From positions 2,046,001 to 2,110,000 of the forward strand of contig NC_052487.1 of NCBI RefSeq assembly GCF_009730915.1: a DNA stretch of 64,000 nucleotides, written 5' to 3'. The DNA comes from Dioscorea cayenensis subsp. rotundata. Taxonomy: Eukaryota; Streptophyta; Magnoliopsida; Dioscoreales; Dioscoreaceae. Positions 1-64,000 of the stretch are shown here, one piece after another. How positions within the stretch are numbered: the first letter of the stretch is position 1; each line of letters opens with the position of its first letter. The position numbers and the translations under genes are program-made. The notes under the pieces are model-generated. The model searched no databases. It was not told the DNA's origin and saw only the letters and a program-made list of their open reading frames with translations.

Positions 1-896
1 ACATAATAATGCACGTGAATTACACGTGGCCAATGCTATATATATATATATAAACATGGAGCCAAGCTGGTTGGTGAGCTCGCCCTGTTGGGTTGTTGTT
101 GACCCAAAACATCTTCACTCGTTTCAGATGTTCCTGCGGAACAACAACTAACATACCCCAAAGGAGCACTTAGACCAAAACCTTCTTTTGTCTACATTGG
201 ATATAAATGAGCCAAGCCACTCGTGAGCTATTGGAAATCAACTCGGTCAATGTTCGAATTCGATTCGATTTTTCACGAGTCGAACCGTACTTGAGCTATT
301 CCTTTATGTTGACGAGCCGAGCTCGAGCCCAAAAATACTCAGCTCGTGAGGCTCGCGAGCCTAAACGAGATTTATATATATAATATTAAATTATTTATAT
401 ATAAATTACAAAAATACATAATTATATAAATTATATTAAATTATAAAAATACTTATGTATACCAGCCAATAGAACTTAAACAAGCCAAGCTTGTACTACT
501 TGAGCTTTTTTAACGAGCTGAACTCGAGCATAAAAAAAATAGATCAAATGAGCTTGAGCCGAGCTCCAGCCTTCGAATACTATATTTGAGCCGAGCTCGA
601 GCTCGTGATACTCGGCTCAGCTGGTTTAAATTAAGGATAACTACTAAAGAGTTCCGCAGTGCATCTGAACAGACGTTGCCACCAACCATGCGAAAAGTGA
701 AGCCCTGGTCCGTCCGATTTAAATCTAACGGTTGTGAGAAAGTTAGGGGCTTTTCAGTCATTTCATTGACGTGTCATTAGATATTGATCGCTTTGGTTGT
801 GACGACAGCGAGCGGAGATGCCAAGAAAGGGATGGTCTTTTTACCTTTTTACCCTTCTGTTTTGTTTAAATTTCGGCAAACGCGAAGGAGAATAGA

Positions 897-926
<30 letters not shown>
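1..926. other. Intergenic region and 5' flank of the aldolase gene
   Basis: No supported coding sequence. About 200-630 is rich in short variants of a GAGCTCGAGC/GAGCCGAGCTCG palindromic motif mixed with AT-rich filler, which looks like a decayed dispersed repeat. About 780-926 probably holds the aldolase promoter and 5' UTR and ends in a GA-repeat tract immediately before the start codon. The short open frames here have no family resemblance and are treated as chance. Confidence 0.5.
898..926 (+). repeat. GA dinucleotide tract in the aldolase 5' UTR
   Basis: An almost pure AG/GA microsatellite of about 28 bp ends directly at the ATG of the aldolase gene. GA/CT tracts are frequent in plant 5' UTRs and core promoters and can bind BPC-type GAGA-binding proteins. 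A regulatory role here is inference. Confidence 0.8.
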
Positions 927-931
<5 letters not shown>

Positions 932-3551
932 GTCTATGAAGCTAAGTGCACCGCCGGCGACCAGCCAGTGGATCGGCGGTGGCCGGAGTACCTTTGAGCG
1001 GAGGGTGTCGCTGCTTCCGATGGTCCGGCGTGGGGCTGTGGCGCCGATCCGTGCAGGGGCATACACCGATGAACTCGTCCAGACTGCGGTAAGTGTGGAG
1101 ATCTTAATTTCTGGCTTTTGTTTCCTGGTTTTATCTCTAGTTTTTGGATCGGGGTTTGATTTGTTCCATTTTGGGTTCTTTTCATTGATTTTTTTTTTCT
1201 TTGGTTGCATCAAAGATGAGAGCTTTTTGTGAATTCGATGATGGTTTGACCTGTTTGTCACTTTTTTTTTGTTAGTCGCTTTCTTATTCCATGTTTCAGT
1301 TTGTGATTTTTTTTTTCTTTTTTGTTTCCATTTTTCTTTTTTAATCTTGTTATTGTTTGATTGCAGAGTCAGTTTGCATGTTGTGTTCTCAGATGATTTT
1401 TTGTTAAATTTTGTTTGTTAGAATTCTTTGTTTGGGTTGTTTGTATGTTAGACAAGCAATTTAGAGATTAGATATTTTAGATCTATAATGAATTTTATAC
1501 AAACCATACCAAAAGGATCATTGTAGATTTATTTATAAATTATTGTTATATGCCTAAAAATAATGGTTAAAAACAATGGTTGACCTTATATGAAATTCTG
1601 GTTTCTAATGATGAGGCATTCTTATGAATATTTGCCAGAACTGATGTATTTTGTTTCATGTGAGATGCAAAGGAAATGGATTTGATTCACTAATTTCTTT
1701 AATTCTATCTATAAGATTTTCTTCTTGTTTGTGTTTGATGTTATACAGATGATTTTCAATTGAATGTTTGATAAAGTTTTGGTTTTTCCATATATTATTA
1801 TAAGACATTGTATCATCTCAAGTTACCATGGCTGGCAATCTGTGCTCCTTTCATGTTAGACCTAGGGTCCTCTGCTGCTTAGTTGATTGTGTATATTGTT
1901 AAGTTTAGGCGTATATAATTTAGGTTCTTAAAATAATAGGGAAGACTATTTGTGAAAATTGGGAAGCTTATATTTGGTTAATGTTGATAAATGGGAAACC
2001 TTTGAAATGCTAAATCAAATGCTTGAAAACAAATATCTGCTGAGAAGTGCATGGGTTACTTTGGCCTTTTTGTTTGACATTTATATATACTTGTAGAAAT
2101 CTATTGCTTCCCCTGGACGTGGAATTCTTGCAATTGATGAGTCAAATGCCACCTGTGGGAAAAGGCTTGCATCAATTGGTTTAGACAACACAGAAACCAA
2201 TCGCCAAGCTTACAGGCAGCTTTTGCTCACAACTCCCGGTTTAGGCGACTACATTTCTGGTGCCATCCTCTTTGAGGAGACGCTGTACCAGTCCACAATT
2301 GGTGGGAAGAAGTTTGTGGACTGTTTGCGTGACGAGAACATAATGCCGGGCATTAAAGTTGATAAGGTATGCAAGCTATCAGGTTCTGGAAGAAAATTCT
2401 GTTTTGTGAATATCTTTTTGCTTGTTTATGAAGTCACCATTGAAACTGATTAATTTTCCTCTTTTATTTTTTCAAGGGTTTGGTTCCATTACCAGGATCA
2501 AATAATGAATCCTGGTGCCAAGGCTTGGATGGGCTTGCCTCACGCTGCGCTGAATATTATAAGCAAGGAGCACGCTTTGCCAAGTGGTTAGTATGGGTGC
2601 ACTTAACCTTTTATTTTTCTAATCATTTACCAACGTCAAGCTTGTATCTGCAACTCAGCTATTGCATGTTAATCTCAATAACAGTGAGTATTTCATGGCT
2701 TTTGAGTGTTACTAATTTGTTATTGTATGTGTTGGTCTTGTACAGGCGAACTGTTGTGAGCATTCCTTGTGGTCCATCTGCTTTGGCTGTCAAGGAGGCT
2801 GCTTGGGGCCTTGCTCGTTATGCTGCTATTTCTCAGGTATCACCAATATGTTACCATGTGTTTGACCGGTATTTTTGTTAAATCATGGAATGTAATGAGG
2901 CCTAATGTTCTACGTCCACAGGATAACGGGCTTGTTCCAATAGTTGAACCTGAAATTCTCCTTGATGGAGACCACGCAATCGAAAGGACACTTGAAGTGG
3001 CCGAGAAAGTATGGTCTGAGGTGTTCTTCTACTTGGCCGAAAACAATGTCATGTTTGAGGGTATTTTGCTAAAACCCAGCATGGTAACCCCTGGTGCTGA
3101 ACACAAAGCCAAGGCATCTCCTGAAACTATTGCCAAACACACCCTAACTATGCTTAAGAGGCGGGTGCCTCCTGCTGTTCCTGGAATCATGGTATTTTCT
3201 TCATCATTCATTGTTCTCATGCTTTTAAGAAAGTTACGAAAACTAACAATCTTTCCTCGTTTATCTTGGCAGTTCTTGTCGGGAGGGCAGTCAGAAATGG
3301 AAGCTACTTTGAACTTGAATGCCATGAACCAAAGTCCGAACCCATGGCATGTCTCCTTCTCCTACGCAAGAGCTCTTCAGAACAGTGTCTTGAAGACATG
3401 GAAAGGACTCCCTGAAAACATAGATGCCGCACAGAAGGCACTCTTGGTTCGTGCGAAGGCGAATTCCCTGGCTCAACTTGGTCGCTACTCTGCCGATGGT
3501 GAGGCCGAAGAAGCCAAGAAGGGGATGTTTCAGAAGGGCTATACCTACTAA
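927..3551 (+). CDS. FBA: Fructose-bisphosphate aldolase class I, chloroplastic
   Basis: Reversibly joins dihydroxyacetone phosphate to glyceraldehyde-3-phosphate (or erythrose-4-phosphate) in the Calvin cycle and plastid glycolysis. I read six exons: 927-1088, 2097-2366, 2477-2586, 2746-2836, 2922-3191 and 3273-3551. All introns are GT-AG, and they encode 393 aa, the usual length for plastid forms. Residues 1 to about 45 are rich in Ser, Arg and Ala and poor in acidic residues, as in a transit peptide. The mature part begins near [19 protein letters not shown]. The IVEPEI motif and the Schiff-base lysine in EGILLKPS (about K262) are present, and the C terminus ends in KGYTY, typical of plastid aldolases. 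The start is the first ATG after the GA tract. The gene is intact and lies tail to tail with CCT4. Assignment is near certain; which FBA paralogue it is cannot be told. Confidence 0.96.
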
Positions 3552-4364
3552 GGCTTTTAGTTTGCTTTCTGGCAGCAGGCTTTTTTCCATTAGCTATAGC
3601 TTTAGCTATTTGCCAAAATCATAAAGTTTTTGCAGAGTGGCTCTTTTAGAAGGGAATGAAAATGGAACCTTTCTTGTTTAGCACTTTTAAATAATCAGCT
3701 TGTTGCAACTGCTTTAAAGCTTGAAGCTTTCAGCCTTATGTCTTCAGCAAGAACTATAAATGTATTCTAGGTTTTATTGATTATGATTATGAGATGTTTT
3801 TGGGTCAATCTTCTAGTCATAACAAAACGTTTCCTGGATGTTCAGTTACCATTATGAATTTATCATGCATCCTTGCTCCAAATGGACTTGTACCTTGTAA
3901 TATCATTATGTGTGTGTGTGTGTGTGTGTGTGGACATCCATGATGCTTTTCAAGCAATTTAAGGTTTTGCGTACTTCGTTTATGGCAGAAAATTAAACAC
4001 TAAATGTATTAATACAACCACAAAACACATTCCAAAAAAAGAAAATCAATTAGCTCAGAATGAAAAACTCTATAGGCACCTAGTAAGAGACTCATCAGCA
4101 TTGGCAATTTGAAATTTCCAAATTAAAAGCTTAATTAATTCAGACCAGCTAAGAAAAACTAGTCAAAATGAAATCAAATCCACATGTCCAAAACATCCAG
4201 ATTGTCACAAAAGAAATTTCTGGTACACAGACACTAATATCACCAGTCACCCAACAACGCTCGAAAGTGTGAAACAGATTTGCTTAATAACAATACCAAA
4301 GCAACCTTATCCCTTTTTTTCTCTCTCATTGCAGACATTCCATACATGACAGTGAAGACAAACC
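3552..4364. other. Convergent intergenic region, FBA to CCT4
   Basis: Shared 3' flank of two converging genes, with a (TG)n microsatellite of about 22 bp near 3909-3931. The first ~300 bp is presumably the FBA 3' UTR and the last ~100 bp the CCT4 3' UTR. I see no other gene. Confidence 0.6.
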
Positions 4365-7300
4365 CTACCTCACAGTGACAATGTCATCGATCTTCAAAAT
4401 CATTCTCACACATTCAGTTGAGAGTGTGACTGCACTGGTGGTAACCAAGAGAGGCTGAATAACATTCTCCTCCAATATATTTGTGATCTGGCCCTTCCTC
4501 ACATTGATTCCGGTATTGATCTCGCCTTGAGCGTGGCGGTTCCTAAGCTCGGTCACAATGGAAATTGGATTTAGCCCTGCGTTCTCGGCCAATGTGTATG
4601 GAATGACTTCCAGTGCTTCAGCAAACTCCTTCACACAATAGCTCTCCATCCCTTTCAACTCCTTCGCCCAGGCCCCTAGCTGCCTTGACATCTCAATTTC
4701 AGGAGCGCCTCCCCCAGCAATCAGGAACCTCTTGTTAACCAAACATCTGGTCATGCCGCAAAGTCATCAAGAAGGTTAAAAACTCATTCACCATTACACA
4801 TAACACATTGCCATCAAAAGTGACGAAATGTTGAAAATGCTAGACATTTGGGGATGGAGCAATTAAACCTTATAGATCATAAGAATTTAAATACAACACT
4901 ATAACACAAATCTCTACAGAAAACATGTTGCAGCACTATGTATAACAAACAGTGGGTGAAATAATAAGGGCCTTCAATGACTTCAACATCACAAGAATTA
5001 TTACCATTGTCAGGAGATTACTGTTCATAACAAAAATTTTCTCATGTAAATTACAGTTCATAAAAAAAATTTTACCGTGTAAATTAGAGAGAAAACAGTG
5101 CATGGCCCAAAAAAAGAACCTCCAAACCATAGCACAAAACAAAGACCATTTTGCAAAAGGAGGTCCAAGATATACACTACAGTGGACCAACCAAAAACCC
5201 TAGTGTACCCTTGAATAAGCATTAATCCTAAAGTTGAACATGCTTCAGATAACTTTTCAAGAAATTTCAACTAGCAAGATTCCCATATAAAACTAGAATT
5301 TAATAGAACCTATGCACAACAGCACTTGTGAAAAAAATTTTGAATTAGCATTTGCCTTCTTGAAGGACAGTCAGAATTTCCAAAGGATAATAAGGACATA
5401 AGGCCAAGTATTCATATGCTGATTCAAGCTACCACCATAAGAATCTCAAACCATAGGCTTATATTTCATAATAATGACAAAGAAAGAAGAAAATTCCTCT
5501 CATAACATGATGTGCTAAACTAGTGAGTTACTGAAATTTATAATCATTATAATGATGGAAATTGTGAAAATATGCCACATACAAGGTGTACGAAATAAAC
5601 ACCGGCAAGCTAAAGGTGTATTGAAAATACTCCAGAATCAATAACCACAATCAGTTAGGAGCACAATGTCCAGGTCAAAAACACATCATACACAATATAC
5701 TTCCTTCCTGAGACTGCCAAGGACATAAGAATCATCTCTCCATTTCGACCAAGTCAATACTACAATCTAAGTAGACTCTCAAATAACCGGGAGACATGGA
5801 AAGGCAATCATACAGATCCTTGATTATCTAACTAATAAACTCAGTCAAAAGCATGAAAACAGCTAAAATTCTGCATTTGTACTAAAATCATTTATAAATA
5901 CAATTTCGTCTTCTTTACCAGACATTTATATGGGATGATGATCAACATATCTCCATAGTTTCTGAACTAACATGCCTTGGTAGTTAAATGAAGAACTTGT
6001 AAGGCATTTGGAAGTGGTGGAAAGTGGGGTTTTTTGGCTCTCTTTTTTTTGGCGCTGAGAATTTATCTAGCTATAAGGGCTAGTGGCACATGATAAACCA
6101 AAAAAACACACGCCTTTGTACCAACTCTACCCATACAAGTACATATCAGCTCTCAAAGGCTAGACATAACCATGTTACATTGGAAAAAATTAGTAAATTA
6201 AGAATAGTATCCCCTTCTATGTCTTCATTGAAAGTTTCATAAACATATAAAGTGCTCCTTCATTCCTTTCTTTCTCAAAATGATAATTAATGACAACTTG
6301 AAAAGGACTCCACTTGTTATCTAGACATCCCTGTCCTGAGCATATTCCTATGATTACTAACAAATTACTGCATGATAAGAACTGAGTAATGTAAAAAAAA
6401 ACAGAAACATTGAGAAGGCAGAATAAAGCACATAATCGCCAGGAAAATGAAAAGAAGTATATGCAAACAAATATATCCATAACAAACTTAGACAGAAAAC
6501 ATTGCCACTTAAGTTAGACAGAAATTGATAATTAAAAGAAATGAAGACATTGAATAATAAATAACAAGATGAAAAAACGGGTTTCTAACCAAATCATGCC
6601 ATATTTGAATGCATATGAAGAAACGAAAAGTGTAGTGTATCACCTGACAACACAAAGAGCATCATGGAGACTGCGCTCTGCCTCATCAATAACCAACTGA
6701 TTTGATCCCCTCACAAGCACAGTCATTGTCCTCCCCATATCCTTAATTCCTGTGATCTTCACAATCTTTCCTTCCCCAACACTAACCTCCTCCACACAAT
6801 CAGCAAACCCAAGCTTCTCCTCCCTAAAGTGTTCGATGTTTGCAATGGGCAAGCAGTTCAGCGTCTTAGTGATAAACTCAATCTCATCCCTCTCCACATC
6901 CTTCACCACCAAAATCTTAGCCTTTGCAAGATAATGCAGTGATAAATCAGTGACAGCATCCCTCAAAATGCTCTTTTGAATCAAAAGCACATTGCATCCC
7001 GTTGCTTTAATCTTCTTCACCATTCCAAGGATGTAATTTCGTTCTTCCCTGAGGATGCGATCCATCTGAGTATAGTCAGAAACGACAATGCTTTGCTCGA
7101 TGTCCGTTTTGGGCGGCGAGATCTGGAACTGGATGACAGCAATCTTGGCATTCTCAACACGAGTTGGGCCACCAGCGGCGTGGCTGACCTTTTTATCAAA
7201 GACAAGGCCACGGACCAGCTCAGTGTCATCAACAGTTCCGCCGAGCTTCTTAACGATCTTCACATCACGGAGATCAACGAGAGAGGGGTTAGCGGGGTCG

Positions 7301-7866
7301 ACAACGGTCAGCACCGCATCAACAGCAAGCGGCGCGAGCAGGGACGAGTACTGACTGACGACCTTGCTGTTGAGGGATGTCGCAGCGGACTTGACGAGGG
7401 ATTCGCGATCAGAGAGCTCAACTGGTATCGCCATAGATTGGAGGATCTCAAGCGCCTTGAGAGAGAGCTTGTGGAGGGAGTCAGAGACAATAGTGGGGTG
7501 AATGCCGGCTGAAAGGAGGGAAAGAGATCGTCGAAGAAGAGATCCAGCGAGGACGACAACGGAGGTAGTTCCATCACCGGCAGCAGCATCCTGAGAGTGG
7601 GAGAGCTCGGCGAGCATCTTCGCGGCCGGCTGGAGAAGAGACATGCGTGAGAGGATCGTAGCGCCATCGTTGGTGATGATGACATCTCCGGAAGGGGAGC
7701 AGATCATCTTGTCCATACCGCGGGGGCCGAGGCTGGTGCGCACGGCGTCAGCGACGGCGCGCGCCGCCAAAATGTTGGCCTGACGGACGTCATCACGGCG
7801 CTTAGTGTCCACGTAGCTCTCGGTCTTCGACGACGATGAGGGAGGAGCGGGGACGACGGCCGCCAT
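4365..7866 (-). CDS. CCT4: T-complex protein 1 subunit delta (CCT4, group II chaperonin)
   Basis: One of eight paralogous subunits of the cytosolic TRiC/CCT ring that folds actin, tubulin and other clients using ATP. Two exons on the minus strand: 7866-6644 and 4746-4365, separated by a 1.9 kb GT-AG intron that splits an Arg codon. They encode 534 aa, normal for the delta subunit. Chaperonin signatures are clear: [11 protein letters not shown] (about 44-54), NDGATIL (66-72), the nucleotide-binding GDGTT (97-101), and GGGAPE (about 419-424) at the start of exon 2. The C terminus reads [11 protein letters not shown], matching plant CCT delta. The ATG at 7866 is chosen because codons upstream in frame contain no other ATG. 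The first exon is GC-rich, unlike the AT-rich intron. A telo-box-like AAACCCTAG sits about 22 bp upstream of the start. Confidence 0.96.
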
Positions 7867-9154
7867 TGGAGCGCGATCTGGAGGTCGAAACCCTAGAAAC
7901 AAAGCGGAGTGGAGAGTGGCAAATGAGAACGAGAACGAGATCGGGGGTTTTGGAGAGGACTCGCGAATGCCCTAACGGATTTTGAAAATGCGGGTTGGGA
8001 CCCGTTAAAGTTAATGGGTATTGAACTCTATAGCGGATTCGGGCATAATGGTTTCAACCCGACCCGATTAGGAAAAGGTCAATTTTAACTTGCCAAACCC
8101 CCACAAGTGGAGAAATTATTCCCTCCAAAGTTTTCAAACATCACACTTACCACACTTTTTTTAATTTAATTTTATAATAATTCAATTTATTTCGCGTTCT
8201 TATGTTTTTTTGTTTGTGGGTATTTATCAATTTTGCGTCTTAGATTTTTTTTTTTATTATTTTATTTTAAAATTTTCATTTAAATGTTATTTTTATAAAA
8301 CCATTATTATTGTTGTTATTATTTTAAAATGTGAGTAAAAAAGTTGCATCGAAACATAAAGAGATCACAACAAATAAAAAACATGGATACAAAAAATCCA
8401 CTAATGATTGACAAGTAACATGAAACACAATTTTTTGGGGAAGATAGGACCGAAGATGAAAATGTAAACTAATAAAACTAACCAATTAAATTATTTATAA
8501 ACTATATAAGTGAGTATTTATAGATATTGTGCCTTTGTATTATTACGATATCATTGATAAAAAAATAATTTTTACATGGTAAATGATGATGAAGCATAAT
8601 ATATAACAGGTATTTAAGGTTGCATAAATTAGCACATCCACTTATTTGGTGCCACAATAATTTTGATCATTAAAAATTTAAAACAACAATATATAACTAA
8701 TTTTAATAAAAACAATATGTTTCCTATGCAAATTGAAAAAGTATAAATATTTGTGTCTCATATACAATATAAGAAATATTTATATAAATAAAAAAAGATT
8801 AAAAAAAAAAAAATTTTAAGCTCCTTCATTATTTTTCAGGAAATGACAAATAAAACTACAGGTTGGATTCGGGTTTACGGGTCCGAATCCGTTAAACGCT
8901 GATCCAGATCCGAATCCGTTAAGAGCGGGGAAACGCGATTCCCACCGCCTCAAAACCCTAGCTTCTCATTCCCCACCACGAACCCCTCTTCTCCTCCTCC
9001 TTCGTCTCTTTCTGGTTGTTTTCGCCGAGATATTTTTTCATAAAGCCCCTCGAAAAATCCCAAAATCCGAAATCCTCCCTCATTTCTTCATCACTATAAA
9101 TACAGAACCACTCGCTTCTTATCGATACTTCATGAGATGTGAGACGGCGTTATC
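7867..9154. promoter_or_regulatory. Bidirectional upstream region between CCT4 and the DExH helicase gene
   Basis: The two genes are head to head over 1.29 kb. An AAACCCTAG telo-box-like motif occurs near each start on the same DNA strand, at 7888-7896 and 8953-8961; such motifs are common in promoters of plant ribosomal and housekeeping genes. The centre (about 8150-8830) is very AT-rich and featureless. Short GGGTTCGGGTCCG-like repeats flank it near 7990-8080 and 8860-8930. The final ~200 bp is pyrimidine-rich and probably 5' UTR of the helicase. The regulatory role is inferred from position and motifs. Confidence 0.5.
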
Positions 9155-9206
9155 ATGCTCTACGCCGCCGTCCTCCGGGGCCGACTCCGTCCCCTTCGCT
9201 GGCTGA
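9132..9206 (+). promoter_or_regulatory. Upstream ORFs overlapping the helicase start, including a start-stop AUGUGA
   Basis: Just before the helicase ATG at 9155 there is an out-of-frame ATG at 9132. It opens a 24-codon uORF that runs past the main start and stops at 9206. Nested inside it, in frame with the main ORF, ATGTGA at 9137-9142 is a minimal start-stop uORF. If the transcript includes this segment, both should lower translation of the main ORF. Start-stop AUGUAA uORFs are known to stall ribosomes in plant boron transporter mRNAs; an equivalent role here is only inference. Confidence 0.45.
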
Positions 9207-12200
9207 TCATGCCCTTCCCCTCCTCCCCTTCCTTCCTGCCGCACCATAGCCCTAGAAATTCTACTGGAATCCCGATGAAGGACGGTGGCGGCGGTGGTGG
9301 CGTGTATGTGCCCCCAATTCCCCGCCTCCGCTCCGTCATTGCGTCGGCGAATGGGAATGTCGGCACTGCCTCGAGGTCTTGTGATTGTGATTGGCGGGAT
9401 GGACGGGGAGTCTCTGTGGAGCCGCCGATGGCGCCGTCGGGGAGTGGGTATTTTAGGCAGCAGAGGTCGCCCTATTCAAGATACGCGTTTGAGGACTGGT
9501 CCGAGGATGATTCTGATCGGGATATTGATCCTCCTTCGGCTTCCGGCAAAGTTTGTTGTTTTGATTTGCTTGTTTTTTTTTTCTCAAAGTTTTTGAAAGG
9601 GTTTTAGTCATTTGATTGGGAAATTATGAGTTGTTTCTCCATTTATTGCTTCTATATAATGTTTGTTGTGATATATTTTTTTTTAACTAGTAGGAGCACC
9701 AAGCTATTGTAAATATTATTTTATTCATGCAAGAGAAAGCTCTGTTGCTCCTTTGCTAGTATATGTTTTTCTTGGAAATTCAGTGGTTTTCAGTAGTACT
9801 GTGGGAAAATAATGACTGTTATTTTTGATTTTACTGTCCTTCTGTTGTTATGCTAGGAATATAGGCGAATGATGACAAATCTACTTGTTGTATTAGTGTC
9901 GGCTACACGGTGTCATAATAATGATTGCTGTGTTGTGTTAAGAGTCATAGAAAGCTGGAATTTTCTCAATTTATTCTGATATGAGTTATGGTTATCTTTT
10001 GATTTCATCCCAAGGACAGCATGTTGGTTCTTGTGCTAGGGACACTGTGTTATTGAATTCTTTCTAGGAATGAAGAGTTCCAACTTCCTCCAAGGGCATT
10101 CCATTTCAATGCTGCTTGGTTTCTGATGTTGTCCCCCACATTTTCCTATACCTACTATAAGGGAGGAGTGCTGGTTGCCAGATACCAAGAAAATAGGAAT
10201 AAGATCTATAGATATTAGAAGTATGTTAATTTTCATAGGTTATGATCTTTCTTTGAAGTTTTCATGTTGTGTATTGATTTACAGCTTCAAGGTGTCGCTT
10301 GAGAATTCTGTTGTTTTTAGATATTATGGAATGTTTCTCGCAATGCTTTTGACTACTTCCTTTTGACTCTTTCCATGGTAATATTTTTTTCAGGGTGCAT
10401 CAACACTTGATAATGTTGATGAGTGGAAGTGGAAATTAAGTATGCTCCTTCGTAATCAGCATGAACAGGAGGTGGTATCAAGGGAGAAGAAGGACAGACG
10501 TGATTATGAGCAACTTGCAGCATTAGCTGAGAGAATGGGCTTACACAGGTATGCTCGTCTTTGCAAATTTCAATATGGATTCTGTACCATTTTTAAATGC
10601 TTTTGAAACGAGATTGGTTTTGTTGGCAGCCGCCAATATGCAAAAGTAGTCGTCTTTAGTAAGGTGCCACTGCCAAACTACAGATCTGATCTGGATGATA
10701 AGAGACCTCAGAGGGAGGTATTTCCCATTAACTGCTTTCATCACTTGCCATTGTTTGGTATTATTCCAAGTTGCACAACGATTTTGGTGATTTATACTCT
10801 TTTTTAAATTTTGGCATGAGTTCTATTCGAAAAATTGCTTTTCTTTCCAAATTAATTTTTAAGAAGTAAAAATGATGAAGTGTGCTTTGAAGAACACACA
10901 TTTCTTATTTCATCTAGAAGACATATGAGTCGGGAAATTTATCTTTCATATTTTTCTTTCTTTTGTTGATTCAATTGATGCTATCTAGTTTGGTATTCTT
11001 ATAGGTCTCTATTCCTATTGGTTTGCAAAGAGAAGTGGATGCTTTGCTTGGAGATTACCTTTCACGAAAACGTGCGAATCGTGAAAGCTTTCCAACCGCA
11101 CCATTTTCAAGATCTAGCAGCACTGACAGTTTTGCAACTGATGAGGGTCTGTTTGAGCAACAAGAACCTCAATCTTCCACAAGACCTGTTATGGAGAAAA
11201 TCCTCAGGCGGAGAAGCTTACATCTGCGAAACCAACAGCAGAATTGGCAGGTTCAGTTTCATTAGCTTCTTGTGGATTGTACCACCAATCTCCTATACAC
11301 CTTTGATATTCCTCTTGTAGTGTATTTTGTTTCCATTTTTTAAGATACTTCCTTTTAGTTTTAAAATATGCTGAAGTTGATAAATATTTAATTGGTTATT
11401 GTATGGCTGCTTAATGGACGAAATTCAGTGGTATGTTTTTTTACCCCTGCTACTGGTCGTTACTGGCTAGCCCACCTTTTCTACACTTTTGATTGAGTTT
11501 TTTAATTAATGCATATGATGCGATAATACATGTCTCATTGTTGTAGAAATGCTTGAAAATGTTGTTTTGTGTAAATTAAGGATTTTATATGTGAAACCTG
11601 TGGTAAAACTTATTTTGCATGGTAAGCTTATAATTTAGACGCAGTAGTGTGTACATCAGTTTCTGTGAAGGTAGTATCCTGTCTTTACTATTCTTTTCAT
11701 GTGAATTTATTCTAGTGTAGGTAAGTAGTAGTTTGAAGTGTTCATGGTTTACTTATTCTTGAAAAGTAATTTATTGCTTAAAATGAAAATCAGTACACCT
11801 TTTGAGGATTAGTTTCCTTTTGTAGGAATCTCCAGAGGGTCAAAAGATGCAGCAATTTCGTAGAAGCCTTCCTGCAAATAAGGAACGAGAAGCATTATTA
11901 GCTGCCATTTCTCGACATCAGGTTTTAATTGACTTTCTACATTTTTATTACTCTCTATATATTACTTGATAATGCATTGTTAATTTCTTATGAATATCTT
12001 GCCCATGATGGGCCTTGAGAAGCTGTTCCCTGATTGACCAAAATTAGAGAATTTTATAAGCACTACAGTTCTTTCATCTATTGGAAACCATGTTTACTTG
12101 TCCTGTTGAGACTGACACTGGAAGGATTGCCTTCATTGGTTTGAAATATACATGACACCACCACCTAGAATGTTTGAGAGTTCTTTTTTACTTCTCTATC

Positions 12201-15200
12201 TTATATAATTGAATTGATTATTAAGCCCAAAAATTCTCAAGTTAGAAGGAATTAAATTTTGTGGATGCAATTTTATGTAGTTATCATAGTTTGCTTTTAT
12301 CCTTCTTATTTGGATTTCCTATTAGATTAGCATTTAAATAATCATTATCTTCTTCGTTGTATTCTCACATATTCTTAATTTCTCATTTCTCTGACTGACT
12401 GTCTTAGCAATATTGGCAGAAAGCATGCCATCCTAATTTTTTTGTATTTTTTATCCAAACATTTGCTGATTTACCCATTATCATTTGTTTTGACCTTTGC
12501 ATTTAATTCACCAAGTTCAATTTCATCATCTTTTATTGCTTGCATCATATTGATGTAATTGCATGATCTATTGAATGATAGGTATGCAATTTTATACAAG
12601 TTTGTTTCCTATATGCTGTTTAATTCTTCAATTTGTTCATTCTGCAGGTGGTTGTCATCTCAGGTGAAACTGGTTGTGGCAAGACAACGCAACTCCCTCA
12701 GTACATTCTAGAATCTGAGATTGATGCTGCACGTGGAGCATCTTGTAGTATTATCTGCACTCAACCAAGACGTATTTCTGCAATGTCTGTATCTGAGAGA
12801 GTTGCAGCTGAAAGAGGGGAAAAGTTGGGAGAATCTGTGAGTTACTCTTGCTCTCAGATGATGTTGTTGCTCCAAAGTCTGCTTCTCTTATTTTATTTTG
12901 AACTATGGACATTTTATGATCAATTTTTGGTGATATGCTTTTATTTATGCAGGTCGGTTATAAGGTTCGCTTGGAAGGAATAAAAGGGAGAGACACCCGC
13001 CTCCTTTTCTGCACCACAGGAGTTTTATTAAGGAGACTATTGGTTGATAGGAATTTAAAAGGTGTATCCCATGTTATTGTAGATGAAATTCATGAACGTG
13101 GCATGAATGAAGGTAAATTTATTTGGGAAAATAGATTTTCTTTGAAGCCTCTTGTCTCCTATAGAGATGCGACTTGCTAACATCAGAATAAACAATTAAG
13201 TTCTTAATGAAAATAGTTTTTGAGATTGGATTTTGCTATGTGAAGTTTATCCACTGGCTGTCTTGTTTCAGATTTCCTTCTAATTGTCTTGAAAGACCTT
13301 CTTCCACATCGACCTGACTTGAGATTGATCTTAATGAGTGCAACTCTCAATGCTGAGCTTTTCTCATCCTACTTTGGTGGAGCTCCAATGTTACACATTC
13401 CTGTATGTCATTTACTTTACTTTGAGTTGCAGTCTTGCAGATTGAACTCCTTTTGTAAATTTGAGGAATGCGAAAATTATGTTTGTCGTGATGCATTGTT
13501 GAGAAAATATTGAAACTTAATATGATCCACTGTAGTTTGCCAAAGGGGCACAACGGATATTAATAAAACCATAATTAGAAGTGATAAGTTACAAGATTAG
13601 GTGTAAAATGTGGAATAATATATGTGCTCAATGAGGATGGCTGGAGTCTTTGATTGCCCATGAACAGCCTGTGCCAAACTAATAGGAATACACATGCTTG
13701 GATAAAAGATTTTTTCTTGTTTTGAAAATTGTGGATTTTTTAAACTTCCACTTCAGCAAATAATCTTCTCTTTCTGTTATGAATGTTTTTTTCTGCCGAT
13801 TATGAACATTGCATAACATAATAATGTCTATAGTTATATCATGTGCTACATTGGCAACTTCCCCTAATTTCTATATTTTATACTTATTTTATTCTTTTTC
13901 TCCAATTGGTTTCTCAGGGCTTCACATATCCTGTTCGGAGTCACTTTCTAGAGAATATTTTGGAAATTACCGGGCATAGACTTACACCATATAACCAAAT
14001 TGATGACTATGGTCAAGAGAAAATGTGGAAGATGCAAAAGCAAGCAGCATTTAGGAAGCGAAAGAGCCAAATTGCTTCTGTTGTTGAAGTATGTAAATCT
14101 AGAACTTGCATTCTTTCTATTCACGTGATGCCTTTTACTTATAGAGAACCTCATCGACTTTTAGCATTATGAATGGATTATGTATGTGAATTTTGTTTAA
14201 AAACCAATGCAGGATGCATTAGAAGCTGCTGATTTTAGGGAATATGGCTCAAGGACTCGTGAGTCATTATTGTGCTGGAATCCTGATTCGATTGGTTTTA
14301 ACCTCATTGAAAGTGTACTATGCCATATATGCCGAAAAGAACGGTCTGGTGCAGTTTTAGTGTTTATGACTGGTTGGGATGATATAAATTCTCTTAAAGA
14401 TCAGCTGCAGGCCAACCCTCTTCTAGGAGATCCTTCAAAGGTTTTATTGCTTGCATGCCATGGCTCCATGGCTAGTTCAGAGCAGGTGAGTGCAATTCAT
14501 TGGGAACATGTTATTAGTTTTGTCATTTTTCTTCTTTGAAATAGTTTGGTTTACTTAACATATCCATGCGAATATTCAATTAAAACATGTCGTTTCTTTT
14601 ACATGCATGATATTTTTCATGGGCAATTAAATTTGATTTGCAGTTCACCCTATTTTTCTATACAATTAACATTCCTTCTTAGCTAATCTTACCATACAAT
14701 ATCATCATGATTTACGAGACTTAAGTTGCTAGGTAGTAAGAGCCTTTTTTTGTGAGGTCCTTTTTTTGAGCTTTTGTAACTGCATATTATGTAGACCTTC
14801 TGTGTTTATGTGCAATAGAGGCTACCATCCTTTCTGTAGCCTCTACTACCTACACACTCTAATACGCATCCAAAGCACGTGTGTGTATAAGTTGTCATAA
14901 TTTATGGATTCTAAGACTTTTGTGTTTTTGTTTCCCATGCAGAGGTTGATTTTTGACAAACCACCAGATGGTGTGCGGAAAATAGTTCTCGCAACAAATA
15001 TGGCTGAGACAAGTATAACGATAAATGATGTTGTTTTTGTGGTAGATTGTGGAAAAGCAAAAGAGACATCATATGATGCATTGAATAACACTCCATGCTT
15101 GCTTCCAACATGGATTTCCAAGGCTTCTGCTCGACAAGTAAGATACATCTCTGATTGTAGTTGATTGATTTTTGGACTGCTAGAATAGTGATATCTAATT

Positions 15201-18200
15201 GTTTTTTGAGTTCTACTGGTGTTTTTCATTCTGTTACTCGAGCATAACTGGAGTTTGGTAAAGGAGCCATAAAATGTTAGTGCTCTTTTGGAACATCATG
15301 TTTCCAATTCATCTTAAAAATGCAATTGAACTTTGTCATGGATTGGTGAAATTCATTTATTTTGTATGGCTTTGTATATGTAGAGAAGGGGAAGAGCTGG
15401 TCGTGTTCAGCCCGGGGAATGCTATCATCTTTATCCAAGATGTGTGTATGACGTCTTTGCTGATTACCAATTACCAGAACTATTGAGGACACCTTTACAG
15501 TCTCTTTGCTTGCAAATTAAAAGTTTACGACTTGGAACCATCTCTGAGTTCTTATCAAGGGCTCTACAATCACCAGAACATTTGTCGGTATGCTTGAATA
15601 ACCTTTGCTTTTCTACTCCCCCTAATTCTTCTTGTGCTATGTGCTTGCTAGTACCCTTCTGTTGATGTCAAAAGCTGATTCCATCTGTTATTGTGGCACC
15701 ATTCTTGTAACCGTAGTGCTTCTTAAAGAGGCTATGTCATAAAATACCAATGATGCCTCAATCTGGCATGCTTTCTGTAGAAATTTGGTTTGAGATATGT
15801 ATTTCCTATGACTAAGTGCAGACTTATATATCCAAATTCTTTCTGCAGGTACAAAATGCCATTGAATATCTGAAGGTGATTGGGGCATTAGATGAAAGGG
15901 AAGAGCTAACGATATTAGGTACCTTTATTTTTTCTTTATGTTTGTTTGCCATATTTCATTCTATTTAGCAATTACATTTACCTTAAAAAATATGTAACTG
16001 TTCTTGTATTCTGAGATTCAATGTAATTCATTTGACAGGCCGTCATTTATCCATGCTTCCTGTGGAACCGAAACTTGGAAAGATGCTTATCTACGGGGCA
16101 ATATTCAGCTGTCTTGATCCTATACTAACTGTCGTTGCTGGCCTTAGTGTCAGAGATCCATTTCTTATGCCATTTGACAAGAAAGACGTAAGCAAACTTT
16201 TATATTCTCTGGTCTATTGGCTTTATATCTGTAGGTGGAGGTTTTATTTTCAATAATTCATTCATGTGAAGTATCAATCTTGATAAGATTGTTTGTTTGT
16301 ATTTTTGCTTCTCTCAACCTTTTACTCTCTCTTTGTATTATTTCGTTGCATCAGCTACGGATAGATTTTAAACTAGTTTAATAATTTGACTTGGATGATA
16401 TATCAAAATCAATGTCTCATCCAACATATGTTGCTCTGATTTTATTTCATTTTGTTCTTCAACTGAATGTATGCTGTTGCCAACCTGCCTGATGTTTTCT
16501 TTTATTGAAGTGGCTTTAATTTATGCACTCTATTGGGTTCCAGCTGTTAGATTGCTTGAATGAATACCAGTGCCTTGATTTTAATAGTTTTAGCCTGGTT
16601 GCTTGAGCCTGTGTAACTTGCTTGACAGCTGCACTTAGAGTAACTATAATCTGTTTTTCTTGTGTAGTTAATATTTCAGTGCGATTTCTATTAACTTCTG
16701 TTATTTTAATGTTAGCTTGCGGATGCTGCAAGATCTCAATTCTCTTGCCATGATTATAGTGATCATCTTGCACTGGTCCGAGCTTACAATGGCTGGAAAG
16801 ATGCTGAAAGAGATCATTCTGGATATGAGTACTGTTGGAAGAATTTTCTTTCTGCCCAGACACTGAAGGCTATTGATTCTCTTCGAAAGCAATTCTTTTT
16901 TCTTCTCAAGGATACTGGTTTGGTTGATGAGGAAAATCATATGTGCAATAAGTGGAGTCGTGATGAAAACCTGGTCCGTGCAGTTATTTGTGCTGGCCTG
17001 TATCCTGGAATTTCCTCTGTTGTGGTTCGTGACATCTTCCCTCCGGTTGATTCATGTTGCACCTTATATCTCACCATAATGTGTTAATTTGACAAGTCTA
17101 ACTTTCTTGAGTGCCTTCTTTTTTAATTTTTGCTTCTATAGAGCATCACCCTTTCTCTTGGTTCCAATCTTTCTTGGTCATCATTTGTTTCATTATTCTT
17201 ACAAGCACTTGGAACATTTTGTAAACAGCTTGTTTTTATACTTCTGACCTTATTAAGGTTTTTGCACTGATGTTTTGCAGAATAAGGAGAAGTCAATCGC
17301 TTTGAAGACAATGGAGGATGGTCAAGTCATGCTTTATTCTGTAAGTTCTTTTTTTTGGCTCGTTTTAAGTTATCTCTGTTTTTCTTACATCTGGAAAATG
17401 TGATTGTAGTTTTACCTTTTTTGGCTTTTGTATCTGTTTATAGAATTCTGTCAATGGGCGTGAGGCTAAAATTCCATATCCATGGTTAGTTTTCAATGAG
17501 AAAGTCAAGGTGAATTCAGTATTTCTTCGAGACTCAACAGGGGTGTCTGATTCTGTCTTGCTGCTCTTTGGAGGGAATATTTCACAAGGGGGGCTTGTAA
17601 GTCTCTTTTTCTTTTCCTAAATTGAGACATCAGAAATATAATCAAGTTCTTGTTTTCTGTTCCACGTGATCTTTTTTAATGATCTTTCAATTTCCAGGAT
17701 GGGCATTTGAAAATGTTAGGTGGTTACTTGGAGTTCTTCATGAAGCCTGATCTTGCATCAACATACCTAAGTCTTAAGAGGGAGTTAGATGAGCTAATTC
17801 AAAGCAAAGTAAGTGTAAACCCTCTGTGGTGTTAACTGCACAAGTACACACCTAATTTTACTATTTCAGGGACATTTTCTTTCTTCATGCTGGGATATCT
17901 TTCTCATTTCTTTTATTCGAGTAATCCGTTTGCATCTCTTGAAAACAGATTCTAAATCCCAGAATGGACATCCAAGCCAGGGATGAACTCCTCTCAGCCA
18001 TCCGTTTGCTCGTCTCAGAGGATCCCTGTGGTGGCCGATTTGTCTTTGGCCGGACAGAGCCTAAACCAAAGAAGTCTGGATCAATGCTGCCAATGAATTC
18101 CAGTGGCGGTGGCGGCGGCGGCGGCGGCGGCGGTGGTGGTGATAACCCCAAGAGCCAACTTCAGACATTGCTCACAAGAGCTGGGCACGACAATCCGGTT

Positions 18201-18422
18201 TACAAGACAAAGCAGCTGAAGAACAGCCAGTTCAGATCCACAGTTGAGTTCAACCACATGCAATTTGTTGGAAGTCCATGCAACAATAAGAAACTTGCAG
18301 AGAAAAACGCCGCATCTGAGGCATTAGAGTGGCTTCTGGGCGGTGCTTCACCAGGCTCTGGAGACATTGACCACATGTCAATGCTACTCAAAAAGAGCAA
18401 AAAGAAACATCACAGAACTTAA
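9155..18422 (+). CDS. DExH-box ATP-dependent RNA helicase, DHX36-like (DExH3/DExH5 type)
   Basis: Predicted 3'-to-5' RNA helicase of the DEAH/RHA family. Nineteen exons: 9155-9550, 10394-10548, 10630-10717, 11005-11250, 11826-11921, 12648-12836, 12953-13112, 13272-13402, 13918-14088, 14213-14485, 14943-15137, 15384-15587, 15849-15918, 16039-16187, 16716-17024, 17281-17340, 17444-17596, 17698-17808, 17949-18422. All are GT-AG and in frame, giving 1,209 aa. Motif I GETGCGKT is at about 333-340, DEIH at 434-437, SAT at 466-468, motif [12 protein letters not shown] near 652, and motif VI QRRGRAGR at 700-707. The winged-helix/HA2 and OB regions follow. The tail holds a 12-glycine run (about 1105-1116), a dsRNA-binding-like segment (about 1118-1184) and a basic end. 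The N terminus is Gly- and Ser-rich and could be an organellar or nuclear targeting region. Family assignment is firm; the exact Arabidopsis orthologue (DExH3 or DExH5) is not resolved. Confidence 0.93.
18103..18141 (+). repeat. GGC triplet repeat coding polyglycine in the helicase
   Basis: Twelve consecutive glycine codons, mostly GGC with GGT at the ends, form a coding trinucleotide repeat between the OB-fold region and the dsRNA-binding-like tail. Its length is likely polymorphic, and it should act as a flexible linker. Confidence 0.85.
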
Positions 18423-19331
18423 CACCAGAATACGAAGACCATGAGTTACCCCCACTTAGCACTTAGCTCCATGCTTACGATGATTCAGCATTTGGCTTCC
18501 CAGCCTTGTGAGCTTCTGTTACACGGAGATAGGATTGTCCGTCCACTCATTCTATATTGCTACTGGAGTCTCAGCACAGTGGAATTCGGTAGGAAGACGA
18601 AGACCCGGGTCAACAATGCAGTAGAACCCTTGATTCAATCAAAGAAAATATTATCTGTAAAGCTTCTGATCAGTCCCATGATTGTTTACAAATTGAGTAC
18701 CTATACATGTATTTTGAATGTAAAGATTGGGAGTCAGGCTCATCTTCCTTCTCGGAATTGACAGGCTGATGAAACCGATTACTGTTTACTAACAAACAGA
18801 TAACATCTATATTACAAAAATCCATTTTGCTGTTGTTATTATTATTGTTATTATTATTATTTTATTTTTATTTTTAAGGCAGGCTGATGAAAAGTTTAGC
18901 ATCTAGAGAGTACTTGGAAGCAAATTCAAAGTAATGTTCTGCCAGGTCTCTCTAGTTGGGTGGCCAAACTACTGGTTTGTTGGGAAAGTTAGTATTGATA
19001 TATATCTTGAAATGAATGACAGTGATCTCTTAATTGTTTTGTTCTTTTTACATGTTTTTTTATACACAATCTAGTTATTATCTTCATATTCTTAGTTTCG
19101 TGTGGAGAAATGGGTTGAACATTAAATCTTATAGTACAATGGTGCTATTATTCTTTCCCAAAGAGATGATTGATTGTCCATATTCACATACTGGGCAAGT
19201 ATTTCTCTAATCTTTCTTTTCAGTTGGTCAACTATTGTTTAGACTCATAACAATTAAAATACAATAAAGGAACAAAATCTCATGGTATAAGAATTCAAAA
19301 AACTCACAAAAAACAAGAGCATGGATAGGAA
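18423..19331. other. Intergenic region, helicase 3' flank to GT61-A
   Basis: Probable helicase 3' UTR followed by AT-rich DNA with a short TTA-type repeat near 18835-18865. No supported gene. A five-codon uORF (19321-19335) ends in an ATGA overlap with the GT61-A start codon. Confidence 0.5.
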
Positions 19332-20948
19332 ATGAAAACAGAGATGAAACCACTTAGAACATTTGCAGCAACTGTGAAGTCTTTCAAGAGTCATGCAAGA
19401 CAAGAGCCATGCAGAATAACAAATCTTCTCTTCATTCTCTCTTTGTTCCTCTCTCTTAGCATCCTCTTTCTCTTCAAGTCTCATTACTGCTCTTCTCCTT
19501 TTGGTCTTTCTCTTTCTCTGTTTCTTTCTCTGATTATATATATATATGTATATTCATTTATCTCATTAAAATTCTAATTTTCAGGGAAATCACAAACACT
19601 AATGAGTGTGCAAGTACCAGTGAAGGTTGTTAATGAAAGTGATGATCCTCCTCTGATAGGTTTGTCCCTATACACACCATAAAACTCTAATAATTTCAAC
19701 TTATTTCTGACCCCATTGTCCATTTCAGAGGATGAAGATGAAGATCAAGAAGATAATAACAGAGCTCTAATCAATACAAAGTCAGAGAAAACAAAACCAA
19801 TATGCTATGAAACAAGCAGTAGATCAGATACATGTGAAGTTGAAGGAGATGTTAGAGTTCAAGCAAGCACCAATACCATCTTCTTTCACCCTTGCACTTC
19901 AAAACCTCAACAATGGAGGATCAAACCATACACTAGAAAAGGAGACCCTTCAGCTCTCAAACATGTCAAAGAATGGACCTTGAAATCAGTCATGAATGTT
20001 GAAGAACTTCCTCAGTGCACCAAGACCTTCACAGTCCCTGCAATGCTCTTTTCCTCCCAAGGCTTCACTGGCAACTTCTTTCATGATTTCACTGATGTTT
20101 TAATCCCACTCTTCATCAACTCCTATCAATTCCATGGTGAAGTTCAGTTCCTTGTTTCAGATTTCATGTCTTGGTGGGTAAATAAATTCTCATTGATACT
20201 CAAACAATTGTCCAAGCATGGCATTGTGAACTTAGAAGGAGAAGAAAAGGCCGTATTATGTTACCGGAGATTGATCGCCGGACCGAGCTTCCACAAGGAA
20301 CTAGGCATTGATTCAATGAAATCTCCAAATGGTTATTCTATACTAGACTTCAAGAAATTACTTAGACAGGCATTTGGTTTGAAAAGAGACACTGTTGTGA
20401 TCACCAAGAAGCCGAAACTTTTAATCATATCAAGAAAGAAGTCAAGAGAATTCTTGAATGAAAAAGAGATTGCACAATTAGCAACGAGCTTAGGCTTCGA
20501 TGTCGTAATTGGTGAAGGTCGATGGGATATTACGGTGTCAAAGTTTGCTAATTTGGTTAACTCCGCCGATGTGATGCTTGGAGTTCATGGAGCCGGGCTT
20601 ACAAACATGGTGTTCCTCCCAAAGGACGCCGTAGTAATTCAAGTCATTCCTTTTGGGGGTTTGGAGAAAGTGGCAAGGCGAAGCTTCGAGGCGCCAACTA
20701 TGGACATGAAGATCAAGTACTTGGATTACGTGATTCAAGTGAATGAAAGCTCACTCATTGATCAATACCCGAAAGATCATCCAGTGTTGAAAGACCCAAT
20801 GTCAGTTCATAAACAAGGATGGATTGCTCTCAGTTCTCTCTATTTGGTCAAACAAAACATTAGGATTGATTTGCAGAGATTCAGAAACACTTTGTTAGAA
20901 GCTTTCAAGCTAGTTTCGAACAATTCTTCGATGATTCATACACAATAG
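19332..20948 (+). CDS. GT61 family glycosyltransferase A (xylan arabinosyl/xylosyltransferase-like)
   Basis: Predicted Golgi type II membrane glycosyltransferase. GT61 members add arabinose or xylose to xylan and related wall glycans; the substrate here is unknown. Three exons: 19332-19503, 19585-19659 and 19729-20948, 488 aa, both introns in phase 1. Residues 1-31 are basic and cytosolic, and about 32-48 is a Leu/Phe-rich signal anchor. The short second exon and the start of the third encode an acidic stem with a Glu/Asp run. The catalytic domain has the family block GFTGNFFHDFTDVLIPLF (about 194-211) and GVHGAGLTN (about 367-375), the presumed nucleotide-sugar site. The first donor (GTCTTT) is weak, so that junction is less certain. 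It is the only + strand member of the 19-30 kb group and lies tail to tail with GT61-B. Intact. Confidence 0.88.
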
Positions 20949-21629
20949 TAAACAGTTGTTATTCATTGTAATCTTTATTCTTAAAGCAGTGATTTCTTTG
21001 TAAACGTTTCGAGTTTTATAATAATATTTATAATAAAATGATGATGATCAATTATGGCAACTTATTTTTTGTTGTTGAATTTGTTTCCGAATGAGATTTG
21101 GTCAATGCTTCATATAATAACTGGACAAATAGACTACTCAACTTACGATGACATATGAATTGATTTTTTAGGCCTTGGAATCAGGGAATAAAATAAAATC
21201 ATAAGAACATGAATCAATCAACTAGTATTATATTATCTTTTTAGATCGAAAATACGTGCTGTTCATTGATTTGCTTGTGTTGCCAAGAACATGAAAATGA
21301 GGATTTAAAAATAACAAAAAGAAAAAAGGAAAAAAGAACTAGTATTGTCTTTTTGTCTCAAAGTTTGATTGAGTAGGTGACTAATTTATTCAAAACTTCA
21401 AAATGATTGGGTTAGTTGTATTACCAACCACATGACATCAATTGATAATTAAGAATCAAATAAACACTAATTCAATGTATTCATGAGCTGTTATGCATAG
21501 CTAATTGAAGTTCAAGTTGAATCTAGTGATGTTGAGATGCTCTTAGAAAGACAAACAAATCTTAATTATTTTTTTCTTTTACTGTTGTTTTACAACAGAA
21601 ATATTCTTGTAAACATTGGACTTTTCTTT
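20949..21629. other. Convergent intergenic region, GT61-A to GT61-B
   Basis: 680 bp of AT-rich shared 3' flank. No further gene, repeat or RNA seen. Confidence 0.6.
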
Positions 21630-23121
21630 TCACTGATGAAGTTGTTTCAGAGCTTCTAATAAAACAGCTCTGAATCTTCTCAAATCAAGCTTGATGTTCT
21701 GTTTGTTCATGAATGTGTCTTGAATTGAATTCCATCCTTGTTTATGAAATGAAATTGGATTCTTAAAAATCAAATGATCTCTTGGATACTCATCAATTAA
21801 GCTGCTCTCTTCTGGATTAATCTCATACTGCAAATACTTCAACTTCGTGTCCTTTGCCGGATTTCCGAAATCATACATTGCTAACCATTGAAGTCCTCCC
21901 CATGGAACTATCTGAATGAAGACAGCATTTGTTGGTAAAAACAATAAATTTGTTAACCCTGCTCCATGAACACCCATCAACACATCACAAGAATTAACAA
22001 TCTCTGCAAATTGTGTCAAGTTCGATGTTGCACTTGCTTCACCGATCACAACATTGTAATTCAACTCCTCTGCCATTTGAACTATTTCATTCAAATTCAT
22101 AAATATTCTAGTTCTCTTCCTCGCTATAATTAATAGTTTTGGTTTCTTACCCTGTTCATCACCGCCGATGCGTATCGGTGTTTCTCTGTTGAGTGTATAA
22201 GAGTTTCTGATGAATCTTGTGAAATCAACCATTGAATATCCTTTCGGAACTTTTGAAGGATCAATGCTGAGTTCTTTGTGACAATTCAAGCCAACAATTA
22301 CATGTTTGAAGCAATGCACTGTTTTATCTTTGTCCATGTCTATGACATTGTACTTACTGAGCTGGTTAATCACAAGTTGAAACTTTCTTATCCACCATGG
22401 ATTGAAATCAGTGACTAGAAACTGAACTTCTTTGTCAAATTCCCTTGCGGTGACAAAGAGTGGAATTAGCACATCGGTGAAGTCATGGAAAAGGTTTCCG
22501 GTGTACCCGTTGACGGAAAAGATGATCCCGGGGACACTGTGATTGATGTCGCATTGAGGAGCTGCTTCACTTGATCTTACAGTGACTTGTTTCACAGAAG
22601 ACATCGCAGCTTCATCGCCTTTTCGAGCATACGGTCTTATTCTATATAATTCTCTTCTTTTCAATGCTTTTCTAATGAATAGAACAGATGAAGAGTTACC
22701 ATGAATCCTGATATCACCATTCATATCACAAATCTCTGATCTCGGTTCCGAAACATTGCAAAGTGGCTTCATCAATTCCTGGTTCTCAAGTTCAGAAATT
22801 ATTTCTGCAAATTCAGATGAATCCAAAATTCAATCAATCAAACAATTAATTTGTTTATAACTGATTGAAAATTCATGTCACAAACTCACCCATTTCTGCT
22901 GAATGAATCATGACTCTGAAACTTACTGCAGGAAAAGAAAATTTGACACTGTATCATTAATCTCATAACTTCAACACACCACTGAAAAATTCAACAAACT
23001 TACATGCATTAAAAGGAACCGAATTCGGCACGAACAAAGTAATTGCCGTCATCGTTGCAAGTAAACATCCGACAAGCAACGTATATCTGAAACTCATGAC
23101 TAATTTCTTCTTATGACCCAT
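21630..23121 (-). CDS. GT61 family glycosyltransferase B
   Basis: Predicted Golgi GT61 enzyme, same family and plan as its neighbours. Exons on the minus strand: 23121-23004, 22925-22890 and 22804-21630, both introns in phase 1, 442 aa. MGHKKK begins a basic tail followed by a membrane anchor (about 11-33). The second exon adds only 12 codons of stem, the shortest in the cluster. The catalytic exon carries NGYTGNLFHDFTDVLIPLF and GVHGAGLTN (about 329-337) and ends with the shared RRFRAVLLEALKQL-type C terminus. The start at 23121 is preferred because GT61-C and GT61-D also begin with MG plus a basic tail. An in-frame ATG at 23139 would add six residues and is the first ATG by scanning. Intact; the substrate cannot be told. 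Confidence 0.87.
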
Positions 23122-24089
23122 AATACTCCTTCTAATCATCAATGAAACAATCCTAATCTCTATCTCTCTATATATATAGATATAAGGAGCATTTGATTGC
23201 ACCCTTCACAAGGACATGAAAATAATAATTAAGAGTGCATTCCCTTCTCTTCTACACAAAATTATTGGCTTTGTTACCCCACAAAGAGCATGCCATATTT
23301 TATGTCCTTGTTTAGCCATTTCCTTTGTATCTTTAGATGATGAAGGGAACTTTATTGTTTGACAAATGGAACAACCACTACCATTGCTATTTCTTCTATC
23401 TTTTTCTTTGTGAATGCTTTTCATTCTGAGCTTTCCACTTGATGTTGATTTCTAATCAAAGGAATCTTAGAGTTGTTAATTGCTGTGCATATACAAAACA
23501 TGATGCTATAGAACATTTTCTTGGGTCTTACCACCTTTTTCTTTTTCACAAAACAAAGATGTTTACCTTTGTCTAGTTATATCTGAATTTATATGCCCCA
23601 CAGGCCTAATTTTAGACTTGAACTTTGAGTGTTCTTCACACTTTGATTTCAGAAAAATAAAAATAAAAATAAACAAAACAACATGCATTGCACCATCATT
23701 GCTAATTGCATGGATGTTGTTCAAAGTTCAGAAAAGATCAATAACTAAATTTAATGGTAGGTACACCAAACTAGCATTGATTTGATTGCTTTTTAAATTT
23801 CTTTTAATTTATATATGCATGATTAATGATTTAAGAGTTAGTTTTTTTCTGCAAGCCAATTGCAGTAATTAGTAAACTTCTCAAACTTACTTTACAATCA
23901 AAATCAAACTAGACAATTACTGACACCTGAAGAAACCTCTTAAACTTAATTAAATTAACTACAATTATAATCACAAATGATAAATACTAATCAAGTTCTC
24001 ACATGAATCATTAAAGAAATTCACTTCACTAAACATTGTTCAATATATATATTTTTGATAAATATGATAAAGCCATAGGTTAAGTATTG

Positions 24090-24175
24090 GCATACGCAAA
24101 TAGCTCAGTTTTACAACACATAGGCCTTTTATCAGCGTGAATTGAAGTTCGAACCTCTTCCATAAAAGATGTACG
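24090..24175 (+). mobile_element. tRNA-related SINE-like segment
   Basis: An A-box-like TAGCTCAGTTTTA is followed about 45 bp later by a B-box-like GTTCGAACCTC, the spacing of an internal RNA polymerase III promoter. There is no foldable tRNA around it, so a SINE head or degenerate tRNA-derived repeat is likely. Ends were not defined. Confidence 0.35.
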
Positions 24176-24462
24176 TGTTATGAACCAAACAGTTGTCAGT
24201 AAAATTGTTTAACATTTAGGCAAGACATACATAATAATAAAGAAACATTAAACAAAAAAAAAAAGTTCACATGATTAGGTATTAGTTTAAATGTCCATTT
24301 CTTTACAGCTTTTAGTCAACTTTCACAAGCTTTGGAAGTCAATGCCGCATAATGTAACTGAGATTTCGGAAAAGCCAACCAGGAACCATCATGCATGCAT
24401 GCATGCATGCGCTCTTCTTTTAATTTATTATATACTTTCAAATTACTAAATAATATTGCCAA

Positions 24463-24655
24463 CGACGCCTGGATCTATCGAGACAGCTGGGTCATCGATA
24501 GGCTCACTCGCAGTGGTGAGAGTTCGATTCTACTGAGTGAGCGTTTCAGGGAGTTGTGAATAATGATTGTGTATGGGTGGTTCAAGAATAGCTGACGTGG
24601 TGCTGCCCGTCACCTAATCGGGTTCGCCCCGCTCCTCTTTTCCCAAAAAAATACT
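24463..24655 (+). mobile_element. SINE-like element, copy 1
   Basis: It shares blocks with the element at 44058-44290: GTGGTGAGAGTTCGATTCT (a B-box-like motif), GGGAGTTGTGAATA, GTGTATGGGTGGTTC and GGGTTCGCCCCGCTCCTCTT, followed by an A-run. Together these suggest a tRNA-derived SINE family with a 3' A-rich tail. It has diverged from the other copy and has a shorter middle. Confidence 0.6.
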
Positions 24656-24743
24656 AAATAATACCAACTCTTTTTGATATATTTCATAATAAAAATAAAA
24701 TAAAATACAATAAGTTAATACATCCATTTTTTTAACTTAAACT

Positions 24744-26479
24744 TCATGAATGGAGAAGCTTAAGAGCTTTAACTAAAACACCTCTAAATCTTCTCACATT
24801 AAGCTTAACATCTTGCTTGTCTAAAAACACGTCCTTGATAGCATTCCATCCAAGTTTATGTATTGAAAAAGAGTCCTTAAAAACAGGATGATCTTTTGGG
24901 TATACCTCCATTAGAGTACTCTCTTCTTCACTTATCCTATATTCCAAATACCTTAACTTCATATCCATGGCTGGTTCCTTGAAGTAACTTCTACTTATCC
25001 AATCCAAGTTCCCCCATGGAACAACTTGGATAAGTATTGCATTTGTTGGAAGGAAAACAAGGTTTGTAAGACCAGCTCCATGCACACCCATCATCACATC
25101 ACATGAGTTCACCATCCATGCAAACTTTTCCATGCTTGTCCTTGAATCAGCCTCACCCACCACTACCTCAAACCCAAGCTTCTCTGCCATTTTAGTAATC
25201 TTGTTTACATTTGTAAACCTCCTTGTTCTTCTCCTACATATGATCAAAAGCCTTGGCTTGTTGTGCTTTCTTATTGAGTACTTGATTGGTGTTTCTCTTT
25301 CAAGTGAGTAAGTGCTTCTCATGAACTTTGTGAAGTCAAGCATTGTGTAGTTGTTTGGAGATCTTTTAGGGTCTATGCTTAGTTCCTTGTGGCTTCGGAG
25401 ACCGACGATGGCTTTCGGGAAGCACCGGAGTTTATCATCTTTGTCGAAATCGATAACTTGATACTTTGATAGTTTCTTGAAGACTAGACTATACTTGTTG
25501 ATCCACCATGAACGCATGTTAGTTACTAGGAAGTGAACTTCTCCATTGAAGTGGTGTGAAGTGAGGAAGAGAGGGACTAGCACATCAGTGAAGTCATGAA
25601 AAAAATTTCCAGTGTAGCCTCCGATGGAGAAGACGATCGCCGGAGCCGTGTGGTTTATATCGCATCGAAGAAGTTTTCGATCATTGAGTGATGTCTTCAA
25701 GCTCACTTCTCTGACGTTAGCCATTGCTACATTGTCTTTTTTCCGAGCATATGGTTTTATCCTCCATGACTGGTTTGTTTTAGCTGTGTCTGAAATCAAA
25801 AGTTCTACTGAAGAAGAAATGCCATGGATTCTTATATTACCATTCATTTCACATGTATTTGATCTTTGATCTGAAACATTGCAATTGATGAACTCCTCTT
25901 GCCTCCCATCTTCAATCAAAAAATAAATAAATAAGTTAAATTGAATGTTTATTAATCTAAATCAAGCATTTAATTAAATTAAATACCTGAATGATTTTGA
26001 GCTGAGCTTTGATGCAACCTTATAATATTTTCCTTCTCTTTAACATCTAATGCTGTTTGATTTGCAGCATCCTCACTCCCTTCATCTTCAATATGAGCAA
26101 AATTAATCAAATTGTATCAAACTAGAAAATTGCAAGAATATATGAACTTGTTCTACTTACCCAATACTCGGGAAGTCATCGAAACTGTGATCACCGGATT
26201 AATACGTACCGATGATAAGCGAGAACTTACTGTCAAAGCCGAAAGAGAAAAAAATTGATGAATATAATTGATCATATTCAAGAAAGAAAATAACTGCAAA
26301 CAATGCTGTAACAGTACTAATTAAAGATGCTCACTTGAAGAGAATGGAAGTTGTTCATAAGGCTTTGTGATTGAAATGTAGGCAATGGAGACCATAAAAC
26401 AAGCGAAGAGAAGTCCGAAACCGAGCTTTTTCGGTTCGACATTGCTGAAACTTCTGATCAACTTTGCTTCATAGCCCAT
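24744..26479 (-). CDS. GT61 family glycosyltransferase C
   Basis: Predicted Golgi GT61 enzyme. Four exons on the minus strand: 26479-26335, 26229-26161, 26085-25987 and 25909-24744, every intron in phase 1, 492 aa. The N-terminal MGYEAK tail leads to a membrane anchor (about 19-37). Two short symmetric exons (69 and 99 nt) encode the stem; the second is acidic and polar, beginning DEGSEDAAN, and has no counterpart in B or D. The catalytic exon has GGYTGNFFHDFTDVLVPLF and GVHGAGLTN (about 379-387). It is 1,166 nt, the same length as in GT61-E. Adjacent to B and D in the same orientation, so tandem duplication is the likely origin. Intact; specificity unknown. Confidence 0.88.
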
Positions 26480-27709
26480 CTTGATGAAATTAAAACAAGC
26501 TATTCACTCACTCTTTTTTTTTTATCTTTTCCATTTGAGTAGAGCTTCAACCATGCATGCTTAATTAATAGGACTTGTAATGAAGGTGGTTGACCTTCAG
26601 GCAATGTATCATCTTCAAAGAAACTTGTTATTCCACATGTTCTAATAAGCTTGAAAGAAGGCCCTGGAATCTAGCACACCATGTTTTCAACTTAAATTAA
26701 ACTTGTAGATCATGAAGAAATGCAATTTTGTAGGACCAACACATGAATGAGTGTTTGCTACTTTGCTATATTTCTTTGTGGGTAAGTATATATATATTAG
26801 AAAAAGCATATCTTAATATCATTATATCATTGGTTTGTTAGGTTGTCCTTTTTGAAGAAAAACTTAAACACAAGCATGTTATACATGCATGATAACTTGG
26901 TAATCTTCTTGATTCATTATTTGAAGTGATATAGTTGTGGTAATTAATTATCTTTCTTAATTTTCTTGAGCCATTTCACGTTATATATGATAATATCAAT
27001 TATATATTATTCGTATATATTATATCTAGTAATTATCAATTAATATCAACTATTATGCTTAATTTTTCTTAACATAGTATCAGTTATATCTTTTTTAATT
27101 ATTACTAATTATATATATTATATTTCTTTTTAATAAATAAGGAAAATTAATTGATATTATTTTTTAAAAAATTAATTAAGAAATATGTTTATAAATTAAA
27201 TACTATAAAAAAGTTAGTGGAATAACTAAGTATTAGTATCTTTTAAGAGAGTCCACCGTAAGTTATCTGTGTATGGAGAATATTATTTATCATAATATTT
27301 TGAATTGTCTTTTTTAATCACTGTGATTCTAATTTTTAGATGAACCATATTAATAATAATAATTATTTTTATTTCTTCACAATTAATTTGGTACAAGTAA
27401 TCATTCAATGTTTCTAATGGAAATGAATGGGAAATAGAGAGGAAGGCAATTGATTTCTTTTCTAATGAGTTAGGTAGTGATGGCTAGCATTTTTCTTTTC
27501 TTCTTTGCTGACTTCTCTGCTCAAATCATGGATTATGGAACACAACTTCATGCAAACCAAATGGTCCCAAACATTACCAATAATTCTATTCACTCTAAAC
27601 AGCTGTCTATATAACTTCATCTTTCAAACATCTTAATTACAAACAACAAACTATATAAATAAATTCTTACATTAATAATTAAAAAGCCGAAAACCCGAAA
27701 AATGCAAAA
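26480..27709. other. Intergenic region, GT61-C promoter side to GT61-D 3' side
   Basis: About 1.2 kb of strongly AT-rich DNA with many TATATA and TTAATTA runs. It presumably includes the GT61-C promoter near 26480-26700. No gene or defined repeat seen. Confidence 0.5.
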
Positions 27710-29885
27710 CTAGTAATGAAGAAGCTCAATGGCTTTGAGTAAAACAGGCCTAAATCTTTGAACATCAAGCTTCACATTTTGTTTGATCAAATAAATTTCC
27801 CTTAGAGAAAGCCATCCTTGTTTCCTAATTAAGGAAGGGTCCTTAATTACAATGTGATCTTTTGGGTATTCTTCAATCAAAGTACTCTCATTTTCACTGA
27901 TATCATACTGTAAATACCTTAACTTCATATTCACTGAAGGCTTTCCATAGTCCATCCAAGAAACATCTCCCAATCCTCCTAAAGGAACAACTTGAATGAC
28001 AATTGCATTACTAGGAAGGAACATGAAGTTTGTAAGTCCTGCCCCATGTACACCCATCATTACATCAAAAGAATTCACCTTTTTCGCAAATTCGGTTAAG
28101 TTAGATTTTGCATCACACTCTGCAACAACTGCCTCGAATCCTACATCTTCGGCCATTCGAACTATTTCAACTATGTTAGTAAATGATCTCGATTGCCTTC
28201 TTGCTATGATCATCAACCTCGGCTTTTTTCTTGTGTTTTCGTTTAAACTTATCGCCTTTTCCCGCTTAAGTGAGTATGAATTCCTTATCAAACTAGCAAA
28301 GTCTTGCATCGAAAACGAATACGGAGATTTCAAAGGATCAATGCTCAACTCCAAATGGAATCTAAGTCCAATGGTTAAATTTTGATAGCAAAGTACTCCT
28401 TCCTCCTTGTCCATATCTATGATTGGAAACTTTGTGAGCTGATTGAGTACATTTCTATACTTTGAAACCCACCAATGTTTCATATCAGTTATAACAAACT
28501 GAACTTGTCCATGATAATGATGAGAAGTGAGAAAAAGAGGAATTAGAATGTCACTGAAATCATGGAATACATTCCCCATGTAACCTCCTATTGAAAATAT
28601 TATTGATGGAATGCTTTGAATAAGAGTGCATGAATTGAGTGCTTGATCAAAAGAAGCAGAGGATTTGAGTGTGAATTCTGTAATTTTGGACATTCCAATC
28701 TTGTCTCCTTTTCTAGGATGAGGTTTGATTTTCCATGAATGATTTGTTTCTGAAGGAAAAGTAGTGATGAATTGAACTGTTGAAGAGTTTGCATGAATTC
28801 TAACATCACCATTGTTGATCTCACAGACATCTGTTTTTCTGTTTGAAAAGTCACATATTTGTTTTCTCTTCTCCATTGTTGTCTCTTTCTTGTTCTTCAA
28901 ATCTTTTAAGTGGAAATGAAAAGAAAAAAACAAACTTGTTAATGTTATGTTAGAAGTTTTATTTGAATTTATGGTTAAAATGAACATTCTAATGTTTGGT
29001 AGCCTAATTTTTTAAAAAACATTGAACTACAAACTATATACCAAAAAACTAATCTTTTCATAAATCATTTCATGAAATAGAGATGGAAAATTAGACCCTC
29101 CTGACTTGAAAATAAAGCTTTGACTATATAAAAAAAAATTAGACAGAAATATATCATTGTCCATAAAAAAAAAAAATCAATGGTAGAATGAAAAAATTAT
29201 TTATCAAGTTGCAATGTGCTATTACCATTAATCATAAATTCAAATAAAACATGTACATCTAATCAATATATTAGATACAGTTGCCTAATTGTTGAAAATA
29301 ATTAATTATATATCTGGGACTAAATCTTTTTGTTAAATAACTCACGAATTCTTTAATTAGAGTCAAAAAAGAAAAAAATTAGACAGGAAGAAATTATTGA
29401 TGATAAAAAAAAATCAAATGTAGAATAAAAAAAACCATTTATTAGGTAACATTGCCCTATTATTACCAACAAATTCAAATAATACAGGATGTACTATTTT
29501 CCATGAAAGTTTAATTCATTGTAATGTTCTTCATGCAATTAAACTTAAATATGGATAATAATTCACTATATATATATATATATATATAGAATAAATTGCA
29601 TACCAATTTGCCTCGCTGCCTTTACATTTGCAATTAAGGTTTTGGAAGCTTCATCAATGGAAACCTTGAAACTCACTGCATGTAAAACAAAATAAATTAA
29701 GGAATATTAATGAAAGCAATAAGTTTTCATTTGAGAAAGTTTGAATAATGAACTAGCATACAAGGATCAGAGAGGAGGACAAAGAAGAGCAAGAGAAGAA
29801 CAACTCCAGAAAACACAGAGATTAATCCAATGTTTTCAAGCTTCATCTTGTTCAAGTTTCTCATCAAGCTTTTCTCAAATCCCAT
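27710..29885 (-). CDS. GT61 family glycosyltransferase D
   Basis: Predicted Golgi GT61 enzyme. Three exons on the minus strand: 29885-29762, 29675-29604 and 28902-27710, both introns in phase 1, 462 aa. The MGFEKS tail precedes a Leu/Phe/Val-rich anchor (about 20-38). One 72 nt stem exon follows, then the catalytic exon, which begins with a basic DLKNKKE stretch. Family blocks are GGYMGNVFHDFSDILIPLF, with Ser replacing the Thr found in the other copies, and GVHGAGLTN (about 349-357). An open frame continues 28 codons upstream of the catalytic exon, but acceptor, phase and paralogue comparison all place the exon start at 28902. Intact; specificity unknown. Confidence 0.87.
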
Positions 29886-31479
29886 CTTTTTTGTTCCTAA
29901 GTTTATACTTTGATCTTAATGAATTGGAACACAAAAACACAAAACAAACTCTTTATATATATATATATATATATATATAATTCTTTTCAAAGGGATGGAG
30001 TGGTGAACCATGATTCCTAATATGATTAATTTGTTGTTAGTATAAGTTTGCATTATAAAATAGAAAAGATTAAGTGAAGAGCTAAACATGGGTGAGTGTC
30101 AACAAGGGAAGAATTAATCAAGAGTTGAAGAAAGGTATATATTAATTTTTTTTCATATAATAATAATAATACTACCTAATTAAGGCTGCAAAAAACTATG
30201 CTATAATAAGTTTCATTTTGTTAAATCTTATAAATTTTGGCCATATATATATATATATATATATATAACGTGTATGAATAACAGTGTTATGAGTAAAATG
30301 AATATTTATAACAATTATTTTATTTTTAACATGTAAGAGAACATTTTATAGATTAATATATGCATATATAGAGAGAGACAGACAGACAGACAGAAAGGAA
30401 CCCAATCTTCTAACAACCCGACTCCCTCTCCATTCTCTATTTTACCTTTTTTTTAATTTTCAAACATTACTGGATATATATATAGTTTTAACCTTCAACC
30501 AATCATTGAATTTTGAAAGAAATAAAACATTAACTCTCTTATTATAAAGAGTAATTAATACATTTTCAGGAATAAAACTTATTAAAAACATATAAAAATA
30601 AATAAACAAATAATATATATATATATATGAACTAAATTTGATTGTGATATGATTTGAATTTTTTTAATGAGGATAAAAATGAAGCAAAGTTATGGTTCTA
30701 CTTTTTCCATTCTTTTTTTTTTTTTTTGATTTCAGATTATTTATTCACTTATATGAAAAAAATCAAAAATAATTAAATTTCACCTCTAATCCAAGAGAAA
30801 AGAAAACTAATATTCCAAGTTTATTCCATTAATCAAGATGCTCCATTTTCTCTTCTTCTCTAAACCACCACATGTTACTACTTTATTTATTTATTTATTT
30901 ATTTATTTTATCAACAAAGAGAATCAAAAGGGTAGCATGCGTATAAACATCATTAAAAGTCCTTGAGTCATGCTAATGATTAAATAAAATATATAACAAC
31001 CCATATGTTTTTCAATTAATATGAAGATTAAATAAGTATTATAACTAATGGGCATCTAAGATGGCAATATATATATATATGAGGAAATCACAACCCTTTT
31101 TAGATGTTGTAAATTATATTTCTTTTTAGTTTAACAAATTAATAATTCTCAAAAGATGATGACAAAGGCCTCCTAAAATTATTAATTAAGAAATTAAGAT
31201 TTTTTTTTTAACAAAGAGTTATATATTGCAAGTGATTTTGATTAATTAATTACACTTCCAGTCTGGATTAATGCATGCAAAATCTTGGCAGTGATGTGAC
31301 TTCCCAACTGATTTTCCGAATTAATTCTGGTTTGTAAAATCTGAACATTTATCCAAAATTAAGAGAAAAAAATATACTAATTCAATGAAAGAAAAGATAA
31401 AAAAACCTTATTTTTTATTTTTTATCTTTATTTTTTTTATAACATGTAAACAAACCCTGTGCTAGTAGCTTATGCACGG

Positions 31480-31665
31480 ATCAAAAATTAATCATCTAGT
31501 CCGTGCACCCTTTAATTAAAGATAAAAGCTTTAGATCACGAGTCCGTATCCACAACTGACGTTGATCTATTATCATTACTATTTCGATTAAGTCTTGAAC
31601 TAAAGACTTTTGAATCTTTCACATTTGATATTTTTACCGTGGGGCCAAGATAGGAGCCTTTTGGT
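31480..31665 (-). mobile_element. tRNA-derived SINE-like element (minus strand)
   Basis: On the minus strand an A-box-like CTTGGCCCCACGGTAAA is followed by a B-box-like AGTTCAAGACTTAATCG, with a CAAATGTGAAAGATTCAAAAG segment between them. This architecture is familiar from tRNA-derived plant SINEs. Limits are approximate and no target-site duplication was established. Confidence 0.45.
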
Positions 31666-32244
31666 AAAATCTGAAATATTATAAATTTAGATTAATTTTT
31701 ACAATTTTCATAAAAAAAAGACCATGAAAAACAAGCATGTCACCAGCCCGAGAGATGATTGGCTAAACGAATAGTCCCAGTAAGGCCCAAAAGAATATTT
31801 TAATTATGTCTCACAGGCCGGCCTGTTATCATGGCGTAGTATAATTATTTAATAAGGGAAAATAACCAGATGAACCTTGGCAAGTTTTCAATTGCCTGGA
31901 AGATCCCTGTGAATTTTCAAGTGACCTACAGAGCTCTCTTTTTTTTTTTTTAATCCTCCTATTTCGCATTGCATTCCTTGCCGACATCATATCATCCTTT
32001 CCATCATAGTAAGTTACAATAAGAAGGCAAGTCTTAATTGTTACAAAATTTTAGCCATTAAAATATTAAAATATTTTATCAAATCAAACTTTTTAATTAT
32101 GTCTGCTAATAATTCTTCTAATTTAGATAGAAATCAATCAGATCTTTAACTAGATTTTAGCTATCAATGATCATATTCCAACTATCAATAACCAAGTAAT
32201 CTATTAGTATCTGAATTCTCGTACAAATGATGACATATTTCTAG

Positions 32245-32320
32245 AGTGTGAGTAGTGGTTATATATGGATGATCCCAACGCCCATGTGTGTGCAGGTCCT
32301 ACCAACACTTGCTCTGCCAA
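32245..32320 (+). mobile_element. Truncated SINE-like fragment
   Basis: The segment GTGAGTAGTGGTTATATATGG and the following CCCAACGCCCATG align with the middle of the SINE-like element at 44058-44290 (GTGAATAGTGGTTGTGTATGG and CCAGCGCCCACATG). The head and tail are absent. Confidence 0.4.
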
Positions 32321-33818
32321 AATTTATTTGATGTATTACCCTATTCCAACTGAAAGTGGCCCCCATTTATGTAAGTTTATTTTCTTGTTTGATGCATTAC
32401 CATCAAATGATTGTATTAAGACAATATTTTAGCGTAATATTTTAAAAATATAAGTTCTTGGATTGATAACTTACCAATATTGTTTTTCAAGATTAGAAAA
32501 TTCCATTATGCAAATGAGTTTTCCTATTTAGTATAATGCATCCCTAAACTAGTACCGTATTATTCACAATGTATTTCATACAGCTTAGAAAATAGTTATT
32601 GAGCAAAAATGAATGTATATTAACATGATGTGTTATTTCAAAATTAGAGTATTACTTCCACAATTGAAAGTGTATCTTCTTAGACAATAAGTTCATGGAT
32701 TGATGGCTTACCAAGATCATTTTTCAAGATTTGAAATTGTTTCATATGGAAATCTTTGTATCAACTTATCAAATCTTTTAAGTCTAAAAATTTCCATTGT
32801 TTAGATGTCTTTCTATTCATATAAACCATCCCTAGATTAGGTAAATGATTGCAATGAATTTGGTTAAGCTTGGGAAGCAGATATTGAGACAAAAATGAAT
32901 GTCTATATATATAATCATGTTGTATTCTTTGAAATGATGTATTAGTTTACCTTTCAAAGCATCTTTTTAGAAAAAGTCCATAATGGTTTACTAAGATCAT
33001 TTTTTAAAAAAATTAGTTCATATGAAAATATTTGTACTCATTTAACAAATGTTTCCTTTATTATGGCCTAGTATGAGAACAACAGAAGTTGTTTTTAATT
33101 ATTAATATATTTCGGAATTTAAAGGAAAATTAGTCATTATATATATAGACATTCCTTATGAACTTCCCGGATATCCAATTTCATGTATTGGAAAAGGTAT
33201 ATATGTTTGTAAGAAACCATAATATTTACATTAAATATTAATTATTAAGCTTGACAAACTAACGTAAGAAAATAAAAAATAAAAAAATTAAATTAAAAAA
33301 ATACAATGTAGAAAGCTAATATGTATAATATAACTTGATAAATAAATAAATTGTGAAGTACAGACTGATTTGGGATACGAATTTAATTCTGTCAAGTTCT
33401 AAAATATTCTATTATTGTTTGTGACACATTTATACAAATTTGTTGTAATTCACTTTTATGTTATATTAAAAATTAATCTTATTTAAAATTTTTTAATAAC
33501 ATTAATAATAAGTATTGGTACCTTCATAAAACAATAATATAGTATGTTAAAGTATCGATATAATAACATCATGAGAAGTGAGAACATCATCGAATAATCT
33601 TCTCATATCAACATTTCTTCGACTAAAAGATAGTTTAAAATCAAGCAAGAAGATCCAATAAATTATATATGTTGTATTGATATTTAAAAAAAAAAATAAA
33701 AAAAAAAATTGAATCTACTAAATATATTAATATAGATAACTTTGTATTTTTGTACATTTAAATAAATCAAATGTTACCATTTACATTTAAATAAGTCAAA
33801 AGTTACCATGGCTAACAT

Positions 33819-34949
33819 CTATGAATATTGATTGCTAACATCTATGAATATTGGTTGTTTTGCTTGGTGATAAATGTTGCGCAAAGGAAATAATGTGATG
33901 CTTTGATCTCTTATGTTGTAGACACCTGCATCATTGTATCCATACTTGTGTTTAGAATACTTATAATCATCACTGAAATAAATAATATTATTTTTTGTTT
34001 TATCAACCACGGTAGTTGTTGGAATCAACATTGCATGATTAGCACCCAAAACAAAAACATTACTATTTATGCTTTTTAGTTCAACAAATTTATTCACTTT
34101 TTGATCTAGCTTAAATAGCATGAAACTCCTTGTATGATAATCGTCATCCTCATCATTATTGCCCTCAATGTAATGCCTATAAACAAGTACCAGATCTCCC
34201 ATAAAATCTACCAAATATTTTTCCATTCCTTCTAAGTGGCGATTGACTCGCAAGTAGTCATTATCATTTGGGGAACTAATTTCTATTAACTTGTGATTCA
34301 TACCAAGTTCAACTAGACACACTTGACTATGCGCTCCAACAATATAAAATGCTCCATTATACCATATGACATCTTCAACAAAAAAATCACTATCTATCGT
34401 AGTCCATATTAAGTCACCAGGCCTCCAAAATCCTAATTTAAAATTGCCAAATAAAATAACAATTACAATATAATCAAAACTCTTGTGAGGATTGCCCGAT
34501 AACACTCCTTTATAAATAAACATATCACGTCTTATTTCAGGCTCATGCCGCCTAAAATTTTCATAAAAATCTTCATGCCGAGCATTAGAAGTATCATATT
34601 CCATTAGAGGCAGCTTAACTTGGGCTTTAGAGAAATGATCCAACAAATTTATATTGAGATCTAGATCTATTGTAATTAGCCAGCCATGTGAAGAACCAAC
34701 ACAAAGCTTCCCATGTAACTCAGATATTTCTATTTGGTAAACCTTCTCCTCTGATGGATTAAAGAATCTTGAGGAATCATTATCGAAGGAAATCAACCAA
34801 GGAAGTTGTTTCTGCAAGAAATGATGTCTCTCTTTTGCCACCTCATGCCAAGCTGAACACACAGCACTTAATCGAATATAATCCGAAAAGGAGAGAAACT
34901 TTATTATCTCTTGTAATATGTCCCTCGGAAGATTCGCATAGTCTACCAT
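33819..34949 (-). CDS. F-box protein with DUF295 (KIB-type) domain, copy 1
   Basis: Predicted substrate receptor of an SCF-type E3 ubiquitin ligase. A single coding exon of 376 aa. The F-box is at about residues 4-45 (LPRDILQEIIKFLSFSDYIR followed by AVCSAWHEVAKE). The C-terminal half shows DUF295 features: a DYIVIVILFGNFKLGFWRPGD block, a WYNGAFYIVG block, and a terminal GVYNIRDQSITLFPL. A strong acceptor at 34954/34955 just upstream of the ATG, and a conserved GC-type donor near 35482, suggest an intron in the 5' UTR. A 19-20 bp tandem duplication at the 3' end (33829-33870) makes its last residues differ from copy 2. Direct paralogue of 45009-46148. Substrate unknown. Confidence 0.88.
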   Translation of the reverse strand: MVDYANLPRDILQEIIKFLSFSDYIRLSAVCSAWHEVAKERHHFLQKQLPWLISFDNDSSRFFNPSEEKVYQIEISELHGKLCVGSSHGWLITIDLDLNINLLDHFSKAQVKLPLMEYDTSNARHEDFYENFRRHEPEIRRDMFIYKGVLSGNPHKSFDYIVIVILFGNFKLGFWRPGDLIWTTIDSDFFVEDVIWYNGAFYIVGAHSQVCLVELGMNHKLIEISSPNDNDYLRVNRHLEGMEKYLVDFMGDLVLVYRHYIEGNNDEDDDYHTRSFMLFKLDQKVNKFVELKSINSNVFVLGANHAMLIPTTTVVDKTKNNIIYFSDDYKYSKHKYGYNDAGVYNIRDQSITLFPLRNIYHQAKQPIFIDVSNQYS

Positions 34950-35415
34950 AACTCCTGCAAGTTACATAAAAGAGAAAAATATAACGCTTCCATCATTTCA
35001 TTTCAAGAACATACAATGTTAATTTAAATCAATGAATTTCATCGGATAAATATAGAATACACATATTTTATCTATAGTTTATACAACAAGCTTATTCAAT
35101 TTAGATGTTATTTCTTTATATTTAATTCACATTAAAAAAAAAACAAATTTTAGTTGATATTTGCGTTTCACCTTATTCAGAGAAAAGTATTACAAATCTC
35201 CCAAAAACAAAAACTTAATCAACAAAAACATATTAACATATCCCCAAAAATCCCCAAAACATCATTAAAATTTATATGGTTTGCTTTTAAAATAAAATAA
35301 TTATAACTAAATCATACCCGTTCTTCTGCAATGCCCTTAGAGGACAAGTGGCACATGTATTTAATTATAATATCATAAATTTTATGAACGCATGACATTT
35401 TTGTTACAACGAAAA

Positions 35416-35459
<44 letters not shown>

Positions 35460-35482
35460 AATAAAAATAAATAAAAACTTGC

Positions 35483-35535
35483 CTCCTAAATCGATGATGA
35501 ATCACACTTAAAAAAGAGATTAGAAGTGAAGAAAG
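35483..35535 (-). other. Probable 5' UTR exon of F-box gene 1 with a GC donor
   Basis: On the minus strand, GATTTAGGAG is followed by GCAAGT, the consensus of a GC-AG donor, and the acceptor TTGCAG lies 5 bp before the F-box ATG. The same arrangement is conserved in copy 2 (donor at 46655). There is no transcript evidence, so exon extent and use are inferred. Confidence 0.4.
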
Positions 35536-37430
35536 AGAGAAAAAACAAGCGTTCTTTAATTGATTTTTGATTCTTTAATTATAGTCAAGTTTTAATTATA
35601 ATCAAACTACAATTAACAATTAACAGTTTTATTAATAATTTATATTATTATCTAATCCGAGACCAACTCTAATCAAAACCTAATTATCGTAATGGAACTT
35701 CTAACTCACCCAAAATACCTTCATTTTTAAAAATTTTGATATCTATAAACAAATAGTTTAATTTTGAAATTATTTTATAAAATCTTTATTTATGTATATA
35801 ATTTTTTTAAAATTTCTCTAATTTTTTTTATTTTGTACATAACTTATTTTTTTTTTTAAGACAATCATCAAAACCCCAATATTAGATAATTTAATTTTAT
35901 TTTGAATTCTCTGGAGTGTAAGTAATAACAATCAATCAATATATATATATATATATATTAAAATAAATTTGTGTACATGTTATATCAGCAAAATATTTAT
36001 TTTTTTTTAAATTAAGTATTTAATAAATAAATTAAAATTTATCATTTTCAATTTTACAATTTTGGAGGGTTCAATAAAAAATTATTTGTTTGTTATGAAA
36101 ATAATGTTTTCCCTAAATACATTGATTATTGGGGCCTCACAAACACCATATCTTAAATTCATAGTAATAAGCATGAAACATAGAACCCAACTCTCAGAAA
36201 CCAATGATTTGATTATTCTTCCCAATAATTATGGAAATCAAATTAAACACTTTCCAATGACTATGCTTTAATTAACAAAAGAAATCCACAAAATTCTCTA
36301 CCAAAAACACGCATAATCTATTAATACTCACTTGTAAACACAATAATGAGTCAAATTATTGTCAAATTAGAGAATTTAGAGCAAATATTTTGATAAAACG
36401 AATTTTAAAATAAATAAGTGATAAACTCTAAAAGTGAAAAAATGGATAAATTAGGCTAGAGGAGATGATAGTGTGGTGGTGAAACATGTGTTGAAAATTT
36501 ATAACTACCTCAAAAATCTCAATAATATTTTAAATAAAGAAAATAAAATATATAAAGTAAGAATTAAATAGTTATTTCTATTTTGCTCAAATTAGAGTTA
36601 GAAAGTTATATATCAATATAAAATAATTTAAAAGAATGTAAACAAGTGTGGTGCTTTATATGGGAACTTCCTAATTTTCAATGATTTTTTCTATTTCCAA
36701 AATTGATAAAAATAATTTATGGCTCATGCTTAAACATTGGTTATCTATTTTTTTTTTTAAATTTTTTAACGACATAACAATAATTTAAATAAATAAATAA
36801 ATAGAATCCCACATGGCTTATTAGGGGCTAAACTAGATTTCTCTCTTTCTTTCAAGGTTTAGGATTATTGAGCTATTTATTGTTTCAACTTTTTAAAAAC
36901 TAAAAAATTATTTATAAAAGTTAAACAACTAATCAATTTAAAACTTTAGAAAGAGGAAAGATAATTTTTTTTCAAAAATAAATTTTATTATTGTTGGATA
37001 TATATGGAAACAAACAACAAAAACTAAAAAAGAACTTATAACCTAATTGATCAATCACCAATGTAGAAAGAAAGCACTCAAAGGACAAGGTATGTATACC
37101 TTGCTCTTGCTGTATTGTTTGATACACTAGATTTGCTATCTTGCTCTACATCTTCTTACATTTATATATGGTGCTTATATAGAGTCATAAACCACTATGA
37201 CCTACGAAGATTTAAAAAACTACTATATAAATTCAAAGTAAATAATCATACTCAAACTATAATTCTAATTTCACTCAAATTAATTATTAAATGACTAGAT
37301 AATATTTTTAACAATATTAACAAATATATATATATATATATATCATTTAAAAATTTATATAAATTTATTTAAGTATTTACAAATAAAATTAAGATTTTAG
37401 ATGGGAAAGCAATTTATCCAAGGAAATAAA

Positions 37431-38015
37431 GATAATATTTCTAACAACATTAACAAATATATATAAATTTATTTAAATATTTATAAATAAAATCTATACA
37501 TATAGATATATAATCTCCTCCGAGAGTGATTTAAAGAACGATTTAAGTTTTTTTTAATTATATTTAAGTTTTTATTTATATTACATATTAATAATTAAAA
37601 AACTTTAATTACATTCATTTATTTGTATAATAAATATTCATAAGATTTTGAAATTGAATATATATAACAATTTTTTTATTTTAAGTAACATTCATTTGTT
37701 AAATTATATTATTTTTTATATATAAACTTCTCACAATTTTAAAAACTCCGATGTAAAACAGATGAGAATGTCTACTTAAAATTTAGATGAAATAAAAATT
37801 TCTCTAAAGAATATCAAACATAGTACAAAATAAATAGTTACATTATACCATAATTATTTGTTCTGTTCTGTACTGCTTGTGCTATACATAGCTGCGTATC
37901 ATACGCACCCTGAAGTTTGAAGTTTGTGAACAACTTGTTAATCAAACAAACTTACATTTAGTTTGGAATCCATTGATCTCCGAGGCAAACACAAACCCTA
38001 GATCTACATCCATCC
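37431..38015. other. Intergenic region upstream of the GT14 pseudogene
   Basis: AT-rich DNA with no coding potential. The final ~30 bp includes ACAAACCCTAGATC just before the pseudogene ATG and probably represents the relic promoter and 5' UTR. Confidence 0.45.
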
Positions 38016-38609
38016 ATGGCGGCCGAGAGGGGTTGTTTCTCATCCTCTCCATCGTATTCGCCTCCTTCCCCCGCTTTCTCTCCGCCATCTTCTGCCGCAC
38101 CGCCTCCTCAGCCCTCTTACCCGACCTCTGCGGTGGCTCCAGCAACCACGCCTGCTCGCCTTCTACCTTTCTGGCTCCCGCGATGATGCTCACCGCCTTC
38201 TCCGCCATCTCCTCGCCGTCTACCACCCTCGCAATCGCTGCCTTCTTCACTTATCCTGGGACGCCCCCGCCTCGGAGCGCGCTTATCTTGCCAGCGCCGT
38301 CCCTGGAGCCTTTGGCAACGTCGATGTGCTTGGGCGTGGTGATGCCATGACTTATATGGCCTCGTCGGTGTTGGCAGCGACGCTTTATGCGGCAGCGTCG
38401 GTGATATTGAGGCTTGATGGCGAGTGGGATTGGTTTGTGACGCTGAATGTTGTACCCGCTGGTCACGCCAGACGGTATGTTATCATTGTTACTGATGAAA
38501 TTTCTTTAGTGCTGCGTTTAAAAAGTTGTGTGTTTTCCCCTCTGTTTGTAAGTTCGTTTAGCGTTGTTGAAATTGGGATTTTAGCTAATCTTTGTTTCAA
38601 ACAAATGCA

Positions 38610-38733
38610 TCTAATTTCATATTCTATTGCAGAGAAATTTATTATAATTTTGCAAGCAAAATGAGTCCTGAATGCTAATTTCATATTCTATTGTAGAGAA
38701 ATTTATTATAGTTTGGCTATCAAAATGAGTTCT
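38610..38733 (+). repeat. About 62 bp tandem duplication in the pseudogene intron
   Basis: Two adjacent units each contain CTAATTTCATATTCTATTG, AGAGAAATTTATTATA and CAAAATGAGT in the same order with small differences. It is a local direct duplication. Confidence 0.75.
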
Positions 38734-39689
38734 GACTGAATGTTATCTTGAAGGAAGGAGGGTCTAAGTTTTATCGTCTCTTGTCGTTTGTCTGAATGAT
38801 TTTGGTTATTATTACAGTTCATTTTTATCAAAAATTTTCATTTTCTTGTGGATTTTAATTCAGCCTGAGAGTTGAGACCACCATGTGCCTAGGCTGTTCG
38901 ACGCAATCTTATGATGACGGCATTAATGGTTGATGGAATGATGTAGTGGTCATTTTCAGAAATTATGTTTGTGTGTTCAGTCAATTTCTAATTTTATTTT
39001 TTCCAATAAATTCTGTTTTCCTTCACTGATTAAAAAGGGTCAATGTTCAAGAATCTTAATTTGAAGTTGGATAAGGATGGTTTTCCATGTTTAGTTTTAT
39101 TTTATGGTGATCTGGGTGGTAATACTAATGGCTGAAGGTTGAAGATTTAGTATTAGAAATGATTAATGAAGTGGGTGCAGTAGGGTTTGAAGGTTTAAGG
39201 CTTTGGTGAAAAGATATTGTTGAATAAAAATTTTTGAGAGCTATGAATACGGGAACACAATTCATTATGTTACTCATTCAAGTTCACATTAGTTCTTGAA
39301 GATCTTCTTTTTTGTAATTAAGTTACCATTAAAAAAATATTCTATTAACTGTCACTCACATGTGGAGATAAAATAAAAAATCCATCTGGTTTATTTCACG
39401 AGCTTCCCTTAAAATTTATACTATACTATGGATCAAATCACAAAGAAAAATCAGTTTAGTGCTCTTGTTCTCATATATTCGCGAGGATTGCATCTTCAAT
39501 GGATCTTTGTTTATCCTATCCAAATATTATGTGAATTCCCTCCTCATAAAATTATTAGGTATATTTGTGCTTGGACTTGGTTATTAGTGAGTCGATCTAA
39601 TGAGACACTTAAAATAAGGTGAGATGAGTGGCTGTTTGTGAAGTACATTCTGGGTGAACTTGCTAACATGGCTAAACTGTATATAGGTC

Positions 39690-40252
39690 TTTAAAAGCAA
39701 ACTAGATGCAATATTCGATATATACAAACAGACAGTTGTAGTGGAGAGAGCACAGTAATGTCATGTTTATATTCTTTTTAAAATTTCTTCAGCAACATAT
39801 AAAAGTCATCCAGTGTTTATCAAAGCATATAGTAAGTCGTATGATTCTCCAATTGATGGATTACATTGCCTGTCCATGTTGTTTCGTGTAATATCTTTAT
39901 GTCTTGGTATTGTATGAAGCTTTTTTTTCCATAGATGGTTAGTGTATCTTCCCTTTCATATGCAAACTAGATGCAATATTAGATATATGTGGGCAGGCAC
40001 AAGGTAGTGGAAAGAGCACAGCGATGTCAGAGTCTTTATTTTTTTTAAAATGTCTTCTTGTATTTTTTGTTCCCTTTTGTGACAAAAAAAATTCATCTGC
40101 ACTGTTTATCAAAGCATAAAGTCAGTTGTATGATTTTTCAATTGATGGGTCATAATGTGGGTTTAACTCGTTTCCTGTAATATCTTTTATGCCTTGGTGT
40201 TATAAGCTGCTTATTTTTCTAATGATGGTTAATGTATCATGCCTTTCATATT
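39690..40252 (+). repeat. About 275 bp tandem duplication in the pseudogene intron
   Basis: Units about 39690-39962 and 39963-40252 share GCAAACTAGATGCAATATT, GAGCACAG, GTTTATCAAAGCATA, CAATTGATGG, a GTAATATCTTT block and a final CCTTTCATA. They differ by substitutions and indels, so the duplication is not recent. Confidence 0.75.
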
Positions 40253-40385
40253 TTTTTCCTTGTATGTTTTGCAGACTTTATTCATGTCTTCTCATCTGTA
40301 CCAAGAGTTCTCAATTTTATAGGTCACACAAATGATCTTGGATGGAAGGAGTAGGCTCACTTTTTATACTTCTCAAATGTCTTGA

Positions 40386-40735
40386 GCTTTTCACTTGTTT
40401 AATTTTCTTCTCCAACCTAAATCCCTAATACATTCTCGTAGGTCACATAGGGTTCAACCAATTGTAGTCAACACAGGGATTTACTTGATTTCGGTAAATT
40501 GTTCAGTTGCTTATTATTAGGTGTTTGTATGTATGAAATATTTAGTGTTATGGTTCTATGATTTTTCACTTGTTTAATTTCCTTCTCCAACCTAAACCCC
40601 TAATGCATTCTGGCAGGTCACAGTTCAACCAATTGTAGTCGACTCAGGGATTTATTTGATTTTGGTAAATTGTTCGGCTGCTTATTAATTAGGTGTTTGT
40701 ATGTATGAAATATTTAGTGTTATGGTTCTATGATT
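40386..40735 (+). repeat. About 175 bp tandem duplication carrying pseudogene exon 3
   Basis: Both units contain TTTTCACTTGTTTAATTT, CTTCTCCAACCTAAA, the 50 bp exon-like segment, and a downstream block GTGTTTGTATGTATGAAAT. Each unit keeps an acceptor and a donor, so this is an exon duplication inside the GT14 relic. Confidence 0.85.
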
Positions 40736-40901
40736 TTGTTTTTCATTTAATTTCATGTGGTTTTATCTATTTACTGTCACTTGTTATTGTTATTGTTATT
40801 GTTGTTTTCTGGTTTAATGTTTTTAGGACAATTTGTGGTTTTGAAATCTAGTGCATCATTAAGAGCTTTTGTTGTAACTTAATTTTTCTTTATGTGCAGA
40901 C

Positions 40902-41096
40902 ATGGCTCATGAGGTTCAGTGCCCTCAGGCATTCACCCAAGAGCAAAGGGACTATCTACACAAATGGTGTTCTGTATGTGACAGAACATTCGAACATGCT
41001 AGTGGATTCGACAAACATAGGGACGTTGTACACAAGAACACCCACGAATACAAATGTGGAACCTGCATGCAACCTCTGAACGGTGCTAAAGCATAG
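40902..41096 (+). CDS. Small C2H2 zinc-finger protein (or last exon of a longer gene)
   Basis: A 64-codon open frame with one plausible zinc finger: Cys-X2-Cys-X12-His-X4-His in CSVCDRTFEHASGFDKH and the following RDVVH, then a second CGTC pair (KCGTCMQ) without matching histidines. The ATG lies 2 bp after a good acceptor (TTTATGTGCAG), so it may be the coding exon of a gene whose 5' exon is upstream, or an exon trapped next to the GT14 relic. I do not recognise the specific family. It lies on the same strand as the GT14 relic. Function is unknown and expression uncertain. Confidence 0.45.
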   Translation: MAHEVQCPQAFTQEQRDYLHKWCSVCDRTFEHASGFDKHRDVVHKNTHEYKCGTCMQPLNGAKA

Positions 41097-41152
41097 GGTA
41101 AACGACTTTCGAATGCTGGGGCTGCTCTAAGTGTTGAATGCCATGCATGCCA

Positions 41153-41489
41153 TAAACTAATCATTCATGGTTACCACTGTGCTCTGTTTTTCTGTTTGAA
41201 AAAACACAAACTTTTCACTGATGATGATGCTTGAATCTGAACCATATTTTTCTATTACTTTGTTTATAAACTAATCATTCATGGTTACCACTGTTTTTCT
41301 GTTTGAAAAACACAGTTGTTCACTGATGATGATGCTTGAATTTGAACCATATATTCTATTACTTTGTTTATAAACTAATCATTTATGGTTACCACTGTTC
41401 TCTGTTTTTCTGTTTGAAAAACACATACTTGTTCACTGATGATGATGCTTGAATCTGAACCATATTTTCTATTACTTTGTTTGTAACTT
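41153..41489 (+). repeat. Tandem repeat, three units of about 104-115 bp
   Basis: Three adjacent units start with TAAACTAATCATTCATGGTT at 41153, 41267 and 41371. Each continues through CTGTTTTTCTGTTTGAAAAA, CACTGATGATGATGCTTGAA and CTATTACTTTGTTT. Spacing shrinks by small deletions. The array lies just 3' of the zinc-finger ORF and may be part of its 3' UTR. Confidence 0.85.
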
Positions 41490-44057
<2,568 letters not shown>

Positions 44058-44290
44058 AATGACTTTTGGGTCTATTGGTACACGGGTCTCCGATAGAGCT
44101 CTCACCGAGTGGTGAGAGTTCGATTCTCGGCTGAGGGCACATTTCTGGGAGTTGTGAATAGTGGTTGTGTATGGGTGGTTCCAGCGCCCACATGAGCGTG
44201 GCCCCATCCCCATTTATTCCACCGAGGCTTGTGCACGTCCCTGGGTCTTTAGTGGGTTCGCCCCGCTCCTCTTTCCAAAAAAAAAAAATT
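44058..44290 (+). mobile_element. SINE-like element, copy 2 (most complete)
   Basis: An A-box-like TGGGTCTATTGG and a B-box-like GAGTTCGATTCTCGG lie about 45 bp apart. They are followed by a unique body (GTTGTGAATAGTGGTTGTG, then CCAGCGCCCACATG), a conserved 3' block GGGTTCGCCCCGCTCCTCTTT and an A-run of about 12. This is the expected layout of a tRNA-derived SINE. It ends about 60 bp from the left edge of the second F-box segmental copy. Confidence 0.65.
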
Positions 44291-44351
44291 AATGTTTTTA
44301 ATTGAGTTTTTTGAAAATTAAAAAAAAATGCCCCACCTTGTGTGTTAGGTG

Positions 44352-47300
44352 GGGTTTATTATGGCCTATGGGGGCATTAGAAATTATTTTTTGTTATTAA
44401 TATATTTTTAAATTTAAAGGAAAATACAATGTAAGAAATATTTTTATTATTAAGCTAGACAAACTAATGTAAGAAAATAAAAAAATAAAAAATATTATTA
44501 AAAAATACAATGTAGAAAGCTAGTATGTATAATATAACTAGATAAACAAATAAATAAATTGTGGAGTAAGGATCCAACTTGGGATACGAATTTAATCCTT
44601 CCAAGTTCGAAATAATATAAATTCTAAAATACTCCATCATTGTTTGTGACACATTTATACCAATGTTGTTATAACTCGCTTTTGTTTAATGTCATATTTA
44701 ATATTAATCTTAATTAAAATTTTTGATAACATTAATAATAAATATTGGTACTTTCACAAAACAATAATATAGTATGTTAAAGTATCCATATAACAACATC
44801 TGAGATGTGAGAACATCATGGAATAATCTTCCCATATCAACATTTATTCGACTAAAAGGTAGTTTAAAATCAAGCAAGAAGAAACAATAAATTATATATG
44901 TTGTATTGATATTTAAAAAAATTAAAAAATTAAAAATTAAAAATTGATAAAGAAAGAAAAATCTACTAAATATATTAATATAGATAACTTTGTGTTTTTT
45001 TTTTACATTTAAATAAACCATAAGTTACCACAGCTAACATTTATGAATATTGGTTGCTTTTCTTGGTGATAAATGTTGCGCAAAGGAAATAATGTGATGC
45101 TTTGATCTCTTATGTTGTAGACACCTGAATCATTGTATCCATACTTGTGTTTAGAATACTTATAATCATCACTGAAATAAATAATATTATTTTTTGTTTT
45201 ATCAACCACAGAAGTTGTTGGAATCAACATTGCATGATTAGCTCCCAAAACCAAAACATTACTATTTATGCTTTTCAATTCAAAGAATTTATTCACTTTT
45301 TTATCCAGCTTAAATAGTATGAAACCGCTTGTATGATAATCGTCATCCTCATCATTGTTGCCCTCGATATAATCCCTATAAACAAGTACCAGATCTCCCA
45401 TAAAATCTACCAAATATTTTTCCATTCCTTCTAAGTGGTGATTGGCTCGCAAGTAGTCATTATCATATGGGGAACAAATTTCTATTAACTTGTGATTCAT
45501 ACCAAGTTCAACTAGACACACTTGATTATGCGCTCCAACAACATAAAATGCTTCATTATACCATATGACATCTTCAAGGAAAAACTCACTATCTATCGTA
45601 GTCCACATTAAGTCACCAGGCCTCCAAAATCCTAATTTAAAATTGCCAAAGAAAATAGCAATTACAATATAGTCAGAACTCTTGTAAGGATTTGCTGATA
45701 ACACTACTTTATAAATAAACATATCACGTTTTCTTTCAGGCACATGCCCCAAAAAATTTTTATAAAAATCTTCATGCCGAGCATTAGAAGTATTATATTC
45801 CATTAGAGGTAGCTTAACTTGGGCCTTAGAGAAAGGATCCAACAAATTTATATTGAGATCTAAATCTATTGTAATTAGCCAGCCATGTGAAGAACCAACA
45901 CAAAGCTTCCCATGTAACTCTGATATTTCTATTTGGTAAACCTTCTCCTCTAATGGGTTAAAGAATCTCGGGGAATCATTATCATAGAAAAGTAACCAAG
46001 GAAGTTGTTTCTCAAGGAATTGGTGTCTCTCTTTTGCCACTTCATGCCAATATGAACACACAGCACTAAATCGAATATAATCTGAAAAAGAAAGAAACTT
46101 TATTATCTCTTGTAATATGTCCCTCGGAAGATCTTCGTAGTTTACCATTACTCCTGCAAGTTAGATAAAAAAGAAAATATAATGCTTCCATCATTTAATT
46201 TCATGAACAAACAATGTTAATTTAAATCATTGAATTCTAAAGAATCTAAAATACATACATTTTAGTTATAGTTTACACGACAAGCTTATTCGATGTAGAT
46301 GTTATTCTTTATATTTAATTCATATTTTTAAAAAATAAATTTTAGTTGACATTTGAATTTCACCTTATTTAGAGGAAAGTATTAAAAATCTCCCAAAACT
46401 AAAACTTAATTAAAAAAAAAAATTCAACATATCCCCAAAAATCCCCAAATCATCATTAATTTATATAGTTTACTGCTTTTACAATAAAATAATTATAACT
46501 AAACTACACTCGTTCTTCTCCAACTACTACCAGAGGAGAAATGGCATAGATATTTAATTATAATATCATAAATATTATGAACATATGATCTTTTTATTAC
46601 AATGGATATATTTATATATATATATATAATAAAATAAAAATAAATAAAGACATGCCTCCTAAATCGATGATGAATCACACTTAAAGAAAGAGATCACAAG
46701 TGAAGAGAGTGAGGGGAAAACAAGCATTCTTTAATTTACTTTTAATTATTTAATTGTAATCAAATTTTAATTATAATCAAAATACAATTAAAAGTTTTAT
46801 TAATATTTTATATTATTATCTGATCCGTGACCAACTCTAATCAAAACCTCATTATTATAATATAACTTCTAACTCACACAAAATACCTTAGTTTTTTAAA
46901 ATATTTATTTACAATAAACAAATAATTTAATTTTAAAATTATTTTATAAAATATTTATATATATTTATATATATATTTTATAAATTTCTCTATTTTTTTA
47001 TTTTATAAATAACTTTTTATTTTAAAACAATCCTCAAGACCTAAATTTAGATAATTTAATTTTGTTTTGAATTCTCTAGAGTGTAATTAATAATAGTCAA
47101 TCAGTATATATTTTTTAAAATAAATTTATGCAAATGTTAGATCAGCAAAATATTTATTTTAAAAAAAAAATATTAAGAGCAAATCATTTGATAAAATGAA
47201 TTCCAAAATAAAAAAGAGCTAAATAAGCACGCATTAACTCTACAAGTGAAAAAAAAACAAGAGAAATTAGGACAATATTAAGATCAAAATGAAGAAATAA

Positions 47301-48288
47301 AGATTTTGAGCCATGAGAGTAAGAGATTAGGGCTTTACCTTCAAGAAAGAAACCTATAAGCCCAAAGCGAGTGAAGATAATAGTGTGGTGGTGAAACCTG
47401 TGTTTTGAAAATTTATGAGTATTTTAAAAATCTCAATAATATTTTCTGAGGAGAAAATAAAATATATAAAATAAGAATTAAATAGTTTTTCCATGTAAGT
47501 TCAAACTAGAATTAGAAGGTCATATTTCAATATAAAATAATTTAAAAAAATTTAAACAAATTTGTGCTTTATATGGGAACTTCCTAATTTTCTATGATTT
47601 TTTTCCCAAAATTGATGAAAATAATTTATGCTTAAACATTTGTTATCTATTTTTTTATATATATTTTATTAACGACATAACAACAATTTAAATAAATAAA
47701 TAAAATCACACATGGCTTGTTAGGGCTAAACTGGTTTTATTATTTTCTTTCTGTTTTTTTTTTTCAAGGATAGGGACTATTTAGCTTATCAATTTATTGT
47801 TTCTACTCCCAAGAAACTAAAAAAATCTTTATAAAAGTTATAAAAGTAATCAATTTTTAAAAAAAATTAGAAAGAGGAAATATATTGTTTTTTTTTTTAA
47901 ATAAACTTTATTATTGTTGACTATATGTGGGAAATAAACAACAAAAACTAAAAAAGAACTATGTTTGCTATCTTAGATTTGACACACTAGGTTTGCTATC
48001 TTACTATACACCTTGTTACATCCATATATGATGCTTATATAGGGTCATAAATCACTATGTCCTAATAAAATTTAAAAGACTACTATTCAAATTCAAAGTA
48101 AATAATAATACTCAAACTAAAATTCTAATTTCACTCAAATTAATCATTAAATAACTATATAATATTTCTAACAATATTAACAAATATATATATATATATA
48201 TAATTTACAAATTTATATAAATTTAGTTAAATATTTAAAAATAAAATTAAGATTTAGATGGGAAACAATTTCTCCAAGGAAATAACTA
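44352..48288. repeat. Segmental duplication, copy 2 (contains F-box gene 2)
   Basis: The direct-repeat partner of 33056-37430, offset about 11.3 kb. It carries the second F-box gene (45009-46148), the same 5' UTR exon signature near 46656, and matching upstream AT-rich DNA through GATGGGAAACAATTTCTCC. It has lost several short stretches and is about 0.4 kb shorter than copy 1. Confidence 0.85.
45009..46148 (-). CDS. F-box protein with DUF295 (KIB-type) domain, copy 2
   Basis: Predicted SCF ubiquitin-ligase receptor and close paralogue of the F-box gene at 33819-34949. A single coding exon of 379 aa. The F-box lies at about residues 4-45 and DUF295 features follow (GNFKLGFWRPGD, WYNEAFYVVG, GVYNIRDQSITLFPL). 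The two proteins differ at scattered sites through the middle. The C-terminal end here (NVSCGNLWFI) differs from copy 1 because copy 1 carries a short tandem duplication there. A strong acceptor 5 bp upstream of the ATG again implies a 5' UTR intron. Both copies keep full-length frames, so purifying selection on both is plausible. Substrate unknown. Confidence 0.88.
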   Translation of the reverse strand: MVNYEDLPRDILQEIIKFLSFSDYIRFSAVCSYWHEVAKERHQFLEKQLPWLLFYDNDSPRFFNPLEEKVYQIEISELHGKLCVGSSHGWLITIDLDLNINLLDPFSKAQVKLPLMEYNTSNARHEDFYKNFLGHVPERKRDMFIYKVVLSANPYKSSDYIVIAIFFGNFKLGFWRPGDLMWTTIDSEFFLEDVIWYNEAFYVVGAHNQVCLVELGMNHKLIEICSPYDNDYLRANHHLEGMEKYLVDFMGDLVLVYRDYIEGNNDEDDDYHTSGFILFKLDKKVNKFFELKSINSNVLVLGANHAMLIPTTSVVDKTKNNIIYFSDDYKYSKHKYGYNDSGVYNIRDQSITLFPLRNIYHQEKQPIFINVSCGNLWFI

Positions 48289-49199
48289 GTATAGTCTATA
48301 GAGTTCTCTTTCCAATCTATAGACTTTATGTACAACTTAATCAAACAAACTTGCATTTGTACTCTATAAAATAAAAGTATAAAAAATTTAAATAAGGTGA
48401 ATCATGTTCAAGTTGAGGGGTAAAATATACAAAATAATCTCCAGCGGCATAGTTGTAACTATGCTACAGTTGAGGGGTAAAATTGGAAAAGTGAATCAAG
48501 TACTTATTTGCTATTCATGGAGAGCTTGTTTATAAATGTCATGTTAGCTAACGACTTGAGCAAATAAACTTGGTCTATTTACCTTGGATTAAAAATATAT
48601 AAATTTTAAATAATATCTCAACCATGGAAAATCTAATGGTATGACACAAAGTATAAAGGAGCAGGACAAAGATTTATATCTTTTTCACGACAATACTCTT
48701 GTGTGGGTTCTATGTCAGGAAACAATAGTTACACCTCTCATATTTGAAAAACAAAAAAAAAAATTTAAACAATCTGTAAACCACCATAATTAATATATTT
48801 CTTAAGAGATTGTCTATAAGCAATTATATTTGATGCGCCTCCATCTTAATTGACTCATGCAATTATTTAAAAACGATATAATAATTAATATGAAAAATCC
48901 ATAGCCAAACAACTACATAATAAACCATGACATTGTTATGAGAATGGAGAGAAGCCAGAGTTAACAATAGACAATTAGTTCAAATTTTAAATTATTTCAC
49001 AATTCTTTATTTGTTCAATTAAATTACATAAATTTCTTTAAATATAACTCCTTGTTAAAGATAATCCTCGAAGCCTTACTAGATTTTGAATATTCTAGAT
49101 TTCACGAATTACTAATATCAATTTTTTAAATAAATTCATATATATATATGCCATATAAGAAAAATATTTATTTTTATGAAAAATTATATTAAACAGTGA

Positions 49200-49680
49200 G
49201 TAAATGCCTTGTGCTAGCCGTGGACGAGTGATGCATGTATGCAATTGTAGTAATATCATACATACTATGACTTCATCGAATCTTTTGTTATGATGAAGAA
49301 AAAAATATTAAAAAAATTAAAGATAGAAAAAAAAAAACAAACGCATACCTTCAATAGAATAAAAGTTTATTGAGTTACACTGTAAAAAAAGGCAGTGAAC
49401 TGAAAGAGGCCAAACAAGCGTTATTTTATTGATTTTTAATTACTTAATCCTAATCAAATTATAATTATAATTAAATTATCATTATAAGTTATATAAGTAT
49501 CTTTAGTATTATTTTATCCTAAACCAAATATAATCAAATTCTAATCCTAATTGAACTTCAACTCAGCCCAAAAAAACTTAGTTTTTTAAAAATTTTATTA
49601 ACAATACTTACTTTAATTTTATAATTCATTTTTTTTACCTTTTAATTTGCATAGTATTTATTTATTTATTTTATTTTATT
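49200..49680. repeat. Decayed third copy of the F-box upstream segment
   Basis: The order AATATCATA, AACAAGCGTT, TTTTTAATTACTTAAT, ATTATTTTATCCTAAACC, AATATAATCAAATTCTAAT, TTGAACTTCAACTCA and AAACTTAGTTTTTTAAAA matches DNA about 46550-46900 (and about 35380-35730) upstream of the two F-box genes. No F-box coding sequence is attached. Confidence 0.6.
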
Positions 49681-50020
49681 TTATTGTAGGTGACTATTTC
49701 TTGAAGAGAACTCTTCTCTTCAACCCATGTTGTATTAATACTCATGTAACCACAATAAAATGGTGGAATCATCTCAAAGCTAGAGAGTTTAATATAAACT
49801 TTCTAAAACAAGGGATTATGATATGAAAATAAGAGCAATAATTATAATAATAAAATCATATAGATCCCGGAAAAACATACCGAATAAAGGTTACAAGTCA
49901 CACTCAAACAAGCGATCGAAAGTAGGTCCCGCTGGGATGACTGAAAGTCGTTACTTTTCCCCAGCAAGTAAGGGTGAATCTATTTCAAGCGTTTGGCTCT
50001 TAAAAATATTACTTGCCTCA

Positions 50021-50953
50021 GAATCACTTTCCACTGACTAGGGAAAGTGATTCACATGTGGTGTGAAAGTGTTTTACACTGTTGATGGGAAAGTTTTGGT
50101 AATTGTCAAATTACCAAACTACCCCTTTATTACATAAAACTCTTTCTCGCTCGCTTTTGCCTTTCGAAAAACCCTACCGCGATCATATATTCCAATTCGA
50201 GTGAGAATCACGCTTTCTTCGAATCGGAGAAAACCTCGGTAATATTTTTTCTCAAGTTTGTTAGATTATTTTTGTGTTAAATTTTTGTTAAATTTTTTCT
50301 TGGTGTAAAATTCATATTTTAAATGGATCAAAGATAAATAAATTTCATATTTGTTTGGATAAAAATTTTTTTATTGAGAATTTTTGTTTTGATTAAATCA
50401 AATCTATGTTGAAATAATAATCCAACACGATAAGATAAGAACTTGAGACATATATATTTTACTTGTCCACGATTGTAATGTTTTTAATTCCCACGAAAAA
50501 TTGTTCTCATTTGGATGAATATAAAGTTTTTAAAATATATGAGATATATAAATAAATATTAAGTAGAAGCATTCAAATCAAAATATTAATTCCTTAGTTT
50601 AACAATTTTAGTGTACTAAAAAAACATAAAAACCCCATTTGATTTTTTTTTTTAATTTATGAAGAATAGGTTAATTATTATTTTGGACTAAGTTAATAAT
50701 ATTATTAGAGTTGAATAAAAACCCAAATTTAGTAACTATAACAACTAAAAGGCAAAAATGAGAATAAACCTAATTTTACATCGAAAACAAGTTTCATACC
50801 AAACGTGGGAATTAAGTTTTGCATGCAAAGTAATTACAATTTTTGATTGGGATAACCAACGTCTAGAATAGTAGTTTAAGTAGTAATGCATGCAAAGTCT
50901 TTCCCTGCAAAGACTTTACATGCAATTACTTTCCCTGCAAAATACCAAACGGA
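50021..50953. mobile_element. Hairpin-rich MITE-like segment
   Basis: It starts with a perfect 12 bp inverted repeat (GAATCACTTTCC / GGAAAGTGATTC, 9 nt loop, 50021-50053). It ends with a 16 bp stem with one mismatch (TGCATGCAAAGTCTTT / AAAGACTTTACATGCA, loop CCCTGC, 50887-50924), followed by a second TTTCCCTGCAAAA and ACCAAACGGACCC. Neither end was proven as a terminal inverted repeat, so element limits are tentative. Confidence 0.35.
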
Positions 50954-50959
50954 CCCTAA

Positions 50960-51236
50960 GATGAGAGAGGAAGACAAGTATCATTTTACTAAATTTTGTT
51001 ATTTAATTATAATCAAACTAAAATTTGAAGTTTTAGAAATGTTTTCTGTTATTATCTTAACTTAATCCACAACTAATCAAATTTAACCCACACCGAAAGT
51101 AACTTAGTTTTTAAAAAGTTTTATTCACAACAAACAATTAGTTTAATTTTAATATTATTTCATAAAACTTTTTTAATTTTTATCTATAAATAACTCTTAT
51201 TTATTTATTGATAACTTTCTTTTTATTTTTTTATTT
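50960..51236. repeat. Decayed fourth copy of the F-box upstream segment
   Basis: The blocks TTATTTAATTATAATCAAAC, TTATTATCTTAACTTAATCC, CACAACTAATCAAATT, AACTTAGTTTTTAAAAAG and CAACAAACAATTAGTTTAAT follow the same order as the F-box upstream region near 46740-46940. It stops at the LeuRS fragment. Confidence 0.5.
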
Positions 51237-51237
51237 T

Positions 51238-51308
51238 AACAAAATAAATGCTTCCATAATGGTTTCAGATGATTATCCCACTAAAAGCATATAGAAAGCA
51301 AAAACTAA
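51238..51308 (-). pseudogene. Fragment of the leucyl-tRNA synthetase gene (exon-intron junction copy)
   Basis: Seventy bases match 62901-62970 with a handful of differences, including the shared core GATGATTATCCCACTAAAAG. In the intact gene this segment spans the start of the exon encoding WDNHPKPIMEAF and the acceptor and intron before it. The copy includes intron sequence, so it arose by DNA duplication, not from spliced RNA. It is in the same orientation as the parent, about 11.7 kb away. Non-functional. Confidence 0.8.
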
Positions 51309-51344
51309 AAAGTATAATACCCGAATTGATCCCTCTAATTTTTT

Positions 51345-51505
51345 TCTCTTTTCACTTTAGGTCCCTCTACTCAGAAATGTGCCATACTAATCCCTCTACT
51401 CTTAAAAATGGTTCTACTTAGTCCCTTCTACTCTAAAATGTGTTAATTAGTGGCTGTATTTTCAAGAGTAGAGAGACTATATATGAAAAGATTAATAGTA
51501 GAGGG
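51345..51505. mobile_element. MITE-like segment with GGTCCCTCTAC inverted ends
   Basis: The left part reads CACTTTAGGTCCCTCTACT and the right part AGTAGAGGGACCAAAG. In between, near-repeats of the theme 'tccctctact' occur (TAATCCCTCTACTC and TAGTCCCTTCTACTC). The layout suggests a small foldback element; target-site duplications were not established. Confidence 0.35.
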
Positions 51506-51534
51506 ACCAAAGAAAATCAAATTTAGAATTATAA

Positions 51535-51662
51535 TCTTACAAGTAATATAAATATCTTTATTATTATCTCATCCTAAACCAAATACAATCAAATTCTAAT
51601 AACTTAGTTTTTTAAAAATTTTATTAACAATAATTAGGTTAATTTTATAATTCGTTTTTTTT
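51535..51662. repeat. Decayed fifth copy of the F-box upstream segment
   Basis: It contains AAGTAATATAAATATCTTTA, TTATCTCATCCTAAACCAAA, ACAATCAAATTCTAATAA and CTTAGTTTTTTAAAAATTT. This is closest to the third copy near 49485-49640, with a deletion between the last two blocks. Confidence 0.5.
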
Positions 51663-52905
51663 TTTTACAAAAAGAACGTGCGCCTCCCCACAAAATTAAA
51701 GGTTGTCAAGGAACGAATACGATGGTGCGCCGGTGACTTAACAACCTCTAAAAATTTATTAACTCGGCCAAATGTCACAAATGTCACAGATATCACATTG
51801 AACGATTAGAGTTCTATCATATTTACAAAACCAAACCAAGCTAATAAATCCCCTGCAATATACATTTGGAGGAGAGGGAAGCAATATCCTCCCACAAAGG
51901 ACCTAGTGAACAACAAATGAACAATATTGCTATGGTATATATATATATATATATATATATATCCTTCAATATTGACTATAGTATTTAATTGTGCAGTCTA
52001 GAATATATATTAATACCGACCAAGAAATAGATTATAGGTCTATTTATTCACTATTTTCATGACATTCCACTGCACTAAGTAGTGATTGTTAATTGGTAAC
52101 TATTTGCTATAGAGAATTCTCAAAACCCATGGTGGTAACTATTATTATTAAGGAAAAAATGTGAATAAGTGACTTTGGCATAGATTATGATGTATATCAA
52201 AAGGTTGATTAATATTAATAAATCAAAAGAATGGTTTATATCTATATCTATATAAAAGACTAATCACTTTAATTAAATATGTAATGAAACTTGATGAGGT
52301 TCTATCCATTAAATAAGTCAAAAAAAGGAACAACGAAGAAGACATATATCATGGCTCAAAGATTAAGCGGTTCATCTCTCAGTGGTCTGATTGCATGAGA
52401 ACCAAACAATATTATGAAAACAAAATATCACCAATAATTTTCATTTCAGTGCCCATGGCTGGTAAGCTGTTAACATCTCTCTCTTTCCTTTCTTTCCTTT
52501 TTTATAAAAAAAATTATAAAATCTCATAATTTTCATCAAATGTTAGCATTTCTCTTCTTCTCTCTTTCTCTCTCAATCTTAATCATATGAATATATGATA
52601 TGTTGGCTTTCTTCAATAAGGAAAAAATTAGTATGATCTTCAATTACCAACTTTCTTATCCCATACAATGAACACAAGTGGGCACATAAAGATCTCACCT
52701 TTCTGGTTTTTTTATATATTTCTTATAATGATGATGAGAAAGAGTTGTTTTCAATTCTATTGCTTGATGTTTCTTTAGAAATAAAAAATAATAATTACTG
52801 ATTAATCAATGAATCTAAACTACGCGTCATAAGATTAATTGAGGATGAAATATTCAATCTAACTTCAAACACCAAAATCAACTCAATGGTTGGTGTGCAT
52901 ATATT

Positions 52906-52947
<42 letters not shown>

Positions 52948-53054
52948 CATGAGCTATTCAAACTAATTAATGGTCAAATGATCAAATAAAGAAGTTGCCA
53001 TTGGAGACTCAAGAAAGAGCTACAGTGTGTGTGTATATATATTTATATGTCAAC

Positions 53055-53150
53055 AAGGTTCGAAAAAAAATTTGAACCTTTACTTGCAAAGCATGCAAAA
53101 TTGAATTCTATGCTTTACTAAGAGAGCACTCAACCACTTTAGAAGCCATG
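53055..53150 (-). mobile_element. tRNA-derived SINE-like segment (minus strand)
   Basis: Read on the minus strand, TAAAGTGGTTGAGTGCTCTC resembles a tRNA 5' half and A-box, and GTAAAGGTTCAAATTT resembles a B-box, with about 50 bp between them. Degenerate; limits approximate. Confidence 0.4.
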
Positions 53151-53391
53151 ATTAGTAATATGAATTACATATATTTGTTTAGAAGATAATGATGTTGTTA
53201 TTAATTGTGTCAATATCTTTCCTTTGTTGGTTGTGAAGTTGGATTGAGACCTCTCACATGCCATGATATTCATATCTCATTCACAACTTATGATAGTCTT
53301 TTGATGAAGATTAGAATTAATGAGCTTATTATAAAGCTTTGAGTTGAGAAAGAGAGAAAGAAAAGAGAGAGAGAGAGAGGTGCATGCAAAG

Positions 53392-56300
53392 ATGGAGGCA
53401 TGCAAAAGTATGGCAAGGATAAAGCCAGAGAAGCTTGGCTGCATGGCTGTTCTTGCATGTCTTTTGGTGGTGCCAATCATCATCCTTGCTCTTCCTAACA
53501 TCACTTCACAATCATTGGATATCAGTAAGCTCTTCTTCTTCTTCTTCTTCTTCTTCTTCTTCTTCTCTTCTTCTTCTTCTTCTTCTTCTCTCTGTATATA
53601 TATATATATATATATGTAGACACACACATATGGTTTCCTCCTCTCACTAATTTTGTAATCTTATTCTCCTCAAAGTAAAATAAGATTCATGCATGGGACT
53701 AGTGTTTTCAATGATGAAAGTATACATGCATGGAGCTTGTGTTCATATGGAACTAAAATTAATAAGAAAAGAAAAAAAGAAAAAACATGCATGGTGCTTG
53801 TGTTTTCATTGATGAATTAATGTGTGTGTGTATATATATATATATACATATTTTTTTGCAGTGAGTTTGCACTTGCCAATCCGTGAGGCTCATGTACCTT
53901 TATCAACTGTGAATGAATCCAAGGATTCCTACAAACCACCAGGTAATTTATTACTAATTTATCTCTCTTCTTCTTCTTCTTCTTCTTCTTCTTCTTCTTC
54001 TTTATTTTTAGTTTTTATTTTTTATTTTTCTTAATTAATTTCTTTTATTTTCAATTTTCATCATTTCAAGTCAATATGGAAACGTGTAGCCTCTTCTTTT
54101 GTAACTAGTGGAGCATCTTTTTCTCTTTTCTTTTATTAAAAAAATATATATGAAGAGAAATACATTATTTATGTTAATTTACACACAAATAGAACTTTTT
54201 GTCAAATAGCAAGCACAAACATGTTATATTATTAAGTGCTATATATGGAAATCATTTCTATATAGACAACCATGTCTATTCCCTCTCCATATATATAATT
54301 AGAAGTTACTTTCCATTTTATTCTCTCTTTTCTTTAAATAAACTGATTCCATTATATATATATATATTATATATATATATTTACAATAATAAGTTTCCCA
54401 ATTATAGACAGCACCCTACAGTAATGTGCTTCACTCGCTCTTAATTAATCTTTAGGAGAGGGACATTTGCGGCGGAGGCATTGCATGACAATAAAGATAA
54501 TGATAGGAAAGAATAAAGTGGACCACTTACAAAAAGAACAAACCATTTGCTCCCACTAATTATATTAAGCAAAAGTCTAGAACCAACTTATTATTTTGTT
54601 ATGTTTTGGTGAAAAGAAATCAAAGTAGTGGTCCATTTATCATATGATGTTGATCAACCACCCACCAAATACATTACCCACCCAAGAAAAAAAAATTAAG
54701 AGCAAAATTTTACACATTAATCAACAATTTAATAAAAAAAAAAAGTAACTCTTCAAGTTGCTATGGATTCATGTGATCATCATAAAAGCAAAGCAAAATG
54801 TAGAAGCAATCAACTTCAAACTAGTTGGGTTATAATCTTGTGGTCAGCTATGAAGTCTTCTGCTAATTAATTAAAGTATTAAACAAAGAAAACTTGAGAT
54901 TCACAACTTTCACACAATGCCAATCACATAATCAAATGGTCAATTTTGAAAAATTTGTGTACTATTTGTTTGTACTTTGATATAGAAAATAGTTAAAAAG
55001 AGCCTGCCTTTTCTGTAATACATGTAATTCGGTTTGACTTTTTATTGATCATGAAACACATGTAATGCAGATGCCGAAATTTCGATACTGACTCTGGAAG
55101 CAGAAGAAATTGAAGAGGAGAGCAACAAGAATGCAGGTTAGTGAAAAAAATATTAACTTGGTTCAGTAAAGTCAACAAATTGTCTGTTAAACATTTCATG
55201 CAGAACTAGTTCTTGCTTGAAATGAGAAGAAACAACAGCAAAATCATAAGAGAAATGTTAGGAATAAACTTGCAATTGCATCATGACACGCCGATGATTT
55301 ATATAAATGACCGGGTACACATTTCATGCAGATATTAACACTGTGGTTTTCACTGATGCTTCAAATGAAATAAAGCTGCAGCAAAATTATACGAAAAAAG
55401 GCAAGAAACAATGTTCAATTGTATCTCCATATGATTCTGATTCATATAAATAACCTGATCATGATAAAACATATCAAACAGATGGTATTGACACTGCAGT
55501 GCTTGCTGATGCTTCAAATGAGCAGAAACAACAGCAAAATTACACGAGAAATGGTAGGTATAAATTTTCAATTAAATCATGATATGCAGATCATTCATGT
55601 AAATAACCAGTTGCTATTGAATATTCTTACGCAGATTCTAAGATGACAGATCTCATTCTTGATTCAAATGAGAAGAAACAAGAGGCAAATAACATGAGAA
55701 AAGGTGGCGTAAACTTTGAACTTTATCTCCATATGATTCTGATTCATATAAATAACAAGTTCTTGTTGAACATTTCATGTAGATAAAAAGCACACCACAC
55801 GGCCAGTCCTTAATTCAAACAAGAAACTGCAAAATTATATAAACTCAATTGCATCTCACTTTATATAATTATCCAAAGAGTGTTAATATCTCGAGAAGAC
55901 ACTAAAGCAAGAAAATGAATCTTCGCTTTAAATGTAAAACTACATCAAAAAAAATAAAGTTCCAATCTTTAATATCTACTGCCTGACAAAACATAAATTC
56001 ACTAACTACAGTGCATTTGATAATAGATATGGGAGAGAAAGGACTTCCCCTCACCGCTAAAGAAAACGAGGAAAAGAATTCGACCAAAGGTGAGTCATAG
56101 ATCCATGGGTGGAAAATGCATATATTAGTTTCATTCAGCAGTTTCAAAATGGTCACATTACATTGTAAGACATCACCTTCTAATTTTTGGTCCAAAATGC
56201 AGAGGGGCTTATTCCACAAAGCAGTATCACTTGTGACTTCTCAGGACCACGATCGGATACCTGCTACATACATGGTGATGTCAGGGTTCTTGGAAATGTC

Positions 56301-57368
56301 ATCTTATCAGCTTCATCATCACAGCTCAATTCTCCCAACACGACATGGCAGATAAGACCATATGCTCGGAAGTGGGAAACAAATGTTATGGGATACATCA
56401 AAGAAATATCCCTCAGATCATTAGAAAATTTCAAGGAAAATGCTCATTGTGCTGTCAACCACAGTGTCCCTGCTGTAGTCTTCTCTACAGGTGGATTCCT
56501 TGGTAACTTCTTCCATGACTTCACTGATGTGTTAATTCCCCTCTTCACAACAGCACGTCAGTACCACGGGGAAGTCCAGTTTCTAGTAACAGATTTCAAT
56601 GCAAAGTGGATAAACAAATACCAGCTGATCCTACAAAAACTTTCTCGATACGAGATCATCAACATTGATACTGATACCAGAGTGCATTGCTTCCAAAATT
56701 TGAATGTGGGACTCCAGAGTGACAAAGTAATGGGGATCGATCCTTCTAAATCACCAAATGGCTACTCCATGGCTGACTTCAGAGAGTTCATAAGGGAAAG
56801 CTTATCTCTACAAAGAAGGTATACTAAGATGATTCCAGCTCAATCAAGGAGAAAACCAAGACTACTGATCCTACTGAGGAAGGGTTCTAGATCCATAACA
56901 AATGCAAAGCAAGTGATTCAGATGGCAAGAAGATCAGGCTACAAAGTGGTCACAGCGGGACCCGAAGAAACAAGGAACCTAACCAAGTTTGCACATACAG
57001 TAAACTCATGTGATGTGATGATGGGAGTGCACGGTGCTGGTCTTGCAAACATGGTTTTTCTCCCAACGAATGCAACACTAATACAAATAATTCCATGGGG
57101 AGGCTTAAAGTGGGCTTGTAGGCATGATTTTGGAGAGCCGGCTCCAGATATGGGGATAAGGTATGTAGAGTATGAAATAAAGGAAGAAGAGAGCTCATTA
57201 ATAGAACAATACCCGAGAAACAATGCAGTATTCACAGATCCTCTGTCAGTTCAAAAGCAAGGATGGAATGCTCTCTGGTCTATATTTCTCAACAAACAAA
57301 AAGTAAAGCTAGATGTCGGAAGGTTTAGACCAGTCTTGTTGGAAGCTCTTAGGTTTCTCAAACCATAG
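53392..57368 (+). CDS. GT61 family glycosyltransferase E with a tandem mini-exon stem
   Basis: Predicted Golgi GT61 enzyme. Proposed exons: 53392-53524 (basic tail and anchor, about residues 15-34), 53862-53942, 55071-55136, 55332-55400, 55482-55553, 55635-55703, 56027-56089 and 56203-57368, every intron in phase 1. With all of them the protein is 572 aa, or 549 if 55332-55400, which needs a GC donor, is skipped. The catalytic exon has GGFLGNFFHDFTDVLIPLF and GVHGAGLAN (about 459-467) and ends RFRPVLLEALRFL. The stem is polar, rich in Asn, Gln, Lys and Glu, and built from repeated DASNE-type units encoded by duplicated exons. It is separated from GT61-D by about 23.5 kb of accessory DNA and is the most diverged of the five. 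Which stem exons are used needs transcripts. Confidence 0.85.
53531..53610 (+). repeat. TTC/TCT microsatellite and (TA)n in GT61-E intron 1
   Basis: A long (TTC)n run begins six bases after the first donor and is followed by a (TA)n run. A second (TTC)n run sits in intron 2 at about 53967-54001. Open frames giving Ser or Phe strings here are repeat artefacts. Confidence 0.9.
55071..56089 (+). repeat. Tandem array of duplicated phase 1-1 mini-exons in GT61-E
   Basis: Repeating units of about 130-150 bp, each an acceptor, a 63-72 nt exon, a donor and a short intron. Recurring intron text includes ATCTCCATATGATTCTGATTC (near 55422 and 55724), TCATATAAATAAC and CATTTCATG(C/T)AG. Units with closely related exon text: 55204-55256 (dead: in-frame stop at 55218, wrong phase), 55332-55400 (open, GC donor), 55482-55553 (open), 55635-55703 (open) and 55783 onward (acceptor kept, donor lost). 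The flanking exons 55071-55136 and 56027-56089 have the same phase but weaker similarity. Shared peptide theme: DASNE or DSNE, then Lys/Gln, then QQNYT or related. Confidence 0.82.
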
Positions 57369-57647
57369 AGTATTGATTTTTGTAGGAAGATTTAGACCAG
57401 TTGATTCATTTGCATTTTTTGTGACTTATCATGTAAAGAATAATTTGCTCTCAATCCAAGTGTAAGAATAAACTATGAAAGGAGTAGTAAAATAAAAGAA
57501 ATCTTTTACTTCCTTACTATGAAAACAATACTTCATAAAGTGTACTTTATAAAATTAACATTGAAAGAATATATTGATGGTTGAGTGAACCAAAAATAAC
57601 ACATACAACATTCTGTTAAAAATGATTAACAACATGGAGAATAAAAA

Positions 57648-60600
57648 TCACGCATGTACCTTTTGCTGATCCAAGATCACATTTAAGATTCTTCTTGGGA
57701 CATAAATTCTTTTCTTGATTGCCTTCCCATGTAAGTACTTGGAAAGCTTTTCATCAAGTGATGCCAATTTGAAGGCTTCATCCTCTGAACAGTCCTCATT
57801 AACTAATATGGTGCCCCTGGTTTTTCCATTAATCTGGACAGGCAACACAATGCTTGAATCTTTCAAATACTCAGTTCTGGCCTGTACTCCAAGTAACAAA
57901 AGGATCATTGTCTAAATAAATAAATAAGCTGTATCTTAGAGTCTATAATTATCATTCTTCTTCCGATATTTAAATCATGATAATTAATGGAACAAGTTTA
58001 AATCAAGACTACATATAACTGGGATGATTACAGCACCAAATGGAAAAAGAGGAGAAAGCAGAATAAATTTTCAACTAAAAGTTTGTCAACCATTCCTTGA
58101 ATTTGAGAAACTCAAGTTAGGGAAGCATAAATACTAACGATTTGATATCCCGTAAAGAATGATCTACTCTCAACCTTCTTCTCTTGATTCTTTGTTCGGT
58201 TTCGATGACGATTTCTCCGACATCTGAATCTACGAAGTTGACAGTACCTAACACCATCAATTGAACAATCTCTCCCAAGAACAAAAAAAGAAAAAGAAAA
58301 TCCCTTCATCCAATAAGGACCTGACATTGTGGTTGGAGAGGGTTGAAGCTAACCAATGCTTCTCCAAACTGTACTACCTGATGCTTAATACTGACATTAT
58401 GCTGCTGTTCCGAGGTCTCACAGTGGTAGTTCTGTCCTTCCACAGCTTACATGTGGTCAGAATCCATATGATTGTGCCCATTGGCAAAATGGGCTGCAAG
58501 GAAGATGGGATTCAAACAAACTACTCTTGGTCAACCCCAAATACCATGCGAGCATCGTTTCCCTCAACAGACAATGCAACCTCCATCTTCATCAATTTTC
58601 CAGGATTCGATGGAAAGACAAATATACAAATTTCGCTTTTTGCTGCTGAAAATTATTTCATGTGTGCAAAAGCAACGGAAAATTGAAGGTGGCAATTACA
58701 GTGATTTATTTGGAAAAGGAAGCCACACAATTGTAGAAATGGTATTTTTCATGGATGGAGAAGCCAGCATAGGGAGACTTTAAGCAGGCAATTATGATAT
58801 GATTCAGACCAGACTATATGGCCAGCTATATGATCCGGTACTCACAGCTCATCTGATCCTGATCTCAGTTCCCCAAATACCATGCGAGCATCGTTTCCCT
58901 CAACAGACAATGCAACCTCCATCTTCATCAATTTTCCAGGATTAGATGGAAAGACAAATATACAAATTTCGCTTTTTGCTGCTGAAAATTATTTCATGTG
59001 TGCAAAAGCAACGGAAAATTGAAGGTGGCAATTACAGTGATTTATTTGGAAAAGGAAGCCACACAATTGTAGAAATGGTATTTTTCATGGATGGAGAAGC
59101 CAGCATAGGGAGACTTTAAGCAGGCAATTATGATATGATTCAGACCAGACTATATGGCCAGCTATATGATCCGGTACTCACAGCTCATCTGATCCTGATC
59201 TCAGTTCTTTCACCCAAGTAAACAAATTTCCACACTAGCAGCAAGCTACGTTTGATAAGTTCAATGCTCTTCATTAAAAATTAAAGCTGGATTCTTGTTC
59301 TTCTATCACCCAATGCCAATATTATCAGATCTAAATGGGTTTTTCAAACAAAAAGAAAATTCCCTGGCCTTCTTGATCGCTACAAAACTCGTTTCGTAGC
59401 TAAGAGATACCATCAATCCTCTAGCATCGACCACAATGATACCTTCAGTCATGTTGTCAAGCACACCAACATCAGCGTCACTGTTACTCTCGCACTCACT
59501 AATAATTAATCCATTCACCAACTTAATGTCCATAATGTCTTTCTTCATAAAATCTTCAAGAACCAATTTTCATGGTTCAAACTCTTAGGTCTGCTGATTC
59601 TCATCATCCAAATTATATGCCTTCTTAACAAAGCCCTCTAAAGCCTTCACCCAAGCCCCTTCTGCATGATTTCATTGCTTAGGTCAAAAACTTCAAGGCC
59701 TCAACTTCACTCCCTCTAAAGCTGATACTTCACTCTTTATATGGTTCATTTTCTCCCACACTACCTTCATCCTGATTTATGTGGATGACATCCTGGTTAC
59801 ATGTTCGTCACCTATTTTCACATAAAAAACACCCTGGCCTTATTCATTACGTCCTTTGCATTGAAATGACACTAACACGATCTGGACTACTCATCACCTA
59901 AACCAAATACACCTACGACGGCCTTCACTGTACACATCTAAACCTGTGCATACACCAATCAACCCAACCTTACCACTATCTAAAAATCATGGTACCCCTC
60001 TCGAATCCTACTAAATACCATAACATCATTGGTGTTGCTCTTCACTACCTCTGACTTACTTGCCTTAACATATAAGTTTTTGTAAACAAAGTGTCATAGC
60101 ACTACAACTAATCAAATTCTACAATACTTGCGGTATACGTCTTCTCATGGCATTTATCTAACCAAAGCCACCCTATTCACGCCTTGCAGCATATTCTGAT
60201 GCTGACTAGGTTGGTCGTTCTAATCATCATCACTCGACCTCTGGCTATTGATTTTTTTTTTTTAGCCTTCATGTCTAGTTATTCTGACGACACACTCCCT
60301 CCATTTTGTATTTGGGTCAATATTCTTTGAAGGTGCCAAAACCGATTCTAAGAAGATTAAGACAGTGATTGAGTGGCTCATTCCTACATTCGTAAAAGCT
60401 TTGGAAGGATTTCATTGTCTAACAGGCTACTATTGGTAGTACGTGGATATCAATATTCTTGCTTTCCATTACACATTTATTGAAAAAGATGGCTTCCCTT
60501 AGTCGGAGGAGGCTACCAACACATTCTCAAAACTAAAAGAGGCTATGACTGCAACCTAAGAACTGTCCTTGCCCATGTGTTATTTAACCATTTGAAGTGT

Positions 60601-63600
60601 GGAGACTCATGCTTCCGGCACAGGTATAGAAGCCCCTGCTTCTACAAGCTTTACAAGAAAGTCATCTAGTCGCTTTCCTTCACTGGAAGCTGAAGGAAAG
60701 GATGTAAGCTCACTCTACCTATGAAAAGAACTAGCTTTGATGACTTAAATTCAAAAGTGACAGCCATAGTTACTTGGGAGGAAATTCATCATCCGAATAA
60801 GTCGCCATCCTTTGTAATACATTTTGGAGTAAAAGATAGCTACACTAGTACAACACAAATGGCCATTTAAACTTCCTAGATATGTCTATGAAATAGTCTA
60901 TATAAAAAGCTCGGGAATTCAACTGCAAATGCCTTCTCATTAACTCATACTAACTATATCATCCCTTGTTTTTGTTCCTTTTCATAATGACATTGCTAGG
61001 GATTATGAACAAAATCCACATATACTAGGGATAAGACAACTGTTAAATATCAATCTATATACTAAGGAGAACTATACTAGTTGGCCATCCTTTAATTATG
61101 ATAAGGAGCGGACACTGTTAAGAGCTACCTTGCCTCAATGTAAGCGCATTATTCGCCACATTCATTGTGGTCCTATAGTAGGTGAATACTTCAAGCAAAT
61201 CCCACTGAGTTTTTATTGGCTAAGAATGTGGAGGGACACGACATACTATTACCGAGTGTACTGAAATATGAGGCCACTAAACTGGCCGACCTACTTCAAC
61301 GCCTTCCAATTCCAAATCAAGTCCAAGAGAATATTGCTATGGATTTCACCAAGATGCTACCCGAAAGCAGAAGAAACACAACTATCTCGGTGGTAGTGGT
61401 TCGGCTAACTAAATATGCTCACTTCATTGCTCTCAGGCATCCTTACACTGCAAAACAAGAAGTTATGCTTACATAAAAACCATTGTTAAGTTCCATGACA
61501 TGCCTGAATCCATTGTATGCAATAAAGATAGATTATTTCTCTCTTTTTTTATTTGGCAGGAATTCTTTTCTCTACAAAGCACCAAGCTCCCTATGTAGGC
61601 AGTGATTCACAAACTGATGCCCAAACAGAGGTCTTGAATTAAAGCCTGAAAACCTATCTTATATGCTATGTAGGTGAAGAACTAAAATCATGAATGAAAT
61701 TTTCAACTTTGGCGGCATGGTTTTATAATATGTCTTACCACTCCATCATCCAGAATGACACAATTTGAAGCATTATATGGCCGGTCACTGCCTACCATAT
61801 CTTCCTACATTTGGGGGATGCTGATATGAATTGGCATACTAAAAGACTTTTAAAGCACTACATATCCGTTACACAAAATTGCATGATGAGTTTGGGCAGA
61901 ATATGCTTTTCACTCCAAGTTGTCCCCTACTTTTTATGGTCCTTTAGAGGTGATCGCAAAGATGGGCACTGCAGCTTATAGATTGAAGATTTCCCCTAGA
62001 GCCGATGTTCATGATGTTTTTCATGTTTCCAAACAAATGGTTTTTCAAAGTAAACTCTTCCAACTTCTACTGTCTCCTAAATTAATTAAAGATCAGCCAC
62101 ATATTCCCATGGAAGTGCAGGATCACCGGCATTGCTGCCAAGTGCATGGTTGTATTCACAAAAAGTTCTTGTTCATTGGAGTTATGGCACAAATGCAAAA
62201 ACTTGGGAAGACCGTAATGGTCTCGATCTTTGTTTTCCTGAGATTGCATCTCGGATATAAGGTGCCTCCATGGGGCGATAAGTTGCTGCAGCAATAAAAT
62301 CTTTAACTAGGAATTACCCAGAAACAACAACTCACCAACAAATTAATGGCCAACGCAACAGCAAATCCCTAATAAATTCAAGTTGAGATAAGATGCAGAA
62401 AAACTAAATAAGCCTAGCCGGCCACCATCAAAGGGATTTAATTTCTTCTATTGTTTCCCTTAGTTCTTCTAAATTTTCAAGATTAACAATGTTCCTAGTG
62501 GAGGTCCTGCTCATCCTTGGAGTTGAGAAACTCTTGGTAGGGGCGCATAAATCCTAATAGTTTGATATAACTTCTGAAGTTCAATAACTGGATTCTCATG
62601 TGTCAGCTACCATATGAAAATCCTTACATGACAAGAATCATTTAAATTTAAATAACTAATTGTAATATAAGTTTCTCTTTGGGGAAAAAAAAATATGTAA
62701 AAACCTACCTTGATTAGATTAGGTTTAAGCGCAATTCTTTATGGCCAAAATGGAAATAAAGCATCCAACGATCAGAGACGCAATCAATCAAGATAATAAG
62801 CAAGAAAAGTACCTCTGGAAAATTTTCATAAGCCAATGAACTTGAATGTCCCAAGCGGAACCACAGCTCCTCCGCCATATGAGGTGCATAAGGAGAAAGC
62901 AACAAAATAAACGCTTCCATAATTGGTTTCGGATGATTATCCCACTAAAAGCATATGGAAAACAAAAAGTTAAATCAAATGCCTTCATCAACATTTTAAA
63001 AAATCCAATCAAGAGCTTGCATAAGAAATTGTTATGAAGAACTAAATTGAATGGTAATAAACAAACAGAAATAGTTATATTATAGATTCTATTCTACACA
63101 CAATAATAAATCTGTGGCATATCAAACTGAGACAAGAAGTATGTCCAAGCAGATAAAAGGAAAATTTTCATGGACGAGGTCCGTTTCCTGATATTCAACT
63201 AAGCTTTCTATAGTCAAGAAACCGAGTAACAAGCTTAGAGGTACCTTGTATGCAGCATTGATAAATTCCATCATGGCAGAGATTCCTGTGTTGAATCTTG
63301 TTTCTTGAATTTCTTCTGAAACCTTCAGACGAATAGATTGACAAGAAAAGATGCATGTGCACCAAACATAAGAAAAAAAATATCAGCTAGGAGATGAATT
63401 AAAAAGATTGCAAAAAGGGAGTTGGAATTTGATATGACCAACAAGGAAGATTTTAAGCATAAAAACTGAAGATACAAAGCAACCACAAAAAAATATAAAT
63501 GGCATGTTATACAAAGAAACACAGAAAATTCTACATCAGTACTTTTACTGTTAGATGGCTGTCAGTACGCCACAGCAAGAAATAAATCTTTGCTTGATGT

Positions 63601-63958
63601 TGTGAGTCTAAAGATCAAGGGTGTTCATTGGAATGGTAGAACTGGCAAGTGATAACTTAATTTCACCTCTAAGAAAAGTCTAAATGATTATATAGGAAAA
63701 TTTTTTCTGTTTCAGCTTGTCCATTAAAGTCTTAAATTTCACCTAATTTTTTGAAATGCAAAATCTAAAAGTAATCTAACCTTGTCAATGCACTTATGAA
63801 GAGCACGGAGTTGTTCCAAAGTGGGTTTATCATCAGTGACAACCGTCCCTTTCCTATAAGAACCATCAGGTAAGGGTGCTCCAACAACAAGCCTCCAAAT
63901 CCTCGCTAAGAATCTATGTACACCTTCAATTCCACCAGTACTCCATGCTTTTGAATCC
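57648..63958 (-). CDS. Leucyl-tRNA synthetase, organellar (3' part; continues beyond the window end)
   Basis: Charges tRNA-Leu in chloroplast and/or mitochondrion; the resemblance is to the bacterial-type plant enzyme. Visible exons on the minus strand: 63958-63781, 63322-63245, 62944-62813 and 57881-57648, about 207 C-terminal residues. Recognisable segments are SKAWSTGGIEGVHRFLARIW, the helix-bundle RFNTGISAMMEFINAAYK, WDNHPKPIMEAFILLLSPYA and HMAEELWFRLG (anticodon-binding domain), and the C-terminal domain LPVQINGKTRGTI with KYLHGKAIKKRIYVP and LNVILD. The upstream exon leaves two bases for a split Arg codon, so the gene extends past 64000. The intron before the last exon is 4.9 kb and packed with antisense transposon relics; the other visible introns are 0.3-0.5 kb. 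All junctions are in frame, so the gene looks functional despite the insertion. Confidence 0.92.
58087..58146. repeat. Short direct repeat bordering the intron insertion (left)
   Basis: A segment with TTGAGAAACTC, GGGAAGCATAAAT and TTTGATAT resembles 62512-62573 (TTGAGAAACTC, GGGGCGCATAAAT and TTTGATAT) in the same orientation. The pair brackets the retrotransposon-derived part of the intron and may be relics of terminal repeats or of the duplication that opened the intron. Confidence 0.45.
58535..59206. repeat. 336 bp tandem duplication, nearly identical units
   Basis: Units 58535-58870 and 58871-59206 each run from CCCCAAATACCATGCGAGC to CTGATCCTGATCTCAGTT and abut exactly. I found one difference by eye (ATTCGATGG versus ATTAGATGG). 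It lies inside the long LeuRS intron. Either a recent duplication or an assembly artefact. Confidence 0.92.
59325..60265 (+). mobile_element. Decayed Ty1/copia retrotransposon (reverse transcriptase/RNase H region)
   Basis: In several frames on the + strand, in canonical order: KWVFKQKEN, YKTRFVAKRYHQ, a KAFTQAPSAWFH block, DTSLFIW, the active-site block FILIYVDDILVT, a GVALHYLLTYLA block, GIYLTKATLF, and AAYSDAD before a stop. Multiple frameshifts and stops. No LTR was recognised with confidence. Antisense to the host LeuRS gene. Confidence 0.75.
60300..62290 (+). mobile_element. Decayed Ty3/gypsy retrotransposon (RT/RNase H to integrase and chromo-like tail)
   Basis: Blocks in Gypsy order on the + strand: FFEGAKTDSKKI, VKALEGFHCLTGYYW, EEATNTFSKLKEAM, then integrase-type PLPIPNQV-like text (PIPNQVQENIAMDF), RLTKYAHFIALRHPYTA, FEALYGRSLPT, SPTFYGPLEVI with AYRL, HDVFHVS, and a final WSYGTNAKTWEDRNGL resembling the post-integrase tail. 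Many stops and frameshifts. It starts where the Copia relic ends, so two elements are stacked or nested. Confidence 0.78.
62512..62573. repeat. Short direct repeat bordering the intron insertion (right)
   Basis: The partner of 58087-58146. It shares TTGAGAAACTC, GCATAAAT and GTTTGATAT in order at roughly three-quarters identity by eye. Confidence 0.45.
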
Positions 63959-64000
63959 CTGGAAAGATGGTAAAAAATGAGATTTCTGAACAACATTTTC

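Follow-up and report, generated by a model that had tools for sequence, protein, structure and literature searches.

The locus considered here, from Dioscorea cayenensis subsp. rotundata, raises the question of how a GT61 glycosyltransferase gene comes to carry serial copies of one small exon in its stem region, and of whether these copies still contribute to the protein. The DNA analyzed, referred to here as the window, is a stretch of 64,000 nt (GCF_009730915.1, NC_052487.1:2,046,001-2,110,000, forward strand), and all positions given are positions in it.

Gene structure and the GT61 cluster

The window contains five clustered GT61 genes (19344-57368) in the order + - - - +, and the array of small exons lies in the last of them, gene E (Table 1). 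Re-reading of the sequence upheld the coordinates of exons and units given in a preliminary description of the locus. The joined model of gene E (E1, E2, E3, U1, U2, U3, E7, and the catalytic exon) encodes 572 residues with a single terminal stop, and starts with a hydrophobic stretch in E1 that was recognised by eye as the anchor. The Pfam scan, carried out on gene E alone, placed the GT61 domain (PF04577) at residues 287-478 of the joined protein (E=3.6e-14; score 53.6 bits, curated threshold 27 bits), while genes A-D were assigned by their 45-51% identity to gene E (alignment; tblastn, genome search). The models of these paralogues have one internal stem exon in A, B, and D and two in C, with all borders in phase 1; the model of gene A, with a poor donor at its first exon (1.3), is the least certain. 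The available text of a study of GT61 enzymes describes an N-R-R triad for UDP binding (PMC13123520); independently of an assignment to that triad, several Asn and Arg columns are invariant across the five cluster genes, including N101, R225, R229, and N282 in the numbering of the aligned domain.

Table 1. Exons and repeat units of gene E and the neighboring GT61 genes of the cluster (window positions).
Feature	Position	Strand	Description
Gene A	19344-20948	+	GT61 cluster paralogue
Gene B	23121-21630	-	GT61 cluster paralogue
Gene C	26479-24744	-	GT61 cluster paralogue
Gene D	29885-27710	-	GT61 cluster paralogue
E1	53392..53524	+	start codon, short tail, hydrophobic anchor; phase 1 at end
E2	53862..53942	+	stem exon, 81 nt, phase 1-1, one N-x-S/T sequon (NES)
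E3	55071..55136	+	stem exon, 66 nt, phase 1-1; possible founder or oldest unit
U0	55204..55256	+	dead unit: in-phase TGA, broken donor
U1	55332..55400	+	open, 69 nt, phase 1-1, GC donor, sequon NYT
U2	55482..55553	+	open, 72 nt, phase 1-1, donor GTAGGT, sequon NYT
U3	55635..55703	+	open, 69 nt, phase 1-1, weak donor GTGGCG (AAG|GTGGCG), no sequon
U4	55783..55845 (end approximate)	+	relic; acceptor TAG retained, donor region gone
E7	56027..56089	+	stem exon, 63 nt, phase 1-1, strong donor, sequon NST
Catalytic exon	56203..57368	+	GT61 domain, includes stop

Homology and decay of the repeat units

A repeat finder, unprompted, recovered a 114-nt repeat at 55199, 55342, and 55495; a family of 55 nt includes one more copy, the fourth, at 55647, with spacings of 143, 153, and 150. 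The unit consists of a mini-exon and its intron, with a period of approximately 150 bp, and is present in four homologous copies, U0-U3. As whole units, all six pairs score 8.7-14.8 s.d. over 200 dinucleotide shuffles, and in local alignment 9.5-17.5 s.d., every pair beating all 300 shuffles, in agreement with the earlier claim of serial mini-exon and intron copies in this gene. Since the exon part by itself (3.9-9.7 s.d., six of six pairs) and the intron part by itself (4.5-10.4 s.d., six pairs) both lie above their shuffles, exon and intron were duplicated together. Identities in the multiple alignment are 62-73% within U0-U3 and 47-55% for U4; we used these and the s.d. values because global pairwise identities are inflated by cheap gaps. 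This is tandem exon duplication: adjacent homologous exons with the flanking intron copied, U1-U3 being of phase 1-1.

The units differ in their state of preservation. U1-U3 are open and of phase 1-1, as first described, with the correction that the donor of U1 is GC rather than GT and that of U3 is weak. U0 was said to be dead by stop and phase, and both defects are present: a TGA stands in phase, and the donor reads G|TT against G|GT in U2, with a GT one base upstream that breaks the phase. U4 retains an acceptor at 55783 and has no donor at the expected position, consistent with the proposed loss. The picture of birth and death of units side by side thus holds, with three open units, a dead one, and a relic. 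Regarding the order of these events, the downstream introns of U1 and U3 match at 38 of 49 positions, U0 is closest to U2, and a tree of the units joins U1 and U3 with a bootstrap of only 67; a duplication of a dimer (U0U1 giving U2U3) is a candidate reading of this history.

A repeat with a period of about 150 bp might also be an intronic minisatellite or a mobile repeat that merely resembles exons, and further tandem duplications do exist in the same window. However, acceptor, open frame, and donor lie in register within the repeat, searches of the assembly, which may overlook diverged copies, returned no other place, and a blastn search of the array against the whole window gave, outside the array, short matches only, the best of 19 bases (E=0.039; 0.010 with U2 alone). 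We consider this explanation highly improbable.

The ends of the array

A profile of U0-U3, searched against the window in both orientations (128,000 residues), found, after the training units, U4 (55755-55840, E=0.013) and then E3 (55055-55098, E=0.079) as the next matches, followed by a match at 12799 (E=0.27). Both U4 and E3 fall short of the inclusion threshold of the program, and their position adds weight to them: each lies on the correct strand, sits at one of the two ends of the array, and matches the profile in register at the acceptor.

These and other candidates were compared with the units in 48 target-unit comparisons (12 targets by four units, 300 shuffles each; exon 2 of gene B was not among the targets), of which seven gave p<0.05. 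No comparison could reach a strict correction for 48 tests, as the floor of p with 300 shuffles is 0.003. Three of the seven belong to U4, which is at this floor against U0 and U3, at 0.013 against U1, and at 0.28 against U2, and whose excesses of 5.0 and 4.8 s.d. are the largest of the 48. The remaining four concern E3 (0.023), exon 3 of gene C (0.037), and exon 2 of gene D (0.010 and 0.043). The match of D exon 2 to U1 (p=0.010, 2.9 s.d., in splice register by eye) was discounted given the 48 tests, and homology with the units was not shown for E7, exon 3 of gene C, or the other second exons.

E3 is a more delicate case. Against U0-U3, the exons E3 and E7 score -0.9 to 2.4 s.d. over shuffles, which does not establish either as a unit, and the exon part of E3 itself reaches -0.2 to 1.8 s.d. 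The whole stretch 55071-55203 gives 3.1, 1.3, 2.0, and 5.5 s.d. against U0, U1, U2, and U3, and the part 3' of the E3 exon 5.2, 1.5, 2.3, and 4.3 s.d., where some likeness is expected because this part contains the acceptor region of U0. A protein profile of the units found nothing convincing among eight other stem exons, the numbers of shuffles (of 200) scoring at least as high being 9 for E2, 11 for E7, 63 for E3 (its own shuffles), 77 for C exon 3, 100 for A exon 2, and 104 for C exon 2, with B exon 2 and D exon 2 unscored. Considering position and DNA likeness, E3 may be a distant unit or the founder of the array.

Frame neutrality and splice sites

The six stem exons E2, E3, U1, U2, U3, and E7 are all of phase 1-1, and from the exon reading E3, U1, U2, U3, E7, and the catalytic exon are entered alike in phase 1. 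The claim that any subset of units can be spliced without a change of frame was borne out in all 42 combinations of dropped exons that we tested (every single, pair, and triple of the six, plus all six at once), each of which keeps an open frame into the GT61 domain with one terminal stop. Inclusion of U0, on the other hand, leads the frame to the TGA inside that unit. Judged by the frame, the stem might be of adjustable length, as the preliminary description proposed.

The splice sites were scored with a weight matrix that was taken as given and not derived here, on which the donors obtain 10.2 (E3), 4.7 (U1, GC), 7.2 (U2), 4.3 (U3), and 9.6 (E7). The acceptors of U1, U2, and U3 (6.8, 3.4, and 7.5 on the same matrix) are not weaker than those of E3 and E7 (6.0 and 3.1), and that of U0 (6.7) is on par with U1. 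Donors of the four paralogues in the cluster span 1.3 to 8.8, so the value for U3 is not disqualifying. The introns between open units measure 81 nt, a length that plants can splice. The weak donors of U1 and U3 fit equally well with regulated (cassette) exons and with exons in decay.

These observations bear on two alternatives. If U1, U2, and U3 were always included, the array would be a fixed insertion that lengthens the stem and acts as no switch. The frame that stays open over 572 residues when all three units are in, and the 81-nt introns between them, agree with such constant inclusion, although a GC donor in U1 and a poor donor in U3 lower its odds, and we hold it as a tentative possibility only; it is a special case of the explanation that we prefer, and the probabilities assigned to the two overlap. 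Alternatively, E3 might be spliced directly to E7, which would make U0-U4 intronic fossils, three of them open by chance. That two of the five units are clearly broken favors this view, as does the weakness of the U1 and U3 donors next to the strong donors of E3 and E7; against it speak the acceptors retained in U1, U2, and U3 and the presence of three open units, with exons that vary in length by no more than a single complete codon.

Selection on the open units

Purifying selection on the open units, for which the preliminary description had proposed a test, received no consistent support. The pN/pS values are 0.18/0.57 for U1-U2 (22 codons; pN<pS in 99.5% of bootstraps), 0.31/0.14 for U2-U3 (19 codons; 7%), and 0.36/0.49 for U1-U3 (19 codons; 72%), and the codon positions are about equally variable (8, 10, and 9 of 19 columns), with no excess at the third position, as a dead array would predict. 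Exon identity exceeds intron identity slightly, by 7 points within U1-U3 (p=0.12) and by 9 when U0 is added (p=0.039), which counts against a dead array.

A neutral simulation with U2 as its starting sequence and an assumed spectrum, without indels, yields a survival rate per unit. From this rate, three or more of the five units are expected to be intact with a probability of 0.57 to 0.35 at 8 to 12% divergence per lineage, and of 0.21, 0.12, 0.08, and 0.065 at 15, 18, 20, and 22%. As the units are 62-73% identical, the larger divergences apply; a dead array could still draw on these values. This leans mildly toward constraint, short of proof. Overall, we judge it unlikely that the whole array is a fossil.

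Genomic context

No array was seen in genes A-D, considering their models, the introns of A, B, and D, and the stem exons of C, A, and D compared with the units. In the whole assembly (584,211,761 bases, 2249 contigs), the array and U2 as DNA queries and U1-U3 as a protein query returned this locus alone, in searches that score the best candidates only and may overlook diverged copies; the U2 query found U0 and U1 but not U3, and copies as diverged as U3 are thus missed. A genome search for GT61 gave 12 matches, namely the five genes of this cluster and seven that we took as pieces of four further genes. The unit searches returned nothing at these four genes, where copies as diverged as U3 can escape; there, forward-strand ORFs of at least 30 codons in the first 1800 bases were considered, a length that shorter mini-exon ORFs escape.

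Clustering of GT61 genes has been described in monocots, and the available text of a survey gives > < < < < > as the consensus of the orthogroup A clusters in date palm, oil palm, and banana (PMC6297846); the order + - - - + found here resembles it. That survey, as far as its available text goes, deals with gene copy number, whereas the repeats described here are stem exons within one gene. If orthology holds, and if the plant stands outside the commelinids, the layout of the cluster would be older than in the model of that survey.

The window has other duplicated features. Three more tandem duplications are found at 38611-38735 (64 nt, two copies), 40388-40737 (171 nt, two copies), and 41152-41486 (113 nt, three copies), in or after what we take to be a broken glycosyltransferase-like gene, and the first two contain, by eye, acceptor-like AG sites. 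On the minus strand, two highly similar long ORFs (33819-34961 and 45009-46160), presumably of F-box proteins, represent an apparent duplication about 11 kb apart. At approximately 58540-59206, some 300 bases recur, by eye, nearly unchanged, and further along, up to about 62300, lie what we assume to be retroelement-like fragments.

Proposed mechanism and predicted stem

Based on the homology and register of the units and on their frame, the reading that we favor, and hold to be probable, is a tandem duplication of a stem exon with U1-U3 used in some or all transcripts. The phase-1 plan shared with the four paralogues, which have no array in their models, the GT61 domain of the joined protein, and the hydrophilic stem also speak for it, while the GC donor of U1, the poor donor of U3, and the inconsistent signs of selection speak against it. 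One phase 1-1 stem exon would have been duplicated serially with its flanking intron in one of the five clustered GT61 genes, and U1-U3 would be spliced into some or all transcripts, each included unit adding 23 or 24 residues to the hydrophilic luminal stem and U1 and U2 each contributing one potential N-glycosylation site. The weak donors make partial skipping likely, and inclusion of U1-U3 in some transcripts with partial skipping is most likely on this account. Units would be gained and lost under little constraint, given that the stem presumably tolerates changes in length and that the exons are symmetric.

The predicted stem is hydrophilic (GRAVY -1.10 across 141 residues, and -1.25 across the 70 residues of the array part). 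The two NYT sequons both lie near the end of their units; E3, like U3, has none, and exon 3 of gene C has two, NQT and NHS. A glycosylated spacer of variable length is a fair inference from this composition. In Golgi enzymes, the stem can bring about complex formation and aid localisation, with plant and human examples in the available text of PMC12331695.

In a further-reaching version, splicing would select zero to three open units and so set how far the catalytic domain stands from the Golgi membrane and how many N-glycans the stem carries, with U0 as a poison exon that lowers output when included; as a whole we regard it as doubtful. For U0 taken separately, such a role is possible in view of its good acceptor, in-phase stop, and shifted GT, and its inclusion would place a stop in the message.

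Comparison with known systems

Tandem exon duplication is a long established source of splice variation. Kondrashov and Koonin (2001), cited for tandem exon duplication leading to alternative splicing in the available text of a plant study (PMC2674458), treat the same type of duplication, in which head-to-tail copies of an exon with its flanking intron are frame-neutral. The present case differs in that the repeated exon codes for part of a hydrophilic spacer, in a plant enzyme of the GT61 family, in that several copies are present, dead ones beside live ones, and in that it is known from genomic sequence alone. In troponin T, the adjoining exons 4-8 of TNNT3 are alternatively spliced (PMC2447309, available text); this is an animal muscle protein, and the likeness considered here is that of neighboring mini-exons.

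For a Golgi type II transferase, a parallel is the mouse alpha-1,3-galactosyltransferase, which reportedly has small in-frame stem exons that are alternatively spliced and alter the length of the stem. It belongs, however, to an enzyme family other than GT61, and we know of no indication that its stem exons are tandem duplicates.

The preliminary description knew of no earlier account of such an array in GT61 enzymes, and we likewise found no description of repeated stem exons in GT61 in the literature searched, most subscription papers lying outside it. In the main text of the monocot GT61 survey, the word "exon" occurs a single time and the word "stem" never, and its available text makes no mention of repeated stem exons (PMC6297846). 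The best reading is that the type of duplication is ordinary, while its occurrence in GT61 is new as far as the literature searched extends.

Implications

Gain and loss of stem length is, to our knowledge, rarely observed in progress. In gene E, a single stem module can be seen in open, in damaged, and in almost erased form, beside four paralogues in which no array was seen. If splicing varies the number of units, the gene would offer a natural ruler series for stem length in a cell-wall GT61 enzyme; if it does not, the array would clearly exemplify a spacer under relaxed constraint.
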